49,533 bases of DNA, taken from positions 1 through 49,533 of the forward strand of contig JAFTRX010000115.1 of assembly GCA_017462015.1 (NCBI GenBank). Reading direction: 5' to 3'. This DNA is from Lentisphaeria bacterium. GTDB lineage: Bacteria; Verrucomicrobiota; Lentisphaeria; Victivallales; Victivallaceae. A model generated the notes under the pieces. The model saw only the letters and a list, made by a program, of their open reading frames with translations. It was not told the DNA's origin and ran no database searches. Position numbers and translations under genes: made by a program. Positions 1 to 49,533 of this stretch are shown piece after piece. How positions within the stretch are numbered: position 1 is the first letter of the stretch; each line of letters opens with the position of its first letter.

Positions 1-360
1 CCTGCGAGCCTTTTCTGCGGACTTCCGGCTTCATTACATTACGCCGCGACAAGCATCTTCACACCTTGCCACGGCGGAGCTTCAGCGGAGACGGGTCCCT
101 CAGCTTCGCCTTGAAAAAACTCACATTAACGTCGCGATATTACCACCGGTCGCGTTCAAAACTGCTTTGAACGGGCGGCAATCCCGCTTGTTCCTGCGAG
201 CCTTTTCTGCGGACTCAGCTTCGGTCGAGGACGGTAGTCCACTCCCTCAGCTTCGCCTTGAAAAAACTCACATTAACGTCGCGATATTACCACCGGTCGC
301 GTTCAAAACTGCTATGAACGTGACCGGCGGCGCCTCCAAAAGAGGGCGTTACCAACAACA
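1..360. repeat. Dispersed repeat subfamily, partly duplicated, downstream of purE
   Basis: No gene is seen here. A 71-bp block is repeated exactly at 96-166 and 243-313, and a 23-bp block recurs at 1-23 and 193-215. The second unit carries the small hairpin GGAC-ggta-GTCC at 229-240, which is shared with the repeat family found in many other gaps of this window (43.9, 45.7 and 49.2 kb). A related stretch lies at 29607-29770. The region is cut by the window start, so the full extent is unknown. Confidence 0.75.
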
Positions 361-858
361 TTAGCGATTGCGCAACTCCTCTTGGAGTTCCGCATCGGCG
401 GAGAGGACTTGTTCGCGCTGCTTGGCGCGGAAATCTTTCAATTTCGCAGCAAGTTCATCATCGCTCAACGCCAGGATGCTGACGGCATAGAGCGCGGCAT
501 TTTTAGCACCGGCTTTGCCGCAGGTGACTGCTGCCACGGGGATACCGGGAGGCATCTGCACAACAGAAAGCAGCGAGTCTGCGGCTTTGAACGGTTCTGA
601 GACCATGGGGATACCCACGACCGGAAGCGTGGTGTGTGCCGCGATGACACCGCCCAGATGAGCCGCCATACCGGCGGCGCAAATCAGGACTTTGATACCA
701 TTTTTCTCGGCATTTTCAGCGAACTCTGCCGCTTCCTGCGGGGTTCGGTGTGCAGACAGTATGCGTGCTTTGAATGGCACTCCGAATGAGTCCAGTACAT
801 CAAACGCATTGCGGACCACATCCAGGTCGCTTTTGCTGCCCATAAGAATTCCTACCAT
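361..858 (-). CDS. purE: N5-carboxyaminoimidazole ribonucleotide mutase (PurE, class I)
   Basis: This cytoplasmic enzyme interconverts N5-CAIR and CAIR in de novo purine synthesis. The 165-aa length is normal for bacterial class I PurE. Visible motifs are the phosphate-binding GSKSDLDV near the N-terminus, SAHRTPQ at about residue 36 and AAGMAAHLGG at about residue 61. The ATG is preceded by an AAGGAG ribosome-binding site that lies at the 3' end of the preceding gene. It is the last gene of a tight minus-strand group (phosphohexomutase, NUDIX, purE) with gaps of 6 and 11 bp. No purK is present, so its usual partner must be encoded elsewhere. Confidence 0.96.
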   Translation of the reverse strand: MVGILMGSKSDLDVVRNAFDVLDSFGVPFKARILSAHRTPQEAAEFAENAEKNGIKVLICAAGMAAHLGGVIAAHTTLPVVGIPMVSEPFKAADSLLSVVQMPPGIPVAAVTCGKAGAKNAALYAVSILALSDDELAAKLKDFRAKQREQVLSADAELQEELRNR

Positions 859-869
859 AATAAAACTCC

Positions 870-1394
870 TTATCTGCTTTCCGGCGGATAAAATCTGCCG
901 TCTGCTTTTAATTGTTCAAGTTCTTTGATCAAATTCGGGGTGAACTCTTTTTGATTTTTCGGGTCTTCCAGCTCCTTTCTCTGCCAGAAGCGGATTTCAT
1001 CAATCTCGCCCGGATCAAAAATAAACCCGTCAGCGATGAATGCTCCGAACACCCGGACATTTTCGGACTCGATTTCGTTGCGGATTTCTGAGTCGAAAAT
1101 ATGAAACAGTTCCACTTCACCTGAAATTCCGAGTTCTTCAGCAAGTTCCCGTTTGGCACCGGTGAGAAAATCTTCGCCCAAAGCCAGATGACCGCCGACA
1201 GCAGTGTCCCATTTGCCCGGTTGTATATCCTTTTGCAAATTGCGCTTCTGCAAAAGGATAGTGCCGTTGTCCGGATGGATGACGACAACGTGGCTGGTAC
1301 GGTGGATAAGAGACGGGTCACCGTGACAGCGGGAACGCGGTGCGGTTCCGATATGCTTGCCTTCGGCATCGAAAATATCAAAAAGTTCTTCCAC
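870..1394 (-). CDS. NUDIX hydrolase
   Basis: The 174-aa protein has a complete NUDIX box (G-x5-E-x7-REL-x-EELG) starting at GHLALGE around residue 69, the signature of pyrophosphohydrolases acting on nucleoside diphosphates linked to another group. The N-terminus (LFDIFDAEGKHIG...) resembles the isopentenyl-diphosphate isomerase-like/YfcD branch, whose substrates are not well defined. The start is GTG, with an AGGGG site 10 bases upstream. It sits 6 bp after the phosphohexomutase and 11 bp before purE, so all three are probably co-transcribed. The substrate cannot be told from sequence. Confidence 0.9.
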   Translation of the reverse strand: MEELFDIFDAEGKHIGTAPRSRCHGDPSLIHRTSHVVVIHPDNGTILLQKRNLQKDIQPGKWDTAVGGHLALGEDFLTGAKRELAEELGISGEVELFHIFDSEIRNEIESENVRVFGAFIADGFIFDPGEIDEIRFWQRKELEDPKNQKEFTPNLIKELEQLKADGRFYPPESR

Positions 1395-1400
1395 GGCAGA

Positions 1401-2717
1401 TCATCCCCTGATGATTTTCAAAAGTTCATCTTTCTTGCTTTCCATCAACTCTTTCGTGTCGGCTTCGACGATCAGCCGCAGCAACGGTTCGGTGTTGGAA
1501 GCGCGGATATTGAACCACCAGTTATCGTATTCGACAGAAATTCCGTCCAGTTCAAACATATTACCATCGGTGTACTTCGCCTTTATCGCATCAAGGATCG
1601 GCTGTACATCGGCGACTTTTGAATTGATTTCTCCGCTGGAAAAATATTTTTTAAGAGGAGCTATCAACGTGTGAAGCGGCAGCTTCTTGGCGCAGATGAG
1701 GTTGGCAAGCATAATCATTGCCAGACCCTGAGATTCTGCGGTGTAATTTTGTTTGAAGTAGTAGTGGCCGGAAAGTTCACCTGCGAAAACGGCATCGTTC
1801 TCCCGCATCTGAGCTTTGATGAAGGCGTGACCGACCCGGCTCCGGATCGCTTTACCGCCGTTGGCGCGGATGCACTCCGGAACCGCACGGCTGCTGCGCA
1901 AATCATACAGGATGGTCGCCGGTCCTCCGGACAGAATATCCTGCGCGATCAGCGCGGTAAAAAGATCCATCGGGATGATGTCTCCATTGTCATCGATAAA
2001 TCCGCACCGGTCAGCATCACCGTCAAACGCCGCGCCGAAATCGGCTCCGGTTTCCCGGACTTTAGCGCGGATGGCATCGAGGGTGTCGGTTTTGAGCGGG
2101 TTGGCTTCATGGTTGGGGAAGGTTCCGTCAAGTTTGTCATAGAGCGGAATGATATTGAACAGCCGGGTGATACCGGCGATTTCATACAGCCCCATGGCGT
2201 TGGCGTAATCGACAACGACATCAAGTTTGCGGTCAAGTTTGGCAAAAGAGCGCAGATATGCGCCATATTCCGGAGCGATATCGTATGAAGAAAGTTTCCC
2301 GCTGCGTACCGGAGTTTTCCAGGAGCGTGTTTCCACGATTTTCTGGATATCCATTATGCCGGTCGCTCCGGAAATCGGTATAGCCTGCTCGCGGCAGAGT
2401 TTGAAACCGTTCCAGTTGCCGGGGTTATGGCTGGCGGTAATCATCACACTTCCGTCGGCATCCAGAGTGCCGTTGGCAAAATAACTTTGCGGGGTGGAAC
2501 ACAAACCGATGTCGACAACGTCGGCACCCTGTTCCATAATGCCCCGGCTCAATCCCCGGAAGAGATCTTCCGAGTGCGGGCGCATATCCCGTCCAACGAC
2601 CACCTTTCTGGCGCCGGTGAATTCGATATAAGCTCTGCCGATGGCGTAAGCCATATCCTCGTTGATCTCATCGGGAAAAATTCCCCGGATATCGTACGCT
2701 TTGAAAATCCCTGACAT
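1401..2717 (-). CDS. Phosphomannomutase/phosphoglucomutase
   Basis: This is an alpha-D-phosphohexomutase that interconverts hexose 1- and 6-phosphates, feeding GDP-mannose or UDP-glucose synthesis. All four active-site elements are present in order: the phosphoserine loop TASHNPGNWNG (about residue 95), the metal-binding DGDADRCG (about 231), the sugar-binding GELSGHYYF (about 314) and the phosphate-binding RASNTEPLLRL near the C-terminus. GELSGH is typical of the dual-specificity AlgC/ManB branch rather than PGM-only enzymes. A GAGGAG site lies 8 bases before the ATG. It is the first gene of a three-gene group, separated from transketolase by a terminator. Confidence 0.93.
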   Translation of the reverse strand: MSGIFKAYDIRGIFPDEINEDMAYAIGRAYIEFTGARKVVVGRDMRPHSEDLFRGLSRGIMEQGADVVDIGLCSTPQSYFANGTLDADGSVMITASHNPGNWNGFKLCREQAIPISGATGIMDIQKIVETRSWKTPVRSGKLSSYDIAPEYGAYLRSFAKLDRKLDVVVDYANAMGLYEIAGITRLFNIIPLYDKLDGTFPNHEANPLKTDTLDAIRAKVRETGADFGAAFDGDADRCGFIDDNGDIIPMDLFTALIAQDILSGGPATILYDLRSSRAVPECIRANGGKAIRSRVGHAFIKAQMRENDAVFAGELSGHYYFKQNYTAESQGLAMIMLANLICAKKLPLHTLIAPLKKYFSSGEINSKVADVQPILDAIKAKYTDGNMFELDGISVEYDNWWFNIRASNTEPLLRLIVEADTKELMESKKDELLKIIRG

Positions 2718-2744
2718 GATAATTTCTCCTCATTCAATCCTGTT

Positions 2745-2786
2745 CAAGAAAAATTCCGCCGGAAGTATCACCCCCCCGGCGGAATT
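2745..2786 (-). terminator. Rho-independent terminator of transketolase gene
   Basis: On the minus strand an 11-bp stem (AATTCCGCCGG with CCGGCGGAATT, plus positions 2752-2762 and 2776-2786) is followed by TTTTTCTTG. It lies 26 bases past the transketolase stop and separates that gene from the phosphohexomutase group. Confidence 0.9.
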
Positions 2787-2811
2787 GTTTATTCACACAG
2801 CGTGAAAGTGA

Positions 2812-4860
2812 TTACTCGCCGCAGTGTCCGTGACAGCCGCAGGAGCAGCCGCCCTCTTCTTCGTCATCACAGCTGAACGCATCGTAGATCTGTTCGACGA
2901 TACCTTCCGGAGTGAAACCGAATTTGTCTGCGAGAACTTTGTACGGAGCGGAAGCACCGAAGTGGTTGAGACCGATGGTGAGACCGTCCAGACCGGTGAA
3001 ACGTTCCCAGCCGAAAGTGCTGGCGGCTTCGATGGAGACGATGGGAACCAGACCGTAGGGCAGGACTTCATCCTGATATTCGATATCCTGCTGGAGGAAA
3101 AGTTCCTGAGACGGCATGGAGACAACGCGAACCTTGTCACCTTTTTCGCGGATCAGCTTGGCACTTTCCAGAGCGAGGTTTACTTCAGAACCGGTGGCAA
3201 GCAGGATGATCTGGAAATCTTCTTCATCATCGACAACGAAAGCACCCTTGGAGACATCGACTTTTGCCGCGACTTCCGGAGCGTAGGGAGCCAGATCCTG
3301 ACGGGTCATCAGCATGACCACCGGACCATCGGCCTGCAGAGCAGTTGCCCAGGCGGAAGCGACTTCGTTGGCGTTCGCCGGACGGATGACGGTGACACCG
3401 GGGATGCTGCGGAGCATGGCGATCTGTTCGATCGGTTCGTGAGTGGGACCGTCTTCACCGACATAGAAGGAGTCGTGAGTGAAGATGTAGATCACATGCA
3501 GACGCTGAATGGCCGCCAGACGGATGGCGGGTTTCAGGTAGTCGCAGAAGACGAAGAAGGTGGAGCAGTAGGGGATACAGGTTCCGTTGAGAGCCATACC
3601 GTTGGCGGCAAGACCCATGGCAAATTCGCGGACACCAAAGTGGATGTTGCGTCCGGCGTAGTTGTCCGGACCGAATTCGCCGCCGTCTTTGACGTTGCTC
3701 TTGGTGGAGGGCGCCAGGTCAGCGGCACCGCCGAAGAGCGCGGGAACCAGTTCAGCAGCTTTCTGGAGAACAACACCGCTGCTGGCACGGGAGGCTGTCG
3801 GTTTGTCAACGGGAGCGGCAGCGGTGAGCTGGGCTTCGATGTCAGCCGGGACAGTCTGGTTCAGATAGCTGGAAATAAGTTTGGCGCGGTCAGCATCGGC
3901 ATCGAGGAACGCCTGATATTTTTTGTCCCAGGCCGCGGCTTCAGCTTTGAGTTCGGCAACGCGGTTGGCGCAGAAAGCTTTGACATCGTCAGCGACGGTG
4001 AAGGGCGCGGCGGTGTAACCGAGGTTGGCGCGCAGAGCGGCGAGTTCTTCATCACCGAGGGGTTCGCCGTGAGCGCTGGACTTGCCCTGCTTGTTGGGAG
4101 CGCCGAAACCGATTTTGGTCTTACCGACGATGATGGTCGGACGGCCGTCGGAAACCACAGCTTCAGCGAGGGCGGCATCGACTTTTTCCACATCGTTGGC
4201 ATCGTCGCAGCGGATGACACGCCAGTTGTAGGCGGCGAAACGGGCGGCGACATCTTCGGTGAAGGCGATCGCGGTGTTACCTTCGATGGAGATGTTGTTG
4301 TCATCGTAGAAGACAACGAGTTCGTCCAGTTTCAAGTGACCGGCAAGGGAGGCGGATTCGCTGGTGCAGCCTTCCATCATGCAGCCGTCGCCGGAGACGA
4401 TAAAGATCTTGTTGTTGTAGATGCCGCTCTTGTCCAGACCGGTACGGGCGGCAAAGTGACGGTTGGCAATCGCCATACCGACTGCGGAGGAGAAACCGCT
4501 GCCCAAAGGACCGGTGGTGACTTCAATACCATCGGTGTGACCGTATTCCGGATGGCCCGGGGTCAAACTGCCCCACTGACGGAAGTTTTTGAGTTCTTCC
4601 ATATCCAGACCGTATTCGAACAAATGGAGCAAGCTGTAAATCAGCATTGAACCGTGTCCGGCGGAGAGGATGAAACGGTCACGACCGATCCAGTTGGGGT
4701 TGGCGGGATTGTGCCGGAGATATTTGCTCCAGAGCACGGCGGCGTAATCCGCACATCCCATGGGCATACCGGGGTGACCGGATTTAGCCTTCTGAATAGC
4801 TTCAGCGGAAAGAACGCGGATGGTATCCGCAGTCTTTTTTACCATAGCGACGTCAATCAT
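2812..4860 (-). CDS. tkt: Transketolase with Cys/His-rich C-terminal tail
   Basis: This thiamine-diphosphate enzyme transfers two-carbon units in the non-oxidative pentose phosphate pathway. The 682-aa length fits full-size transketolases. The N-terminal ThDP domain shows HPGMPMGCAD and GDGCMMEGCTSE followed by DDNNIS; the pyrimidine domain shows GVREFAMG and THDSFYVGEDGPTHEPIEQ; a C-terminal domain follows. An AAAGGAG site precedes the ATG by 7 bases. The unusual part is the last dozen residues, GGCSCGCHGHCGE, a short cluster of four Cys and two His that is not part of the transketolase fold and may bind metal. It is divergent from ruvB. Confidence 0.96.
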   Translation of the reverse strand: MIDVAMVKKTADTIRVLSAEAIQKAKSGHPGMPMGCADYAAVLWSKYLRHNPANPNWIGRDRFILSAGHGSMLIYSLLHLFEYGLDMEELKNFRQWGSLTPGHPEYGHTDGIEVTTGPLGSGFSSAVGMAIANRHFAARTGLDKSGIYNNKIFIVSGDGCMMEGCTSESASLAGHLKLDELVVFYDDNNISIEGNTAIAFTEDVAARFAAYNWRVIRCDDANDVEKVDAALAEAVVSDGRPTIIVGKTKIGFGAPNKQGKSSAHGEPLGDEELAALRANLGYTAAPFTVADDVKAFCANRVAELKAEAAAWDKKYQAFLDADADRAKLISSYLNQTVPADIEAQLTAAAPVDKPTASRASSGVVLQKAAELVPALFGGAADLAPSTKSNVKDGGEFGPDNYAGRNIHFGVREFAMGLAANGMALNGTCIPYCSTFFVFCDYLKPAIRLAAIQRLHVIYIFTHDSFYVGEDGPTHEPIEQIAMLRSIPGVTVIRPANANEVASAWATALQADGPVVMLMTRQDLAPYAPEVAAKVDVSKGAFVVDDEEDFQIILLATGSEVNLALESAKLIREKGDKVRVVSMPSQELFLQQDIEYQDEVLPYGLVPIVSIEAASTFGWERFTGLDGLTIGLNHFGASAPYKVLADKFGFTPEGIVEQIYDAFSCDDEEEGGCSCGCHGHCGE

Positions 4861-4954
4861 TATAGACTCCTTTACTTTTTTCTGCCGGAAAAGAGATTTT
4901 TTGATAAAAAACGCAAAAAAATCTCATTTTCACTGGCATTTTGTGACATTTCGC

Positions 4955-4975
4955 GTTACTTTAATTTAAAGTAAC
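4955..4975. promoter_or_regulatory. Perfect 21-bp palindrome between tkt and ruvB
   Basis: The arms GTTACTTTAA and TTAAAGTAAC are separated by a single T. The palindrome sits in the 163-bp gap between the divergent transketolase and ruvB starts, 48 bp before ruvB. It has no T-run on either side, so it looks more like an operator than a terminator. The binding protein is unknown. Confidence 0.5.
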
Positions 4976-5023
4976 ACTTCTTTGCAAGAAAAACAAGTTT
5001 TATCAGAGAAAAAAACAGAATAA

Positions 5024-6040
5024 ATGACAGAACGTTTCATAACTTCGACTTTGAACCGGCGTGATGCCGTTAAAGAAACCACGTTGCGGCCGCCCAGTTT
5101 TGAAGAGTTTCCCGGCCAGCACCGGGTCAAAGAACAGCTTGAACTCTTTGTCAAGGCGGCAAAGGAACGGGATGAAGCTCTCGACCATATACTTTTGTGC
5201 GGACCGCCGGGATTGGGTAAGACCACATTGGCTTATATTATCGCCAATGAACGCGGGACCAATCTGAAAAGTTCCAGCGGCCCGGCAATCGAAAAGCCGG
5301 GGGATCTTGCCGGATTGCTCACCTCGCTGGAGGAGGGAGATATTCTTTTTATCGACGAAATTCACCGGTTGAGTGCGACGGTTGAAGAGTATTTGTACAG
5401 CGCGATGGAGGATTTTTTCATCGACATCATGCTGGAACAGGGAGCCGGAGCAAGATCGGTTCGTCTGACCGTACCGCGTTTTACTCTGATCGGAGCTACG
5501 ACCCGGCAGGGAATGATCTCCGCGCCGTTGCGGGCAAGATTCGGTTTGAATATGCGTCTGGATTATTATGACCAGGAAAGCCTGGTCAAGATCATTACGC
5601 GGTCTGCCGGGATCCTGGGTGTCGAGATGGAAGCCAAAGGCGCGATGGAGATCGCTTCCCGGTGCCGGGGAACCCCGCGTATTGCCAACAACCTTCTCCG
5701 CAGAGCGCGGGATTATGCCCAGATCAAGGCGGATTCGGTTATTACCGGAAGCGTGGCGGCGGATGCGTTGGAGATGCTGCAGATCGACCGGGACGGGTTG
5801 GATGAGATGGACTTGCGGATATTGGAGGTCATCATCAAAAACTTCCGGGGAGGACCTGTGGGGTTGAAGAATATTGCAGTGTCACTGGGAGAGGATGAAG
5901 ATTCTCTGGAAGATGTGTATGAACCGTTCCTGATACAGCAAGGCTATCTGACCCGGACTTCACGGGGACGTGTCGCCACCCCAAAAGCCTGGAACAAACT
6001 GGGGTTGAGTGCCGCTACTGCCGGAGCAGAATTGTTTTAG
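5024..6040 (+). CDS. ruvB: Holliday junction ATP-dependent DNA helicase RuvB
   Basis: RuvB is the hexameric AAA+ motor that drives branch migration with RuvA. The 338-aa protein is of normal length. It has the N-terminal [12 protein letters not shown] segment, Walker [10 protein letters not shown] at about residue 66, Walker B LFIDEIHR at about 109, sensor 1 GATTR and the arginine-finger region APLRARFG at about 168, then the winged-helix C-terminus with GGPVGL. The ribosome-binding site before the ATG is weak. It is alone on the plus strand, with no ruvA or ruvC nearby, and is followed by a long repeat-rich gap. Confidence 0.97.
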
Positions 6041-6482
6041 ATTCAAAACCTCATCTTGGAATAGTGATGCGAGGCGGTTGCCGCCGAGCGCGCAGGCTGG
6101 ACGAAGCGAACCGCCGGTCAACAGCCGGCGGACGCGCTGAAGAAATTCTGCGCGGGCGAAGGAAGCCGAGCATTTAAGCCGCGAGGTCAGCCGATGCAAT
6201 CGGCTGACCGCAGGCGCTGTAATCGAAGGAAAATACCAACAAACGTTGCGCGCGACGGGGAACTGGCAAAGAGGGGAGTCCGGCGGGGAGAAAGCCGGAA
6301 CGGCTGTCTCCCTCCGGCTGGCACGTTTGCGCGCGGTGAAAGGCACTGCATTGCCAACCGGGGACTCCAGCGATTCTGCATGCCAATAGACACACTTTTC
6401 GCCAACAGTATCGCATTTCTTTTTGTTGGCTTTTGTTTTGCAAGCAAAACGCGCGTGCGCAACGCGCCGCGCCACCAGTGGA
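6041..6482. repeat. Repeat and hairpin cluster downstream of ruvB
   Basis: I see no convincing gene here. It holds several hairpins: a perfect 11-bp stem with GCA loop at 6185-6209; a CCGCCGG/CCGGCGG stem near 6109-6129; and a long stem at 6285-6312 around AGCCG-gaa-CGGCT. The 31 bases at 6050-6080 recur exactly, inverted, at 29771-29801. The last 52 bases (6431-6482: GTTTTGC/GCAAAAC hairpin, then a GC-rich stretch ending CCACCAGTGG) recur at 29866-29918. It therefore shares two separate modules with the UXS-gltX gap. Confidence 0.7.
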
Positions 6483-6484
6483 GT

Positions 6485-6607
6485 TGCGACCAACTGGAGC
6501 AAAAATACTCCGCTTTTTTTGAAAGGGGAAAGGGGGTTGGGGGAAGGAAAAACCGGTGCCGACGTTCGGCTTTTTTTCTCGTGAAAAAAAGTTTGTCCCT
6601 TCCCCCC
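6485..6607 (+). repeat. Leader-hairpin repeat, copy 1 (non-coding)
   Basis: This matches the repeat that forms the 5' coding part of the three pseudopilin genes in this window: GCGACCAACTGGAGCAA, then an A-rich and G-rich arm, then an imperfect TTTTTTTC/GAAAAAAA hairpin, then a C-rich arm. Like the copy at 20168-20290 it carries the extra CGGTGCCGACGTTCGGC insert. No FTLIEL signal follows here, so this copy is outside any recognisable pseudopilin gene. Confidence 0.75.
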
Positions 6608-6619
6608 GGAGATCATATT

Positions 6620-9415
6620 TTATTGCACGTTGGGGTCGCAGGCAATATCTGTTTCACGCAGAGCGTGAGAGGTATAGTTGCCGCTGACCAGCAGTTCCAC
6701 GGCTTCCTCCGCAAGTTCCGGAGCATCGGCAGAGAAGTTGCCGCCTGCCAGATAACGGAGCAGCTCAGATTTGAGATACTGTGCCGCCGGGTTGTCATCA
6801 GCCATATTGAATGCGCAGAAGAACATGCGTCCTTTGCCGAGAGAATATTCGGCGAGCATGGCTTTGCGCATATATTTCTTGTATGAGGGTATCAGACCGA
6901 TGACAGGCGCAAAGGGCAGAAGAGAATCTTCGGCAAAGAGCATTGCCCGCGATTCAAAAATCATGTTGTACGCCTGCCAGGTCAGATATCCGTCATGCGG
7001 GAAGTTTGCCAGCGCCGGGTGAGAGTTGACATAGTTGCCGTAATGCCCGCTGCTGCGTCCGGTGGAACAGGCGCGGTAAACTTCGGCGGTGCGGTCGCAG
7101 GGAAAGCCGTCAAGGACGAGCAGTCTGCCGCCGTTGCGGACGAAATCAGCTTCGGCTTTTCCGAAAGTTGCGGCGATTTTCACGTTGTCAGTATCGGTGA
7201 ACGGCGCAACTTCAGGGAAGCACCAGAACTCCCACTCATTTTCTACGACGATGTCATTTCCTGAAAAACGGCATTTGAGCAGAGCTTTTTTGCCGGAAGT
7301 GAGTTCCGGAAGAGTGAACGATATTTCTCCGAGGAACGCGACCGTACCATGCTTGATGTTGCCGGAAGTTATTTCTCCGCTGCAGGAAAATCCGTCCATG
7401 ACGAATTCCCAGGATAATTTGCCGGAAACGGACGGTTTTTCTGTGAAACAGGAGAGCGATATTCCGGTGGAAAATCCGCTTCCGGCAGTGAAGTTGCGTT
7501 TGTAACCGGCAGAGCAAGTGAGGATGCTTTCGCCGTTGCAGCGCAAAAAGGATGCTGCGGTTTCGCCGGGTTTTTCTTCGTAGAACTCGTTGAATACGCC
7601 GCAGGGATAACCGCAACGGTGCCAGTGTGCATCCTGTCCGCCGAGGAAATCGTAGCCGCCGAGGGTGGGGCAGGAACGGAGATTTTCCAGCAGTTGTTTG
7701 CGCAAGGAGGCGATATAGAGTGAGTTCAGCTGATAATATTTCCGGAGTTGTTCCAGAGAAACCCCTTTGCTTTCCATATATTTTCTGGATGTGGCATAAA
7801 GTTCCGGAGAGATATAGGTGTTGCAGTAGCGGGATTCCAGATCGGGGTTGAGATAACCGCCGAGGATACCGGCTTCGTGCGCGAGTGCAGGTTTGCCGTA
7901 GATGGCAAGGCGAGACTCAACTTCGTCAACGCCGGGGAACATATCTGAACCATAACTGGCAAAACCCCAGAGGAAGTTGCCGTAAAGATCGGAAAATTCA
8001 GCCAGAGTATCAAGTTTCCGCTTGTTGTGACGGAAAGGCACTTCGCATATATCCGCAGGATCTTCGTCGCCGGGCGGGAGATTTTTCATCGTATAAATAC
8101 GGTACTCCACTGTGGCGAGCGCTTCATGGGGATTGAAGAGCATCCACGGAGCGAGAGCTTCCATTCTGCTGTGCAGTTGACGGAGACCTTCAATGCGTTC
8201 AAAGGTGAGGTTTTCCTCGTTGCCGCCGCAGAGGATAGCGGCAGAGACGTGGCGGCGTACCATGCGGAGAATGGCATCCCATTCCGGAGTGCCGGTGCGC
8301 GGCGGAACTTCCACCTGAACGATCAAACCGAGTTTGTCGCAAGCCGTGAAGAAGGGTTCCGGCGGACACCAGGTGTGACAGCGCATGAAGTTGAATCCGG
8401 CAGATTTCAACACACCGAGGTCGTGGAGGTATTTCTCCAAATTCCAGTGAGGGTTGCAGCTTTCGGGGAAGTAGCAGTGTTCCGTACTGCCGCGCATAAA
8501 GGTCGGAATACCGTTGACCAGCACGCGGGAAGCTGAACAGCTGAAGTTGGCAAGACCGCAAGTGGAGTTCATCCGGTCAAGTTCGGTTGAATCAGCGGCA
8601 AGCAGGCGCAGTTCCAGAGAGCAAAGTTCCGGATGACGATCGCTCCAGCGGGGAAGATTTTCTGCGGGGAAGAGCATAACAACATTGCCGTCAGCGGGAA
8701 CGGGGATGGAGCGTTCAACACGGACACCGTTGCCGGAGATGCTCAACGAGAGTGTTGCCGCACCGGAACCGGTTATGGTTGCGCGGAATTCAATATCATC
8801 TCCCCGGAGCGCAACGCAGCAGTCGGCAATCGCGGCGCTGTCGGAAATTTTCAAACGTACACCGTCGGAAATTCCGGCGCGGGTAGCTTTGAAACCGCGA
8901 ACAGCCAAGCCGCGGTGCTGACCGTTTTGGGTCTCTTGCGCTCCGCCGCAGCGGGCGTTGGAGACGGCGATGACAAGTTCGTTTTCCCCTTCGCGGAGCA
9001 AACCGGTCAGGCGGTAGTCCACTGTGGTGGAGTATCCGGGATGGAAACCGGCTGAAACGCCGTTGCAAAAGAGTTCACTGCCCCAGACGGCGGCGCCGAG
9101 CTGTAAATATATTTCCCGGTTGCTGACACCGGTGAGGGTAAGCTTTTTCCGGTAATAACCGGTTCCGACCAGAAAAGGCATGGAGGCATCCGGGGTCACT
9201 TCGCCCATCGGAAAGTGTAACGGACGGTATTCCGGATTGAATTTGGCGGTACGGTCAAAGTCATCGGTGTAATCAAAAAGTCCGTAGTGGTCATCCCAGA
9301 AGCCGGGAATCATCATAAAACCGGGGAATGCATCCGGATATCCGGCGCCGGGGTCACGTCCTTCCGGGCGGTAGGTAAACTCCCACTTGCCTGAAAGATC
9401 GACTGTTTTACTCAT
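6620..9415 (-). CDS. Glycoside hydrolase family 2-like protein
   Basis: This 931-aa protein has the GH2 layout. An N-terminal jelly-roll sugar-binding domain (SGKWEFTYRPEG at residue 8; GTGYYRKKLTL near 85) is followed by an immunoglobulin-like domain and a TIM barrel. The probable acid/base Glu is in GGNEEN (about E400) and a candidate nucleophile lies in ALAHEAG. The C-terminal third has no clear family; it contains a GGRLLVLDGFP segment reminiscent of the glutamine-amidotransferase-like domain of some beta-galactosidases. I chose the ATG at 9415 (MSKTVDLSGKW), preceded by CAGGTAG, over an upstream in-frame extension of 45 unlikely residues. No signal peptide is seen, so it is probably cytoplasmic. 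The substrate is unknown. Confidence 0.82.
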   Translation of the reverse strand: MSKTVDLSGKWEFTYRPEGRDPGAGYPDAFPGFMMIPGFWDDHYGLFDYTDDFDRTAKFNPEYRPLHFPMGEVTPDASMPFLVGTGYYRKKLTLTGVSNREIYLQLGAAVWGSELFCNGVSAGFHPGYSTTVDYRLTGLLREGENELVIAVSNARCGGAQETQNGQHRGLAVRGFKATRAGISDGVRLKISDSAAIADCCVALRGDDIEFRATITGSGAATLSLSISGNGVRVERSIPVPADGNVVMLFPAENLPRWSDRHPELCSLELRLLAADSTELDRMNSTCGLANFSCSASRVLVNGIPTFMRGSTEHCYFPESCNPHWNLEKYLHDLGVLKSAGFNFMRCHTWCPPEPFFTACDKLGLIVQVEVPPRTGTPEWDAILRMVRRHVSAAILCGGNEENLTFERIEGLRQLHSRMEALAPWMLFNPHEALATVEYRIYTMKNLPPGDEDPADICEVPFRHNKRKLDTLAEFSDLYGNFLWGFASYGSDMFPGVDEVESRLAIYGKPALAHEAGILGGYLNPDLESRYCNTYISPELYATSRKYMESKGVSLEQLRKYYQLNSLYIASLRKQLLENLRSCPTLGGYDFLGGQDAHWHRCGYPCGVFNEFYEEKPGETAASFLRCNGESILTCSAGYKRNFTAGSGFSTGISLSCFTEKPSVSGKLSWEFVMDGFSCSGEITSGNIKHGTVAFLGEISFTLPELTSGKKALLKCRFSGNDIVVENEWEFWCFPEVAPFTDTDNVKIAATFGKAEADFVRNGGRLLVLDGFPCDRTAEVYRACSTGRSSGHYGNYVNSHPALANFPHDGYLTWQAYNMIFESRAMLFAEDSLLPFAPVIGLIPSYKKYMRKAMLAEYSLGKGRMFFCAFNMADDNPAAQYLKSELLRYLAGGNFSADAPELAEEAVELLVSGNYTSHALRETDIACDPNVQ

Positions 9416-9502
9416 AATACTACCTGCTGAAGTTGAATTTAAATATTTGTATTTCGTGTCAAATATAGCATAAATATGGGTAAATTCAACGATGCAGACG
9501 GC

Positions 9503-9540
9503 AAAAAAACAGGGAAAGATGAAAAAATCCATCTTTCCCG
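9503..9540 (-). terminator. Rho-independent terminator of rubrerythrin gene
   Basis: On the minus strand the stem GGGAAAGATG/CATCTTTCCC (plus 9512-9521 and 9530-9539) is followed by TGTTTTTTT. It lies about 47 bases after the rubrerythrin stop. Confidence 0.93.
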
Positions 9541-9586
9541 GAAAAATCACAGCCTGTTCAGCAAGCTGTCAGAGAAAATCTCTGTT

Positions 9587-10123
9587 TCAGTAGTTGGTCG
9601 CTTCCAATTCAAAGTATGACTTGGGATGAGCGCAGACCGGGCAGGCTTCGGGAGCGGCTTCACCGATGTAGATGTGACCGCAGTTGCGGCATTCCCAACG
9701 CTGGGGACCGGTTTTGACGAAGACTTCGCCTTTTTCAACGTTGGAGAGCAGCTTGAGGTAACGTTCTTCGTGACGTTTTTCGATTTCGGCAACACGGCGG
9801 AGGTTGCGGGCGAGGACATCGAAACCTTCAGCTTCGGCAACGTCGGCGAAGTTCTTGTACATCTCGGTCCACTCTTCGTGTTCACCGGCAGCGGCGGCGG
9901 CGAGGTTGGCTTTGGTATCGCCGATGCCGTTCAGGGCCTTGAACCAGAGTTTGGCATGTTCTTTTTCGTTGTTGGCGGTCTGTTCAAAGATCGCAGCGAT
10001 CTGCTCATAACCTTCCTTGCGGGCGGCAGAGGCGAAGTAGGTGTATTTGTTGCGGGCCTGGGATTCTCCGGCGAATGCATACCACAGATTCTTTTCAGTT
10101 TGGGTTCCTTTGAGATCAGCCAT
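9587..10123 (-). CDS. rbr: Rubrerythrin
   Basis: Rubrerythrin is a cytoplasmic diiron peroxidase that reduces hydrogen peroxide in anaerobes. The 178-aa protein has the four-helix ferritin-like domain with its two glutamate sites ([11 protein letters not shown] at about residue 17 and [10 protein letters not shown] at about 51, with EKRHEERY further on). A C-terminal rubredoxin-like domain has two Cys pairs, CRNCGH and CPVCAH. The ATG is preceded by AGGAG. It is a single-gene unit with its own promoter, a Fur/PerR-like box and a terminator, which fits peroxide- or iron-responsive control. Confidence 0.96.
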
Positions 10124-10187
10124 TTTTCATATCTCCTGTTGGTTATTTTCAAGATGAACAAGACACCATGTCAGTCATTTCTTTGCT

Positions 10188-10217
10188 ATAATATAGTACT
10201 GATTATCATTTTTGCAA
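10188..10217 (-). promoter_or_regulatory. Rubrerythrin promoter with Fur/PerR-like box
   Basis: Read on the minus strand, TTGCAA and TATTAT are 18 bases apart (plus 10212-10217 and 10188-10193). Between and overlapping them, at 10195-10213, is a 19-mer containing AATGATAATCA that matches the classic Fur box at 14 of 19 positions. A repressor there would cover the promoter. PerR and Fur boxes are alike, so which of the two acts cannot be decided. Confidence 0.6.
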
Positions 10218-10286
10218 ACCAAAAAAATACTTTTTTTAAAAAAATACAAAAATTTTTTCTGCGATGCCGGAAACCGGGCGTACACA

Positions 10287-12137
10287 TCAATTTTCCAAAT
10301 ATATAAGAGTATTGGCTTTCATCGTGAATTTAACCGATCCGTCCTCGCCTGCCCGGATGGAGGAAATCTCTTCAAGATCATGGTCATCATCAAGGAGATA
10401 CGCCCGTATCCCCCGCAAATCAGCGCTCCTGATCTTCAACGTCACCGGCAGATCATCCGGTAATTTTTCCTCATCTGTATAACGAACCAGCAGTATGCCG
10501 ACTTTTCCTTTGCCGTCGGTGGCACCAACGGCATATAATCCATTTTTGTCCTGAATGTCCAATTTGATCTGCCTGCCCAGATCAAGCAGCTTTGCCCAGA
10601 CAACAAATGAGTAGAAACTTTTCTGCCGTTCACCGATGAAGGGTTTGGCAGTTCCATTCCATGACGTATTCGGTGCAATAAAGTAGTACATCATCATATC
10701 GACAGGCATATTTTGTCCGACACACATCATTCCGGAAGTGAATATTGCTCCTTTCAGGCTGTGGATCGCCTTCATATTTGGAATCATATCCCGCCATGTA
10801 CGGACATAGTTCCACTCGTTGAGAATGCTTTCAGTATCTTTATAGCCGAAACGATCGAGCATTTCCCGGAAAAAATGGCTCTTTACCAGTGCGGCTTCCG
10901 GCTCGCAGCAGTAAATGTGCCATGAAAAGAAGTCCATCGGAACCCGTTCACCTGTGGTCATCGCCTTTAAGAACCGTTCCGCCCACTTTTCATCGCCGGC
11001 TCCTGAAGGACCTCCTATCTTGAGTTTCGGGAAAGACTTTTTGAGGTGGAGTGCGGCGACGCGGTAAAATTCAAAAAACTGTTCATCGGTTCCCTGCCAG
11101 GTTTTTTTATCGCTCTTGCCGCTGCTGATGTCGGCTTCGTTCCAAATTTCCCAGTATTCGATATTCATGCGGAAACCATTCGCCCAGCCCTCGTTGTAAT
11201 GCCGGATGATATGCTCACAGATCACCGCCCATTTTTTGTAATCCGGCGGCACTTTCGTACCATATTTTTTGGGAGCGTGTTCGATGGAAGCTCCCAGCCG
11301 GTAGAATACTTTGGAGTTTCCCTGTTGCATCCACTGCATATAGCGGTCGGTCAGAGTGAAATCGTAAGACGCCGGATCGTGAGGATCTTTGGAAAAGTCC
11401 GGAAATATCATATGAACATCCACGATATTCGGTCCGCCGAAACCGGAAAGGTGTGCTACGTCGTGATTACGTACATACGGGATGCGCATCTCAAGCCAAT
11501 CCCGCAGACTTGCCGAAGGTTTTTTGTCCCATCCGGAACTGCAAAACGGCCCGCCGGAAGCGCCATTCATCAATTTTATATTGCCGGTGATCTGCGCCGC
11601 ATCTCCGGTAATGGTCAGCGGTGCCGCCTGGTCAGCGGAGACGATCGACAGTGCTTTACAGGCAAATTTATGACTTTTTTTACCCATCCGGACGAAAACA
11701 GCCAACACATTTTTACCTTTTTTCCCCTTTACCATAAGTATATGGTTTTTGTAACTCACAAAATTTTTCCCGTTGCCGATTGCATAATCCATGGCGGAAT
11801 GAATGACCTTTCCATTAAGATATGCTTCAAACCACCAATCGGCGCCCATACCCAAAGCAATGGTCTGTTCTTTGTCAAGAGTAAATTCATTGTAGACAAT
11901 ACATTCGTCCATAGCCCGGTACTTTTTCCCGGAAACCACATCGAAGTCGGTACAGAAATTTTTATCCAGAGAAAACTTCACCGCTCCGGCAGGAACAGTA
12001 TTGACCTCTCTTGCCGCACCTTTATCCAGTGCAACAAAACTCCATTGGGGAGAGAGAAAATCAGCGAACTCTCCGCCTGCAGCCCCGCCGGTCACAAACA
12101 GTGCCGCGATACTGCACAAAACTGATTTCACACTCAT
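10287..12137 (-). CDS. Secreted GH39-like glycoside hydrolase, paralogue 1
   Basis: The 616-aa protein starts MSVKSVLCSIAALFVTGGAAG, a signal peptide. I chose the ATG at 12137 because GGAGG lies 7 bases upstream; this also gives the same length as the paralogue at 15320-17170. An N-terminal beta-sandwich-like region (to about residue 190) precedes a clan-A TIM barrel. The proposed acid/base Glu is in YWEIWNEADIS (about E334, by alignment with the paralogue) and the proposed nucleophile in ILNEWNYVRTW (about E441). The placement near GH39 (xylosidase/iduronidase type) rests on these motifs only. It follows the GH2 gene by 27 bases and probably shares its transcript. Confidence 0.8.
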   Translation of the reverse strand: MSVKSVLCSIAALFVTGGAAGGEFADFLSPQWSFVALDKGAAREVNTVPAGAVKFSLDKNFCTDFDVVSGKKYRAMDECIVYNEFTLDKEQTIALGMGADWWFEAYLNGKVIHSAMDYAIGNGKNFVSYKNHILMVKGKKGKNVLAVFVRMGKKSHKFACKALSIVSADQAAPLTITGDAAQITGNIKLMNGASGGPFCSSGWDKKPSASLRDWLEMRIPYVRNHDVAHLSGFGGPNIVDVHMIFPDFSKDPHDPASYDFTLTDRYMQWMQQGNSKVFYRLGASIEHAPKKYGTKVPPDYKKWAVICEHIIRHYNEGWANGFRMNIEYWEIWNEADISSGKSDKKTWQGTDEQFFEFYRVAALHLKKSFPKLKIGGPSGAGDEKWAERFLKAMTTGERVPMDFFSWHIYCCEPEAALVKSHFFREMLDRFGYKDTESILNEWNYVRTWRDMIPNMKAIHSLKGAIFTSGMMCVGQNMPVDMMMYYFIAPNTSWNGTAKPFIGERQKSFYSFVVWAKLLDLGRQIKLDIQDKNGLYAVGATDGKGKVGILLVRYTDEEKLPDDLPVTLKIRSADLRGIRAYLLDDDHDLEEISSIRAGEDGSVKFTMKANTLIYLEN

Positions 12138-12164
12138 TAGATCCTCCATGTAATTGACAACTGG

Positions 12165-13937
12165 TTAAAAACGGCTCCACTCAGGTCTGGCAAGAAAACA
12201 GTTGCGGATAAGAGCCATATCGAACTTTTCCGTCCGGTCATAGTTGTAAATGCCATTCTGTTCCTGTTCAATATCGGTCAGCTGGGTGTAACAATATCCT
12301 GCCAGTCGGGGATGGTTGACGATCGCATCGGTAAGGGAAATTATCCGCTGTTCCGCAGCGTCCTGTGTAAGTTTTTCCCCCCGGTTGTAACCCCATGAAT
12401 TGTCGGCAAAAGGCTTGCGTCCTTCGGGGATGAAGCTGATGCCGCCGTATTCGTCGATGATATACGGCTGATTGTCCCACGCCTCCTCTTCAAACTCCCG
12501 TTTATTCATATAGACAGGTTCTTCATTCAGACGCTTGAGCAGATCCTCTGTATTTTGGGAATAACTGTGAACCGTCCACAAATCGGTTTTGACATGAACA
12601 TAGCCGGAAGTGTCATTCACCGGGCGGGTCGGATCAAGTTGACGGGTGAGGTTGTAAATGTCGGAAATCATCCGCCGGTGATCCTGCAGATCGTAAAATG
12701 AACTGGTTTCGTTGAAGGGTGTCCACGTAATGATTGAGGGGTGATTTATGTCGCGTTCAACCACGGCGCTCCATTCAGCAAAGTAGTCCCGGAACGCAAG
12801 GTTGTACCCTGGATTGGTTTTGCCGTTGTGGTGCCAGAAGTCGATGCCCCAGTCGGCAAATTCCCCCCAGGTGAGATAGCCGAGGCGATCTGCCCAGTAG
12901 TGGAAACGTTCATCACAGACTTTCTGATGGAGGCGGGCGCCGTTGAACCCGGCTTTCATCGCAAGTTCAATATCGTTTCGCAGCGCTGCATCATTCGGAG
13001 CTGTAAGCAGACTGTCTTCATAATATCCCTGATCCAATACAAAACGGAGAAAAATCGGCTGATTGTTCAAATAACAGCGTCCATTTTCGATATGGATCTT
13101 TCGCAATCCGGCATAAGAATTCACCTGATCCAGCACGATGCCGCTGCTGTCGCGGAGCGTATAAGAAATATCGTAGAGAAACGGCGTTTCCGGATTCCAC
13201 TCTCTGGGGTCATCCAAAGTGATGGTCAGAGCGCTTCCCATACCGGCCTTTACCGTGCGGGACGCCACCAAATTTCCACCATCCGAGATATCCACGGTAA
13301 GCGTCAGACCACTCCGGCAGTTGTAAAATACCGGGATGAATGTAAATGCGCAATTGTCGTAATCAGGAATAATGCGAACCTGCTTCAACGCACAAAAATC
13401 CACCGCTTCCATCCACACCGTCTGCCAGATACCGGTCGTCCGGGTGTAGTTGCACCGGGCAGATTTTAACTGCTGACTCTGTTTGCCCGCCGCCTGAAGT
13501 CCGGAACGCACATCATCCTTCACCCGGACGACCAGATTATGCGCCTGACCGGGTTTGACAAAACGGGTAATGTCCAGAGTGAACGGCGAATTTCCTCCGG
13601 TATGACATCCGGCTTCGGCACCGTCAATATAGATCACCGACTGATAATCGACTCCGCCGAAGTGGAGCAGGACAGATCTGCCACCCCAGTCAGAAGGAAT
13701 TTCAATAACACGCTGATACCACATCATCTCAATAAAATCAGTGAATCCGACTCCGGACATCCGGCTTTCCGGACAAAAGGGGACGATTATCCGGTCGGCA
13801 AAAACTCCGTGCTGCCGCCAGTTTTTGTCATCACCGCTTTTGGAAAAATCAAAGCTGTAACTCCACTCACCGTTGAGATTGATCCACTCTTTGCGTTCAA
13901 ATTGCGGACGCGGATATTCATTTCTCGGCAAATTCAT
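12165..13937 (-). CDS. Glycoside hydrolase family 2 (beta-galactosidase/glucuronidase type)
   Basis: The 590-aa protein has the full GH2 order: a sugar-binding domain from the N-terminus (PRPQFERKEWINLNGEWSYSFD), an immunoglobulin-like domain at about 185-275, and a TIM barrel. The acid/base is in WTPFNE (E410) and the nucleophile in IIDEYGG (E496). No signal peptide is seen, so the enzyme is probably cytoplasmic and acts on imported oligosaccharides. It is divergent from an AraC-type regulator and is followed by a secreted GH39-like enzyme, forming a small regulated catabolic unit. The exact sugar specificity cannot be given. Confidence 0.9.
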   Translation of the reverse strand: MNLPRNEYPRPQFERKEWINLNGEWSYSFDFSKSGDDKNWRQHGVFADRIIVPFCPESRMSGVGFTDFIEMMWYQRVIEIPSDWGGRSVLLHFGGVDYQSVIYIDGAEAGCHTGGNSPFTLDITRFVKPGQAHNLVVRVKDDVRSGLQAAGKQSQQLKSARCNYTRTTGIWQTVWMEAVDFCALKQVRIIPDYDNCAFTFIPVFYNCRSGLTLTVDISDGGNLVASRTVKAGMGSALTITLDDPREWNPETPFLYDISYTLRDSSGIVLDQVNSYAGLRKIHIENGRCYLNNQPIFLRFVLDQGYYEDSLLTAPNDAALRNDIELAMKAGFNGARLHQKVCDERFHYWADRLGYLTWGEFADWGIDFWHHNGKTNPGYNLAFRDYFAEWSAVVERDINHPSIITWTPFNETSSFYDLQDHRRMISDIYNLTRQLDPTRPVNDTSGYVHVKTDLWTVHSYSQNTEDLLKRLNEEPVYMNKREFEEEAWDNQPYIIDEYGGISFIPEGRKPFADNSWGYNRGEKLTQDAAEQRIISLTDAIVNHPRLAGYCYTQLTDIEQEQNGIYNYDRTEKFDMALIRNCFLARPEWSRF

Positions 13938-13969
13938 ATTATGACACTCACTTTCTCTTTTAATCCGGA

Positions 13970-14021
13970 CGGATATTTGTTTTTTTTTATTATTACATGT
14001 ATATTATAATACAAATATCCG
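13970..14021. promoter_or_regulatory. Inverted repeat operator candidate between GH2 and araC-type gene
   Basis: The arms CGGATATTTGT (13970-13980) and ACAAATATCCG (14011-14021) are exact inverted copies, 30 bp apart. They flank an AT-rich stretch with TATAAT at 14005-14010 in the direction of the AraC-type gene. This layout suits a dimeric regulator binding between two divergent promoters. Confidence 0.5.
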
Positions 14022-14065
14022 GGATTGTACATAGGAAATCCGGCAAAAACATGAGGAATATGATC

Positions 14066-14899
14066 ATGAATAAAAATTCATTCAGCAAATGGAACGAGAC
14101 TATTTACATTTGCCCCCAGCTTCCGGAAGATTCTCCATTGCAGCTCAAAATGGCGGGGATAACCCACCCGGACCCGGATTACCGCATCCTGCGCAATGGC
14201 ACCAACGGACTCTTTGTACTGGAATATGTGGTCAAAGGCAGGGGACACATCCGCTACGGCGATCAGAAGTTCTCCCCGGTTGCCGGCGATGTCTATTTTT
14301 TGCAGCCGCCATTGCGCGTTGAATATTACTCTGATCCGGATGATCCGTGGGAAAAGGTGTGGTTCAACCTCAAAGGACCGCTGGTCGAAGCGTTGTGCGA
14401 GGCATACCGGCTCAAGGGGATGATCTACTATCATAACTGCCCGCTGAAAGATGATTTTTATGACGCGCTGCAAATCGTGCGTTCCGAACAAAAAGATCTG
14501 CATTCCCGTTTTGCCCTGCAGCTGCATCGTATTATTGTCAAATTGAGCAACTGGCGGAACACGCATCCGGAGTCCCGCAAATCCCCGGAAGGGATCTGCC
14601 TCAAGGAGTTCATCGATTCGCACTGGCAGGAAAAAATATCTTTGCGCGACCTGGCGGAGATGATCAAAAAATCTCCGGCGCAAACCTTGCGGATATTCAA
14701 ACAGGACTGGCAGGATTCACCTTGCAGTTATGTACAGAAACAGCGTAACTTTTATGCGTGCCAATATCTGGAAAACACCAAATATCCGGTGAAGGTGCTG
14801 GCAGATCTGCTGGGATTCAAAGATGAATTCTACTTTTCGAACTGGTTTAAACAGCGTAACGGCTGTTCTCCGGCGGCGTATCGTCAGAAATTCCGCTGA
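14066..14899 (+). CDS. AraC-family transcriptional regulator
   Basis: The 277-aa protein has an N-terminal cupin-like sensor domain (GRGHIRYGDQKFSPVAGDVYFLQP, about residues 58-82) and a C-terminal pair of helix-turn-helix motifs. The second HTH has the typical ending LADLLGFKDEFYFSNWFKQ followed by GCSPAAYRQKFR. The ATG at 14066 follows AGGAA by 7 bases; in-frame ATGs at 13997 and 14051 are less well placed. It lies head to head with the GH2 gene and probably activates it in response to a sugar. Confidence 0.92.
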   Translation: MNKNSFSKWNETIYICPQLPEDSPLQLKMAGITHPDPDYRILRNGTNGLFVLEYVVKGRGHIRYGDQKFSPVAGDVYFLQPPLRVEYYSDPDDPWEKVWFNLKGPLVEALCEAYRLKGMIYYHNCPLKDDFYDALQIVRSEQKDLHSRFALQLHRIIVKLSNWRNTHPESRKSPEGICLKEFIDSHWQEKISLRDLAEMIKKSPAQTLRIFKQDWQDSPCSYVQKQRNFYACQYLENTKYPVKVLADLLGFKDEFYFSNWFKQRNGCSPAAYRQKFR

Positions 14900-14928
14900 C
14901 AGCCCCGGCGCAGCAGAGGGGAAAATGT

Positions 14929-14981
14929 AAAAACAAAACGCGGGGAAGGTGAAAACTTTTCAGCTTCATCCCTTCCCCGCG
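14929..14981 (-). terminator. Terminator-like nested hairpin after the nadA fragment
   Basis: The outer stem CGCGGGGAAGG/CCTTCCCCGCG (14939-14949, 14971-14981) is followed on the minus strand by TTTTGTTTTT. It may also stop plus-strand readthrough from the AraC-type gene. Its loop holds a second small hairpin, TGAAAA-c-TTTTCA, followed at once by GCTTCAT, the same linker as in the hairpin array at 19972-20083. Confidence 0.75.
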
Positions 14982-14997
14982 ACATTTGCGACTTGTC

Positions 14998-15269
14998 TTA
15001 CTTCACATCAAGCATCCGTTTGATGGAGTTGGCAGACGCTTCGATGGTATCAGCTGGAAGTTCCACCTGATACTCCATGGTACGCAAGGCGCGTTCCAGA
15101 TCGGCGAGGGTGAGTTTTTTCATATCGGTGCAGAGGATCTCCGGCTGGAGCAGATAGAATTTTTTGCCGGGATTCGCCTGCATCATCCGGTAAAGGATGC
15201 CGCTTTCGGTGCCGACGACGAATTCATCATGGGAGGAAGCGGTGACATAATTGAGCATCGCGCCGGTGC
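14998..15269 (-). pseudogene. 5'-truncated nadA fragment (C-terminal part of quinolinate synthase)
   Basis: An open frame from an internal ATG encodes 86 residues matching the C-terminus of the intact NadA at 22594-23508, including YVTASSHDEF and PEILCTDMKKLTL with the third Fe-S cysteine. The other cysteines and the substrate-binding N-terminal domains are missing, so it cannot be a working enzyme. Positions 15079-15269 match 22675-22865 at about 96% (8 differences by hand count). Beyond 15079 the two C-termini diverge but remain homologous. At the other end the match stops abruptly inside the gene at 15269. Confidence 0.9.
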
Positions 15270-15277
15270 AGATTTTA

Positions 15278-15303
15278 TTTTTTACAAAGAATGAGACAAT
15301 ACC
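15278..15303. repeat. Isolated terminal inverted repeat remnant
   Basis: The sequence TTTTTACAAAGAATGAGACA followed by ATACC matches the terminus seen at 41138-41165 and, inverted, at 43818-43845. Here no element body accompanies it. It lies exactly between the broken end of the nadA fragment and the GH39-like gene. Confidence 0.65.
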
Positions 15304-15319
15304 AAATTTTTCTATTGGT

Positions 15320-17170
15320 TCAATTTTCGATATAGACGACAGTGTTTGCTTTCATGGAGAATTTCAGCGCGCCATCTCCGGTTATGCGGAAGGGGACGAC
15401 ATCTTTGAAGTCATGTTCATCATCCAGCAGAAAAACTTTGGATGTCCGCAAGTCGGCACCTTTGATTTTAACGGTCACCGGCAGATCACCGGGAAGTTTA
15501 TCATTGTCTGTATAACGGACCAGAAGCAGACCGGTTTTCCCTTTGCCGTCGGTGGCGCCCACAGCGTAGAAATCAACTTTATCCCGGGTATCCAGTGCAA
15601 ATTGTTTGCCCAGGTCGGCAAGTTTCGCCCAGATAACAAAAGAGTAAAATGTCTTTAATCGCTTCATATAAAACGGACTGAGGGTCCCGTTCCAGAAACC
15701 GTTGTGGAACATTCCGTAATACATCAGCATATCCACCGGAGAATTCTGCCCGACACACATCACGCCGGAGACGAATGCCGCACCTTTCGCACAGTCCATG
15801 ACCTTGCGGCTTTCACTTAAATTATTCCAGGTGCGGACATAGTTCCACTCATTGAGAATACTTTCTGTATCTTTATAACCATAACTGTCAAGCATTGCCC
15901 GGAATTTCCGCATCCGTGCTCCTGCGGATTCCGGATCGGCTGTATAAATATGCCAGGAGAAAAAGTCCAGCGGCACGCGTTCACCGTGGCTTATTGATTG
16001 CAGAAAACGCTTGATCCACGGTTCTCTGCCTGCCACTGCCGGACCGCCGATTTTGAGTTTCGGGAAACGTTTTTTAAGATAAGTTGCGGCAGTACGGTAA
16101 AATTCAAAGAACTGTTCATCGGTTCCCTGCCAGGTTTTTTTATCCACAGCACCACTGCTGAGGTCGGGTTCGTTCCAGATCTCCCAGTATTCGATGCCCA
16201 TGTGGAAACCATTCGCCCAGCCTTCGTTGTAATGGCGGATGATGTGCTCGCAAATGACCGCCCACTTTTTGAAGTCCGGCGGCACTTGAGTACCGTACTT
16301 TTTGGGTTCGTGTTCGATGGAAGCTCCGAGCCGGTAGAATACTTTGGAGTTTCCCTGTTGCATCCACTGCATATAGCGGTCGGTCAGAGTGAAATCGTAG
16401 GATGCCGGATCCGTCGGATCTTTGGAAAAATCTTTGAATATGCCATGCACATCCACGATGTGCGACCCGCCGTAGGAGATGAGGTGCGCAACATCATGGT
16501 TGCGCACATAAGGTATGCGCATTTCGCGCCAGCGCTGCATACTTACTGTCACTGCCGGCTTATTGTTCCAGGCGCTGAAATTGACCGGTCCGCCGGAGCC
16601 GGCATTCATTATTTTGATTTTATTGACAATGCGGCTTACATCGCCGGAAACGGTGACCGGGGAGGTCGGATCGACCATGGAAAGAGGCAGGTTACGGGCG
16701 CAAAAAATATGACTGCTTCTGCCGCGGCGGATATAAACTGCCAGCAGATTTTTTCCTTTTTTACCCTTGGCGGTAAACAGATGGTTCTTATAGGAGAACC
16801 AGTTTCGGACATTTCCCGCTTCTCCGGTGGAAAAGATCATTTTGCCGTTGAGATAGACATCGAACCACCAGTCAGCTCCCATGCCGAGACCGAGTTCGGC
16901 AGCTTTGTCCAGAGTAAATTCGTTATAAACGATACACTCTGCATAAGTTGGCTGTACGCTTCCGGCAGGGATATCCAGGTCGGCAGAGAAATTGTTGTCC
17001 AAAGTGAATTTCACGGTATTTGCCGGAATTTTGTTGATGTATCCTTTTACATCACCCTTTATGGAAATATAACTCCATTGCGGCGAAAGAAAGTCTGTAT
17101 GACCGTTCCCGGCGAGTGCCGTTCCGGTACATGCCAATGCCAGAAAGTTGAAAAAATACTTTAAAGCCAT
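15320..17170 (-). CDS. Secreted GH39-like glycoside hydrolase, paralogue 2
   Basis: The 616-aa protein begins with a signal peptide (MALKYFFNFLALACTGTALA) and has the same layout as the protein at 10287-12137. A beta-sandwich-like region is followed by a clan-A barrel with proposed acid/base E334 in WEIWNEPDLSSG and proposed nucleophile E441 in ILNEWNYV. Long stretches are identical between the two, e.g. SYDFTLTDRYMQWMQQGNS. A GAGGAG site lies 10 bases before the ATG. It is the last gene of a minus-strand operon (oxidoreductase, pseudopilin, DUF4091 enzyme, this gene). Differences between the paralogues cluster in the N-terminal domain and loops, which may mean different linkages or polymers. 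Confidence 0.82.
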   Translation of the reverse strand: MALKYFFNFLALACTGTALAGNGHTDFLSPQWSYISIKGDVKGYINKIPANTVKFTLDNNFSADLDIPAGSVQPTYAECIVYNEFTLDKAAELGLGMGADWWFDVYLNGKMIFSTGEAGNVRNWFSYKNHLFTAKGKKGKNLLAVYIRRGRSSHIFCARNLPLSMVDPTSPVTVSGDVSRIVNKIKIMNAGSGGPVNFSAWNNKPAVTVSMQRWREMRIPYVRNHDVAHLISYGGSHIVDVHGIFKDFSKDPTDPASYDFTLTDRYMQWMQQGNSKVFYRLGASIEHEPKKYGTQVPPDFKKWAVICEHIIRHYNEGWANGFHMGIEYWEIWNEPDLSSGAVDKKTWQGTDEQFFEFYRTAATYLKKRFPKLKIGGPAVAGREPWIKRFLQSISHGERVPLDFFSWHIYTADPESAGARMRKFRAMLDSYGYKDTESILNEWNYVRTWNNLSESRKVMDCAKGAAFVSGVMCVGQNSPVDMLMYYGMFHNGFWNGTLSPFYMKRLKTFYSFVIWAKLADLGKQFALDTRDKVDFYAVGATDGKGKTGLLLVRYTDNDKLPGDLPVTVKIKGADLRTSKVFLLDDEHDFKDVVPFRITGDGALKFSMKANTVVYIEN

Positions 17171-17187
17171 TTGTTGTCTGCTCCTCG

Positions 17188-19344
17188 TTATTTTGCTTTG
17201 CGTTTCAATTTTACGATTTCTCTTGCTATTTGATCGCGGAATTTCTGCATCGCTTTATTGCTGTTGACTTTGAATCCGATGCCGCCATTTTTGGTCAATA
17301 CCGGCATCATATTTCTGATCTCTGCCGGCAGCTCTTTACCTTTGGAAAGTTGACGGTATATCGTCAGATAGTCATAATCATCAAGTCCGTCGCGGGCGAG
17401 TTCCATCCTGAGTGATGCCATCGTTTCCCCCGGCTTTTTCCCGGGATAAAACCAACTGTGATTAACCCATTTGTTATAAGGAATATCCTGGCGCTTCATT
17501 CCGGCATAGTCGTTGTAAACGTTGATTTCGGAGTAGAGATAACCGTTGATGTTGTATTTGTGCGCCAGCCAGTAATAGAGCCGGGGAATGGCGGCAGATG
17601 TGCGGAATGAACTCATTCCGGTATTATTGTAGGTCCACACTTTTTTGCTGTTGCCTTCGGGGTTCAGCCGCAGCTGGGCGGCAACATTGAATTTTCCCAG
17701 CCAGATGTCGATATCGTCTTCAAGTTCCGGGGCAATATGGTCGATAAAAACCCCCGCCTGCAAATCGGGAACATACTTGCGTGCGCTTGCGATACCGCGT
17801 TTTATTGCCGGATAAACACTGCGGTACGGCTCGTCCCAGAAAATGAACAACGTTTTGTCCAAGATTCCCAGTTTCCGGTAGTGGTCATGAACTTTCTTCA
17901 CCATCATTCCGAATCTGGGTTCGAAATCCGGCGTACCGAACTTCATGTTTCCGGTGATGCGGGTATTGAATTTGTCATGGGAACCCATTTGGAAAAATGA
18001 ATCCTGAAAACAGGTGAACTTGTGCTTGTTGAAATACATATCCGCTGCGGCATCAAATTTTCGCCAGTCGATGACCGGTTCATTTCCTTGCCACCGGACC
18101 GGGCGCGGCGCGTTGAGCAGGCGCGGACTGAAACGATATTCCCGCGCGATTTTCTGCTGCATGGCATATTCCGTCCGCATCCCGGCAGCAGAAATTTGGG
18201 TAAAGTGTTTTTTGATATGCCCCGGCTTGATGCAGTAGGCGGTGGAAAAAAACGGCTGTTCCGGCAGGTCGAAATCGTAAACTTCAAACTCCAGCGGAAC
18301 TGGAGAGAGTTCTTTTCCGTCAAGTTTTATTCCGGCGGTGCCTTTGTAGATACCGGCGGGGATGTTGCGCGGAGTGTTCACCCGCAGGGCGACAAAGCTG
18401 TTGTGCGAGTTGCTTTTTACAAAGACCGGGTAGAGTATATCGGTAAAGTACTCCTCTCTCAATGTTCCGGTAAAACCGATGTACCGGACAAACATATTCG
18501 TCGCCGGGATTTTGTCTCCTTTGTCATTGACCAGATCGGATGGGATGATTTCGAGTTGCTGAGCCGGTTTTTCTGTGGTCAACGCAAAGAAAAATACTTC
18601 ACTTTCGCCCCGTGCCGCAGATGTTTTCAGCGCGTTTGCTGTTTCAGACGGTTGCGGCATGGCTTCCGACTCTTCGTAACGTTCTCCGAAGGTGTTCCAC
18701 ACTTTCACCCCGTCACTGCGCGGTATCAGCACCGCTTCCGCTTTTTTCCTGTGCATATTGTTTTCCCGTTCAAAGCGGAAAAATTTGAACACCGGCTGGA
18801 ACGTACCGTAACTCTTTCTCACATCGAGCTGCCGCGAAATATCGCCCATCGGCGTTTTTACCGCTGATGCAAGACAGCGGAAGACAAATTTATCCGTGAA
18901 CACCATGCTTTTTACCGCCGCTTTCCGCAGGGCGATGTACATCACATCGCCGGCAGTTTCCACCAGATAATCGTCCACATACAGCGGCATGAACTCCGGT
19001 TTGTTCCCCGGCAGCCACCGGATGACACTGATGGAGCTGCGCTTGATGTTGATCTGGAAATCCCAGCCGCTTTTTCCGGCGAACCGGCCGGTTTTTTTGT
19101 CATTATCGGAGTTGAAGTACAATCCCGCGCCGAAGTTCTGTTTTTTCCGCGCTGCATCCAGACCCGATATTTGTACTGCCCAAACATACTTGTCGTCATC
19201 CTGATACATGCCGAGTCCGACGATGCGGTGTTTGTCTGCGGGGATATTTTTCGCCCGGTACAATACCGGTACTGCTATATCAGCTGCGGATGTGTGCCAT
19301 GCCAGCTGGCACAGCAGGAAAATTGAAAGTGCTGTTCTGTACAT
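17188..19344 (-). CDS. Secreted DUF4091/GH123-like protein
   Basis: The 718-aa protein has a signal peptide (MYRTALSIFLLCQLAWHTSA). The N-terminal ~170 residues look like a CBM9-type sugar-binding beta-sandwich (GLYFNSDNDKKTG, WDFQINIKRSS). The middle and C-terminal parts resemble the DUF4091/GH123 barrel, with FIFWDEPYRS at about residue 508 and the C-terminal ELARDGLDDYDYLTIYRQL pattern typical of that group. Characterised GH123 members are beta-N-acetylgalactosaminidases, but specificity here is unknown. It lies 10 bp after the pseudopilin gene and 18 bp before the GH39-like gene, so the three are almost certainly co-transcribed. Confidence 0.75.
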   Translation of the reverse strand: MYRTALSIFLLCQLAWHTSAADIAVPVLYRAKNIPADKHRIVGLGMYQDDDKYVWAVQISGLDAARKKQNFGAGLYFNSDNDKKTGRFAGKSGWDFQINIKRSSISVIRWLPGNKPEFMPLYVDDYLVETAGDVMYIALRKAAVKSMVFTDKFVFRCLASAVKTPMGDISRQLDVRKSYGTFQPVFKFFRFERENNMHRKKAEAVLIPRSDGVKVWNTFGERYEESEAMPQPSETANALKTSAARGESEVFFFALTTEKPAQQLEIIPSDLVNDKGDKIPATNMFVRYIGFTGTLREEYFTDILYPVFVKSNSHNSFVALRVNTPRNIPAGIYKGTAGIKLDGKELSPVPLEFEVYDFDLPEQPFFSTAYCIKPGHIKKHFTQISAAGMRTEYAMQQKIAREYRFSPRLLNAPRPVRWQGNEPVIDWRKFDAAADMYFNKHKFTCFQDSFFQMGSHDKFNTRITGNMKFGTPDFEPRFGMMVKKVHDHYRKLGILDKTLFIFWDEPYRSVYPAIKRGIASARKYVPDLQAGVFIDHIAPELEDDIDIWLGKFNVAAQLRLNPEGNSKKVWTYNNTGMSSFRTSAAIPRLYYWLAHKYNINGYLYSEINVYNDYAGMKRQDIPYNKWVNHSWFYPGKKPGETMASLRMELARDGLDDYDYLTIYRQLSKGKELPAEIRNMMPVLTKNGGIGFKVNSNKAMQKFRDQIAREIVKLKRKAK

Positions 19345-19353
19345 TGCTTTTGC

Positions 19354-20322
19354 CTATCTTTTCGTTGCCCAATATTTTTTCATCTCAGCGGAATTTCTTT
19401 CGCCGTAAGTCCGCGATATGACCTCTCTGGTATTGACGGCACGTCCGTCCCAACTGGTGTAGTTGATCGAATCGGAAGCGGTTTTGATGTCCGATGTCGC
19501 CTGCCGCTTGCCGTGGCGGTAACGCAGTTTCCTCTCTTTGGCACTGTTGCTGTATGTCATATCGTAACTGCTTACACGCCAATGGTTGGCATCTGCCCAT
19601 AAAACCAGTTGCGGATTGGTTATCTGCGAGGCTTTCAAACCGGCTTTCAATTCGAAGTGCGCTCCGTAGCTGCCCCATAACTGCGGTGTGTTACTGTCGG
19701 ACGGACAATGAAACACAGGAGTGTTTTTTGCATAGTTGCTGTTGTCATATACCAGACCCATGTGTTTGATAACTTTTTTGTGTGAAGTATCATTCGCATT
19801 TAGGTAGTAAGGATAATATCCGTCGTAAGAATCAGTGTAGGAAACTGTTGCATGATTTATCTGCTTCAAGTTGTTGAGACAGGAAGCAGTCCGCCCCCGC
19901 GCCCGCGCACTCTGTAACGCCGGTAAAAGCAACGCCGCCAGTATAGCAATTATTGCGATGACAACCAGCAGTTCAATCAGCGTGAACGCTGATTGAATGA
20001 AGCGCACCCTTGGTGCATGAAGCATTTTCCTGCGGAAAATATGAAGCACGCCTCCGGCGTATGAAGCGCGCCCTTGCGGGCGTAAGGTTATGATAAATTG
20101 ATTTATTTTTTTAAGAAAATATAACAATAAAACCCTGACTTGCCCCGGCAGTTCTATCAAAGTGAAAGGCTTTGTGGAAGAGTGGAAAAACTTCTTTTCC
20201 CGGGAAAAGCCGAACGTCGGCACCGAAGTATCTCTTTCCCCTGCGCCCCCTTTCTCTTTACAAAAAAGCGGGGTATTTTGCTGCTCCTGGACTTTACGGC
20301 GATGCTCTGACGACTTTCTCAT
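19354..20322 (-). CDS. Pseudopilin-like protein with a repeat-derived double leader
   Basis: The 322-aa protein carries a type IV pilin-like signal, [21 protein letters not shown], beginning at about residue 111, followed by the [14 protein letters not shown] helix and a periplasmic or surface domain. An earlier broken signal, [10 protein letters not shown], lies at about residue 52. Residues before it come from the dispersed leader-hairpin repeat, and residues 82-112 from an array of five hairpins (19972-20083). The whole is one open frame with AGGGAG 8 bases before its ATG. The C-terminal H-X9-DG motif is replaced by RYRHGKRQ and a longer insert before SWDG. It sits inside a glycan-degradation operon. 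Prepilin peptidase would cleave before F of one of the two FTLIE sites. Confidence 0.85.
19972..20083. repeat. Array of five different hairpins joined by the linker ATGAAGC
   Basis: Plus-strand order: hairpin 19972-19997 (12-bp perfect stem), linker, GCACC-ctt-GGTGC (20004-20016), linker, ATTTTCC-tgc-GGAAAAT (20024-20040), linker, ACGCC-tcc-GGCGT (20048-20060), linker, CGCCC-ttgc-GGGCG (20069-20082). The linker ATGAAGC is identical at 19997, 20017, 20041 and 20061. The stems share no sequence. One arm of the first hairpin is the codons for TLIE of the pilin signal. It lies within the pseudopilin gene and keeps the frame open. Confidence 0.9.
20168..20290 (-). repeat. Leader-hairpin repeat, copy 2 (coding)
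   Basis: On the minus strand this encodes [19 protein letters not shown] and SREKKFF of the pseudopilin leader, in the same frame as in the two other pseudopilins at 46 and 47 kb. It carries the CGGTGCCGACGTTCGGC insert also found in the non-coding copy at 6485-6607. The central stem is CTTTTCCC/GGGAAAAG. Confidence 0.8.
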
Positions 20323-20344
20323 ACCACATTCTCCCTTGTTGATC

Positions 20345-21562
20345 TTACAGTGAAATCTTCATAAATGTTTCCCGGTCAGCTGATTCCCGGGCGCACAGAC
20401 AAACCAGTGTACTTAATATCCCCTGCCCGGTGATAAGGTCAGTCGAACTGCGTTCACCGGTTTTCATCGTGTGCAGAAAGTTCTTCACCAACGCCCGGTC
20501 TCCGCCGTAGTGGCTGAGTTTTCCGGGGTCAACGGTGTAATTTTCCACCTCAGTGTTTATGGACGAATAGAATGTGAGTTTCCCATGGTTGAAGTCCATT
20601 TCCAGAGAACCGAATTCACCGACCAGTCTTCCGCCACGGCGGGAGGCGGCACGGGAAGCTATAAAATTCTGGGTGTGTACCAGATGCGCTCCGTTTTTAC
20701 CCTTGATGATGCACTCCCCGATATCTTCGATAGCAATCTCGCGGGAGATGGCACAGAACCGCTTGCGTAAAAATGTTCCGTCCGGAGCATAGATCCCGGA
20801 ATGAAATTTTTCTGCTTCGGCAAAGGAGTTGAACAATCCCTTGCGGTCAAAATAAAATTCCGGACCGTGGATGCAGGTATGCTTATCCGGGCATACGTCA
20901 CAGCTCAAATCGTAATCTTTATCTCCTGTATGCCACACTTTAGCCCGCATGGCACAGACGCTTTCCGGTTCGATGCCGCTTAAATAGAGCAGATAATCAA
21001 TATCGTGTACCGCCTTCTGCATAAACATGCCGCCGGTTTTTTCCGCATCCCGGAACCAGGTCGTGAAATAGATGTTGCCGTCAGTATCTTCAAATCCGGT
21101 GACTTGGAATATCCTTCCGAGCTTTCCGGAATCAATGATCTGTTTGGCCCTGACCGCCAGCGGAGCAAGACGCATCGGAAGAGATACCTGCACCGGGGTC
21201 GGAGAGTTGCGGAAACAGGAGTCGAGAGCTTGGATCTGTTCCAGAGAAACTGCCACCGGTTTTTCCAGGTAAAGCGGGATGTGGAGCTGTTCCAATTTAC
21301 AGGCGATCTCCGTGTGAGAGGTGCAGTAAGTGCCGATGATGATGCCATCCAGAGGCAATCCGGCAGAGATAAAGGAGTCGATGTCCGCAAAGAAACAGCA
21401 GTTGTCACTGACATTGACCTTCTTTTCCAGCAGCCGGGCTCTGGCTCCGGATTCGTTTATATCCATCACAGCGGCAACTTCATATTTGTCACCGAACAGA
21501 TCAAGATAACCGGCAATGGTTGCAGCCTGCAAGCCGCAGCCGACGACTCCTATTTTCAGCAT
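20345..21562 (-). CDS. Gfo/Idh/MocA-family oxidoreductase
   Basis: The 405-aa protein has an N-terminal Rossmann fold ([18 protein letters not shown]) and the family's [10 protein letters not shown] motif at about residue 94, which holds the catalytic lysine, followed by the alpha/beta substrate domain ([13 protein letters not shown], with the conserved His, at about 182). Members oxidise or reduce sugars, inositols or derivatives with NAD(P). An unusual Cys-rich stretch, [10 protein letters not shown], occurs at about residue 221. It is the first gene of the minus-strand glycan operon and lies head to head with an AraC-type regulator, so it likely processes the monosaccharide released by the downstream hydrolases. 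Confidence 0.9.
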
Positions 21563-21678
21563 AAGATCACCTTTTTTCGAAAAGTTTTCATGTTTATGGA
21601 AATAATATATTTGAAATCATGGTCAAAAGCAAGTATATTACATGATAGAATATTGACATAAAATAACATAATCATGCC

Positions 21679-22554
21679 ATGAAAAATTATCAATTCTCCA
21701 CGCGAGTCCGGAAAGAAAAAGATTATTCTGACGTTGCTTATTTGAATGTCAACCAGATGCCGTTCTACAATTCGGCAATGATCGAGCTTTATGCCTATGA
21801 AGAAACTGATTTTCAACCCGGTTTCAAAACGCCATTTTATCCCATGGTCTACTGGGCACTGGAATATGTTTGTTCCGGAGAGTATCATGTAAGTTGCGAC
21901 GGTGAAACATTCCGCTTGAAAGCTGGAGATGTACTGATCCTTTATCCCGGGAAAAAATATTCCAAAAGTGCCGCCGGGAACGAAGTGCTGAGGAAAAGAG
22001 AGATCATGATGAACAATTCTCCTCTGGTGTCAATTTTGTGTAATCGTACCAGTTTGAACGGGTTGAATGTGATACATTGCCAGGAACCAGCCAAAGTGGA
22101 AGCATTTTTCGATACCATCTCGGAGATCGTGAAGGATAAATCCGGAGAAGCGTTTCCGGAATCTCTCATTCCCAATACGCTGTTCGCGCTGTTTACGGAA
22201 TTGATATCGCAGTGCCGGGAGAAAAATATTTATAACTCTTTTACACAATTGCTGTCAAATCTGGATATATATTCTCCGTATATGACATTGGAACGTATGG
22301 CATCACATTTCAAGGTGGGGAAAAGGACGTTGAACCGGTTGTTTCACAAATATTTGAGGTGTACGCCGATACAGTATCTTATTTCCAAGCGGATGAATTA
22401 TGCGGTACAGCTGCTGTTGAGCAATACGCTTTCGGTCAAAGCGGTAGCGGAGGAGTGCGGGTATAATAATGTAAGTTTCTTTTGCGCCGAATTTAAAAAG
22501 TTCCACGGAACCACGCCGCAGGTCTACCGGAACAGACTGGACATCTTCGATTGA
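21679..22554 (+). CDS. AraC-family transcriptional regulator
   Basis: The 291-aa protein has an N-terminal cupin-like domain (SGEYHVSCDGETFRLKAGDVLILYPG, about residues 70-95) and C-terminal AraC HTH motifs (LERMASHFKVGKRTLNRLF; VKAVAEECGYNNVSFFCAEFKK; TTPQVYRNR). It is divergent from the oxidoreductase gene with a 116-bp AT-rich gap and probably activates that operon. It resembles the regulator at 14066-14899 in layout but is not closely similar in sequence. Confidence 0.92.
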   Translation: MKNYQFSTRVRKEKDYSDVAYLNVNQMPFYNSAMIELYAYEETDFQPGFKTPFYPMVYWALEYVCSGEYHVSCDGETFRLKAGDVLILYPGKKYSKSAAGNEVLRKREIMMNNSPLVSILCNRTSLNGLNVIHCQEPAKVEAFFDTISEIVKDKSGEAFPESLIPNTLFALFTELISQCREKNIYNSFTQLLSNLDIYSPYMTLERMASHFKVGKRTLNRLFHKYLRCTPIQYLISKRMNYAVQLLLSNTLSVKAVAEECGYNNVSFFCAEFKKFHGTTPQVYRNRLDIFD

Positions 22555-22593
22555 GATTGGCTCAACTGCCATGAATGCGACCGTTTCGGGGGC

Positions 22594-23508
22594 TTATTTG
22601 ACTGACAGCATTTCGCGGATGGATGATTCTGCAGCGCGGATTATTTCATCGGACAATACAACTTCGTCTTTGCCGGTACGCAAGGCGCGTTCCACGTCGG
22701 CGAGGGTGAGTTTTTTCATATCGGCACAGAGGATCTCCGGTTGGAGCAGATAGAATTTTTTGCCGGGGTTCGCCTGCATCATCCGGTAAAGGATGCCGCT
22801 TTCGGTGCCGATGACGAATTCATCATGGGAGGAAGCGGTGACATAATTGAGCATCGCACCGGTGCTGAGAGCCTGATCGGCGGCTTTCACCACTTCCGGA
22901 CGGCATTCCGGATGGACGAGGATCTGGGCGCGGGGGAATTTTTCCCGCATCGCATTTATCATCTCCACGGTGACGGCATCGTGGACCGGACAGCAGCCGT
23001 GCCACAGCTCCATGGGGCGGTTGAGTTTGTTGATAAGGTTGCTGCCGAGGTTGCGGTCGGGGAGGAACATGATTTTTTTATCGGCGGGAATGGAAGATAC
23101 GATCTTTTCCGCGTTACCGCTGGTACAGCAGATATCGACCAGGGCTTTAACTTCAGCGGTGGTGTTGACATAAGCGATAAGCAGAGTGTCCGGATTGGCG
23201 GCTTTGTACGCTTTGAGTTCATCGGGGTCGACCATATCAGCCATGGGGCATCCGGCATCGGAACGCACCATGACCACAGTGGCGCGGGGGGAGAGGATCT
23301 TTGCCGTTTCCGCCATGAAGCGCACGCCGCAGACGACCAGCATTTTGGCATCGGTTTGGGCGGCTTTTATGCTCAATTCCAGTGAGTCGCCGCAGAAATC
23401 GGCGATAGCCTGGATGTCGGCGGAAACGTAGTTGTGGGCGAGGATGACGGCGTTGCGTTCACGGCGCAGAGTGGATATTTTTTCGATCAGGGTATTTTGT
23501 TCATTCAT
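22594..23508 (-). CDS. nadA: Quinolinate synthase NadA
   Basis: NadA is a [4Fe-4S] enzyme that condenses iminoaspartate with dihydroxyacetone phosphate to make quinolinate for NAD. The roughly 304-aa protein has the family motifs ILAHNYVSADIQAIADFCGDSL near the N-terminus, the cysteine in CGVRFMAE, VYVNTTAE-like IAYVNTTAEVKA, HPECRPEV, and the last cysteine in EILCADMKKLTL. I chose the ATG at 23508 (MNEQNTL), with AGGAG 9 bases upstream; it overlaps the rsmA stop by 8 bases. Its 3' part is duplicated at 14998-15269. No terminator is seen after its stop. No nadB or nadC is nearby. Confidence 0.96.
   Translation of the reverse strand: MNEQNTLIEKISTLRRERNAVILAHNYVSADIQAIADFCGDSLELSIKAAQTDAKMLVVCGVRFMAETAKILSPRATVVMVRSDAGCPMADMVDPDELKAYKAANPDTLLIAYVNTTAEVKALVDICCTSGNAEKIVSSIPADKKIMFLPDRNLGSNLINKLNRPMELWHGCCPVHDAVTVEMINAMREKFPRAQILVHPECRPEVVKAADQALSTGAMLNYVTASSHDEFVIGTESGILYRMMQANPGKKFYLLQPEILCADMKKLTLADVERALRTGKDEVVLSDEIIRAAESSIREMLSVK
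22675..22865. repeat. 191-bp direct repeat (nadA 3' part), right copy
   Basis: It matches 15079-15269 in the same orientation with about 8 differences in 191 bases, mostly at silent positions. The two copies bracket the 15.3-22.6 kb glycan operon and its regulator. Confidence 0.9.
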
Positions 23509-24352
23509 TGTCGGAGTCTCCTGCAATAAGATTTAATTCACGGGCGATAGCCACAAAGTCGGCAACTTCCAGTTTGTCCGGGCGGATTTCCATGGGGAGA
23601 TCCAATTTGGCGAAAACGGCTTCAACTTCCGCTTTGCCGAACATCTGTCCCAGCACCTTTCCCAGCTGTTTGCGGCGCTGGTTGAAGGCGGTACGCACCA
23701 CGCGCGAGACCAGTTTTTTCTCATCATCGCGGCACAATTTTTCCTCCCGCAGTGTGAAAGATACCAGAGCCGATTCCACCTCCGGCGGCGGACAAAAGAC
23801 CTCTGGCGGCACGATTTTTTCGATTTTTACTTCATAATCCAACTGAACACGCACCGACAGCGCGCCGTAGGCTTTGGTTCCACTGCGGGCGGCGAGACGT
23901 TCTCCCATCTCCTTTTGCAGCATGAAGAACATGGATTTGGGCTGATTTGCACACTCCAGAAGTTTGGCAATGAAGACCGAACTTATGGCATAAGGCAGAT
24001 TGGCGACGGAACGGTAAACCGTTCCCGCAGGAAAAAGTTCATCATAATCCACCCGGCAGGCATCGGCTTCGACCAGATGAAAGTTGGAACAGGCGGCGAA
24101 TTTTTCCCGGTTGTAGTCGGCAAGGCGGTGGTCATATTCGATGGCGGTCAATTCAGCACCGGCGGCGAGGAGCCGGGAGGTCAGCGCGCCGAAGCCGGGG
24201 CCGACTTCCAGAATCCGTTCCCCGGCAGTTACTCCCGATGCCCGGACGATCCAGTCCAGCAGATTGCCGTCAAGGAGAAAGTTCTGCCCCAAGCCTCTGC
24301 CCGGACGCATTCCGAGTTTTTCAAGTTCAGCAACAAGCTCTTTTTTGTTCAT
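23501..24352 (-). CDS. rsmA: 16S rRNA (adenine1518-N6/adenine1519-N6) dimethyltransferase
   Basis: RsmA (KsgA) dimethylates two adjacent adenines near the 3' end of 16S rRNA. The 283-aa protein has the family's N-terminal RPGRGLGQNFLLD, SAM-binding ILEVGPGFGALT (motif I), DACRVDY, and the catalytic NLPYAISS (motif IV), with FNQRRKQLGK in the C-terminal domain. I chose the ATG at 24352 (MNKKELVAELEKLG) because upstream in-frame residues belong to the FmdB gene in another frame. Its stop overlaps the nadA start, suggesting translational coupling. Confidence 0.96.
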   Translation of the reverse strand: MNKKELVAELEKLGMRPGRGLGQNFLLDGNLLDWIVRASGVTAGERILEVGPGFGALTSRLLAAGAELTAIEYDHRLADYNREKFAACSNFHLVEADACRVDYDELFPAGTVYRSVANLPYAISSVFIAKLLECANQPKSMFFMLQKEMGERLAARSGTKAYGALSVRVQLDYEVKIEKIVPPEVFCPPPEVESALVSFTLREEKLCRDDEKKLVSRVVRTAFNQRRKQLGKVLGQMFGKAEVEAVFAKLDLPMEIRPDKLEVADFVAIARELNLIAGDSDNE

Positions 24353-24375
24353 AGTGATGTACGCTCCGTGAAGTT

Positions 24376-24606
24376 TCAATGCTTGTGACCGCAGCTGCCG
24401 GCGCAGCAGCATCCGCCGGAAGGACACTCGTTCCGCATGGCACAGGATGCTCCGGCGGGGGCGGAAGAGATGACACCTACGCGGTTGAGGGCTTTTTCCA
24501 GCTTCACTGAACCGCACTTCGGACATTCGGCGGGGGAGTCGTAGCGGGGAAGGAGGAGTTCAAATTCAGAGTTGCACTCCTGACACTGGTAACGGAAGAT
24601 CGGCAT
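24376..24606 (-). CDS. FmdB-family zinc ribbon protein with Cys-rich tail
   Basis: The 76-aa protein begins MPIFRYQCQECNSEFELLL and has CPKCGS, giving the two CxxC knuckles of the FmdB/regulatory-protein zinc ribbon. Family members are small proteins of uncertain function once linked to formamidase/amidase regulation. The C-terminal part is a second cysteine cluster (CPSGGCCCAGSCGHKH) not needed for the ribbon. It lies 2 bp after a secreted protein gene and 23 bp before rsmA. Confidence 0.88.
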   Translation of the reverse strand: MPIFRYQCQECNSEFELLLPRYDSPAECPKCGSVKLEKALNRVGVISSAPAGASCAMRNECPSGGCCCAGSCGHKH

Positions 24607-24608
24607 AG

Positions 24609-25841
24609 TTATTTTATCCCATGTTTATTGACCAGAAGCAGAACCGTTTTGCGGCCGCGCCGTCCGGTCAGAGTTATCTTGAAGACATTGCCCCGTTCAT
24701 CCACCTGGATGAGTTCGGCAGGGGTGGTTTTGCGTGCAAGGAGAAAACGGGTTTTGTTGCGGTTGTGCGGCTGCAGTGAATTTGGCGCATAGAAACCCTT
24801 TAAAATGGCATCCGGCAGAATTATATTTGCCAGTTTCATCCGGTCGGAACTGCCGATGATGACTTGATTACCCGACAACGCAACGCCGTAAGGTTCCAGT
24901 TTTCCGGGCAGAGTGACATAGCCGCCGGGTGACACATATATGCCCCGTCCGTTATTGTCCACGAAAACTGCCGCATTGGCAATACCCGGGACGACAGCTG
25001 CCCATGCCTGTGAAAAGTATGCCGGAAGCTGGACTGTATGTTCCAGATAAAGCATCGACGGTTTTATGGAAAAATATTCGCAGATATAGTGTTGCCACGC
25101 AATAATGGAGTTGCTCTTCGGGTGGAACAATAAACGGCGTACACTATGTTTGGTTTGATGGCGGGATAATGGCGTTTCGGTCAAAGCGACATCACATTCC
25201 ATTATATCGTTGCTGTTGCTCAAGGAAAACCACAGCCGTCTGCCATCGGTGGCAACGGAAGTGACAGGACGGAACTGGGGGGCGGATTCTGCACTTACGG
25301 AGCGGCGTTTCAAGTCGATCAGGAGCAACTTGTGTTCAGTTTTCGTCTGGAGCTGTTCGTCTTGAACGGCGATGATTTTTTCCGGAGTTCCGGGAATAGT
25401 GTAAAAGGCGGTGATGCGGCGCAGGGGAAGTTCAAAGCCGCCGCAGATATTGCCGCTGATGAGATTTATGAATACGAAACGAGTGGAGTTGTTGCTTCCG
25501 GCTCCGCCGATACGTTCGGCGATGATGAGCAGTGAACCATCTTCACTGATTTGCGCTCCGGTCAGGTCCGCTGCCTGCAATACCCGGGAAACATCCGGCG
25601 AAGGACGCCAGGTGAAAAGGAATCCATCTTCGGCAAGTTGTGCCGCCAATGTTCCGGGCGGAGTTTTATCGGCGTGACCGGAGTTGGAAACCGGAAGTTT
25701 TTTCCATGTTCCGGTGGCTTTTACCTCCGGAACGCGCTCTTCTGCATCGTAATGTATTTTGGGAAGCGAAAAAGTTTCAGCCCCGGCTGAGAAAGCCAGC
25801 GCTCCCGCAAGGAACCAGATAAAAAAGCAATATTTCCACAT
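24609..25841 (-). CDS. Secreted protein of unknown function
   Basis: The 410-aa protein has a signal peptide (MWKYCFFIWFLAGALAFSAGA) and GGAGG 9 bases before the chosen ATG. An in-frame upstream extension of 44 residues is rejected. The mature part is rich in short beta-strand-like repeats (e.g. LLIIAERIGG, LWFSLSNSNDIMECDV, VFVDNNGRGIYVSPGG), the look of a beta-propeller, but I see no catalytic motif. The C-terminus is basic (GRRGRKTVLLLVNKHGIK). It is the first gene of the run to FmdB, rsmA and nadA and is divergent from a histidine kinase. Confidence 0.75.
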   Translation of the reverse strand: MWKYCFFIWFLAGALAFSAGAETFSLPKIHYDAEERVPEVKATGTWKKLPVSNSGHADKTPPGTLAAQLAEDGFLFTWRPSPDVSRVLQAADLTGAQISEDGSLLIIAERIGGAGSNNSTRFVFINLISGNICGGFELPLRRITAFYTIPGTPEKIIAVQDEQLQTKTEHKLLLIDLKRRSVSAESAPQFRPVTSVATDGRRLWFSLSNSNDIMECDVALTETPLSRHQTKHSVRRLLFHPKSNSIIAWQHYICEYFSIKPSMLYLEHTVQLPAYFSQAWAAVVPGIANAAVFVDNNGRGIYVSPGGYVTLPGKLEPYGVALSGNQVIIGSSDRMKLANIILPDAILKGFYAPNSLQPHNRNKTRFLLARKTTPAELIQVDERGNVFKITLTGRRGRKTVLLLVNKHGIK

Positions 25842-25950
25842 TTTCCCGTACCTCCGCTCCGGCAGATGATTGACAAAATTTTCTCTTGCCGTTATATTAT
25901 TAAACAGCACAATAAAGATAATATAGCACAACTTGCGGAAAAATAAAACC

Positions 25951-27114
25951 ATGGCAGTAAGAAAAAATTTCATTGACCGGTTCAGTGAGCGTTTTGAATC
26001 CCTGGATTCCGGCAGTCAGCAGGCATATTTGCTCCGGCTTGCCCGCGAGCATGGATTCTTTGAAACGGTGTTCAATGCGATTGATGACGGGTTGCTGGTC
26101 ATCGACCGGGAGTTGAAGATACGCTACTTCAATCGCGCCGCAAGGGAACTGCTGGCACTGCCGCAGGATATTTCCATGCTGCGGCTCTCCCGGCTGCTGC
26201 CGGGGATAGATTGGCAGCGGGTGTTGTGCGATGATGAAAGTTCCTGGAACCGGGTGGTGCGTCAGGAGCTGGAGATCCGCTATCCGGAATCGCGTTTCAT
26301 CCAGTTTTATCTGGCCCCGCTTACGGATAAGACCGGACTTGCCGCCGTTATTCTCCACGATGTCACCGAAAACCGCCGCCGTGCCGGTGCGGAACTGGAA
26401 CAGGAGACGGTCAAAGCGGTTTCCAGTCTTGCCGCCGGGGTGGCGCACGAAATCGGCAATCCATTGAACAGTCTCTATCTCAACTTGCAGATCATGGAGG
26501 AGGCGTTGAAATCTCCGGATGAAAATCAGTTTTCTTCGGAGGAAGTGGTCTCCATGCTGGAAATTTGCAAGAGCGAAGTTGAACGTCTGGACAGTATCAT
26601 CCACTCTTTTCTCGGAGCTATCCGCCCGGGGAAAGGCGAGTTTTCACCGGTCGATTTGCAGGAAACTGTGGTCGAGGTGTTGAATTTCATGCGTCCGGAG
26701 ATCGAAACGAGAAAAGTTGAAGTCAAGTGTTCCTGGAGTACACCGTTTCCGACGGTTCCCGGTAACCGCGAGCAGCTCAAACAGGCGTTTTACAATATCA
26801 TCCGCAACGCGGTGCAGGCGATGAGCAACGGCGGAACTCTCGCTATTTACGGTTACTCCACGCCGGAGTTCCGGGTTTTGGAATTTGCCGATTCCGGCGG
26901 CGGCATGACTCCGGAAGCGCTGCGTGAAATGTTTATCCCGTTCAAAACAACCAAAGCTGGCGGCAGCGGGATCGGAACTATGATAATTGAACGCGTGTGC
27001 CGCGAACACGGTGCCGAGTTCGGCGTGGTCTCTGAAGCGGATCGCGGAACTGTCTTCCAGTTGCGCTTCCCATCCGGCACCCGCTCACGTTTACTGTTGC
27101 GTTCTGAAGGATAG
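25951..27114 (+). CDS. PAS-domain sensor histidine kinase (NtrB/AtoS type, soluble)
   Basis: The 387-aa protein has a PAS domain at about residues 36-145 (NAIDDGLLVIDRELKIRYFN), a HisKA dimerisation domain with the phospho-accepting H166 in AAGVAHEIGNPLN, and an HATPase domain (N box NIIRNAVQAM, G1 FADSGGGM, G2 GGSGIGTMI). No membrane segment is seen, so it senses a cytoplasmic signal or a partner. The HEIGNPLN H-box is typical of kinases paired with sigma-54 activators, but no response regulator lies nearby. An in-frame TTG at 25933 is a less likely start. Confidence 0.9.
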   Translation: MAVRKNFIDRFSERFESLDSGSQQAYLLRLAREHGFFETVFNAIDDGLLVIDRELKIRYFNRAARELLALPQDISMLRLSRLLPGIDWQRVLCDDESSWNRVVRQELEIRYPESRFIQFYLAPLTDKTGLAAVILHDVTENRRRAGAELEQETVKAVSSLAAGVAHEIGNPLNSLYLNLQIMEEALKSPDENQFSSEEVVSMLEICKSEVERLDSIIHSFLGAIRPGKGEFSPVDLQETVVEVLNFMRPEIETRKVEVKCSWSTPFPTVPGNREQLKQAFYNIIRNAVQAMSNGGTLAIYGYSTPEFRVLEFADSGGGMTPEALREMFIPFKTTKAGGSGIGTMIIERVCREHGAEFGVVSEADRGTVFQLRFPSGTRSRLLLRSEG

Positions 27115-27117
27115 CTA

Positions 27118-27205
27118 GCGGCGGTCGCGAACTCGCGTCCTCGACTGAAGCTGAGTCCGCCGATTTGCCCGCGAGGCGGCGCCGCAGGTTGTTTTTTATG
27201 GGACA
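27118..27205. repeat. Partial structured repeat ending in TGGGACA
   Basis: Reverse-orientation fragment of the intergenic repeat family: GAGTCCGCCGATTTGCCCGC, then GGCGCCGCAGG, ending TTTTTTATGGGACA. This terminus equals (inverted) the left end of the element at 45592-45837. The half that normally holds the -35-like sequence is missing. Confidence 0.75.
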
Positions 27206-27220
27206 GTGGTGGACAGCGGT

Positions 27221-27279
27221 GTAATTTTAAGGAAAATTACTGATTTGTGCTTGAAATATCCCGGGGAAAAGGTTACATT
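27221..27279 (+). promoter_or_regulatory. Promoter of the phosphofructokinase gene and an upstream perfect hairpin
   Basis: TTGAAA at 27251-27256 and TACATT at 27274-27279 are 17 bases apart, about 50 bases before the gene. Just upstream is an exact inverted repeat, GTAATTTT-aagg-AAAATTAC (27221-27240), without a following T-run; it could be an operator. Confidence 0.5.
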
Positions 27280-27327
27280 TTATCCGGGTATATATAAACA
27301 TAATGAAAACCTACAAGGAGCATTGAT

Positions 27328-28620
27328 ATGTTGACCAAAGAAGACTTTTTGATTTCATCTCTGGGTGAACGCAACATCCCCTCTCCGGTTGTCGGGCAGA
27401 AGTTTGTTGATGACAACGAGAGTGTGACCTATTTTATGGACCCGGCAGTGATCGCAAAATATACCGCTGAAGGCAAAGCTGTTCCTGCTTTTGAAAAAGC
27501 CGGTGCCCGGGAGATGCTCTATCACAATCCGGCGTGGTGCCGTGCGGCAATACTTACTGCCGGTGGTCTCTGTCCGGGGTTGAATGAAGTTATAAAATTT
27601 TTGACACTCTGCCTTATCCGCAACTATGGCGTGCGGGATATTTACGGTATTCCCTACGGTTACCGGGGGTTGAACCCCGCCCGTCAGCTCCGCCCCATCC
27701 GCCTGACTGAGGATGTGGTCGATCCCATCCATGAGATCGGCGGTTCCATTCTCGGTTCTTCCCGGGGACAGGAGGATGTCAAAATTATTGTTGATTCGCT
27801 CAAGCAGCTCGGCATAAATCTGCTTTTCTGTATCGGCGGTGACGGAACTTCCCGCTGCGCCCATGAGGTCGCATGCGAGATCAAGTCCCGCAAACTTCCC
27901 ATCAGCGTGGTCGCCATTCCCAAAACTATCGACAACGATATCAGCTTTGTTGACCGGACATTCGGTTTTGCCACCGCCGTCCGCGAAGCCGGTCGTTTTG
28001 TCAGCTGCGCCCACAACGAAGCCAAAGGTGCGTTCAACGGTCTGGGATTGATCAAAGTCATGGGACGTGACAGCGGTTTCATTGCCGCGTATGCGGCTCT
28101 TGCCAACCCGTTCATCAACTACTGTCTGATTCCGGAAGAGAAGTTTTCTCTTCGCGGAGAGGATGGCACTAAAGCGCTGTTGCCCCATTTGCTTGAACGT
28201 ATGAACCGCAAGCATCACGCGGTGATAATCGTTGCTGAAGGTGCCGGACAAAACCTTTTTAACAGCGCGGAACGCAAGAAAGATGCTTCCGGCAATATTC
28301 TGCATGAAGATATCGGCATCCTGCTTAAAAATGAGATCAACGCCTATTTCAAAGAGCAGAAGGTTGAACTCAATACCAAATATTTTGATCTTGGTTACAC
28401 CATCCGCAGTGTTTCCGCTGAAGGTGACGATGCGGTCTTTTGCGCCATGCTGGCACAATCTGCTGCCCACGCCGCGATGGCAGGAAAAACCGACGTCATG
28501 GTCGGTCACTGGGGCGGTGAGTTCACCCATGTGCCGATCGCCCTTGCCACCGGACAGCGCAAAAAGATCGATCTGCACACTCCGCTGTGGTCGTGTGTGA
28601 AGTCGCTTACCTGTTTTTGA
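27328..28620 (+). CDS. 6-phosphofructokinase (group III/PPi-PFK-like)
   Basis: This glycolytic enzyme phosphorylates fructose 6-phosphate. The 430-aa protein has GGLCPGLNEVI, GGDGTSRCAHE, the catalytic PKTIDNDISF and MGRDSGFIA motifs. In E. coli numbering it has Gly at 104 (GGDGT) and Lys at 124 (PKTIDND). Asp104 marks PPi enzymes while Gly104 with Lys124 occurs in ATP-dependent long-form enzymes such as those of trypanosomatids, so ATP use is likely although such proteins are often annotated as PPi-dependent. AGGAG lies 7 bases before the ATG. The next gene follows after 25 bases. Confidence 0.92.
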   Translation: MLTKEDFLISSLGERNIPSPVVGQKFVDDNESVTYFMDPAVIAKYTAEGKAVPAFEKAGAREMLYHNPAWCRAAILTAGGLCPGLNEVIKFLTLCLIRNYGVRDIYGIPYGYRGLNPARQLRPIRLTEDVVDPIHEIGGSILGSSRGQEDVKIIVDSLKQLGINLLFCIGGDGTSRCAHEVACEIKSRKLPISVVAIPKTIDNDISFVDRTFGFATAVREAGRFVSCAHNEAKGAFNGLGLIKVMGRDSGFIAAYAALANPFINYCLIPEEKFSLRGEDGTKALLPHLLERMNRKHHAVIIVAEGAGQNLFNSAERKKDASGNILHEDIGILLKNEINAYFKEQKVELNTKYFDLGYTIRSVSAEGDDAVFCAMLAQSAAHAAMAGKTDVMVGHWGGEFTHVPIALATGQRKKIDLHTPLWSCVKSLTCF

Positions 28621-28645
28621 CCTGAAAGAAAGAGGATAATATTTT

Positions 28646-29602
28646 ATGAAACGGATTTTGGTTACCGGCGGCAGCGGTTTTCTGGGGTCGCATTTGTGCG
28701 AAGCGCTGCTTGCCCGCGGCGATGAAGTGATTTGTGTGGACAATCTGTTTACCGGAGCAAAGCGCAACATTTATAAGTTTCTGGATAACCCGAAATTTGA
28801 GTTCATCCGTCACGATGTGACGTTCCCGCTTTATATTGAATGTGACGAAATTTACAATCTCGCCTGTCCGGCAAGTCCGATACATTACCAGAAGGACCCC
28901 GTGCAGACGGTGAAAACCTGCGTTCACGGCGCAATCAATATGCTCGGTCTTGCCAAGCGGTTGAATGCTAAAATTTTGCAGACTTCCACCAGCGAAGTTT
29001 ACGGCGACCCGCTGGTCCATCCGCAGGTCGAAGAGTACTGGGGACACGTCAATCCCATCGGTATCCGTTCCTGCTATGACGAAGGTAAGCGCTGTGCTGA
29101 AACATTGTTCAACTGCTACCGTATGCAGTGCAATCTCCGTACCAAAGTGGTGCGGATATTCAACACTTACGGTCCCCGGATGCATCCTAATGACGGACGT
29201 GTGGTCAGTAACTTTATACTTCAGGCGTTGCGCAATGAAGATATTACCATCTACGGTGACGGTTCTCAGACCCGGAGTTTTTGTTACGTCTCCGATCTGG
29301 TGCGTGGTCTTATGACGATGATGGATACTCCGGATGAAGTCTGCGGTCCCATCAATTTGGGCAACCCGGGCGAATTTACCATCCGGCAGTTGGCTGAAGC
29401 GGTGATCGAACTTACCAACTCCAACTCAAAACTGATTTTTGAACCGCTCCCGTCAGATGATCCCAAACAGCGGCGGCCGGACATCAGCAAGGCAAAAAGT
29501 ATTCTCAACTGGGAACCCACCATTCCGTTGAAAGAGGGGTTGATCCACACCATTGCTTACTTTGAGCAGCTTTTGAAAGATGCCCCCGACTTCTGCCGTT
29601 GA
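28646..29602 (+). CDS. UDP-glucuronate decarboxylase (UDP-xylose synthase)
   Basis: This short-chain dehydrogenase converts UDP-glucuronate to UDP-xylose for envelope polysaccharides. The 318-aa protein has the NAD-binding GGSGFLGSH, the cap [15 protein letters not shown], the active-site [10 protein letters not shown] and the catalytic pair in YDEGK, then [22 protein letters not shown], all typical of UXS-type enzymes rather than epimerases. It has an AAAGAGG site and probably shares the transcript of the phosphofructokinase gene. It faces gltX across a repeat-filled gap. Confidence 0.92.
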
Positions 29603-30072
29603 GTAGAACCGGCGTTGTCTCGCTTGCTCCCGCGAGCCTTTCCGTCGGACGTCGTTTCGGAAAAACTCGCGGATAGCGTCGCGATACTTCCGCCTTGCCC
29701 GCTGGCATTAGCGGGGCTGTCGCCCCGCGCCTCCGGCGGTGAGCTTGTCCAGGTGCGCGCGCGAAGGCTCCAACCGCCTCGCATCACTATTCCAAGATGA
29801 GTTTTTCGGGCGGTTCAATAAACCCTGAACGCTACCGGTACAGAGTATATTTCCAAAACAATTAATTTTGTTTTGCGTAAGCAAAACGCGCGTGCGCAAT
29901 GCGCCGCGCCACCAGTGGGCAGGAATTCAAAACTGCCTGTTCTCGAGCGGCGGATGCATCGTGCGGCAAGGTTGGGGGTAAATCAAGGCGAAGCCGAGGG
30001 AGTGTACGACTGTACTCGACCGAGGATGAGTCCGCCGATTTGCTCCCAAGATTGCCCGCGAGGCGCCGCCGC
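29603..30072. repeat. Composite repeat cluster between UXS and gltX
   Basis: No gene is seen in this convergent gap. It contains, in order: a stretch related to the repeat at 1-360 (29607-29770); the exact inverted partner of 6050-6080 (29771-29801); a copy of the GTTTTGC/GCAAAAC module of 6431-6482 (29866-29918); and a reverse-orientation copy of the structured core (29943-30070) with the hairpin GTAC-gact-GTAC at 30004-30015. It may act as a bidirectional transcript end. Confidence 0.75.
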
Positions 30073-30075
30073 TAA

Positions 30076-31527
30076 TTAAAACTTGGAGAGGGCAGCATCA
30101 ATACGCGCAAGTGAGACCTGCTTGCCGAGGATCTCCATGATCTCTCCCGGACCTCCCGGGGTCACGGCACAACCGGAAACGGCAATACGCGCCTGCCACA
30201 TGGGACGGCCCGCTTTCACGCCGGTCTCTTCGGCAAATTTCGACAGCACATCGCTGATTGCCGCAGCATTCCACTCTTCCAAAGCCGCCAGTCGCTCCCG
30301 GATCAACGGCAGATCTTCTGCACTGTTTTCCGGTGTCGATTTGCTCTTCTTGTGGTTGAAAAGTTCTACGCCATACTCCGGCTGTTCCAGCAAAAATGCG
30401 ATTTTTTCCTGGCAGTCAGCAAACGTTTCCACGCGGGAGTGGAGCAGTGCGGCGATCTTTTCCCAGCTGTCGGCAAGCGGAGAATCTGCGACCGTGGTAA
30501 ACGGCAGCGCTTTACTGGCAAACTCTTCAAAAGGAAGAGCTTTGATGTATTCAGAGTTCATCCATTTCAACTTGTCGTAATCGAACACTGCCGGAGATTT
30601 GTTCAATCCGGCAACGTTGAACGCTTCCGCCAATTCCTTGAGCGTGAAGATTTCCCGGTCGCTCTTGGGAGACCATCCCAACAGGGCGATGTAGTTGACG
30701 ATCGCCTCGGGGAGGTATCCTTCCGTGACCAGATTTTCAAAACTCACTGAACCGTGACGTTTGGACAATTTGGAGACATTACCTTCGGCATCGCGGCCCA
30801 TGATCAGCGGCAGATGGACATACTGCGGGATTTCCCAGTTGAATGCCTGATAGAGCAGATTGTACTTCGGCGTACTGGAAAGATACTCCGAACCGCGCAC
30901 CACATGGGTTATTCCCATCAAATGGTCATCGACTACGTTGGCAAAGTTATAGGTCGGCATCCCGTCCCGCTTCAACAATATCTGATCGTCCAGCACCTTG
31001 TTTTCAATGGTGATCTCACCGAACACGGTGTCGTTGAAGACCGACACTCCATCGCGGGGGATGCGCTGACGGATGACGTGCGGTTCGCCGTTTTTCACCC
31101 GCTCTGCGGCAACTGCGGCATCCAGTTCGCCGCAATGTCCCGGGCAGGGTTCGGCAGCATCGTGAACAGCATTTTCATCTGCGGCTTCGTCATTTTTGTC
31201 GCAAAAGCAGTAATACGCCGCGCCGGAAGCAACCAGCTGTTCAGCATACTGACGGTAAAGTCCTTTGCGTTCACTTTGGATATAGGGGCCGACACCACCG
31301 TCTTTATCCGGGCCTTCGTCATGCTCAAGTCCGGCGCTTTTCAACGTGGCATAAATCACATCCACTGCGTTCTCAACATAGCGCGCCTGATCGGTGTCCT
31401 CGATACGGAGGATAAACTTTCCGGAGGCGGAACGGGCAAGCAGCCACGCATAAAGGGCGGTACGCAAATTTCCGACATGCATAAAGCCGGTCGGACTGGG
31501 GGCAAAACGGGTTCTTACTTCACTCAT
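30076..31527 (-). CDS. gltX: Glutamyl-tRNA synthetase
   Basis: This class Ic synthetase charges tRNA-Glu. The 483-aa length is normal. The HIGH-type motif is PSPTGFMHVGNLRTALY at the N-terminus (MHVG instead of the usual LHIG) and the KMSKS-type motif is KLSKRHG at about residue 249. A cysteine-containing insert (CFCDKN...CPGHCG) sits where many GltX enzymes bind zinc. AAGGA precedes the ATG. It is the last gene of a minus-strand run coaD, IclR-like, GT-C, gltX. No GatCAB or glutaminyl synthetase is nearby. Confidence 0.96.
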   Translation of the reverse strand: MSEVRTRFAPSPTGFMHVGNLRTALYAWLLARSASGKFILRIEDTDQARYVENAVDVIYATLKSAGLEHDEGPDKDGGVGPYIQSERKGLYRQYAEQLVASGAAYYCFCDKNDEAADENAVHDAAEPCPGHCGELDAAVAAERVKNGEPHVIRQRIPRDGVSVFNDTVFGEITIENKVLDDQILLKRDGMPTYNFANVVDDHLMGITHVVRGSEYLSSTPKYNLLYQAFNWEIPQYVHLPLIMGRDAEGNVSKLSKRHGSVSFENLVTEGYLPEAIVNYIALLGWSPKSDREIFTLKELAEAFNVAGLNKSPAVFDYDKLKWMNSEYIKALPFEEFASKALPFTTVADSPLADSWEKIAALLHSRVETFADCQEKIAFLLEQPEYGVELFNHKKSKSTPENSAEDLPLIRERLAALEEWNAAAISDVLSKFAEETGVKAGRPMWQARIAVSGCAVTPGGPGEIMEILGKQVSLARIDAALSKF

Positions 31528-31569
31528 GATATTTTTCCTTTTTTATAAGTCCATCTGCTTAATATATCA

Positions 31570-33411
31570 TCATTTTGCGCTTTTTTCAACAGGTGCTGTT
31601 GATGCGGCTTCCGAAATTCTCTGCCGTACAGCCAACAGATTTTTCCGGATATTTTCATCTCCCGGCACCAGCTTCAAAGCCTGGGCGAAAATCGCTTCTG
31701 CCTGATGCAGTTCACCTCTTATCAGCATGGCGATGGCGCGGTAATTCATACTTTCCAAGACATTCCAGCTGCCGATCGCCTGTGCCGCCATCTCAAAAAG
31801 GTTCGCCGCATACTGTTTGTGCTGGGGATCACGCTTTTGTTTCAAATGCCACGTCGCGGAAGATACGATACAATTCCGGACAAAATCAGCGGGCGAACTC
31901 ACAATGTAAAACCAATCCGGCTTGCTGAGAAATGCGTTTATTCTTGCTATTCCGGCATCGGCATTGCCTTGACGGATCTGAATAAGTCCCAACATTCCCT
32001 CAACAAAATACACATCTGCCGGATGTCCGGTTTTCGCATCCTGAATGATTCTGACATAGCTTAAAGTCTCTTCGATCTTATTGTTTTTAAATGCATCACT
32101 TGCGGCGATTTTCAACGCTCCCAGATGAGGATGCGGTGTATCCAGCATGGCATCTATCTGGGATTTTTTAGTCTTCCAGGCCGGCATATAGGTCGCTGTC
32201 ACTAACAGCAGCGCTCCGAGAAATACCGCCGGGATAAGTTTGACCGTTCTCCGGGATTCCGGAAAGTTCCGGTAAATCATCGTCAACGCCGCCGCCAGTA
32301 TCATCAACACAAACAACGACGGGAAATAACTGTACCGGTCAGCAAAATCCACGTTACCTATCCGCTGAAGATTGCACACCGGAAAAACCGCTGCTCCATA
32401 CAGCAATCCCGCAGGGACGACCGCCCGGGCAAAAAACTCTTTCCACGGATTTTTGACCAGTGAAAACACTATCGCCGTCACCGCTGTTGCCAACAGCAGT
32501 GCCATCGCCCAGAACGATACTTCGCCCGGACGGTACAGCGGGTAACACGGATTCAGCTTCACCGGGAACAGCGTTTTGGCAAAGTAGAGCCAGATGTTGT
32601 AAAACGCCGTAAATATCCGGCTTTCCCCATCGCCACCGGCTGCAGACGAGGCCATTCCGGAACCGAAATCAGCATAAATTTTCCAGTTCAACAGCATATA
32701 TACCGCCGCCGCTCCATACAACGGCAGAACTTTCCGCGCAAAATCCTTTAAATCAAACGGACGTTTGACCACCAGATAACCGATGGTGATGATGACCGGA
32801 AGCGACAGCATCAGCGGTTTGACTGCCGCCAGTGAGATGAACAGCAGTACCGGAGCAAGTATGGAAATTTTATCTGCTTTATACGCTTTGATAAATGCAT
32901 ATATCACCGCCAGTCCCAAGGTCAGCACCATCACATCTTTCCGTTCTGCGATCCAAACGACGGATTCCACCCGTTGCGGATGTACCGCCGCCGCCAGTGC
33001 CGCAAGAAGCGCCACGACCGGGGGAAAAGAGATTTCAGTTTTATTTTTGAACTTCACATTGATCTCCCGCAAAATAAGGTAGAACAGTACCATCGCTCCC
33101 GAATGCCACAAAATATTTTGAAAACGGCATCCGGCATGGAAAAGTTCGCCGCCCCACAGCGTGTGATCCGGAATAAAACTCAATATCACCAGCGGTGAAT
33201 AAAGTCCCACCGTTTTGCTGGTCAGAATGTACTTTATATTGCTCCACGATAAGGTGAACAAATATGATGACCCCACATACGCCGAATCATCCAGCACAAA
33301 GGTTTCATAACTCAAGGACGGCAGGAAGCATATCAGCGCTGCCAAAACGATAATGGCACAATTCATCCGGTCAGGATATTTCCGGTAAAGTTCAGAAAAT
33401 TTTTCCAGCAT
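31570..33411 (-). CDS. Multi-pass membrane protein with C-terminal TPR (GT-C/TMTC-like)
   Basis: The 613-aa protein starts with hydrophobic segments and has roughly ten or more membrane helices to about residue 420, then a soluble part with TPR-like helices (GDENIRKNLLAVRQR near the end). The first loop carries the FVLDDSAYV acidic motif and a later loop HPQRVESVVWIAERKDV, a combination typical of bacterial TPR proteins related to TMTC and protein O-mannosyltransferases. It may therefore transfer sugar from a lipid-linked donor outside the inner membrane; the acceptor is unknown. It lies between an IclR-like regulator (8-bp gap) and gltX. Confidence 0.8.
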   Translation of the reverse strand: MLEKFSELYRKYPDRMNCAIIVLAALICFLPSLSYETFVLDDSAYVGSSYLFTLSWSNIKYILTSKTVGLYSPLVILSFIPDHTLWGGELFHAGCRFQNILWHSGAMVLFYLILREINVKFKNKTEISFPPVVALLAALAAAVHPQRVESVVWIAERKDVMVLTLGLAVIYAFIKAYKADKISILAPVLLFISLAAVKPLMLSLPVIITIGYLVVKRPFDLKDFARKVLPLYGAAAVYMLLNWKIYADFGSGMASSAAGGDGESRIFTAFYNIWLYFAKTLFPVKLNPCYPLYRPGEVSFWAMALLLATAVTAIVFSLVKNPWKEFFARAVVPAGLLYGAAVFPVCNLQRIGNVDFADRYSYFPSLFVLMILAAALTMIYRNFPESRRTVKLIPAVFLGALLLVTATYMPAWKTKKSQIDAMLDTPHPHLGALKIAASDAFKNNKIEETLSYVRIIQDAKTGHPADVYFVEGMLGLIQIRQGNADAGIARINAFLSKPDWFYIVSSPADFVRNCIVSSATWHLKQKRDPQHKQYAANLFEMAAQAIGSWNVLESMNYRAIAMLIRGELHQAEAIFAQALKLVPGDENIRKNLLAVRQRISEAASTAPVEKSAK

Positions 33412-33419
33412 AAATATTT

Positions 33420-34118
33420 TTACTCCTCATTTATCGCCGACATGATATGGCTTGTCAGCATGGAACACTCTATATCAAAACGTTCACGGGAACAACTCTC
33501 CACAGCGTTGCCGTAAAAGCATATTCCCAGCCACATTCTCCGGGAAACAAACGCCGATGCCCAGCTCCACTGCCGCATTGTGTTAGTCCGGAAAATTTTC
33601 TTTTCCCGGATAACCGACTCAAGTTCCCGTTCCAATATCATACGCTCTGTAAAAGATGTTCCGGGGTGTGCCTCGGAAAACAACTGTAAACAGCGCTCTG
33701 CCGGCACTCCGGACATTGTCAGAAGCACCGGTTTCAATCCGTTTTCCCACGGAGTCAACACATGATTCCGGGGGAGAGAATTGGAAAAAAGATTGAACAT
33801 GATCTCTTTCTCCATTCCCGCAAGAACTGTATTCATCTGCATCTTCTCCGAAAATTTACGGATCTCCGGAACCAGCAGCTGATAGTTTCTGGAGTGCATT
33901 TTTGCGCACTCTCCCAGCCGGATAAGCCCGGACGCCGGAGCGACGCGGTAATGGTCTATCTTCTCCAATAAATTCATCTCGGTCATATCGGAGATCAGAC
34001 GGCTCAACGTCGGAAGCGGAATATCCAGTTCTGCGGATAATTCGCTCAAAGTCTGTGCCCCGTTTACCGCGACGATCTCCAATACCTGGTGGAATTTTTG
34101 CAAAAGAAGATTTTTCAT
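33420..34118 (-). CDS. IclR-like transcriptional regulator
   Basis: The 232-aa protein has an N-terminal winged helix-turn-helix (TLSELSAELDIPLPTLSRLISDMTEMNLL) and a C-terminal part with the general outline of IclR effector domains, but with weak similarity there. It overlaps coaD by four bases (ATGA), suggesting coupled translation. An unusual Trp/Arg-rich stretch (TMRQWSWASAFVSRRMW) is seen near residue 182. Targets are unknown. Confidence 0.75.
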   Translation of the reverse strand: MKNLLLQKFHQVLEIVAVNGAQTLSELSAELDIPLPTLSRLISDMTEMNLLEKIDHYRVAPASGLIRLGECAKMHSRNYQLLVPEIRKFSEKMQMNTVLAGMEKEIMFNLFSNSLPRNHVLTPWENGLKPVLLTMSGVPAERCLQLFSEAHPGTSFTERMILERELESVIREKKIFRTNTMRQWSWASAFVSRRMWLGICFYGNAVESCSRERFDIECSMLTSHIMSAINEE

Positions 34119-34594
34119 AAGTTGAGTTTGGCTCTGACCGCCTTTGCTACCGGTTCGGGGACATATTGATCAAAATCGCCGTTGAGACGTGCCACCTCTT
34201 TGACCAGACTGGAAGCTACGAATGAGTTTTTCAGAGTTGGCATCATAAAGATGGTTTCGCACTGGGATTTCAGATTACGGTTGAGCAGAGCCATCTGAAG
34301 CTCATACTCAAAGTCAGAAAACGCCCGCAAGCCGCGCAGGATCGCATCCGCCTGAAAATTATCCATCGCATTGACCAGCAAGCCCTGAAAAGAGACTACT
34401 TCCACATGTTCCAGATGGGCACAGCTGGCTTTTATCAATTCACAGCGCTCCTCCATGGTGAAGAGCGGATTCTTGGCAGAATTGACTGCGACAGCCACAA
34501 TAACCCGGTCAAAAAGTTGTCCGGCACGCACCACCAAATCAAGGTGTCCGTTGGTAAATGGGTCAAAAGAACCCGGATATAATACTGTTTTCAT
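34115..34594 (-). CDS. coaD: Phosphopantetheine adenylyltransferase
   Basis: CoaD makes dephospho-CoA from 4'-phosphopantetheine and ATP. The 159-aa protein has the N-terminal YPGSFDPFTNGHLDLV motif (with the TxGH signature), RGLRAFSDFEYELQMALLNR at about residue 88 and the LxNSFVASSLVKEVA C-terminal motif. CAGGA precedes the ATG. It is divergent from ribF. coaC lies 1.5 kb away on the same strand but in a separate unit. Confidence 0.97.
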   Translation of the reverse strand: MKTVLYPGSFDPFTNGHLDLVVRAGQLFDRVIVAVAVNSAKNPLFTMEERCELIKASCAHLEHVEVVSFQGLLVNAMDNFQADAILRGLRAFSDFEYELQMALLNRNLKSQCETIFMMPTLKNSFVASSLVKEVARLNGDFDQYVPEPVAKAVRAKLNL

Positions 34595-34605
34595 CGTTTT
34601 TCCTG

Positions 34606-34634
34606 TTGCATAATTCGGTTTGACGATGTATAAT
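34606..34634 (+). promoter_or_regulatory. Promoter of ribF
   Basis: TTGCAT (34606-34611) and TATAAT (34629-34634) are exactly 17 bases apart. Transcription would begin near 34641, so the in-frame ATG at 34637 would not be within the message; this favours the ATG at 34667 as the ribF start. Confidence 0.7.
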
Positions 34635-34666
34635 ATATGATTGTTTTAAGGAAAAATCAATTTTTT

Positions 34667-35599
34667 ATGGATAAATTTATTAAATTCAGTACGCCGGAAG
34701 TGCTTTCCGGAATAAAAAAGGGGATAGTTGCCATCGGTGTTTTTGATGGAGTTCATCTTGGACACCGGAAGGTCATCAGTGCCGCGCGGGAGCTGGCAAA
34801 GGAATATTCTGCTGAAGTGGCGGCATTGACTTTCATCCCGCATCCCCGGCAGGTGCTTGCCGGAAACGAGGCGGTTAAACTGCTGATGCCGGAAGATGAA
34901 CGTTTGCTGCATCTTATTGAAAGCGGAGCCGATGTCACCGGAACCATTGCTTTTTCAAAGGAGATCGCCGGTTGGGAGCCGGAACAGTTTCTTGATGAGC
35001 TGGTGAACAGTCTGCCTTTTGAACTTAAAGGGATATGCGTGGGGAGCAACTGGCGTTTCGGCAAACATGGCAGCGGAGACCGGAACGTGTTGACGGACTA
35101 CTGTCAAAAACATGGTATCGCTTTTGTTCCGGTTCCGGTACTTGAGTATCATGGAGCAACGGTCAGCTCATCGGTGATACGTCAGTTGATCCGGGATGGT
35201 GAACTCGCTCTGGCGCAGGAACTTGCCGGACGTCCGGTTCAGCTCCACGGCAAAGTGGTTGCCGGAATGAAGGTCGCCGGGAAAGAGTTGTCTGCACCCA
35301 CTGCCAATCTGGACGTGACATACGGGGTTCTGCCTCCGGATGGAGTTTACGCCGGAACAGCGGAGTTGGAAGGAGAAATTTATCCGGCAGTATTGAATAT
35401 CGGTTTTGCACCGACCTACAATGTCAATGTCCGGAGGGTGGAAATTCATTTCATCGGTTACAGCGGAAACCTTTACGATCGGGAACTCACGGTGTTTCTG
35501 AGCAAATTCATCCGCGCCATCCGCCGTTTTTCCTCTCCGGAGGAGCTGAAACAGCAAATTCTTTCCGACATTGCCGAGGCCGCAAGCGCGGTAAAATAA
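34667..35599 (+). CDS. ribF: Bifunctional riboflavin kinase/FAD synthetase
   Basis: RibF makes FMN and then FAD. The 310-aa protein has the N-terminal nucleotidyltransferase domain (GVFDGVHLGHRKVI at about residue 26, then FIPHPRQVL) and the C-terminal flavokinase domain (GRPVQLHGKVVAGMKVAGKELSAPTANLD with the PTAN motif at about residue 213, and the catalytic Glu in VRRVEIHFIGYSGNLYDREL). The start is set by the promoter position. It stands alone, convergent with coaC. No FMN riboswitch is seen upstream. Confidence 0.95.
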   Translation: MDKFIKFSTPEVLSGIKKGIVAIGVFDGVHLGHRKVISAARELAKEYSAEVAALTFIPHPRQVLAGNEAVKLLMPEDERLLHLIESGADVTGTIAFSKEIAGWEPEQFLDELVNSLPFELKGICVGSNWRFGKHGSGDRNVLTDYCQKHGIAFVPVPVLEYHGATVSSSVIRQLIRDGELALAQELAGRPVQLHGKVVAGMKVAGKELSAPTANLDVTYGVLPPDGVYAGTAELEGEIYPAVLNIGFAPTYNVNVRRVEIHFIGYSGNLYDRELTVFLSKFIRAIRRFSSPEELKQQILSDIAEAASAVK

Positions 35600-35608
35600 A
35601 GCCGCCTG

Positions 35609-36151
35609 TTAAGACAAGACCTGCTGGATAAAATCGAAGATTTCGGCTGCTTCTTTCATTCTTCCGGTTCCGCCGGCACCGCAGGCAACGTGACCGGATG
35701 CCGGACCGCAGAACAAGACTCCGCGCTGTTTAAGTTTGGCAACATTTTCTTCACATGCCGGAGTTGTCCACATTTTGGGGTTCATAGCCGGGGCGACGAT
35801 GGAAGTTCCGTGGAAAGTTGCGCAGAAAGTGGTCAACGCATCATCCGCGATACCGCAGGCAAATTTGGCAAGGAAATTGGCAGTTGCCGGAGCGCAGACA
35901 AAACAATCAGCTTCATCGGCAAGCTCGACATGGCGGGGGCGCCACTCCGCCGTTTCCCACAGCGAGGTTATCACCGGACGGCGGGAGAGGGTCTGAAAGG
36001 TCAATGGAGTGACGAAACGCTGGGCGTTTTCGGTCATAATGACCTGTACTTCGTGGACTTTGGCAAGTTTACTGCACAGATCGGCAGCCTTGTATGCGGC
36101 AATTCCTCCGGTAACGCCGAGGACGATCAGTTTTTTCCCTTCCGAAGTCAT
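35609..36151 (-). CDS. Phosphopantothenoylcysteine decarboxylase-type flavoprotein (CoaC domain only)
   Basis: The 180-aa protein matches the N-terminal (CoaC) half of bacterial Dfp/CoaBC: GVTGGIAAYKAADL, the catalytic His in RHVELADEADCFVCAPATANF, PAMNPKMW with its Asn, and the C-terminal ACGAGGTGRM with the catalytic Cys. The CoaB synthetase half is absent, so either a separate coaB exists elsewhere or the protein is a related flavin-dependent decarboxylase. AAGGAG lies 10 bases before the ATG at 36151, which overlaps the gmk stop (ATGA). Confidence 0.9.
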   Translation of the reverse strand: MTSEGKKLIVLGVTGGIAAYKAADLCSKLAKVHEVQVIMTENAQRFVTPLTFQTLSRRPVITSLWETAEWRPRHVELADEADCFVCAPATANFLAKFACGIADDALTTFCATFHGTSIVAPAMNPKMWTTPACEENVAKLKQRGVLFCGPASGHVACGAGGTGRMKEAAEIFDFIQQVLS

Positions 36152-36768
36152 GCAAAAGGTTCTCCTTCGATGGTAGCTGTACGCATTCTCATGCATTTGA
36201 GCAGAGAGATCAGTTCTTCTGCGGCAGTATCCAGGTCGTCATTGACGACAAGATAGTCGTAGAGCCGGAAGTTGGCAAGTTCACTTTTGGCGCCCGCGAG
36301 ACGGAGTTTCAACGATTCCGGAGTTTCCGAATTGCGGCCGGACAAACGGGCTTCCAGCGTGGCAATATCCGGGGGGACAATCATTATAAACTGGGCGGCA
36401 TGGGCGATCTCTTCGTCTGCAAGCGCCGCCTGACGGATAAGTCTGGCGCCCTGCACGTCGATATCCAATATCACATCCGCGCCTCTCCGGAGGCGGTTCA
36501 ACACTTCGCTTTTCAATGTTCCGTAACGGTGGGCAAAAACGCCTGCGTACTCAATGAATTCCCCCTGCTGCACTTTGGCTTCAAATTCATCTTCCGCAAG
36601 GAAAAAGTAATCTCTGCCGTCGACCTCTCCGGCCCGGGGGGCGCGGGTGGTGCATGAAACTGAAAACTCCAAACTGGGCAGCTGCGCCCGTACCTGTTTG
36701 ACCAGAGTGGATTTTCCGACACCGCTGGGGCCGGAGATAACGATAAGATTTCCGCTGCGTTCAATCAT
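36148..36768 (-). CDS. gmk: Guanylate kinase
   Basis: Gmk phosphorylates GMP to GDP. The 206-aa form starting at MIERSGN fits the family length; an in-frame ATG at 36786 would add six residues. Motifs: P-loop GPSGVGKST, SCTTRAPRAGEVDGRDYFF for GMP binding, DIDVQGARLI and FIMIVPPD. The chosen start overlaps the previous gene's stop (ATGA) and is followed by coaC with the same overlap, so three genes are chained by coupling. Confidence 0.96.
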   Translation of the reverse strand: MIERSGNLIVISGPSGVGKSTLVKQVRAQLPSLEFSVSCTTRAPRAGEVDGRDYFFLAEDEFEAKVQQGEFIEYAGVFAHRYGTLKSEVLNRLRRGADVILDIDVQGARLIRQAALADEEIAHAAQFIMIVPPDIATLEARLSGRNSETPESLKLRLAGAKSELANFRLYDYLVVNDDLDTAAEELISLLKCMRMRTATIEGEPFA

Positions 36769-37109
36769 TTTGCTGTACTTCCGCATAGTTCGCGCCAGTT
36801 GGGAAAGTTCCATTTGTCCGGGAAATCCCGGCACTGGCGGGGTTTTACGACTTCGATAGCGCACCCGGGCAGACCGTCCGGGGCAGTGATAAGGTATTCA
36901 CACTCGCCGTTCTCCTTTTCCAGCAGAGAGAGGTGCTGGCGGTCGGGAGTGAGCCGGGTGTGCTGTTCCAAAAACTCTTCAACGCTCATATTGAGAAAGG
37001 CGGCAATGGCATCGACTTCATCCTCTTCGACCTTGACCGCCCCTTCCCAGCGGCAGCATGCACCGCAGCGTTTGCAGGAGAATTTCTCCGGAATGTCAGA
37101 ACTGGTCAA
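36765..37109 (-). CDS. YkgJ-family cysteine-cluster protein
   Basis: The 114-aa protein has the CKRCGACCRW cluster near the N-terminus and further cysteines in GECEYL, GCAIEV and RQCRDFP, the pattern of YkgJ-type putative zinc/iron-chelating proteins of unknown role. The only reasonable start is TTG at 37109, 14 bases inside the upstream gene, with no clear ribosome-binding site, so translation may depend on coupling. It is followed by gmk with a four-base overlap. Confidence 0.85.
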   Translation of the reverse strand: MTSSDIPEKFSCKRCGACCRWEGAVKVEEDEVDAIAAFLNMSVEEFLEQHTRLTPDRQHLSLLEKENGECEYLITAPDGLPGCAIEVVKPRQCRDFPDKWNFPNWRELCGSTAK

Positions 37110-37662
37110 AGGTCAGATCGTCTTTCTTGATGTCGATAAAGAAGAATCCGAGAGCGAAATCCAGAAATTCCAACGGATGGATGTACAAGTTGCCGTCCAG
37201 AAGCAGTCCCAGAGAACCGCCGATAGCCCAGAAGTCACGGGGACCGGTGACCAAGTCATACGCCCGCATCAGAGGAGAAGGAACGCCGGCGCGGCACTCC
37301 ACATATTTGTCCAAAAGGGCAGTGGCTTCGGTCACGCGGTACTCTTCTTCACCCACGAAGATGAAAGACCAGTACCAGCCTTCTTCCACACCGGCACCGT
37401 ACTGACGGTTGAAATCTTTGAACGCTTTGAACGTAGAAGCGCTCACACCGGCACCGATATCACAATAACGGGTGAACATCAAACGGGCTTCGGCAGTAGC
37501 ACCGACTCCGAGGTTGACGGTGAAGGTGTCCAGCGCATCCAGCACCCGGTTCGGAAGGTAGAACGCCAGTTTTTCACCCCAGTTGATCTCTTCAAAACTT
37601 TCCGCGCGGACAGCGGAAAAAGAGGCGATGCAAAGCATAAGTACGAGCAGACATTTTTTCAT
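37096..37662 (-). CDS. Secreted protein of unknown function
   Basis: The 188-aa protein has a signal peptide (MKKCLLVLMLCIASFSAVRA). The mature part has several Gly- and aromatic-rich strands (GVGATAEARLMFTRYCDIGAG; YWSFIFVGEEEYRV; WAIGGSLGLLLDGNLYIHPLEFLDFALGFFFIDI), which would suit a small outer-membrane or envelope-associated beta protein. I do not recognise the family. AAGGA precedes the ATG. It starts the run YkgJ-like, gmk, coaC. Confidence 0.8.
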   Translation of the reverse strand: MKKCLLVLMLCIASFSAVRAESFEEINWGEKLAFYLPNRVLDALDTFTVNLGVGATAEARLMFTRYCDIGAGVSASTFKAFKDFNRQYGAGVEEGWYWSFIFVGEEEYRVTEATALLDKYVECRAGVPSPLMRAYDLVTGPRDFWAIGGSLGLLLDGNLYIHPLEFLDFALGFFFIDIKKDDLTFDQF

Positions 37663-37811
37663 AATCGGTTCCTTAATGTTGTCGGGACGGGTTTGATCGT
37701 CCCTTTGGTTAAATAAAAATCCGTCATTATAATAATAAAGCTGTTCACATGCAATTTGTCAAGGGCGCAAGGCAAATATTTGCGAAAACTTTTATTTTTT
37801 TACCGGTATGC

Positions 37812-37839
37812 TTGCAAAAAACTTTTCAGAGGATATATT
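37812..37839 (+). promoter_or_regulatory. Promoter upstream of the DUF4838 gene
   Basis: TTGCAA (37812-37817) and TATATT (37834-37839) are 16 bases apart. The predicted start of transcription is near 37846, so the structured repeat at 37863-38050 would lie wholly in the 5' untranslated region. Confidence 0.55.
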
Positions 37840-37845
37840 AGCTTA

Positions 37846-38059
37846 CAGGACAATAATTTCAGGTAATGTCCCGAATTTTGTGAGACACGTATGACAGAAC
37901 TTGCAGCAATGTCAAGCAATAAAACGGCTTGAACGCGACCGGCGGATGGATCGTGGAGCATCCTCCTTCGCCTTGATGGCTACGGAGGACAGGAGCAAGA
38001 TTGCCCGCGAGGCGCCGCCGCAGGTTGTATTTTTCACAGAATACAGGACAACAATTTTA
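37846..38059. repeat. Structured repeat element upstream of the DUF4838 gene
   Basis: Reverse-orientation copy. The left terminus GGTAATGTCCCGAATTTTGT begins at 37863; the right side reads GCCGCCGCAGGTTGTATTTT then TCACAGAATACAGGACA. It is flanked by near-identical 18-mers at 37846-37863 and 38042-38059 (TACAGGACAA, then AATTT) that differ at two positions, a possible target duplication. It includes the internal -35-like TTGACA read on the minus strand (37910-37915). Confidence 0.7.
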
Positions 38060-38077
38060 AAAGGGGAGAATGATGAA

Positions 38078-41014
38078 ATGAAAAAATTCATCGCCACACT
38101 TTGCTTTGCTGCTACTGCCTTCACTCTGTTTGCCTCAACACCGCTTTTCGATGCCGGAAAGAGCAGTTGGAAAATCGTGATTTCTCCGCGCAGTTCCACC
38201 ACTGAGCAGCGTGCCGCAGAGGAGTTGCAGACATTTTTGTACAAAATCTCCGGTGCGAAACTGTACATTGATAAATCCGGCAAGATCCCCTCTGCCAACG
38301 CACTGGTCATCGGTACACGGAAAAATTTTCCCGCACTCCCCGCCGCAGTGACTGATTTCAGCGAAGGTGATGAAGGCAAGGATTCCATAAGGATAAAATC
38401 TCTGAACGGAAATCTTTATTTTACCGGTAACGTTCCCCGCGGTGCGTTGTACGCAGTCTATACTTTTTTGAAAAAGAGTCTGGGCGTGCGCTGGTTCTTT
38501 GCCGGAGAACAGGGTGAACTTGTTCCCAAACGCGCGAAATTTGTTCTTCCTGAACTGGATATTTATGAAGTTGCCAAATTCAAACTGCGTGCTTTTCACA
38601 TTTGCGGCAAGCACTACGACCGGGATATGGAAACCTGGATGTCCCGCAACAGGATAAACTTCATGTCCAGCGACCCCATCGGCAAACACACTTGGCGGCG
38701 GGCATGGAACGACGGCAGGATCGCCAAAGGTTTCCAGATGCACTTCGGTACTCACAACGTTGCCATCTACGACAAAAAAGTCTTCGCCGCGCGTCCCGAA
38801 CTTTTTGCGGAAATCGACGGTAAACGAATCCCCGATCAGCTCTGCTGGAGCAACCCGGAAGTGGATAAAATCCTTATCGACCGCTTCATCTCCTACTGCA
38901 AAGAGTATCCCAAAGTGGAATCTCTCGGACTTTCTGCCGCCGACAATATGAACTATTGCCGCTGTGCCAAATGCAGAAAAAAATCCCTGCATGACCTCTG
39001 GTTTGAACTTTACAACCGCATCCGTGTCGGCGTGCAGAAAGAGCTGCCGCACATCAAGTTCGGTACTATCGCCTATCAGAGTTACAGCAAAGTTCCCCAA
39101 ACGTCCATGGCCGGCTCCATGCACATCATGTACTGCATGTATGACCGCTGCTATGTTCACCGTCACGGTCAATGCAAGATGAATGATCGTGCCATGCAGA
39201 ATATCAAAGCGTGGCAGAAGAAAAAACTTCCGGTGATCGTTTACGGTTATGAATTTGATATCTTCAGCCCCGATGCTCCGGCTCCTTTTTACTACATGAT
39301 AAGCGATGAACTGCGCCATTTTTACAAAAACGGCATCGCCGGTGTCTTTACCGAATGTACGCCGATAAACTGGCGCAGAAATGGTACTGCCAAAGATTCC
39401 ATTCCGGCGGCGAATAATCACAAGCTGGCGTTTTATCTTTACGCTTCAGCGTTGTGGGACCCAGCAGTCGATCCCAACGCCGTGATAAGAGAGTATTCCG
39501 AAGCCGCGTATGGAACTGCTGCCGCCCCGTTTATGGCGGAATATGCCATGCTCATGGGCAAGGCGTGGGACAGCATGAAGATACACTACTCCTACTTTTA
39601 CAACTCCCCGGTCGCCGGTTCTGCCAGTTTGCTTTCTCCGGAACTGATTACAAAGATCGATGCGTTGATGCTCAAAGCCGCCGCCGCGGTGAAGACGGAA
39701 AAAGATGCTGCCCGGCGCAAGCAGATTTGTGCCAACTTCGATGAAGAATTGCGGATATACTCCCAGCTCAAAGCATCCCGCAACAGCTACATCGCCTCTC
39801 AGTCCAATTTGAATGTCCTTGTTCCCCGTGCCAAAGCGCCGCTGGATTTCTCACGCAGTACCAAGATCACCAATATGACTGCCCGCGCCCGCGCCGGTAA
39901 ACACCAGGCCTGGAGTGTCAAAGTCAACTACGATGCCAAAGCGATATATTTCGATATCGACTGCAAAGAAAAGGATATGAAAAATCTGGTTGCGCTTCAC
40001 TCTAAACGCGATTCCGAAGTTTTCAACGACAAATGCATCGAACTCTTTATCTCCGTTCCCAACGACACCCGCGGCATCTATCGTCATCTGGTTGCCAACA
40101 CTGCCGGTGCCAAATATGATGCCATTGCACTGGGCGGATTTACCTTTGATACCAGTTGGAACCCCGATTGGCAGGTCAATGTCACCAAAAACAGTGACGG
40201 ATGGCGCATGAAACTGGTCATTCCGTTTTCCGCACTTGATACTGTCGCTCCCAAGCCGGGAGATGTGTGGCCCTTTACCATCAAGCGCAGCGATAAAGTC
40301 CACTCCGGTTTCCCGGATGCCGTTTACCACGATCAGAACGCTTTTGCCATGCTTCAATTTGTGGAGGAGGCGATCCCGACCGGATTGTATGCCTTCAACT
40401 CGAAAATGGAGGATATCAATGTCATGCGCACCATGATGGAAAAAGCCGGATTTCAAACCGTCACCGGCAACACCGTCAAAACCGCCGCCGCCCGGGCGAT
40501 GGATCGGGAAGTATATGTTTTCCGTCTGGCAAAATGCGATGCGGCAACGGCAGATTTTTTCAGTAAAAAAGTTTATCCGGCACTGAAGAACGGCGCGCTG
40601 GTGATATGTTTCGGTTACGGTTCCGGATTTGCCCCGGATAAATTTTTCAATGATCCGGCGCTCAAGCTCAAGTGGTCAGGCTGGCGGATCGATAAGAGCC
40701 GCAAAAGTTATGATGTCCTTCCCGGAAAATGGCAGACTGATCCCTGTGATTTGCGTCCGGCATTGTTCCGCACGCTGACCCCGGCTTCCGGCTGGTATCC
40801 GCAAAATCCGGCGGCATGGAAAAATCATGGCAAGGTCAAGATCGTTGACGGAACTTTTGCCAGTTTTCTGCTCTCAACCAAAGTCGGCAAGGGTACGCTG
40901 GTTGTCAGCAGTGCCGACTTCGGTTTTTCCGGCGGCCATGTGATGTTCGGCAACAAAAACAAAGATCAGGCGGTCATGCTGTTGCGCAATCTTTATCAGA
41001 TGCACAAGCAGTGA
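38078..41014 (+). CDS. Secreted DUF4838 protein with CBM9-like domain
   Basis: The 978-aa protein has a signal peptide (MKKFIATLCFAATAFTLFAS) with GGGGAG 9 bases before the ATG. Residues ~22-150 form the alpha-glucuronidase N-terminal-like domain (RAAEELQTFLYKISGAKLYI). The DUF4838 barrel follows (AKFKLRAFHICGKHY; LGLSAADNMNYCRCAKC; GYEFDIFSPDAPAPFYY). A CBM9-like sugar-binding domain lies at about 625-790 (YDAKAIYFDIDCKEKDM, WRMKLVIPFSAL, FTIKRSD). The last ~170 residues are of unknown type. Related proteins are thought to attack acidic or complex glycans, but the activity is not established. Confidence 0.85.
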   Translation: MKKFIATLCFAATAFTLFASTPLFDAGKSSWKIVISPRSSTTEQRAAEELQTFLYKISGAKLYIDKSGKIPSANALVIGTRKNFPALPAAVTDFSEGDEGKDSIRIKSLNGNLYFTGNVPRGALYAVYTFLKKSLGVRWFFAGEQGELVPKRAKFVLPELDIYEVAKFKLRAFHICGKHYDRDMETWMSRNRINFMSSDPIGKHTWRRAWNDGRIAKGFQMHFGTHNVAIYDKKVFAARPELFAEIDGKRIPDQLCWSNPEVDKILIDRFISYCKEYPKVESLGLSAADNMNYCRCAKCRKKSLHDLWFELYNRIRVGVQKELPHIKFGTIAYQSYSKVPQTSMAGSMHIMYCMYDRCYVHRHGQCKMNDRAMQNIKAWQKKKLPVIVYGYEFDIFSPDAPAPFYYMISDELRHFYKNGIAGVFTECTPINWRRNGTAKDSIPAANNHKLAFYLYASALWDPAVDPNAVIREYSEAAYGTAAAPFMAEYAMLMGKAWDSMKIHYSYFYNSPVAGSASLLSPELITKIDALMLKAAAAVKTEKDAARRKQICANFDEELRIYSQLKASRNSYIASQSNLNVLVPRAKAPLDFSRSTKITNMTARARAGKHQAWSVKVNYDAKAIYFDIDCKEKDMKNLVALHSKRDSEVFNDKCIELFISVPNDTRGIYRHLVANTAGAKYDAIALGGFTFDTSWNPDWQVNVTKNSDGWRMKLVIPFSALDTVAPKPGDVWPFTIKRSDKVHSGFPDAVYHDQNAFAMLQFVEEAIPTGLYAFNSKMEDINVMRTMMEKAGFQTVTGNTVKTAAARAMDREVYVFRLAKCDAATADFFSKKVYPALKNGALVICFGYGSGFAPDKFFNDPALKLKWSGWRIDKSRKSYDVLPGKWQTDPCDLRPALFRTLTPASGWYPQNPAAWKNHGKVKIVDGTFASFLLSTKVGKGTLVVSSADFGFSGGHVMFGNKNKDQAVMLLRNLYQMHKQ

Positions 41015-41021
41015 TCTCAAC

Positions 41022-41165
41022 CTGCGCCTCGTGGACGTTTCTTGCGGACAAATCGGCGGACTTCCGGCGTAGTGAAACGAAGCCGGAAGTCCGCCGATTT
41101 GCCAAGAGATTGCCCACAATGCGCCGCCGCAGGTTGTATTTTTCACAAAAAATGAGACAATACCT
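41022..41165. repeat. Long inverted-repeat hairpin ending in a GAGACA terminus
   Basis: The inner stem is a perfect 19-bp pair, AAATCGGCGGACTTCCGGC against its complement, near 41051-41100. Outer parts (AACCTGCGCCTCGTGG and CCACAATGCG...CGCAGGTT) also pair. It starts 8 bp after the DUF4838 stop and ends TTTTTCACAAAAAATGAGACA then ATACC, the same terminus as at 43818. It could end transcription, although no T-run follows. Confidence 0.75.
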
Positions 41166-41231
41166 ACAAATTTGAGAAAATGAGAGTGCGCAGATTTTAC
41201 GGGATAACTGTGTTTTCCACCGGGATCGTGC

Positions 41232-41260
41232 TTGAAAATTTCATTTTACTGGTTTATATT
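41232..41260 (+). promoter_or_regulatory. Promoter of the grpE-dnaJ-smpB group
   Basis: TTGAAA (41232-41237) and TATATT (41255-41260) are 17 bases apart. The repeat element at 41281-41541 then lies between the promoter and grpE. No CIRCE inverted repeat (TTAGCACTC type) is seen. Confidence 0.55.
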
Positions 41261-41280
41261 ATCTGTTTGACAAATGTTTT

Positions 41281-41541
41281 GGTAATGTCCCGAATTTTGT
41301 GAAATGCTTACGTTAGGACTTGCAACAATAAATATTGCGGTGCATGCCTGAGAGTTGGTTCGTCAAACAATAAAACGGCTTGTTTGCGACCGGCGGATGG
41401 ATCGTGGAGCAAGGTTGTGGGTAAATCAAGGCGAAGCCGAGGGAGTGTACGACTGTACTCGACCGAGGATGAGTCCGCAGATTTGCCCGCAAGATTGCCC
41501 GCGAGGCGCCGCCGCAGGTTGTATTTTTCACAAAAACAGGA
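41281..41541. repeat. Structured repeat element in the grpE leader
   Basis: Reverse-orientation copy. The left terminus GGTAATGTCCCGAATTTTGT starts at 41281; the right end, TTTTTCACAAAAACAGGATGA, is decayed. The core has the hairpin GTAC-gact-GTAC (41447-41458) where other copies have GGAC/GTCC. The internal sequence CGTCAAACAATAAAACGG (41361-41378) is the conserved TTGAC-type module read on the minus strand. Confidence 0.75.
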
Positions 41542-41572
41542 TGATATTGTTTAATATGGAGTTACATCTATC

Positions 41573-42187
41573 ATGTTTGAGAAAAAAGATAAGCAAGCCG
41601 AAAACGCTGAAAACCAGAATCCGGTTCCGGAAGCTGCCGCAGTAAACGATGCCGCCGCTCCGGAAGCCGACGGCAAAGAGAAAACCGTTGAACTGAGCGC
41701 GGAAGAAAAACTCGCCGCTGAACTTGCGGATGCTCAGGCAAAATACCTTTATCTGCAGGCTGAATATCAGAACTTCCGTAAGCGTTCCGTCCGTGATATC
41801 GCCGATGCCCGTTCCTATGCGGTATCTTCCACGCTCGTACCTTTCCTCTCCGTGGTCGACTATCTCGGCATGGCAAAGAGTGCCGCTGAACAATCCGACA
41901 ATCTTGAAGCTCTCAAGCAGGGCATGAATATGATCATCGGTGAATTTGACCGCGCTTTGGAAGAACTCGGTGTCAAAAAGATGAAGACTGTCGGCGAAAA
42001 ATTTGATCCGGAACTGCACGATGCCGTCGGTTATGAAGCATCTGACACTGTTCCGGAAGGCTGTGTCATCCGGGAGTGGAGCGGCGGTTTTACCATCGGT
42101 GAAAAACTTTTGCGTCCGGCGCGGGTGCTGGTCTCCTCCGGCAGCGCTCCTGCTGATAACGGCGCTGAAGCTCAGGAAAAGGAGTGA
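41573..42187 (+). CDS. grpE: Nucleotide exchange factor GrpE
   Basis: GrpE releases ADP from DnaK. The 204-aa protein has an acidic, Ala-rich N-terminal tail, a long coiled coil (ELADAQAKYLYLQAEYQNFRKR) and the C-terminal beta domain (VGEKFDPELHDAVG, GFTIGEKLLRPARVLV). It is followed by dnaJ after 6 bases. dnaK itself is not in the window. Confidence 0.95.
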   Translation: MFEKKDKQAENAENQNPVPEAAAVNDAAAPEADGKEKTVELSAEEKLAAELADAQAKYLYLQAEYQNFRKRSVRDIADARSYAVSSTLVPFLSVVDYLGMAKSAAEQSDNLEALKQGMNMIIGEFDRALEELGVKKMKTVGEKFDPELHDAVGYEASDTVPEGCVIREWSGGFTIGEKLLRPARVLVSSGSAPADNGAEAQEKE

Positions 42188-42193
42188 TGCATT

Positions 42194-43348
42194 ATGGCAG
42201 ATTATTACGAAACACTCGGCGTGGCCAAAAATGCCAGCGCCGATGAGATAAAAAAAGCATACCGTAAACTTGCTCTGAAATACCATCCCGACCGGAATCA
42301 GGGCAATAAAGAGGCGGAAGAGAAGTTCAAAGAAATTTCCCTCGCTTACGAAACTCTCAGCAACCCGGACAAACGCCGGCAGTATGACCAGTTCGGTCAC
42401 GATGCTTATACCCGTCAGGGCGGAGCTGGCGGCGGCGGTGGTTATGATTACCAGCGCGCTCAGGATATTTTCAGTCAGTTCTTCGGCGGCGGTGGCGGCG
42501 ACGGATTCAGTTTTGAAGACCTCTTCGGCGGATCTTCCCGGCGTCGTCATGACCCCAACGCTCCCCAGCGCGGCGATGATTTGCGTTACGATCTGGAAAT
42601 CGACTTTGAAGATTCCATGTATGGCAGTGAACGCACCATAGATATCACCAAACTCGATACCTGTACCGCTTGTCACGGCAGCGGTTGTGCCGAAGGCAGC
42701 GGAAAAAAGAGCTGTTCCCGTTGCGGCGGAACTGGTACTTACACCGTTTCTCAAGGCTTTTTCAGCGTCCGCCAGAGCTGTCCCCATTGCGGCGGAACCG
42801 GTCAGGTCATCGAAAATCCCTGCAAAACCTGCCGCGGACGCGGTCAGGTCCAGGTGACCAAACAGCGTACCATCCGCATCCCCGCCGGTGTGGACAATGG
42901 TTCCCAGCTCCGCGATGCCGGGCAGGGGGCCGGTGGTAAAAACGGCGGTCCGGCAGGCGACCTTTACATCTTTATCCATGTCCGGCCCAGCTCGGTCTTT
43001 GAGCGTGACGGAGTGAATTTGTACTGCGAAGTTCCGGTGACATTCGATGTTGCTGCCAACGGCGGAGCCATCGACGTTCCCACCATCTCCGGCAAAACCA
43101 GACTGAATGTCCCCGCCGGAACTCAGCACGGTCAGGTCTTGCGCCTGAAAGGAAAAGGCGCTCCCTCTCTGCGCCGCGGTATGGGCAGAGGCGATCTGCA
43201 CATCCGTATTCTGGTGGAAACCCCGGTTAATCTCTCCCGCGAACAGAAGGAACTGCTGGAAAAATTCACCGCTTCACTGAAAGAAAATAACACTCCGCGT
43301 CACAAAGAGTTCGTCAAACGCGCCGGTAACTTTCTCAAGGGAGAGTAA
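42194..43348 (+). CDS. dnaJ: Chaperone DnaJ
   Basis: DnaJ delivers clients to DnaK and stimulates its ATPase. The 384-aa protein has the J domain ([16 protein letters not shown] at residues 33-35), a Gly-rich region ([12 protein letters not shown]), the four CxxCxGxG-type zinc repeats ([32 protein letters not shown]) and two C-terminal domains. AAGGAG lies 9 bases before the ATG. It sits between grpE and smpB. Confidence 0.97.
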
Positions 43349-43350
43349 TC

Positions 43351-43815
43351 ATGGCAAAGAAAGCCGCCGCCCCCGACCTGACTCTTGCGACCAATCGCAA
43401 AGCGTTCCACGATTACAACGTTGTGGAACGCTTTGAAGCGGGAATAAAACTCACCGGTACCGAAGTGAAAAGCTGCCGCGCCCGCGCTATTCAGCTCAAT
43501 GAAGGTTTTGCCAAAATCGAAAACGGGCAGATACTGCTTTACAATGTTCATATTGCAACCTATGAACACGGCAACCGTTTCAACCACAATGTGAAGCAGA
43601 CCCGAAAACTTCTGATGCACAAAAAAGAGATTCTTAAACTGCATCAGTGGCTCGGTACTAAAGGCGGAACCCTTATCCCTTTGCGCTTCTACTTCAAAGG
43701 CGGTCTCATCAAAGTTGAACTTGCCTACTGTCAGGGCAAAACTCACGCTGACCTCCGCGAAACCCTCCGCAAGCGTGAAACGGAAAAGGATATGCGCCGC
43801 GCGATGATGAAATAG
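43351..43815 (+). CDS. smpB: SsrA-binding protein SmpB
   Basis: SmpB binds tmRNA for rescue of stalled ribosomes. The 154-aa protein has NRKAFHDYNVVERFEAGIKLTGTEVKSCR at the N-terminus, INLNE-like IQLNEGFAKIENG, YEHGNRFNH and the C-terminal tail KTHADLRETLRKRETEKDMRRAM. GGGAG precedes the ATG by 7 bases. It lies 2 bases after dnaJ. Its stop codon lies within the 8-bp direct repeat bordering the next element. Confidence 0.96.
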   Translation: MAKKAAAPDLTLATNRKAFHDYNVVERFEAGIKLTGTEVKSCRARAIQLNEGFAKIENGQILLYNVHIATYEHGNRFNHNVKQTRKLLMHKKEILKLHQWLGTKGGTLIPLRFYFKGGLIKVELAYCQGKTHADLRETLRKRETEKDMRRAMMK

Positions 43816-44102
43816 TTGGTATTGTCTCATTTTTTGTGAAAAATACAACCTGCGGCGGCGCATTGTGGGCAATCTCTTGGCAAATCAACGGACTCATCTT
43901 CAGTCGAGGACAATAGTCCACTCCTTCTGATTCGCCTTGATTTACCTGCGACCTTGCCTCACACTGCATCCGCCGACTGCAATCAAACCGTTTTATTATT
44001 TGACAAATTACCCCTTTTGAGGTATATTCTAATACAGTAAAAGAGGATATTGCAAGTTATAACATAAAAGTTTCACAAAAATTGGGACATTAACAAATAG
44101 TT
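43810..44102. repeat. Structured repeat element with terminal inverted repeats and direct repeats
   Basis: Forward-orientation copy (43818-44094). The left terminus GGTATTGTCTCATTTTTTGT and right terminus (GTTAATGTCCCAATTTTTGT when inverted) are similar inverted repeats. AAATAGTT occurs directly before the left end (43810-43817) and directly after the right end (44095-44102); five further bases happen to match too. The core has the hairpin GGAC-aata-GTCC (43908-43919). No open frame of note is present. Confidence 0.8.
44000..44028 (+). promoter_or_regulatory. Promoter formed inside the repeat element
   Basis: TTGACA (44000-44005) and TATATT (44023-44028) are 17 bases apart and point at the phosphodiester glycosidase gene. 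The TTGACA belongs to a module (GTTTTATT-n-TTGACA) conserved in other copies of the element. Confidence 0.6.
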
Positions 44103-44131
44103 GGTATAAAGATACATACTGGGAGAATCAA

Positions 44132-45013
44132 ATGAAAAAAATTGCTGTGCTCATTATCTGGCTTTTAACTGCCGCGCTGCTCCATGCCGGTGTGACTCTT
44201 GAAGGAAATTTCAACTGGAAAAAAAAGGTCAAAAAAGTTTGCAAAGGTGTAGTTTACACCCAACTCGAACTCAAATCCCCCCGGTTAATGAAAATTGCCG
44301 TAGTGCGCGTCGATCTGCAGGCGGCAAAATTCAAATTCAAAATCACCCCGCGCGATCCCGATTGGGGCAAACCCATGCCGGATTATCCCAAGGGTATCAT
44401 CCGTACCAAACGCATCACCTGCCGGGATTTTATGCTCAATGCCGTCAAAAACAAGGAAAATATGGTCGTCGCCGTCAACGGCAGCCCCTGGGGCCCCTTC
44501 CATGCTCCCTGGACTTTTAAATATGCCGGTAATCAGGGTTTGATGATCTCAAATGGCGAACTTGTTGCCCCGGTTCGCGGCAAACGCCCCTCTTTTGTGG
44601 TCTATAAAAACGGCAAGCCCGGATTCCGTACCTTTAAAGAGGGCGATGACCTTTCTCAAGTCCTGCATGCCATCTCCGGTTTCGGTGTCGTCCTGCAGGA
44701 TAACACTGTTCGCGGCAAGGATTCCCTCAAAGCCAAACTTGCTCCGCGTACCGGTTACGGTTTGAGCAAAGATCACCGCTATCTCTATCTCATGGCAGTC
44801 GATGGCCGTCAGCCTCTCTACAGCATGGGATGTTCAACCTACGAAGTCGGTCAGCTTCTGAAATATTTCGGAGCTTACGAAGGATTGAATATGGATGGCG
44901 GCGGTTCAACCACTCTCATCGTCCGTAAAGGTGCCAAACTCAATAAACTCAACTCCCACGCCGGAGGACATGAACGAGCCGTGGGCGGAGCCATGGGAAT
45001 CATCCTTTTGTAA
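44132..45013 (+). CDS. Secreted phosphodiester glycosidase (NAGPA/DUF2233 domain)
   Basis: The 293-aa protein has a signal peptide (MKKIAVLIIWLLTAALLHAG) and GGGAG 7 bases before the ATG. The NAGPA-type domain is marked by VVAVNGSPWG, PRTGYGLSKDHRYLYLMAVDGR and the C-terminal GLNMDGGGSTTLIV followed by GHERAVGGAMGI. Human NAGPA removes GlcNAc from a phosphodiester; bacterial members are thought to cleave sugar phosphodiesters, e.g. of cell-wall polymers. The target here is unknown. It is a single-gene unit behind the element-borne promoter. Confidence 0.88.
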   Translation: MKKIAVLIIWLLTAALLHAGVTLEGNFNWKKKVKKVCKGVVYTQLELKSPRLMKIAVVRVDLQAAKFKFKITPRDPDWGKPMPDYPKGIIRTKRITCRDFMLNAVKNKENMVVAVNGSPWGPFHAPWTFKYAGNQGLMISNGELVAPVRGKRPSFVVYKNGKPGFRTFKEGDDLSQVLHAISGFGVVLQDNTVRGKDSLKAKLAPRTGYGLSKDHRYLYLMAVDGRQPLYSMGCSTYEVGQLLKYFGAYEGLNMDGGGSTTLIVRKGAKLNKLNSHAGGHERAVGGAMGIILL

Positions 45014-45015
45014 AA

Positions 45016-45105
45016 GTGAACCCGGTTTTTCCTTCCCCCCGTACCCCCTTCTTTTCAAAAAAAGCGAAATATTTTGTCGCTCCGTTGTCGCGACAGATTA
45101 TTTTG
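45016..45105 (-). repeat. Leader-hairpin repeat, copy 3 (non-coding, partial)
   Basis: On the minus strand it reads GACAACGGAGCGACAAAAT, then CGCTTTTTTTGAAAAG, then a G-rich run (GGGGGTACGGGGGGAAGG) and AAAAACC, like the 5' half of the pseudopilin leader repeats. The TTTTTTTC/GAAAAAAA stem and the FTLIEL codons are missing. It lies between two convergent genes. Confidence 0.6.
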
Positions 45106-45107
45106 GA

Positions 45108-45578
45108 TCAGTCGGCAAGCAAAATTTTGTTCAGAAAAGAAGAGCAACCCGAGTTGATGTCGTTCCAAGTGGCATCAAAGTTTCCGGTGTACCAGGGATC
45201 GGCAACCTCCCGGTCAGAACCGGTATAACTCATCAAAAGGGATATTTTACCCTCCGGATCACTGCCCCAGAAACGGAGCATGTTAGTAAGATTACGGCGA
45301 TCCATGCCGATGATGTAATCAAATTCAGCATAATCCAATGAGCGTATCTGCCGGGCATATTTTCCAGAACAGTCGATACCGTGGCGGAGCATCACTTCGC
45401 GGGCGGGAGGATAGACCGGGTTGCCCAGCTCTTCGGTGCTGGTGGCGGCAGATTCAACGTAAAAGAGGTCAGATTTGCCGCATTTTCCAAGCAGCTCTTT
45501 CATTACAAATTCAGCCATGGGACTCCGGCAGATGTTGCCATGGCAGACAAAAAGAATTTTGGTGATATTGTTCATCAT
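45108..45578 (-). CDS. Low-molecular-weight protein-tyrosine phosphatase
   Basis: The 156-aa protein has the catalytic loop CHGNICRSP (Cys-x5-Arg) near the N-terminus and the general acid Asp in EVADPWYTGN near the C-terminus. Such enzymes often regulate exopolysaccharide synthesis or counter a tyrosine kinase. Two ATGs overlap (45578 and 45575) behind AAGGA; either may be used. Its ribosome-binding site and start codons form one copy of the 25-bp direct repeat that flanks the adjacent element. Confidence 0.93.
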   Translation of the reverse strand: MMNNITKILFVCHGNICRSPMAEFVMKELLGKCGKSDLFYVESAATSTEELGNPVYPPAREVMLRHGIDCSGKYARQIRSLDYAEFDYIIGMDRRNLTNMLRFWGSDPEGKISLLMSYTGSDREVADPWYTGNFDATWNDINSGCSSFLNKILLAD

Positions 45579-45862
45579 AGTTGTCCTTTTTTTTCTAACA
45601 GCTGTCCCATAAGAAACGACCTGCGGCGGCGCCTCGTGGGCAATCTTACGGGCAAATCGGCGGACGCCCACTCAGTCATGGACAGTAGTCCACTCCTTCG
45701 TTGTCGCCTTGATTTACCCGCAACCTTGCCGCACGATCCATCCGCCGATTGCAAACGACTGTTTTTATTCTTGACATTTAAGTAATATAAATACAATTTT
45801 CTTTCAGAGAATATTCAGTTTCACAAAATTTGGGACAATTGTTCATCATAGTTGTCCTTTTT
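45567..45862. repeat. Structured repeat element flanked by 25-bp direct repeats
   Basis: Forward-orientation element of about 246 bp. A 25-bp sequence (starting ATTGTTCATCATAG and ending TCCTTTTT) occurs at 45567-45591 and again at 45838-45862. The left end has CTGTCCCATAAGAAACGACC, the right end TTTCACAAAATTTGGGACA followed at once by the second direct repeat. The core hairpin is GGAC-agta-GTCC (45680-45691). The duplicated bases hold the ribosome-binding site and start codon of the phosphatase gene, so the insertion left it intact. Confidence 0.82.
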
Positions 45863-45881
45863 GCTGTTTTTTAAATATAAT
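45852..45881 (+). promoter_or_regulatory. Promoter of the cobalamin-riboswitch operon
   Basis: TTGTCC (45852-45857) and TATAAT (45876-45881) are 18 bases apart, placing the message start near 45888, about 47 bases before the riboswitch. The -35 lies within the 25-bp direct repeat. The TTGACA module of the adjacent element (45771-45776) is a possible second promoter. Confidence 0.55.
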
Positions 45882-45933
45882 ACCGGAAATTTCTTGAATC
45901 AAGTAAAGAGCAAATGTATATTATAAAAATGAT

Positions 45934-46060
45934 ATCCGGTCGCGGAGAAAATGGATGAATCAGGTGAGAATCCTGAGCTGTTGCGCAACTGTGTGGCTTT
46001 GAGCCGAGTCAGATCTCCACCGCGGCAAGTTGAGTAAAATCAACTGTAAATGCGCATAAC
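45934..46060 (+). ncRNA. Cobalamin riboswitch (short, AdoCbl-variant/Cbl-II-like)
   Basis: The core reads GGTGAGAATCC (about 45963-45973), then GAGCTGTTGCGCAACTGTG (about 45975-45993), a short GGCTTTGAGCC arm, and GAGTCAGATCTCC, closed by CGCGG near both ends. This order matches the B12 riboswitch core (GGTG..AA.CC, GCTG..CGCAACTGT, AGTCAGA..CC); the short arm suggests the compact class. TGCGCA in the P5 loop (45982-45987) recurs at 46051-46056, ten bases upstream of the AAAGGAG site, so a kissing interaction could control translation of the first gene. Confidence 0.85.
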
Positions 46061-46078
46061 ATGAAAGGAGCAAAAACA

Positions 46079-47053
46079 ATGCATTTTTACAACGGAAAAC
46101 CGCCGGTTTCCATCTTGTTGAAGATGGAAAAGAAGAGACACACTACTCCAGTCAAAAGCTGCGACAAACTGGAGCAGCAAAATACTCCGCTTTTCTTGAA
46201 AAGGGGAGAGGGTTTGGGAGAGGGGAAAAACCTCTTTTCCCGTGAAAAGAAGTTTTTCCCCTCTCCCATAAAGCCCTTCACCTTGATAGAATTGCTGGTT
46301 GTTATCGCGATTATTGCGATATTGGCGGCGATTTTGCTGCCCGCTCTGCAGGGTGCGCGGGAAAGGGGGCGCAGTTCCGGGTGCAGCAATTCCATCCGGC
46401 AAATCGGCAGTGCCAATATGCTCTACGCTGATGCTAACAGAGACTATTTTGTATACAGTGCCATTTGGAGCACATACCCTTATAAATACTGGTGCGGTGA
46501 ACCCGAATCCGGTTGGGGCAATGTCAAACCGCGCGGCGGGTTGAATGATTATCTGGGAAATTCGGGAAACGTAAGAAATTGTCCGACAATGGTAAATCTG
46601 GTCAGTAATGACTATACCAACAGTGGTACCGGCGGATATGGTTATTCCGTGGGAATCGGCACTTACACTACTGCAAACGGTTATGATCCGGTACCGGCGA
46701 AGCAGAGCATTTTGAGTCATCCCTCAAGGACGATCATGTTCGCCGATCATATCAGCGTGGATAACGGTCAGTACAACGAACAAATCGACCTTTATGCGCC
46801 GATATACATGGACAAAGATAACGATACCGGATGGGGAGAAGCTGCGCCGACGATGCATTTCCGTCATCGCAATAAGGTGAATATTTTCTGGTCTGACGGT
46901 CATGTCGATGCCAATGGACCATTGAGTTACTCGCAAAGCGGCTGGGGATGTTCGGCAAAAGAACTTGCCGCAAATTTCAAAATCGGCTGGTTTGGCGGTG
47001 ATGACAGCGAAGAGATCGCAGAACTTTTCAAAGTAAGGAAGACAAAAAAATGA
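46079..47053 (+). CDS. H-X9-DG pseudopilin under cobalamin riboswitch
   Basis: The 324-aa protein has the pilin-like signal [21 protein letters not shown] at about residue 67 and [14 protein letters not shown] after it. The C-terminal [13 protein letters not shown] fits the H-x9-DG motif of this pseudopilin class exactly. The first ~66 residues form an unusually long leader, about half of it encoded by the leader-hairpin repeat. I chose the ATG at 46079, 8 bases after AAAGGAG; an earlier in-frame ATG at 46061 overlaps that site. The residue before the expected cleavage point is Pro, not Gly. It is the first gene of the B12-controlled operon and overlaps the next gene by four bases. Confidence 0.88.
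46159..46272 (+). repeat. Leader-hairpin repeat, copy 4 (coding)
   Basis: This encodes [18 protein letters not shown], then [12 protein letters not shown] of the pseudopilin leader. Its arms GGGAGAGGGGAAAAAC and GTTTTTCCCCTCTCCC pair perfectly, with TCTTTTC/GAAAAGA inside. Relative to the copy at 47489-47604 the arms differ in sequence but keep pairing. Confidence 0.85.
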
Positions 47054-47292
47054 AATTTTTTGCGATATTTTCCGGAATATTTTTATTGCTGCTGACCGGC
47101 TGTGAAGAAAAAACTGCAGCAGTTTGCAAAGAGAGTGAAAAAATTGAAATTCCGGCAACGCTGCGTTGTCCGAGGTGCTTCAAACAATCCCCGGCAGAAA
47201 CAGTACAGCGGGTAAATCAGCAGATGTCACTTTGTCCGGCGTGTAAAAAAGTTTCACCAGCGATGAAATTTTATCCGCGTAAACGTAAATAA
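47050..47292 (+). CDS. Small lipoprotein with zinc-ribbon motif
   Basis: The 80-aa protein has a lipoprotein signal ([18 protein letters not shown], lipobox LTGC) and two CxxC pairs, CPRCF at about residue 39 and CPACKK at about 57, so the mature protein may hold one metal ion at the membrane surface. The C-terminus is basic (YPRKRK). It overlaps the pseudopilin by ATGA and precedes the next pseudopilin by 14 bases. The family is not recognised; its place in a cobalamin-controlled operon suggests a role in the same uptake or assembly process. Confidence 0.85.
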
Positions 47293-47306
47293 AATCAAGG
47301 AACAGT

Positions 47307-48377
47307 ATGAGCAGACCGTTGAAAACTTTGTCGAATTTTGCGACAAACTGGAGCAAAACTACCCCGCTTTTTTTGAAAGAGAAAGGGGGCGCGGGGGAAA
47401 GGGAAAACTTTTTTTCCCGTGAAAAAAAGTTTCCTTTGCTTGAACAACCGGCAAATACAGCTGTCTCATCACAGCGTTTTTCTCAAAGCTGCGACAAACT
47501 GGAGCAGCCAAATACTTCGCTTTTTTTGAAAGAGAAAGGGGGTGCGGGGGAAAGAGGAAACTTTTTTTCCCGTGAAAAAAAGTTTCCCTTGTCCCCCGCA
47601 CACACCCATTTCACTTTAATAGAATTGCTGGTGGTGATTGCAATTATAGCAATACTGGCGGCGATTTTGCTGCCGGCGCTGCAGAGTGCGCGGGAGAGGG
47701 GGCGCGGGGCGAATTGTTTATCCAACATCAAGCAGATAACGCTGGCAAATTTGATGTATGAATCCAACAATTCCGGGTATTTCATTTACAGTGCCATTTG
47801 GGAAGCGCCGTACCGGTACTGGTGCGGAGTACCGGACGCGGGGATAAGCGATGTTAAAAGCCGGGGCGGACTGGGTGAATATATGGGAAATAGTTCGGGG
47901 ATAAGTTATTGTCCGTCGGTGCAATTTGAGTACAGTTCCGGAACCAACAGCGGCACGGGGGGATATGGTTATTCCGTGGGCATTGGAACGTATGATTATC
48001 AGGGGATGAATCCGGTACCGGCGAAGTCATCGCTGTTGCAGCAGCCGGGGAAAACGGTGATGTTTGCCGATCATGCCAGTGTCAACAGCAAAGGGCAGTT
48101 CAATGAGCAGATCGATTTATATGCACCGGGGATGATGACGCGGGATGAAGTGGTATATCCCGGTGCCGCGCCGACGATGCATTTCCGGCACCGGAAGCAG
48201 GTCAATGTCGGATGGGCGGATGGGCATGTGGAAAGTTGCGCGCCGTTGAGTTACCGTCAGGGCGGGTGGGGACATACGGAGGGAGTGTTGGCGAACAATT
48301 ACAATATCGGCTGGTTCGGCGGCAGTGATGCAGAAACGGTGAACGACTTGTTCCGATGCCGGAAAAAGAGGAGATGA
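47307..48377 (+). CDS. H-X9-DG pseudopilin with tandem leader repeats
   Basis: The 356-aa protein has the signal [21 protein letters not shown] at about residue 102, [14 protein letters not shown], and [13 protein letters not shown] (H-x9-DG) near the C-terminus. The mature domain is clearly homologous to that of the preceding pseudopilin (shared [20 protein letters not shown]). Its leader of ~100 residues is made of two tandem copies of the hairpin repeat, each encoding [11 protein letters not shown] and [13 protein letters not shown] lies 5 bases before the ATG. His precedes the predicted cleavage site. It is the third gene of the B12-controlled operon. Confidence 0.88.
47338..47604 (+). 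repeat. Leader-hairpin repeat, tandem copies 5a and 5b (coding)
   Basis: Copy 5a is at about 47338-47432 and copy 5b at about 47489-47604, in the same reading frame. In 5b the arms GTGCGGGGGA and TCCCCCGCAC, then GGAAACTTTTTTTC and GAAAAAAAGTTTCC, form a nearly unbroken stem of over 25 bp. In 5a only the inner stem pairs. Confidence 0.85.
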
Positions 48378-48382
48378 TGGCG

Positions 48383-49189
48383 GTGAAAAAGTTATTGTTC
48401 ATATTATGTATTGCAACATCTATTGCAATATGTGCAAAAGAGGTGAAGGTGGTATCGCTGTCGCCGGGAGTGACGGATGCGATTTGCGCCATTGGCGGAG
48501 TTGAGTATCTTTGCGGCAGGAGTTCGGCATGTAATGCGCCGGAAGCGGCAAAAGTGCCGGTTGCGGGAAAAATGGGACTTCCGGCAATGGAGAAAATCAT
48601 TCAGCTCCGGCCGACACATATTATAAGCGATACCAAACATCCCGGCGGCAACTGGAAGATGCTGGAAACGCTGGGGATAAAGGTAGTGATATTGCCCGGA
48701 AAGAGGGTGAATGATTACGCAGAAAATTTGCGCAAACTGGGAAAAATATTAAAACTGGAAGCGGCGGCGGAAGTTGCCGTAAAAAAGTTTGAAAATGAAA
48801 TAAGCGCGTTGAAGAGCAAAGCACCGGCAAAAGCGGTGAAAGTTTTGATCGTGCTGGGCGTGCCCGGAGTTATAAGTTGCGGCAGAACGAGTTTTATCCA
48901 TGAAGCAGTTACACTTGCCGGAGGGGAAAATATCTGCGGAACAATGGAAAAAGGGTACTTTACCGTATCGGCAGAGTACATACTCAAAGCTGAGCCGGAA
49001 GTGATAATCTGCGCCGGATTGGCGGCGGAAGTTGTGAAAAAGCACTTTTTCCGGAGGGAGTACCGTAATCTGCCGGCGGTGAAACATGGCAGGTTTATCG
49101 AAGTTGATGCGGATAATTTTTGCCGCATCGGAAGCCGGCTGCCCGGTGCGATAGCCGCCTTGAATAAGATTTTGTCTGCTATTCGATAG
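48383..49189 (+). CDS. BtuF-like periplasmic cobalamin/metal-chelate binding protein
   Basis: The 268-aa protein has a signal peptide (MKKLLFILCIATSIAIC) and is a class III ABC-transporter substrate-binding protein: VVSLSPGVTDAICAIGG at the N-terminus, RPTHIISDT, LGIKVVILPG, GGENICG and NLPAVKHGRFIEVDAD. I chose the GTG at 48383, 9 bases after AGAGGAG; two ATGs 6-9 bases earlier lie too close to that site. The control by a B12 riboswitch favours cobalamin (BtuF role) over haem or siderophore. No BtuC, BtuD or TonB-dependent receptor gene is in the window, so its partners are elsewhere. Confidence 0.85.
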   Translation: MKKLLFILCIATSIAICAKEVKVVSLSPGVTDAICAIGGVEYLCGRSSACNAPEAAKVPVAGKMGLPAMEKIIQLRPTHIISDTKHPGGNWKMLETLGIKVVILPGKRVNDYAENLRKLGKILKLEAAAEVAVKKFENEISALKSKAPAKAVKVLIVLGVPGVISCGRTSFIHEAVTLAGGENICGTMEKGYFTVSAEYILKAEPEVIICAGLAAEVVKKHFFRREYRNLPAVKHGRFIEVDADNFCRIGSRLPGAIAALNKILSAIR

Positions 49190-49190
49190 G

Positions 49191-49533
49191 CGACCTGCGG
49201 CGGCGCCTCGCGGGTAATCTCGGGAGCAAATCGGCGGACGCCCACTCAGTCATGGACCGTAGTCCACTCCTTCGTTGTCGCCTTGATTTACCCCCAACCT
49301 TACCGCGCGATGCATCCGCCGGGCGGAGCAGAATTGTTTTGCACGCTCTGCGGCGGCGCCTCGCGGGTAATCTTGGGAGCAAATCGGCGGACGCCCACTC
49401 AGTCATGGACACAGAGTCCACTCCTTCGTTGTCGCCTTGATTTACCCCCAACCTTACCGCGCGATGCATCCGCCGGGCGGAGCAGAATTGTTTTGCACGC
49501 TCTGCGGCGGCGCCTCGCGGGTAATCTTGGGAG
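49191..49533. repeat. Tandem array of the structured repeat core (about 154-bp unit)
   Basis: The unit begins CTGCGGCGGCGCCTCGCGGG at 49195, 49348 and 49502, giving spacings of 153 and 154 bp; the third unit runs off the window. Units have core hairpins GGAC-cgta-GTCC (49254-49265) and GGAC-acaga-GTCC (49407-49419). TGTCCC-type termini are not seen between units. It follows the BtuF-like gene directly. Confidence 0.88.

Follow-up and report, generated by a model that had tools for sequence, protein, structure and literature searches.

The window analysed here (the whole 49,533-nucleotide stretch of DNA from a Lentisphaeria bacterium) raises the question of why two pseudopilin genes should stand, together with genes for a small lipoprotein and a BtuF-like binding protein, behind a putative cobalamin riboswitch (Table 1) and, beyond this locus, of how diderms that lack TonB receptors take up bulky, scarce nutrients like B12 through their outer membrane.

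Table 1. Coordinates of the riboswitch, genes and repeats of the operon in the window.
Feature	Position	Strand	Basis or remark
Cobalamin riboswitch, aptamer and regulatory hairpin	45934..46065	+	Lineage model R1; RF00174 sub-threshold
L5 loop UGCGCA, kissing-loop pseudoknot	45982..45987	+	6/6 complementary to 46051-46056
P13/L13 hairpin AUGCGCAUAACAU	46050..46062	+	Adjoins RBS AAAGGAG on the 5' side
Pseudopilin 1, H-X9-DG type with HFRH	46079..47053	+	FTLIELLVV from 46277; TIGR02532
Palindromic repeat, third copy, in pilin 1	about 46190-46270	+	Pattern match at 46234
Small lipoprotein, two CxxC pairs, zinc-ribbon type	47050..47292	+	Sequence
Pseudopilin 2	47307..48377	+	FTLIELLVV from 47610; TIGR02532
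Palindromic repeat, two copies	47360..47600	+	Translated through as long prepilin leader (pilin 2)
BtuF-like periplasmic binding protein (SBP)	48377..49189	+	PF01497, 110.8 bits

The preliminary description had called the element at the head of the operon a B12 riboswitch. RF00174 was the best Rfam match in the region (27.2 bits, E 3e-5, 341 nt searched) but lay under its gathering score of 31.5, and no Rfam family reached its gathering score across the whole window, so that the statement "no Rfam match" is true solely at the strict cut-off. With RF00174, the genome gave a single match at E ≤0.001 (29.0 bits), the window element itself. The lineage covariance model R1, built from 36 relatives with the window left out (close relatives G050 and G033 included, long-spacer elements excluded), scored the element at 95.6 bits (E 9.4e-20); because the model did not contain the window, this riboswitch match is not a product of chance. 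The element was the sole one of its kind in the genome. A second R1 match (21401-21513, minus strand, 19.1 bits, E 0.0076) fell in coding sequence without the core motif and was taken as chance.

Among the relatives, 15 of 23 pairs were altered on both sides and 96.1% of alignment cells were paired (22-52% after sliding); the number of pairs changed on both sides was equalled in 13 of 500 shuffles, and the other four measures in 0 of 500. The L5-L13 contact covaried from C-G to U-A, the P13 closing pair was G-C, G-U or A-U, and the L5-L13 pairing was complete (6/6) in 39 of the 44 elements with a recognised L13, the window's among them (66 RF00174 elements were considered, 17 without the core pattern and, of the remaining 49, 5 without a recognised L13). 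RF00174 exceeded its gathering score in 16 of 78 family genomes. With the R1 score and the kissing loop in its favour and the Rfam cut-off against it, the element is confirmed, on sequence grounds, as a cobalamin riboswitch. Its kissing loop lies directly 5' of the RBS, which suggests that the switch acts on translation, and the operon would be on when B12 is scarce.

The gene order given before (two pseudopilins, lipoprotein and BtuF-like gene behind the switch) was upheld by the TIGR02532 and PF01497 matches and by the ORF positions. Pilin 1 occupies an ORF from 46061 to 47053, in which ATG 46079, preceded by AAAGGAG as read from the sequence, is the probable start. Both pilins exceeded the TIGR02532 cut-off of 16.3 bits and thus carry the prepilin motif (22.0 and 21.9 bits for pilins 1 and 2 respectively), PF07963 stayed just under its cut-off (20.1 bits for pilin 1), and TIGR04294 (H-X9-DG-CTERM) gave 15.8 and 16.6 bits, below the curated 19, with the literal H-X9-DG present. 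The mature part of pilin 2 was 59% identical to that of pilin 1. As to the tight packing of the genes, the 4 bp overlap between pilin 1 and the lipoprotein and the 14 bp gap between the lipoprotein and pilin 2 were found again, but the 5 bp gap before btuF holds with GTG 48383 as start alone; the other start candidates, ATG 48374 and ATG 48377, overlap the stop of pilin 2 (longest ORF from 48356). The repeat pattern was exact at 47411 and 47564 and had 2 mismatches at 46234, with 10 matches on both strands in all against 0.29 expected.

The linkage of switch and pilin was conserved in the GTDB family. R1 gave 103 matches there, 6 of them near contig ends and not assessable; a prepilin was the first gene after the switch at 67 of the 97 assessable riboswitches, a repeated count that takes in pilins overlapped by longer ORFs and those whose motif varies or whose leader is longer, and a prepilin-first switch was present in 61 of the 72 riboswitch-bearing genomes. 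Within 1.5 kb of the switch, a prepilin-motif ORF was present on the downstream side in 64 of 91 cases and on the upstream side in 0 of 94. Three genomes, G045, G048 and G055, gave no R1 match; there, RF00174 was over its cut-off before such pilins at 5 of 5 loci. It could be argued that an abundant H-X9-DG pilin gene came to lie behind the switch by chance or by repeat-driven spread and has no role in B12 use, given the 70 prepilin motifs in the window's genome and the repeats in the pilin leaders. About 3 pilin-first switches would then be expected (assuming that 3% of genes are pilins), not 67, and the pilins concerned belong largely to one subfamily over six families and can stand alone under their own switch. 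The survey, together with the control on the upstream side, ruled out chance adjacency, and this explanation, already contradicted by the survey, is extremely improbable.

Of the pilin-first operons, 63 had 1.2 kb or more of sequence; BtuF was found behind the pilin in 37 of these, and none was recognised in the other 26. Three genomes, G004 (C37), G064 (C48) and G065 (C172), had a pilin under its own riboswitch with no BtuF recognised within 6 kb, and their BtuFCD or BtuCD genes carried a separate riboswitch; in G136, the pilin and BtuFCD were divergent, with a riboswitch each. These lone and divergent pilins therefore belong to the regulon independently of operon linkage.

Outside the family, 23 loci were picked to spread over families, not at random, and one was dropped (491 nt downstream); among the matches listed, a pilin was one of the first two genes at 16 of the 22 assessable loci, and families f3, f4, f5, f7 and f8 showed a pilin behind the switch. 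The preliminary description would have fallen had the linkage been lacking in related genomes; it extends to these five further families. At 29 riboswitch loci sampled over the phylum (high-scoring RF00174 places, one per genome), no prepilin ORF was found within 1.5 kb; 4 of them lay in the order and were set aside, and among the other 25 a TonB receptor came first in 9 and a pilin in 0.

The B12-linked pilins are a largely separate subfamily. In a tree of pilins of 150-420 residues counted from the motif (one near-copy removed), 92 of the 93 B12-linked pilins fell in one branch of 108 rows (support 80) with a nested branch of 105 rows (support 91), both supports being below 95, and one (G039) fell outside; labels changed 14 times on the tree compared with 51.5 after shuffling. 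This branch favoured HFRH and GGYGY. H-X9-DG, C36 and C102 were common to other pilins of the lineage and thus single out no corrinoid site. Those other pilins also stood directly before other genes: 14 of 20 such neighbours scanned (chosen for spread, not at random, out of 63 among the matches listed) had a Pfam match, mostly to glycan degradation.

The TonB plug (PF07715) gave 0 matches in the window's genome, with positive controls, and was matched in 2 of 78 genomes in the family and 3 of 137 across the order, over the cut-off in 1 and 2 of these, respectively; one genome, G063, had both a plug and B12 pilins. Eight secretin matches were obtained, 7 of them over the cut-off. The SBP was the genome's sole Peripla_BP_2 match (PF01497 cut-off 27.5 bits; 4 of 110 Peripla_BP_2 matches were left out of the locus comparison), the single FecCD permease match was on contig C91 with an adjoining ABC ATPase gene, unlinked to btuF, and one B12-binding-domain protein, MetH-like, was matched. 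There is strong support for placing the pseudopilins in a B12-regulated operon for corrinoid acquisition: of the earlier corrinoid-acquisition reading, the part that gained was regulon membership, through the family genomes, the five further families, the pilin subfamily and the near-absent TonB receptors. Corrinoid binding, the sense of regulation, which way transport runs, the crossing of the outer membrane and the part played by the lipoprotein are what we infer beyond it.

The importer might instead handle heme or another tetrapyrrole, with the riboswitch reporting corrinoid merely as a proxy. The SBP was equally near to heme binders (IsdE 89.1 and BtuF 83.1 bits with the specificity models, both far under cut-off; 53 bits with heme-binding 2r7a and 48 bits with BtuF in the PDB), and G077 had a HutW-like radical SAM gene between pilin and SBP. 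The switch, however, is of the cobalamin type, and R1 also found it before a CobD/CobQ fusion (L319, scanned) and before CbiK-like and NrdD-like genes (identified by reading only), which makes a tetrapyrrole other than corrinoid very unlikely as the substrate.

The lipoprotein is an optional part of the system: among the loci examined, its HMM (7 sequences, the window's included) gave matches at 11 distinct ones, each of which also had B12-type pilins, and the lipoprotein gene stood between two pilins here and in no fewer than 4 relatives. A large POMP-like protein (called by reading; POMP repeats scanned in L325 and L346 only) was the first gene under the switch in G030, G043, G056 and G060, at 4 of the 97 family riboswitches, and also in G108 and G128. 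These genes, like the secretins, could mean that the pseudopilins are export helpers of a T2SS that, under B12 limitation, pushes a corrinoid-scavenging protein to the surface, and that B12 is captured by this protein (the lipoprotein in the window, a POMP-type beta-helix protein in relatives) and not by the pilin. The authors of PMC13274419 suggest that in Verruconatronum alginivorum, a related phylum member, substrate-induced pseudopilins go with a T2SS by which enzymes may be exported; one pseudopilin was among 17 gene products raised on alginate and the genome has 67 homologues. Against such export stand the few loci with the lipoprotein or a leading POMP-like protein and the pilin as the constant part, and we consider it, with the surface proteins named, somewhat unlikely.

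Pili are classical adhesins, and a pilin can stand alone under its own riboswitch; B12-regulated pili might, under B12 shortage, attach cells to corrinoid producers or particles, with BtuFCD uptake through general porins. B12 passage through general porins is, however, thought too slow, BtuF follows the pilin in more than half of the operons assessed, and the frequent position of other lineage pilins before glycan-degrading genes is a better fit to substrate handling. Adhesion is therefore unlikely.

As a whole, the locus is best explained, at even confidence, by B12-switched pseudopilins that would capture corrinoids at the outer envelope and deliver them to BtuF. In this corrinoid-capture model, B12 scarcity would let the riboswitch permit translation and so turn on a corrinoid-scavenging operon; the pseudopilins, as substrate-dedicated subunits using T2SS/type IV pilus-type machinery and secretins, would stand in for the BtuB-TonB of other diderms; the zinc-ribbon lipoprotein would be an accessory at the same place; and BtuF would hand the corrinoid to the unlinked permease/ATPase pair. 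Scavenging may not be needed by all relatives, since Victivallis vadensis is predicted, in PMC6593275, to make all vitamins but B5.

More broadly, pseudopilins may have replaced TonB receptors in this nearly TonB-less order as substrate-dedicated uptake components of the outer envelope, with the B12 pilins, a second, pilin-SBP-radical SAM-FecCD system and pilin-glycosidase pairs as cases; we hold this proposal tentatively, with slightly less than even confidence. Of these, the pilins behind the B12 riboswitch are the clearest, as the RNA itself tells which substrate is meant; because one subfamily of pilins is thereby tied to one nutrient, the function is directly testable in a cultured relative. 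If true, the proposal would offer an idea of what the other pseudopilins, tens per genome, do, would add a vitamin-uptake route (the searches made of open-licence PMC papers showed no B12-riboswitch pilin system among the entries listed) and would bear on corrinoid competition among some gut bacteria, as the order includes gut Lentisphaeria.

The window element has the core motif of RF00174 and, like that family, stems that covary and a kissing loop between L5 and L13, but lies under the gathering score. The pilins share FTLIELLVV, C36, C102 and H-X9-DG with the H-X9-DG (DUF1559-type) pseudopilins of planctomycetes and verrucomicrobia, but stand under a B12 switch and form a mostly separate branch that favours HFRH and GGYGY. 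The V. alginivorum pseudopilin is also substrate-linked, but there, according to PMC13274419, TonB systems are present and the substrate is alginate. The E. coli-type BtuB-TonB/BtuFCD system is alike in its cobalamin riboswitch, Peripla_BP_2 SBP and FecCD permease with ATPase, whereas here no TonB plug was found in the genome and the first gene is a pseudopilin. SusC/SusD of the Bacteroidota follow a one-receptor-per-substrate logic; the lineage pilins sit directly before other genes, which in the 14 of 20 scanned cases with a Pfam match are mostly for glycan degradation, and by analogy may follow a similar logic, with pilins in place of TonB receptors.

The element in front of the operon, which the preliminary description had called a cobalamin riboswitch, stood as such below the Rfam threshold: no family reached its cut-off in the window, but RF00174 (the Rfam cobalamin model, gathering score 31.5) gave 27.2 bits (E 3e-5), and R1, a lineage-specific covariance model, 95.6 bits (E 9.4e-20). 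Sixty-six RF00174 places, the window's included, were collected by searching the 78 genomes of the GTDB family Victivallaceae; the core pattern was present in 49, and L13 was recognised in 44 of these. R1 was built from an alignment of 36 short-spacer elements, window excluded, selected blind to the downstream genes. Both-sided changes occurred in 15 of its 23 pairs (a count matched by 13 of 500 shuffles), the four remaining covariation measures were reached by none of 500 shuffles, and 96.1% of cells were paired, vs. 22-52% when the alignment was slid. All six L5-L13 pairs (G-U allowed) were formed in 39 of the 44 elements with a recognised L13, evidence limited to the free positions of L13, whose pattern was itself part of the search. 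L5 and L13 were both UGCGCA in the window and CGCGCA and UGCGCG in most relatives, a compensatory change. The L13 hairpin lay immediately 5' of AAAGGAG and the ATG at 46079, a position that would fit translational control.

Features of the riboswitch operon and of related loci (window coordinates unless a fetched locus, L, is named; G, survey genome)
Feature	Location	Strand	Remarks
Riboswitch operon	45.9-49.2 kb	+	Four tightly packed genes after the riboswitch: pseudopilin, CxxC lipoprotein, pseudopilin, BtuF-like protein
Repeat in prepilin leaders	46190-46270, 47360-47600		Also in L031, L035, L045, L101, L102
Related repeats	45590-45740, 49190-49533		Both sides of the region, filling the contig end
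H-X9-DG pilin and GH123-type glycosidase genes	17191-20322	-	Pilin gene (19354-20322) immediately precedes the glycosidase gene
HutW-like radical SAM gene	L151 (G077), 6798-8093	-	352 bits, cut-off 400; between riboswitch-controlled pilin and BtuFCD
Lipoprotein loci	Window, L031/L132, L033/L170, L034/L153, L114, L122, L148, L042/L265, L113, L115, L316
POMP-like first gene under R1 riboswitch	L323, L324, L325, L169, L342, L346		Genomes G060, G056, G043, G030, G128, G108
Second pilin-SBP importer, no R1 match	L250, L253, L254, L256, L267, L271, L274, L276, L281

R1 matched 103 places in 72 of the 78 family genomes and in all 19 genera (one in the window's genome), and 125 of the 137 genomes of the order. 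The proposed linkage of riboswitch and pilin proved conserved: the first gene at the 97 assessable family places was a prepilin in 67, BtuF in 10, BtuC in 2 and another gene in 18, and in other families of the order a pilin was within the first two genes at 16 of 22 assessable loci (first in 14, second in 2). A prepilin-motif ORF was found within 1.5 kb downstream of the family riboswitches in 64 of 91 cases, and upstream in 0 of 94. BtuF followed the pilin in 37 of the 63 pilin-first cases having at least 1.2 kb of sequence, with BtuC too in 23 of those 37. Of the family's 110 Peripla_BP_2 hits, 106 were examined: 46, in 41 of 71 genomes, had a prepilin-motif ORF directly upstream (H-X9-DG in 34). 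In G045, G048 and G055, which lacked an R1 match, riboswitches above the RF00174 cut-off preceded such pilins at 5 of 5 loci. Pilins also had a riboswitch of their own, with BtuF unrecognised in 6 kb, in G004 (contig C37), G064 (C48) and G065 (C172), where a separate riboswitch preceded BtuFCD (G004) or BtuC-BtuD (G064, G065); in G136 pilin and BtuFCD diverged from two back-to-back riboswitches. B12 regulation and membership in a corrinoid-acquisition regulon are very probable.

The 18 other first genes included a CobD/CobQ fusion (L319 by domain scan, three more by reading alone) and, by reading alone, CbiK-like, NrdD-like, MarC-type, POMP-like and further proteins; the remaining six loci of the other families had one CobD-like, two NrdD-like and two POMP-like genes and one BtuFCD. 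The POMP-like large beta-helix proteins, assigned by reading (POMP repeats were scanned in L325 and L346 only), are possibly surface B12-binding proteins or adhesins.

The lipoprotein HMM, built from 7 sequences with the window's among them, detected 11 distinct loci, every one with a B12-type pilin; a weak match in L232 (E 0.01) was disregarded. The exact order pilin-lipoprotein-pilin-BtuF recurred in L031, L033, L042/L265 and L148. At L042/L265 no riboswitch was found within the contig's reach, and the pilins fell inside the B12 branch, beside BtuF. R1 matched three of the 78 loci fetched by pilin 2 similarity (L031, L033, L034), each of which carried genes for pilin and lipoprotein. The closest named relative of pilin 2 came from Lentisphaeria bacterium RGIG5537 of sheep colon (best segment 84% identical).

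The FastTree pilin tree (93 B12-linked and 67 other pilins, the latter mostly from loci fetched by pilin 2 similarity and not a random sample) had long branches and supports below 95. All B12-linked pilins except that of G039 fell in a branch of 108 rows (92 of 93, support 80) and in a nested 105-row branch (support 91); labels changed 14 times, vs. 51.5 for shuffled labels (as low in 0 of 500). The 105-row branch also took in 13 pilins not linked to B12, at least 8 of them from loci with BtuF (L225, L227, L238, L239, L243, L265 twice, L279). B12 pilins favoured GGYGY, F155, HFRH at 194-197 (73 of 93 vs. 11 of 67 others) and G237; C36, C102, H197, D207 and G208 were common to both groups.

A palindromic repeat was translated, as about 27 residues, within the long prepilin leader in 76 of 92 pilins (window and L031-L108), a share biased by a fetching query that contained the repeat. 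In several leaders FTLIELLV flanked it on both sides, as if an element had been inserted into these codons. Repeats also close the contig shortly 3' of btuF, by sequence reading; the upstream neighbour of the operon is a low-molecular-weight phosphatase gene (minus strand).

For 63 of the 77 pilins that lacked HFRH, a gene of 180 aa or more lay no further than 220 nt downstream. Twenty such neighbours were scanned and 14 had a Pfam match at 1e-6: DUF4838 (five), GH43 and CBM4_9 (twice each), GH20, GH123, trehalase, BNR/sortilin, beta-helix and rhamnose isomerase. In a second importer, pilin-SBP-radical SAM-FecCD, the permease started about 0.7-0.75 kb behind the SBP; reading of four loci (L253, L254, L267, L274) showed the radical SAM gene in between, with no riboswitch match. 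The pilins of L250, L254 and L256, with L263 and L281, formed a clade separate from the B12 pilins. The simplest summary would be one pilin per substrate. There is about an even chance that the B12 pilins act directly in the capture or passage of corrinoids; that they are export helpers is rather unlikely, and adhesion, another tetrapyrrole and chance share the remaining probability.

The importer parts of the window's genome are otherwise ordinary: one Peripla_BP_2 and one FecCD permease with an ATPase gene (on another contig). The genome also has one MetH-like protein with a B12-binding domain, which is a use for B12. Secretins gave 8 matches, 7 above cut-off. This genome gave no match to the TonB plug domain in a search whose E. 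coli, Caulobacter and Bacteroides controls were positive; the domain matched in 2 of the 78 genomes of the family (1 above cut-off) and, across the order, in 3 of 137 (2 above cut-off). In line with this scarcity, a passage of PMC11361711 states that ExbB is absent from the genomes of two deep-sea Lentisphaerae strains. No prepilin ORF was found within 1.5 kb on either side of 29 sampled riboswitches of the phylum Verrucomicrobiota, and outside the order a TonB receptor followed 9 of 25 (all 9 with the Plug domain by Pfam). Since TonB plugs are nearly absent from the order and TonB receptors lie behind riboswitches outside it, the pilin looks to have taken the place of BtuB in the B12 regulon.
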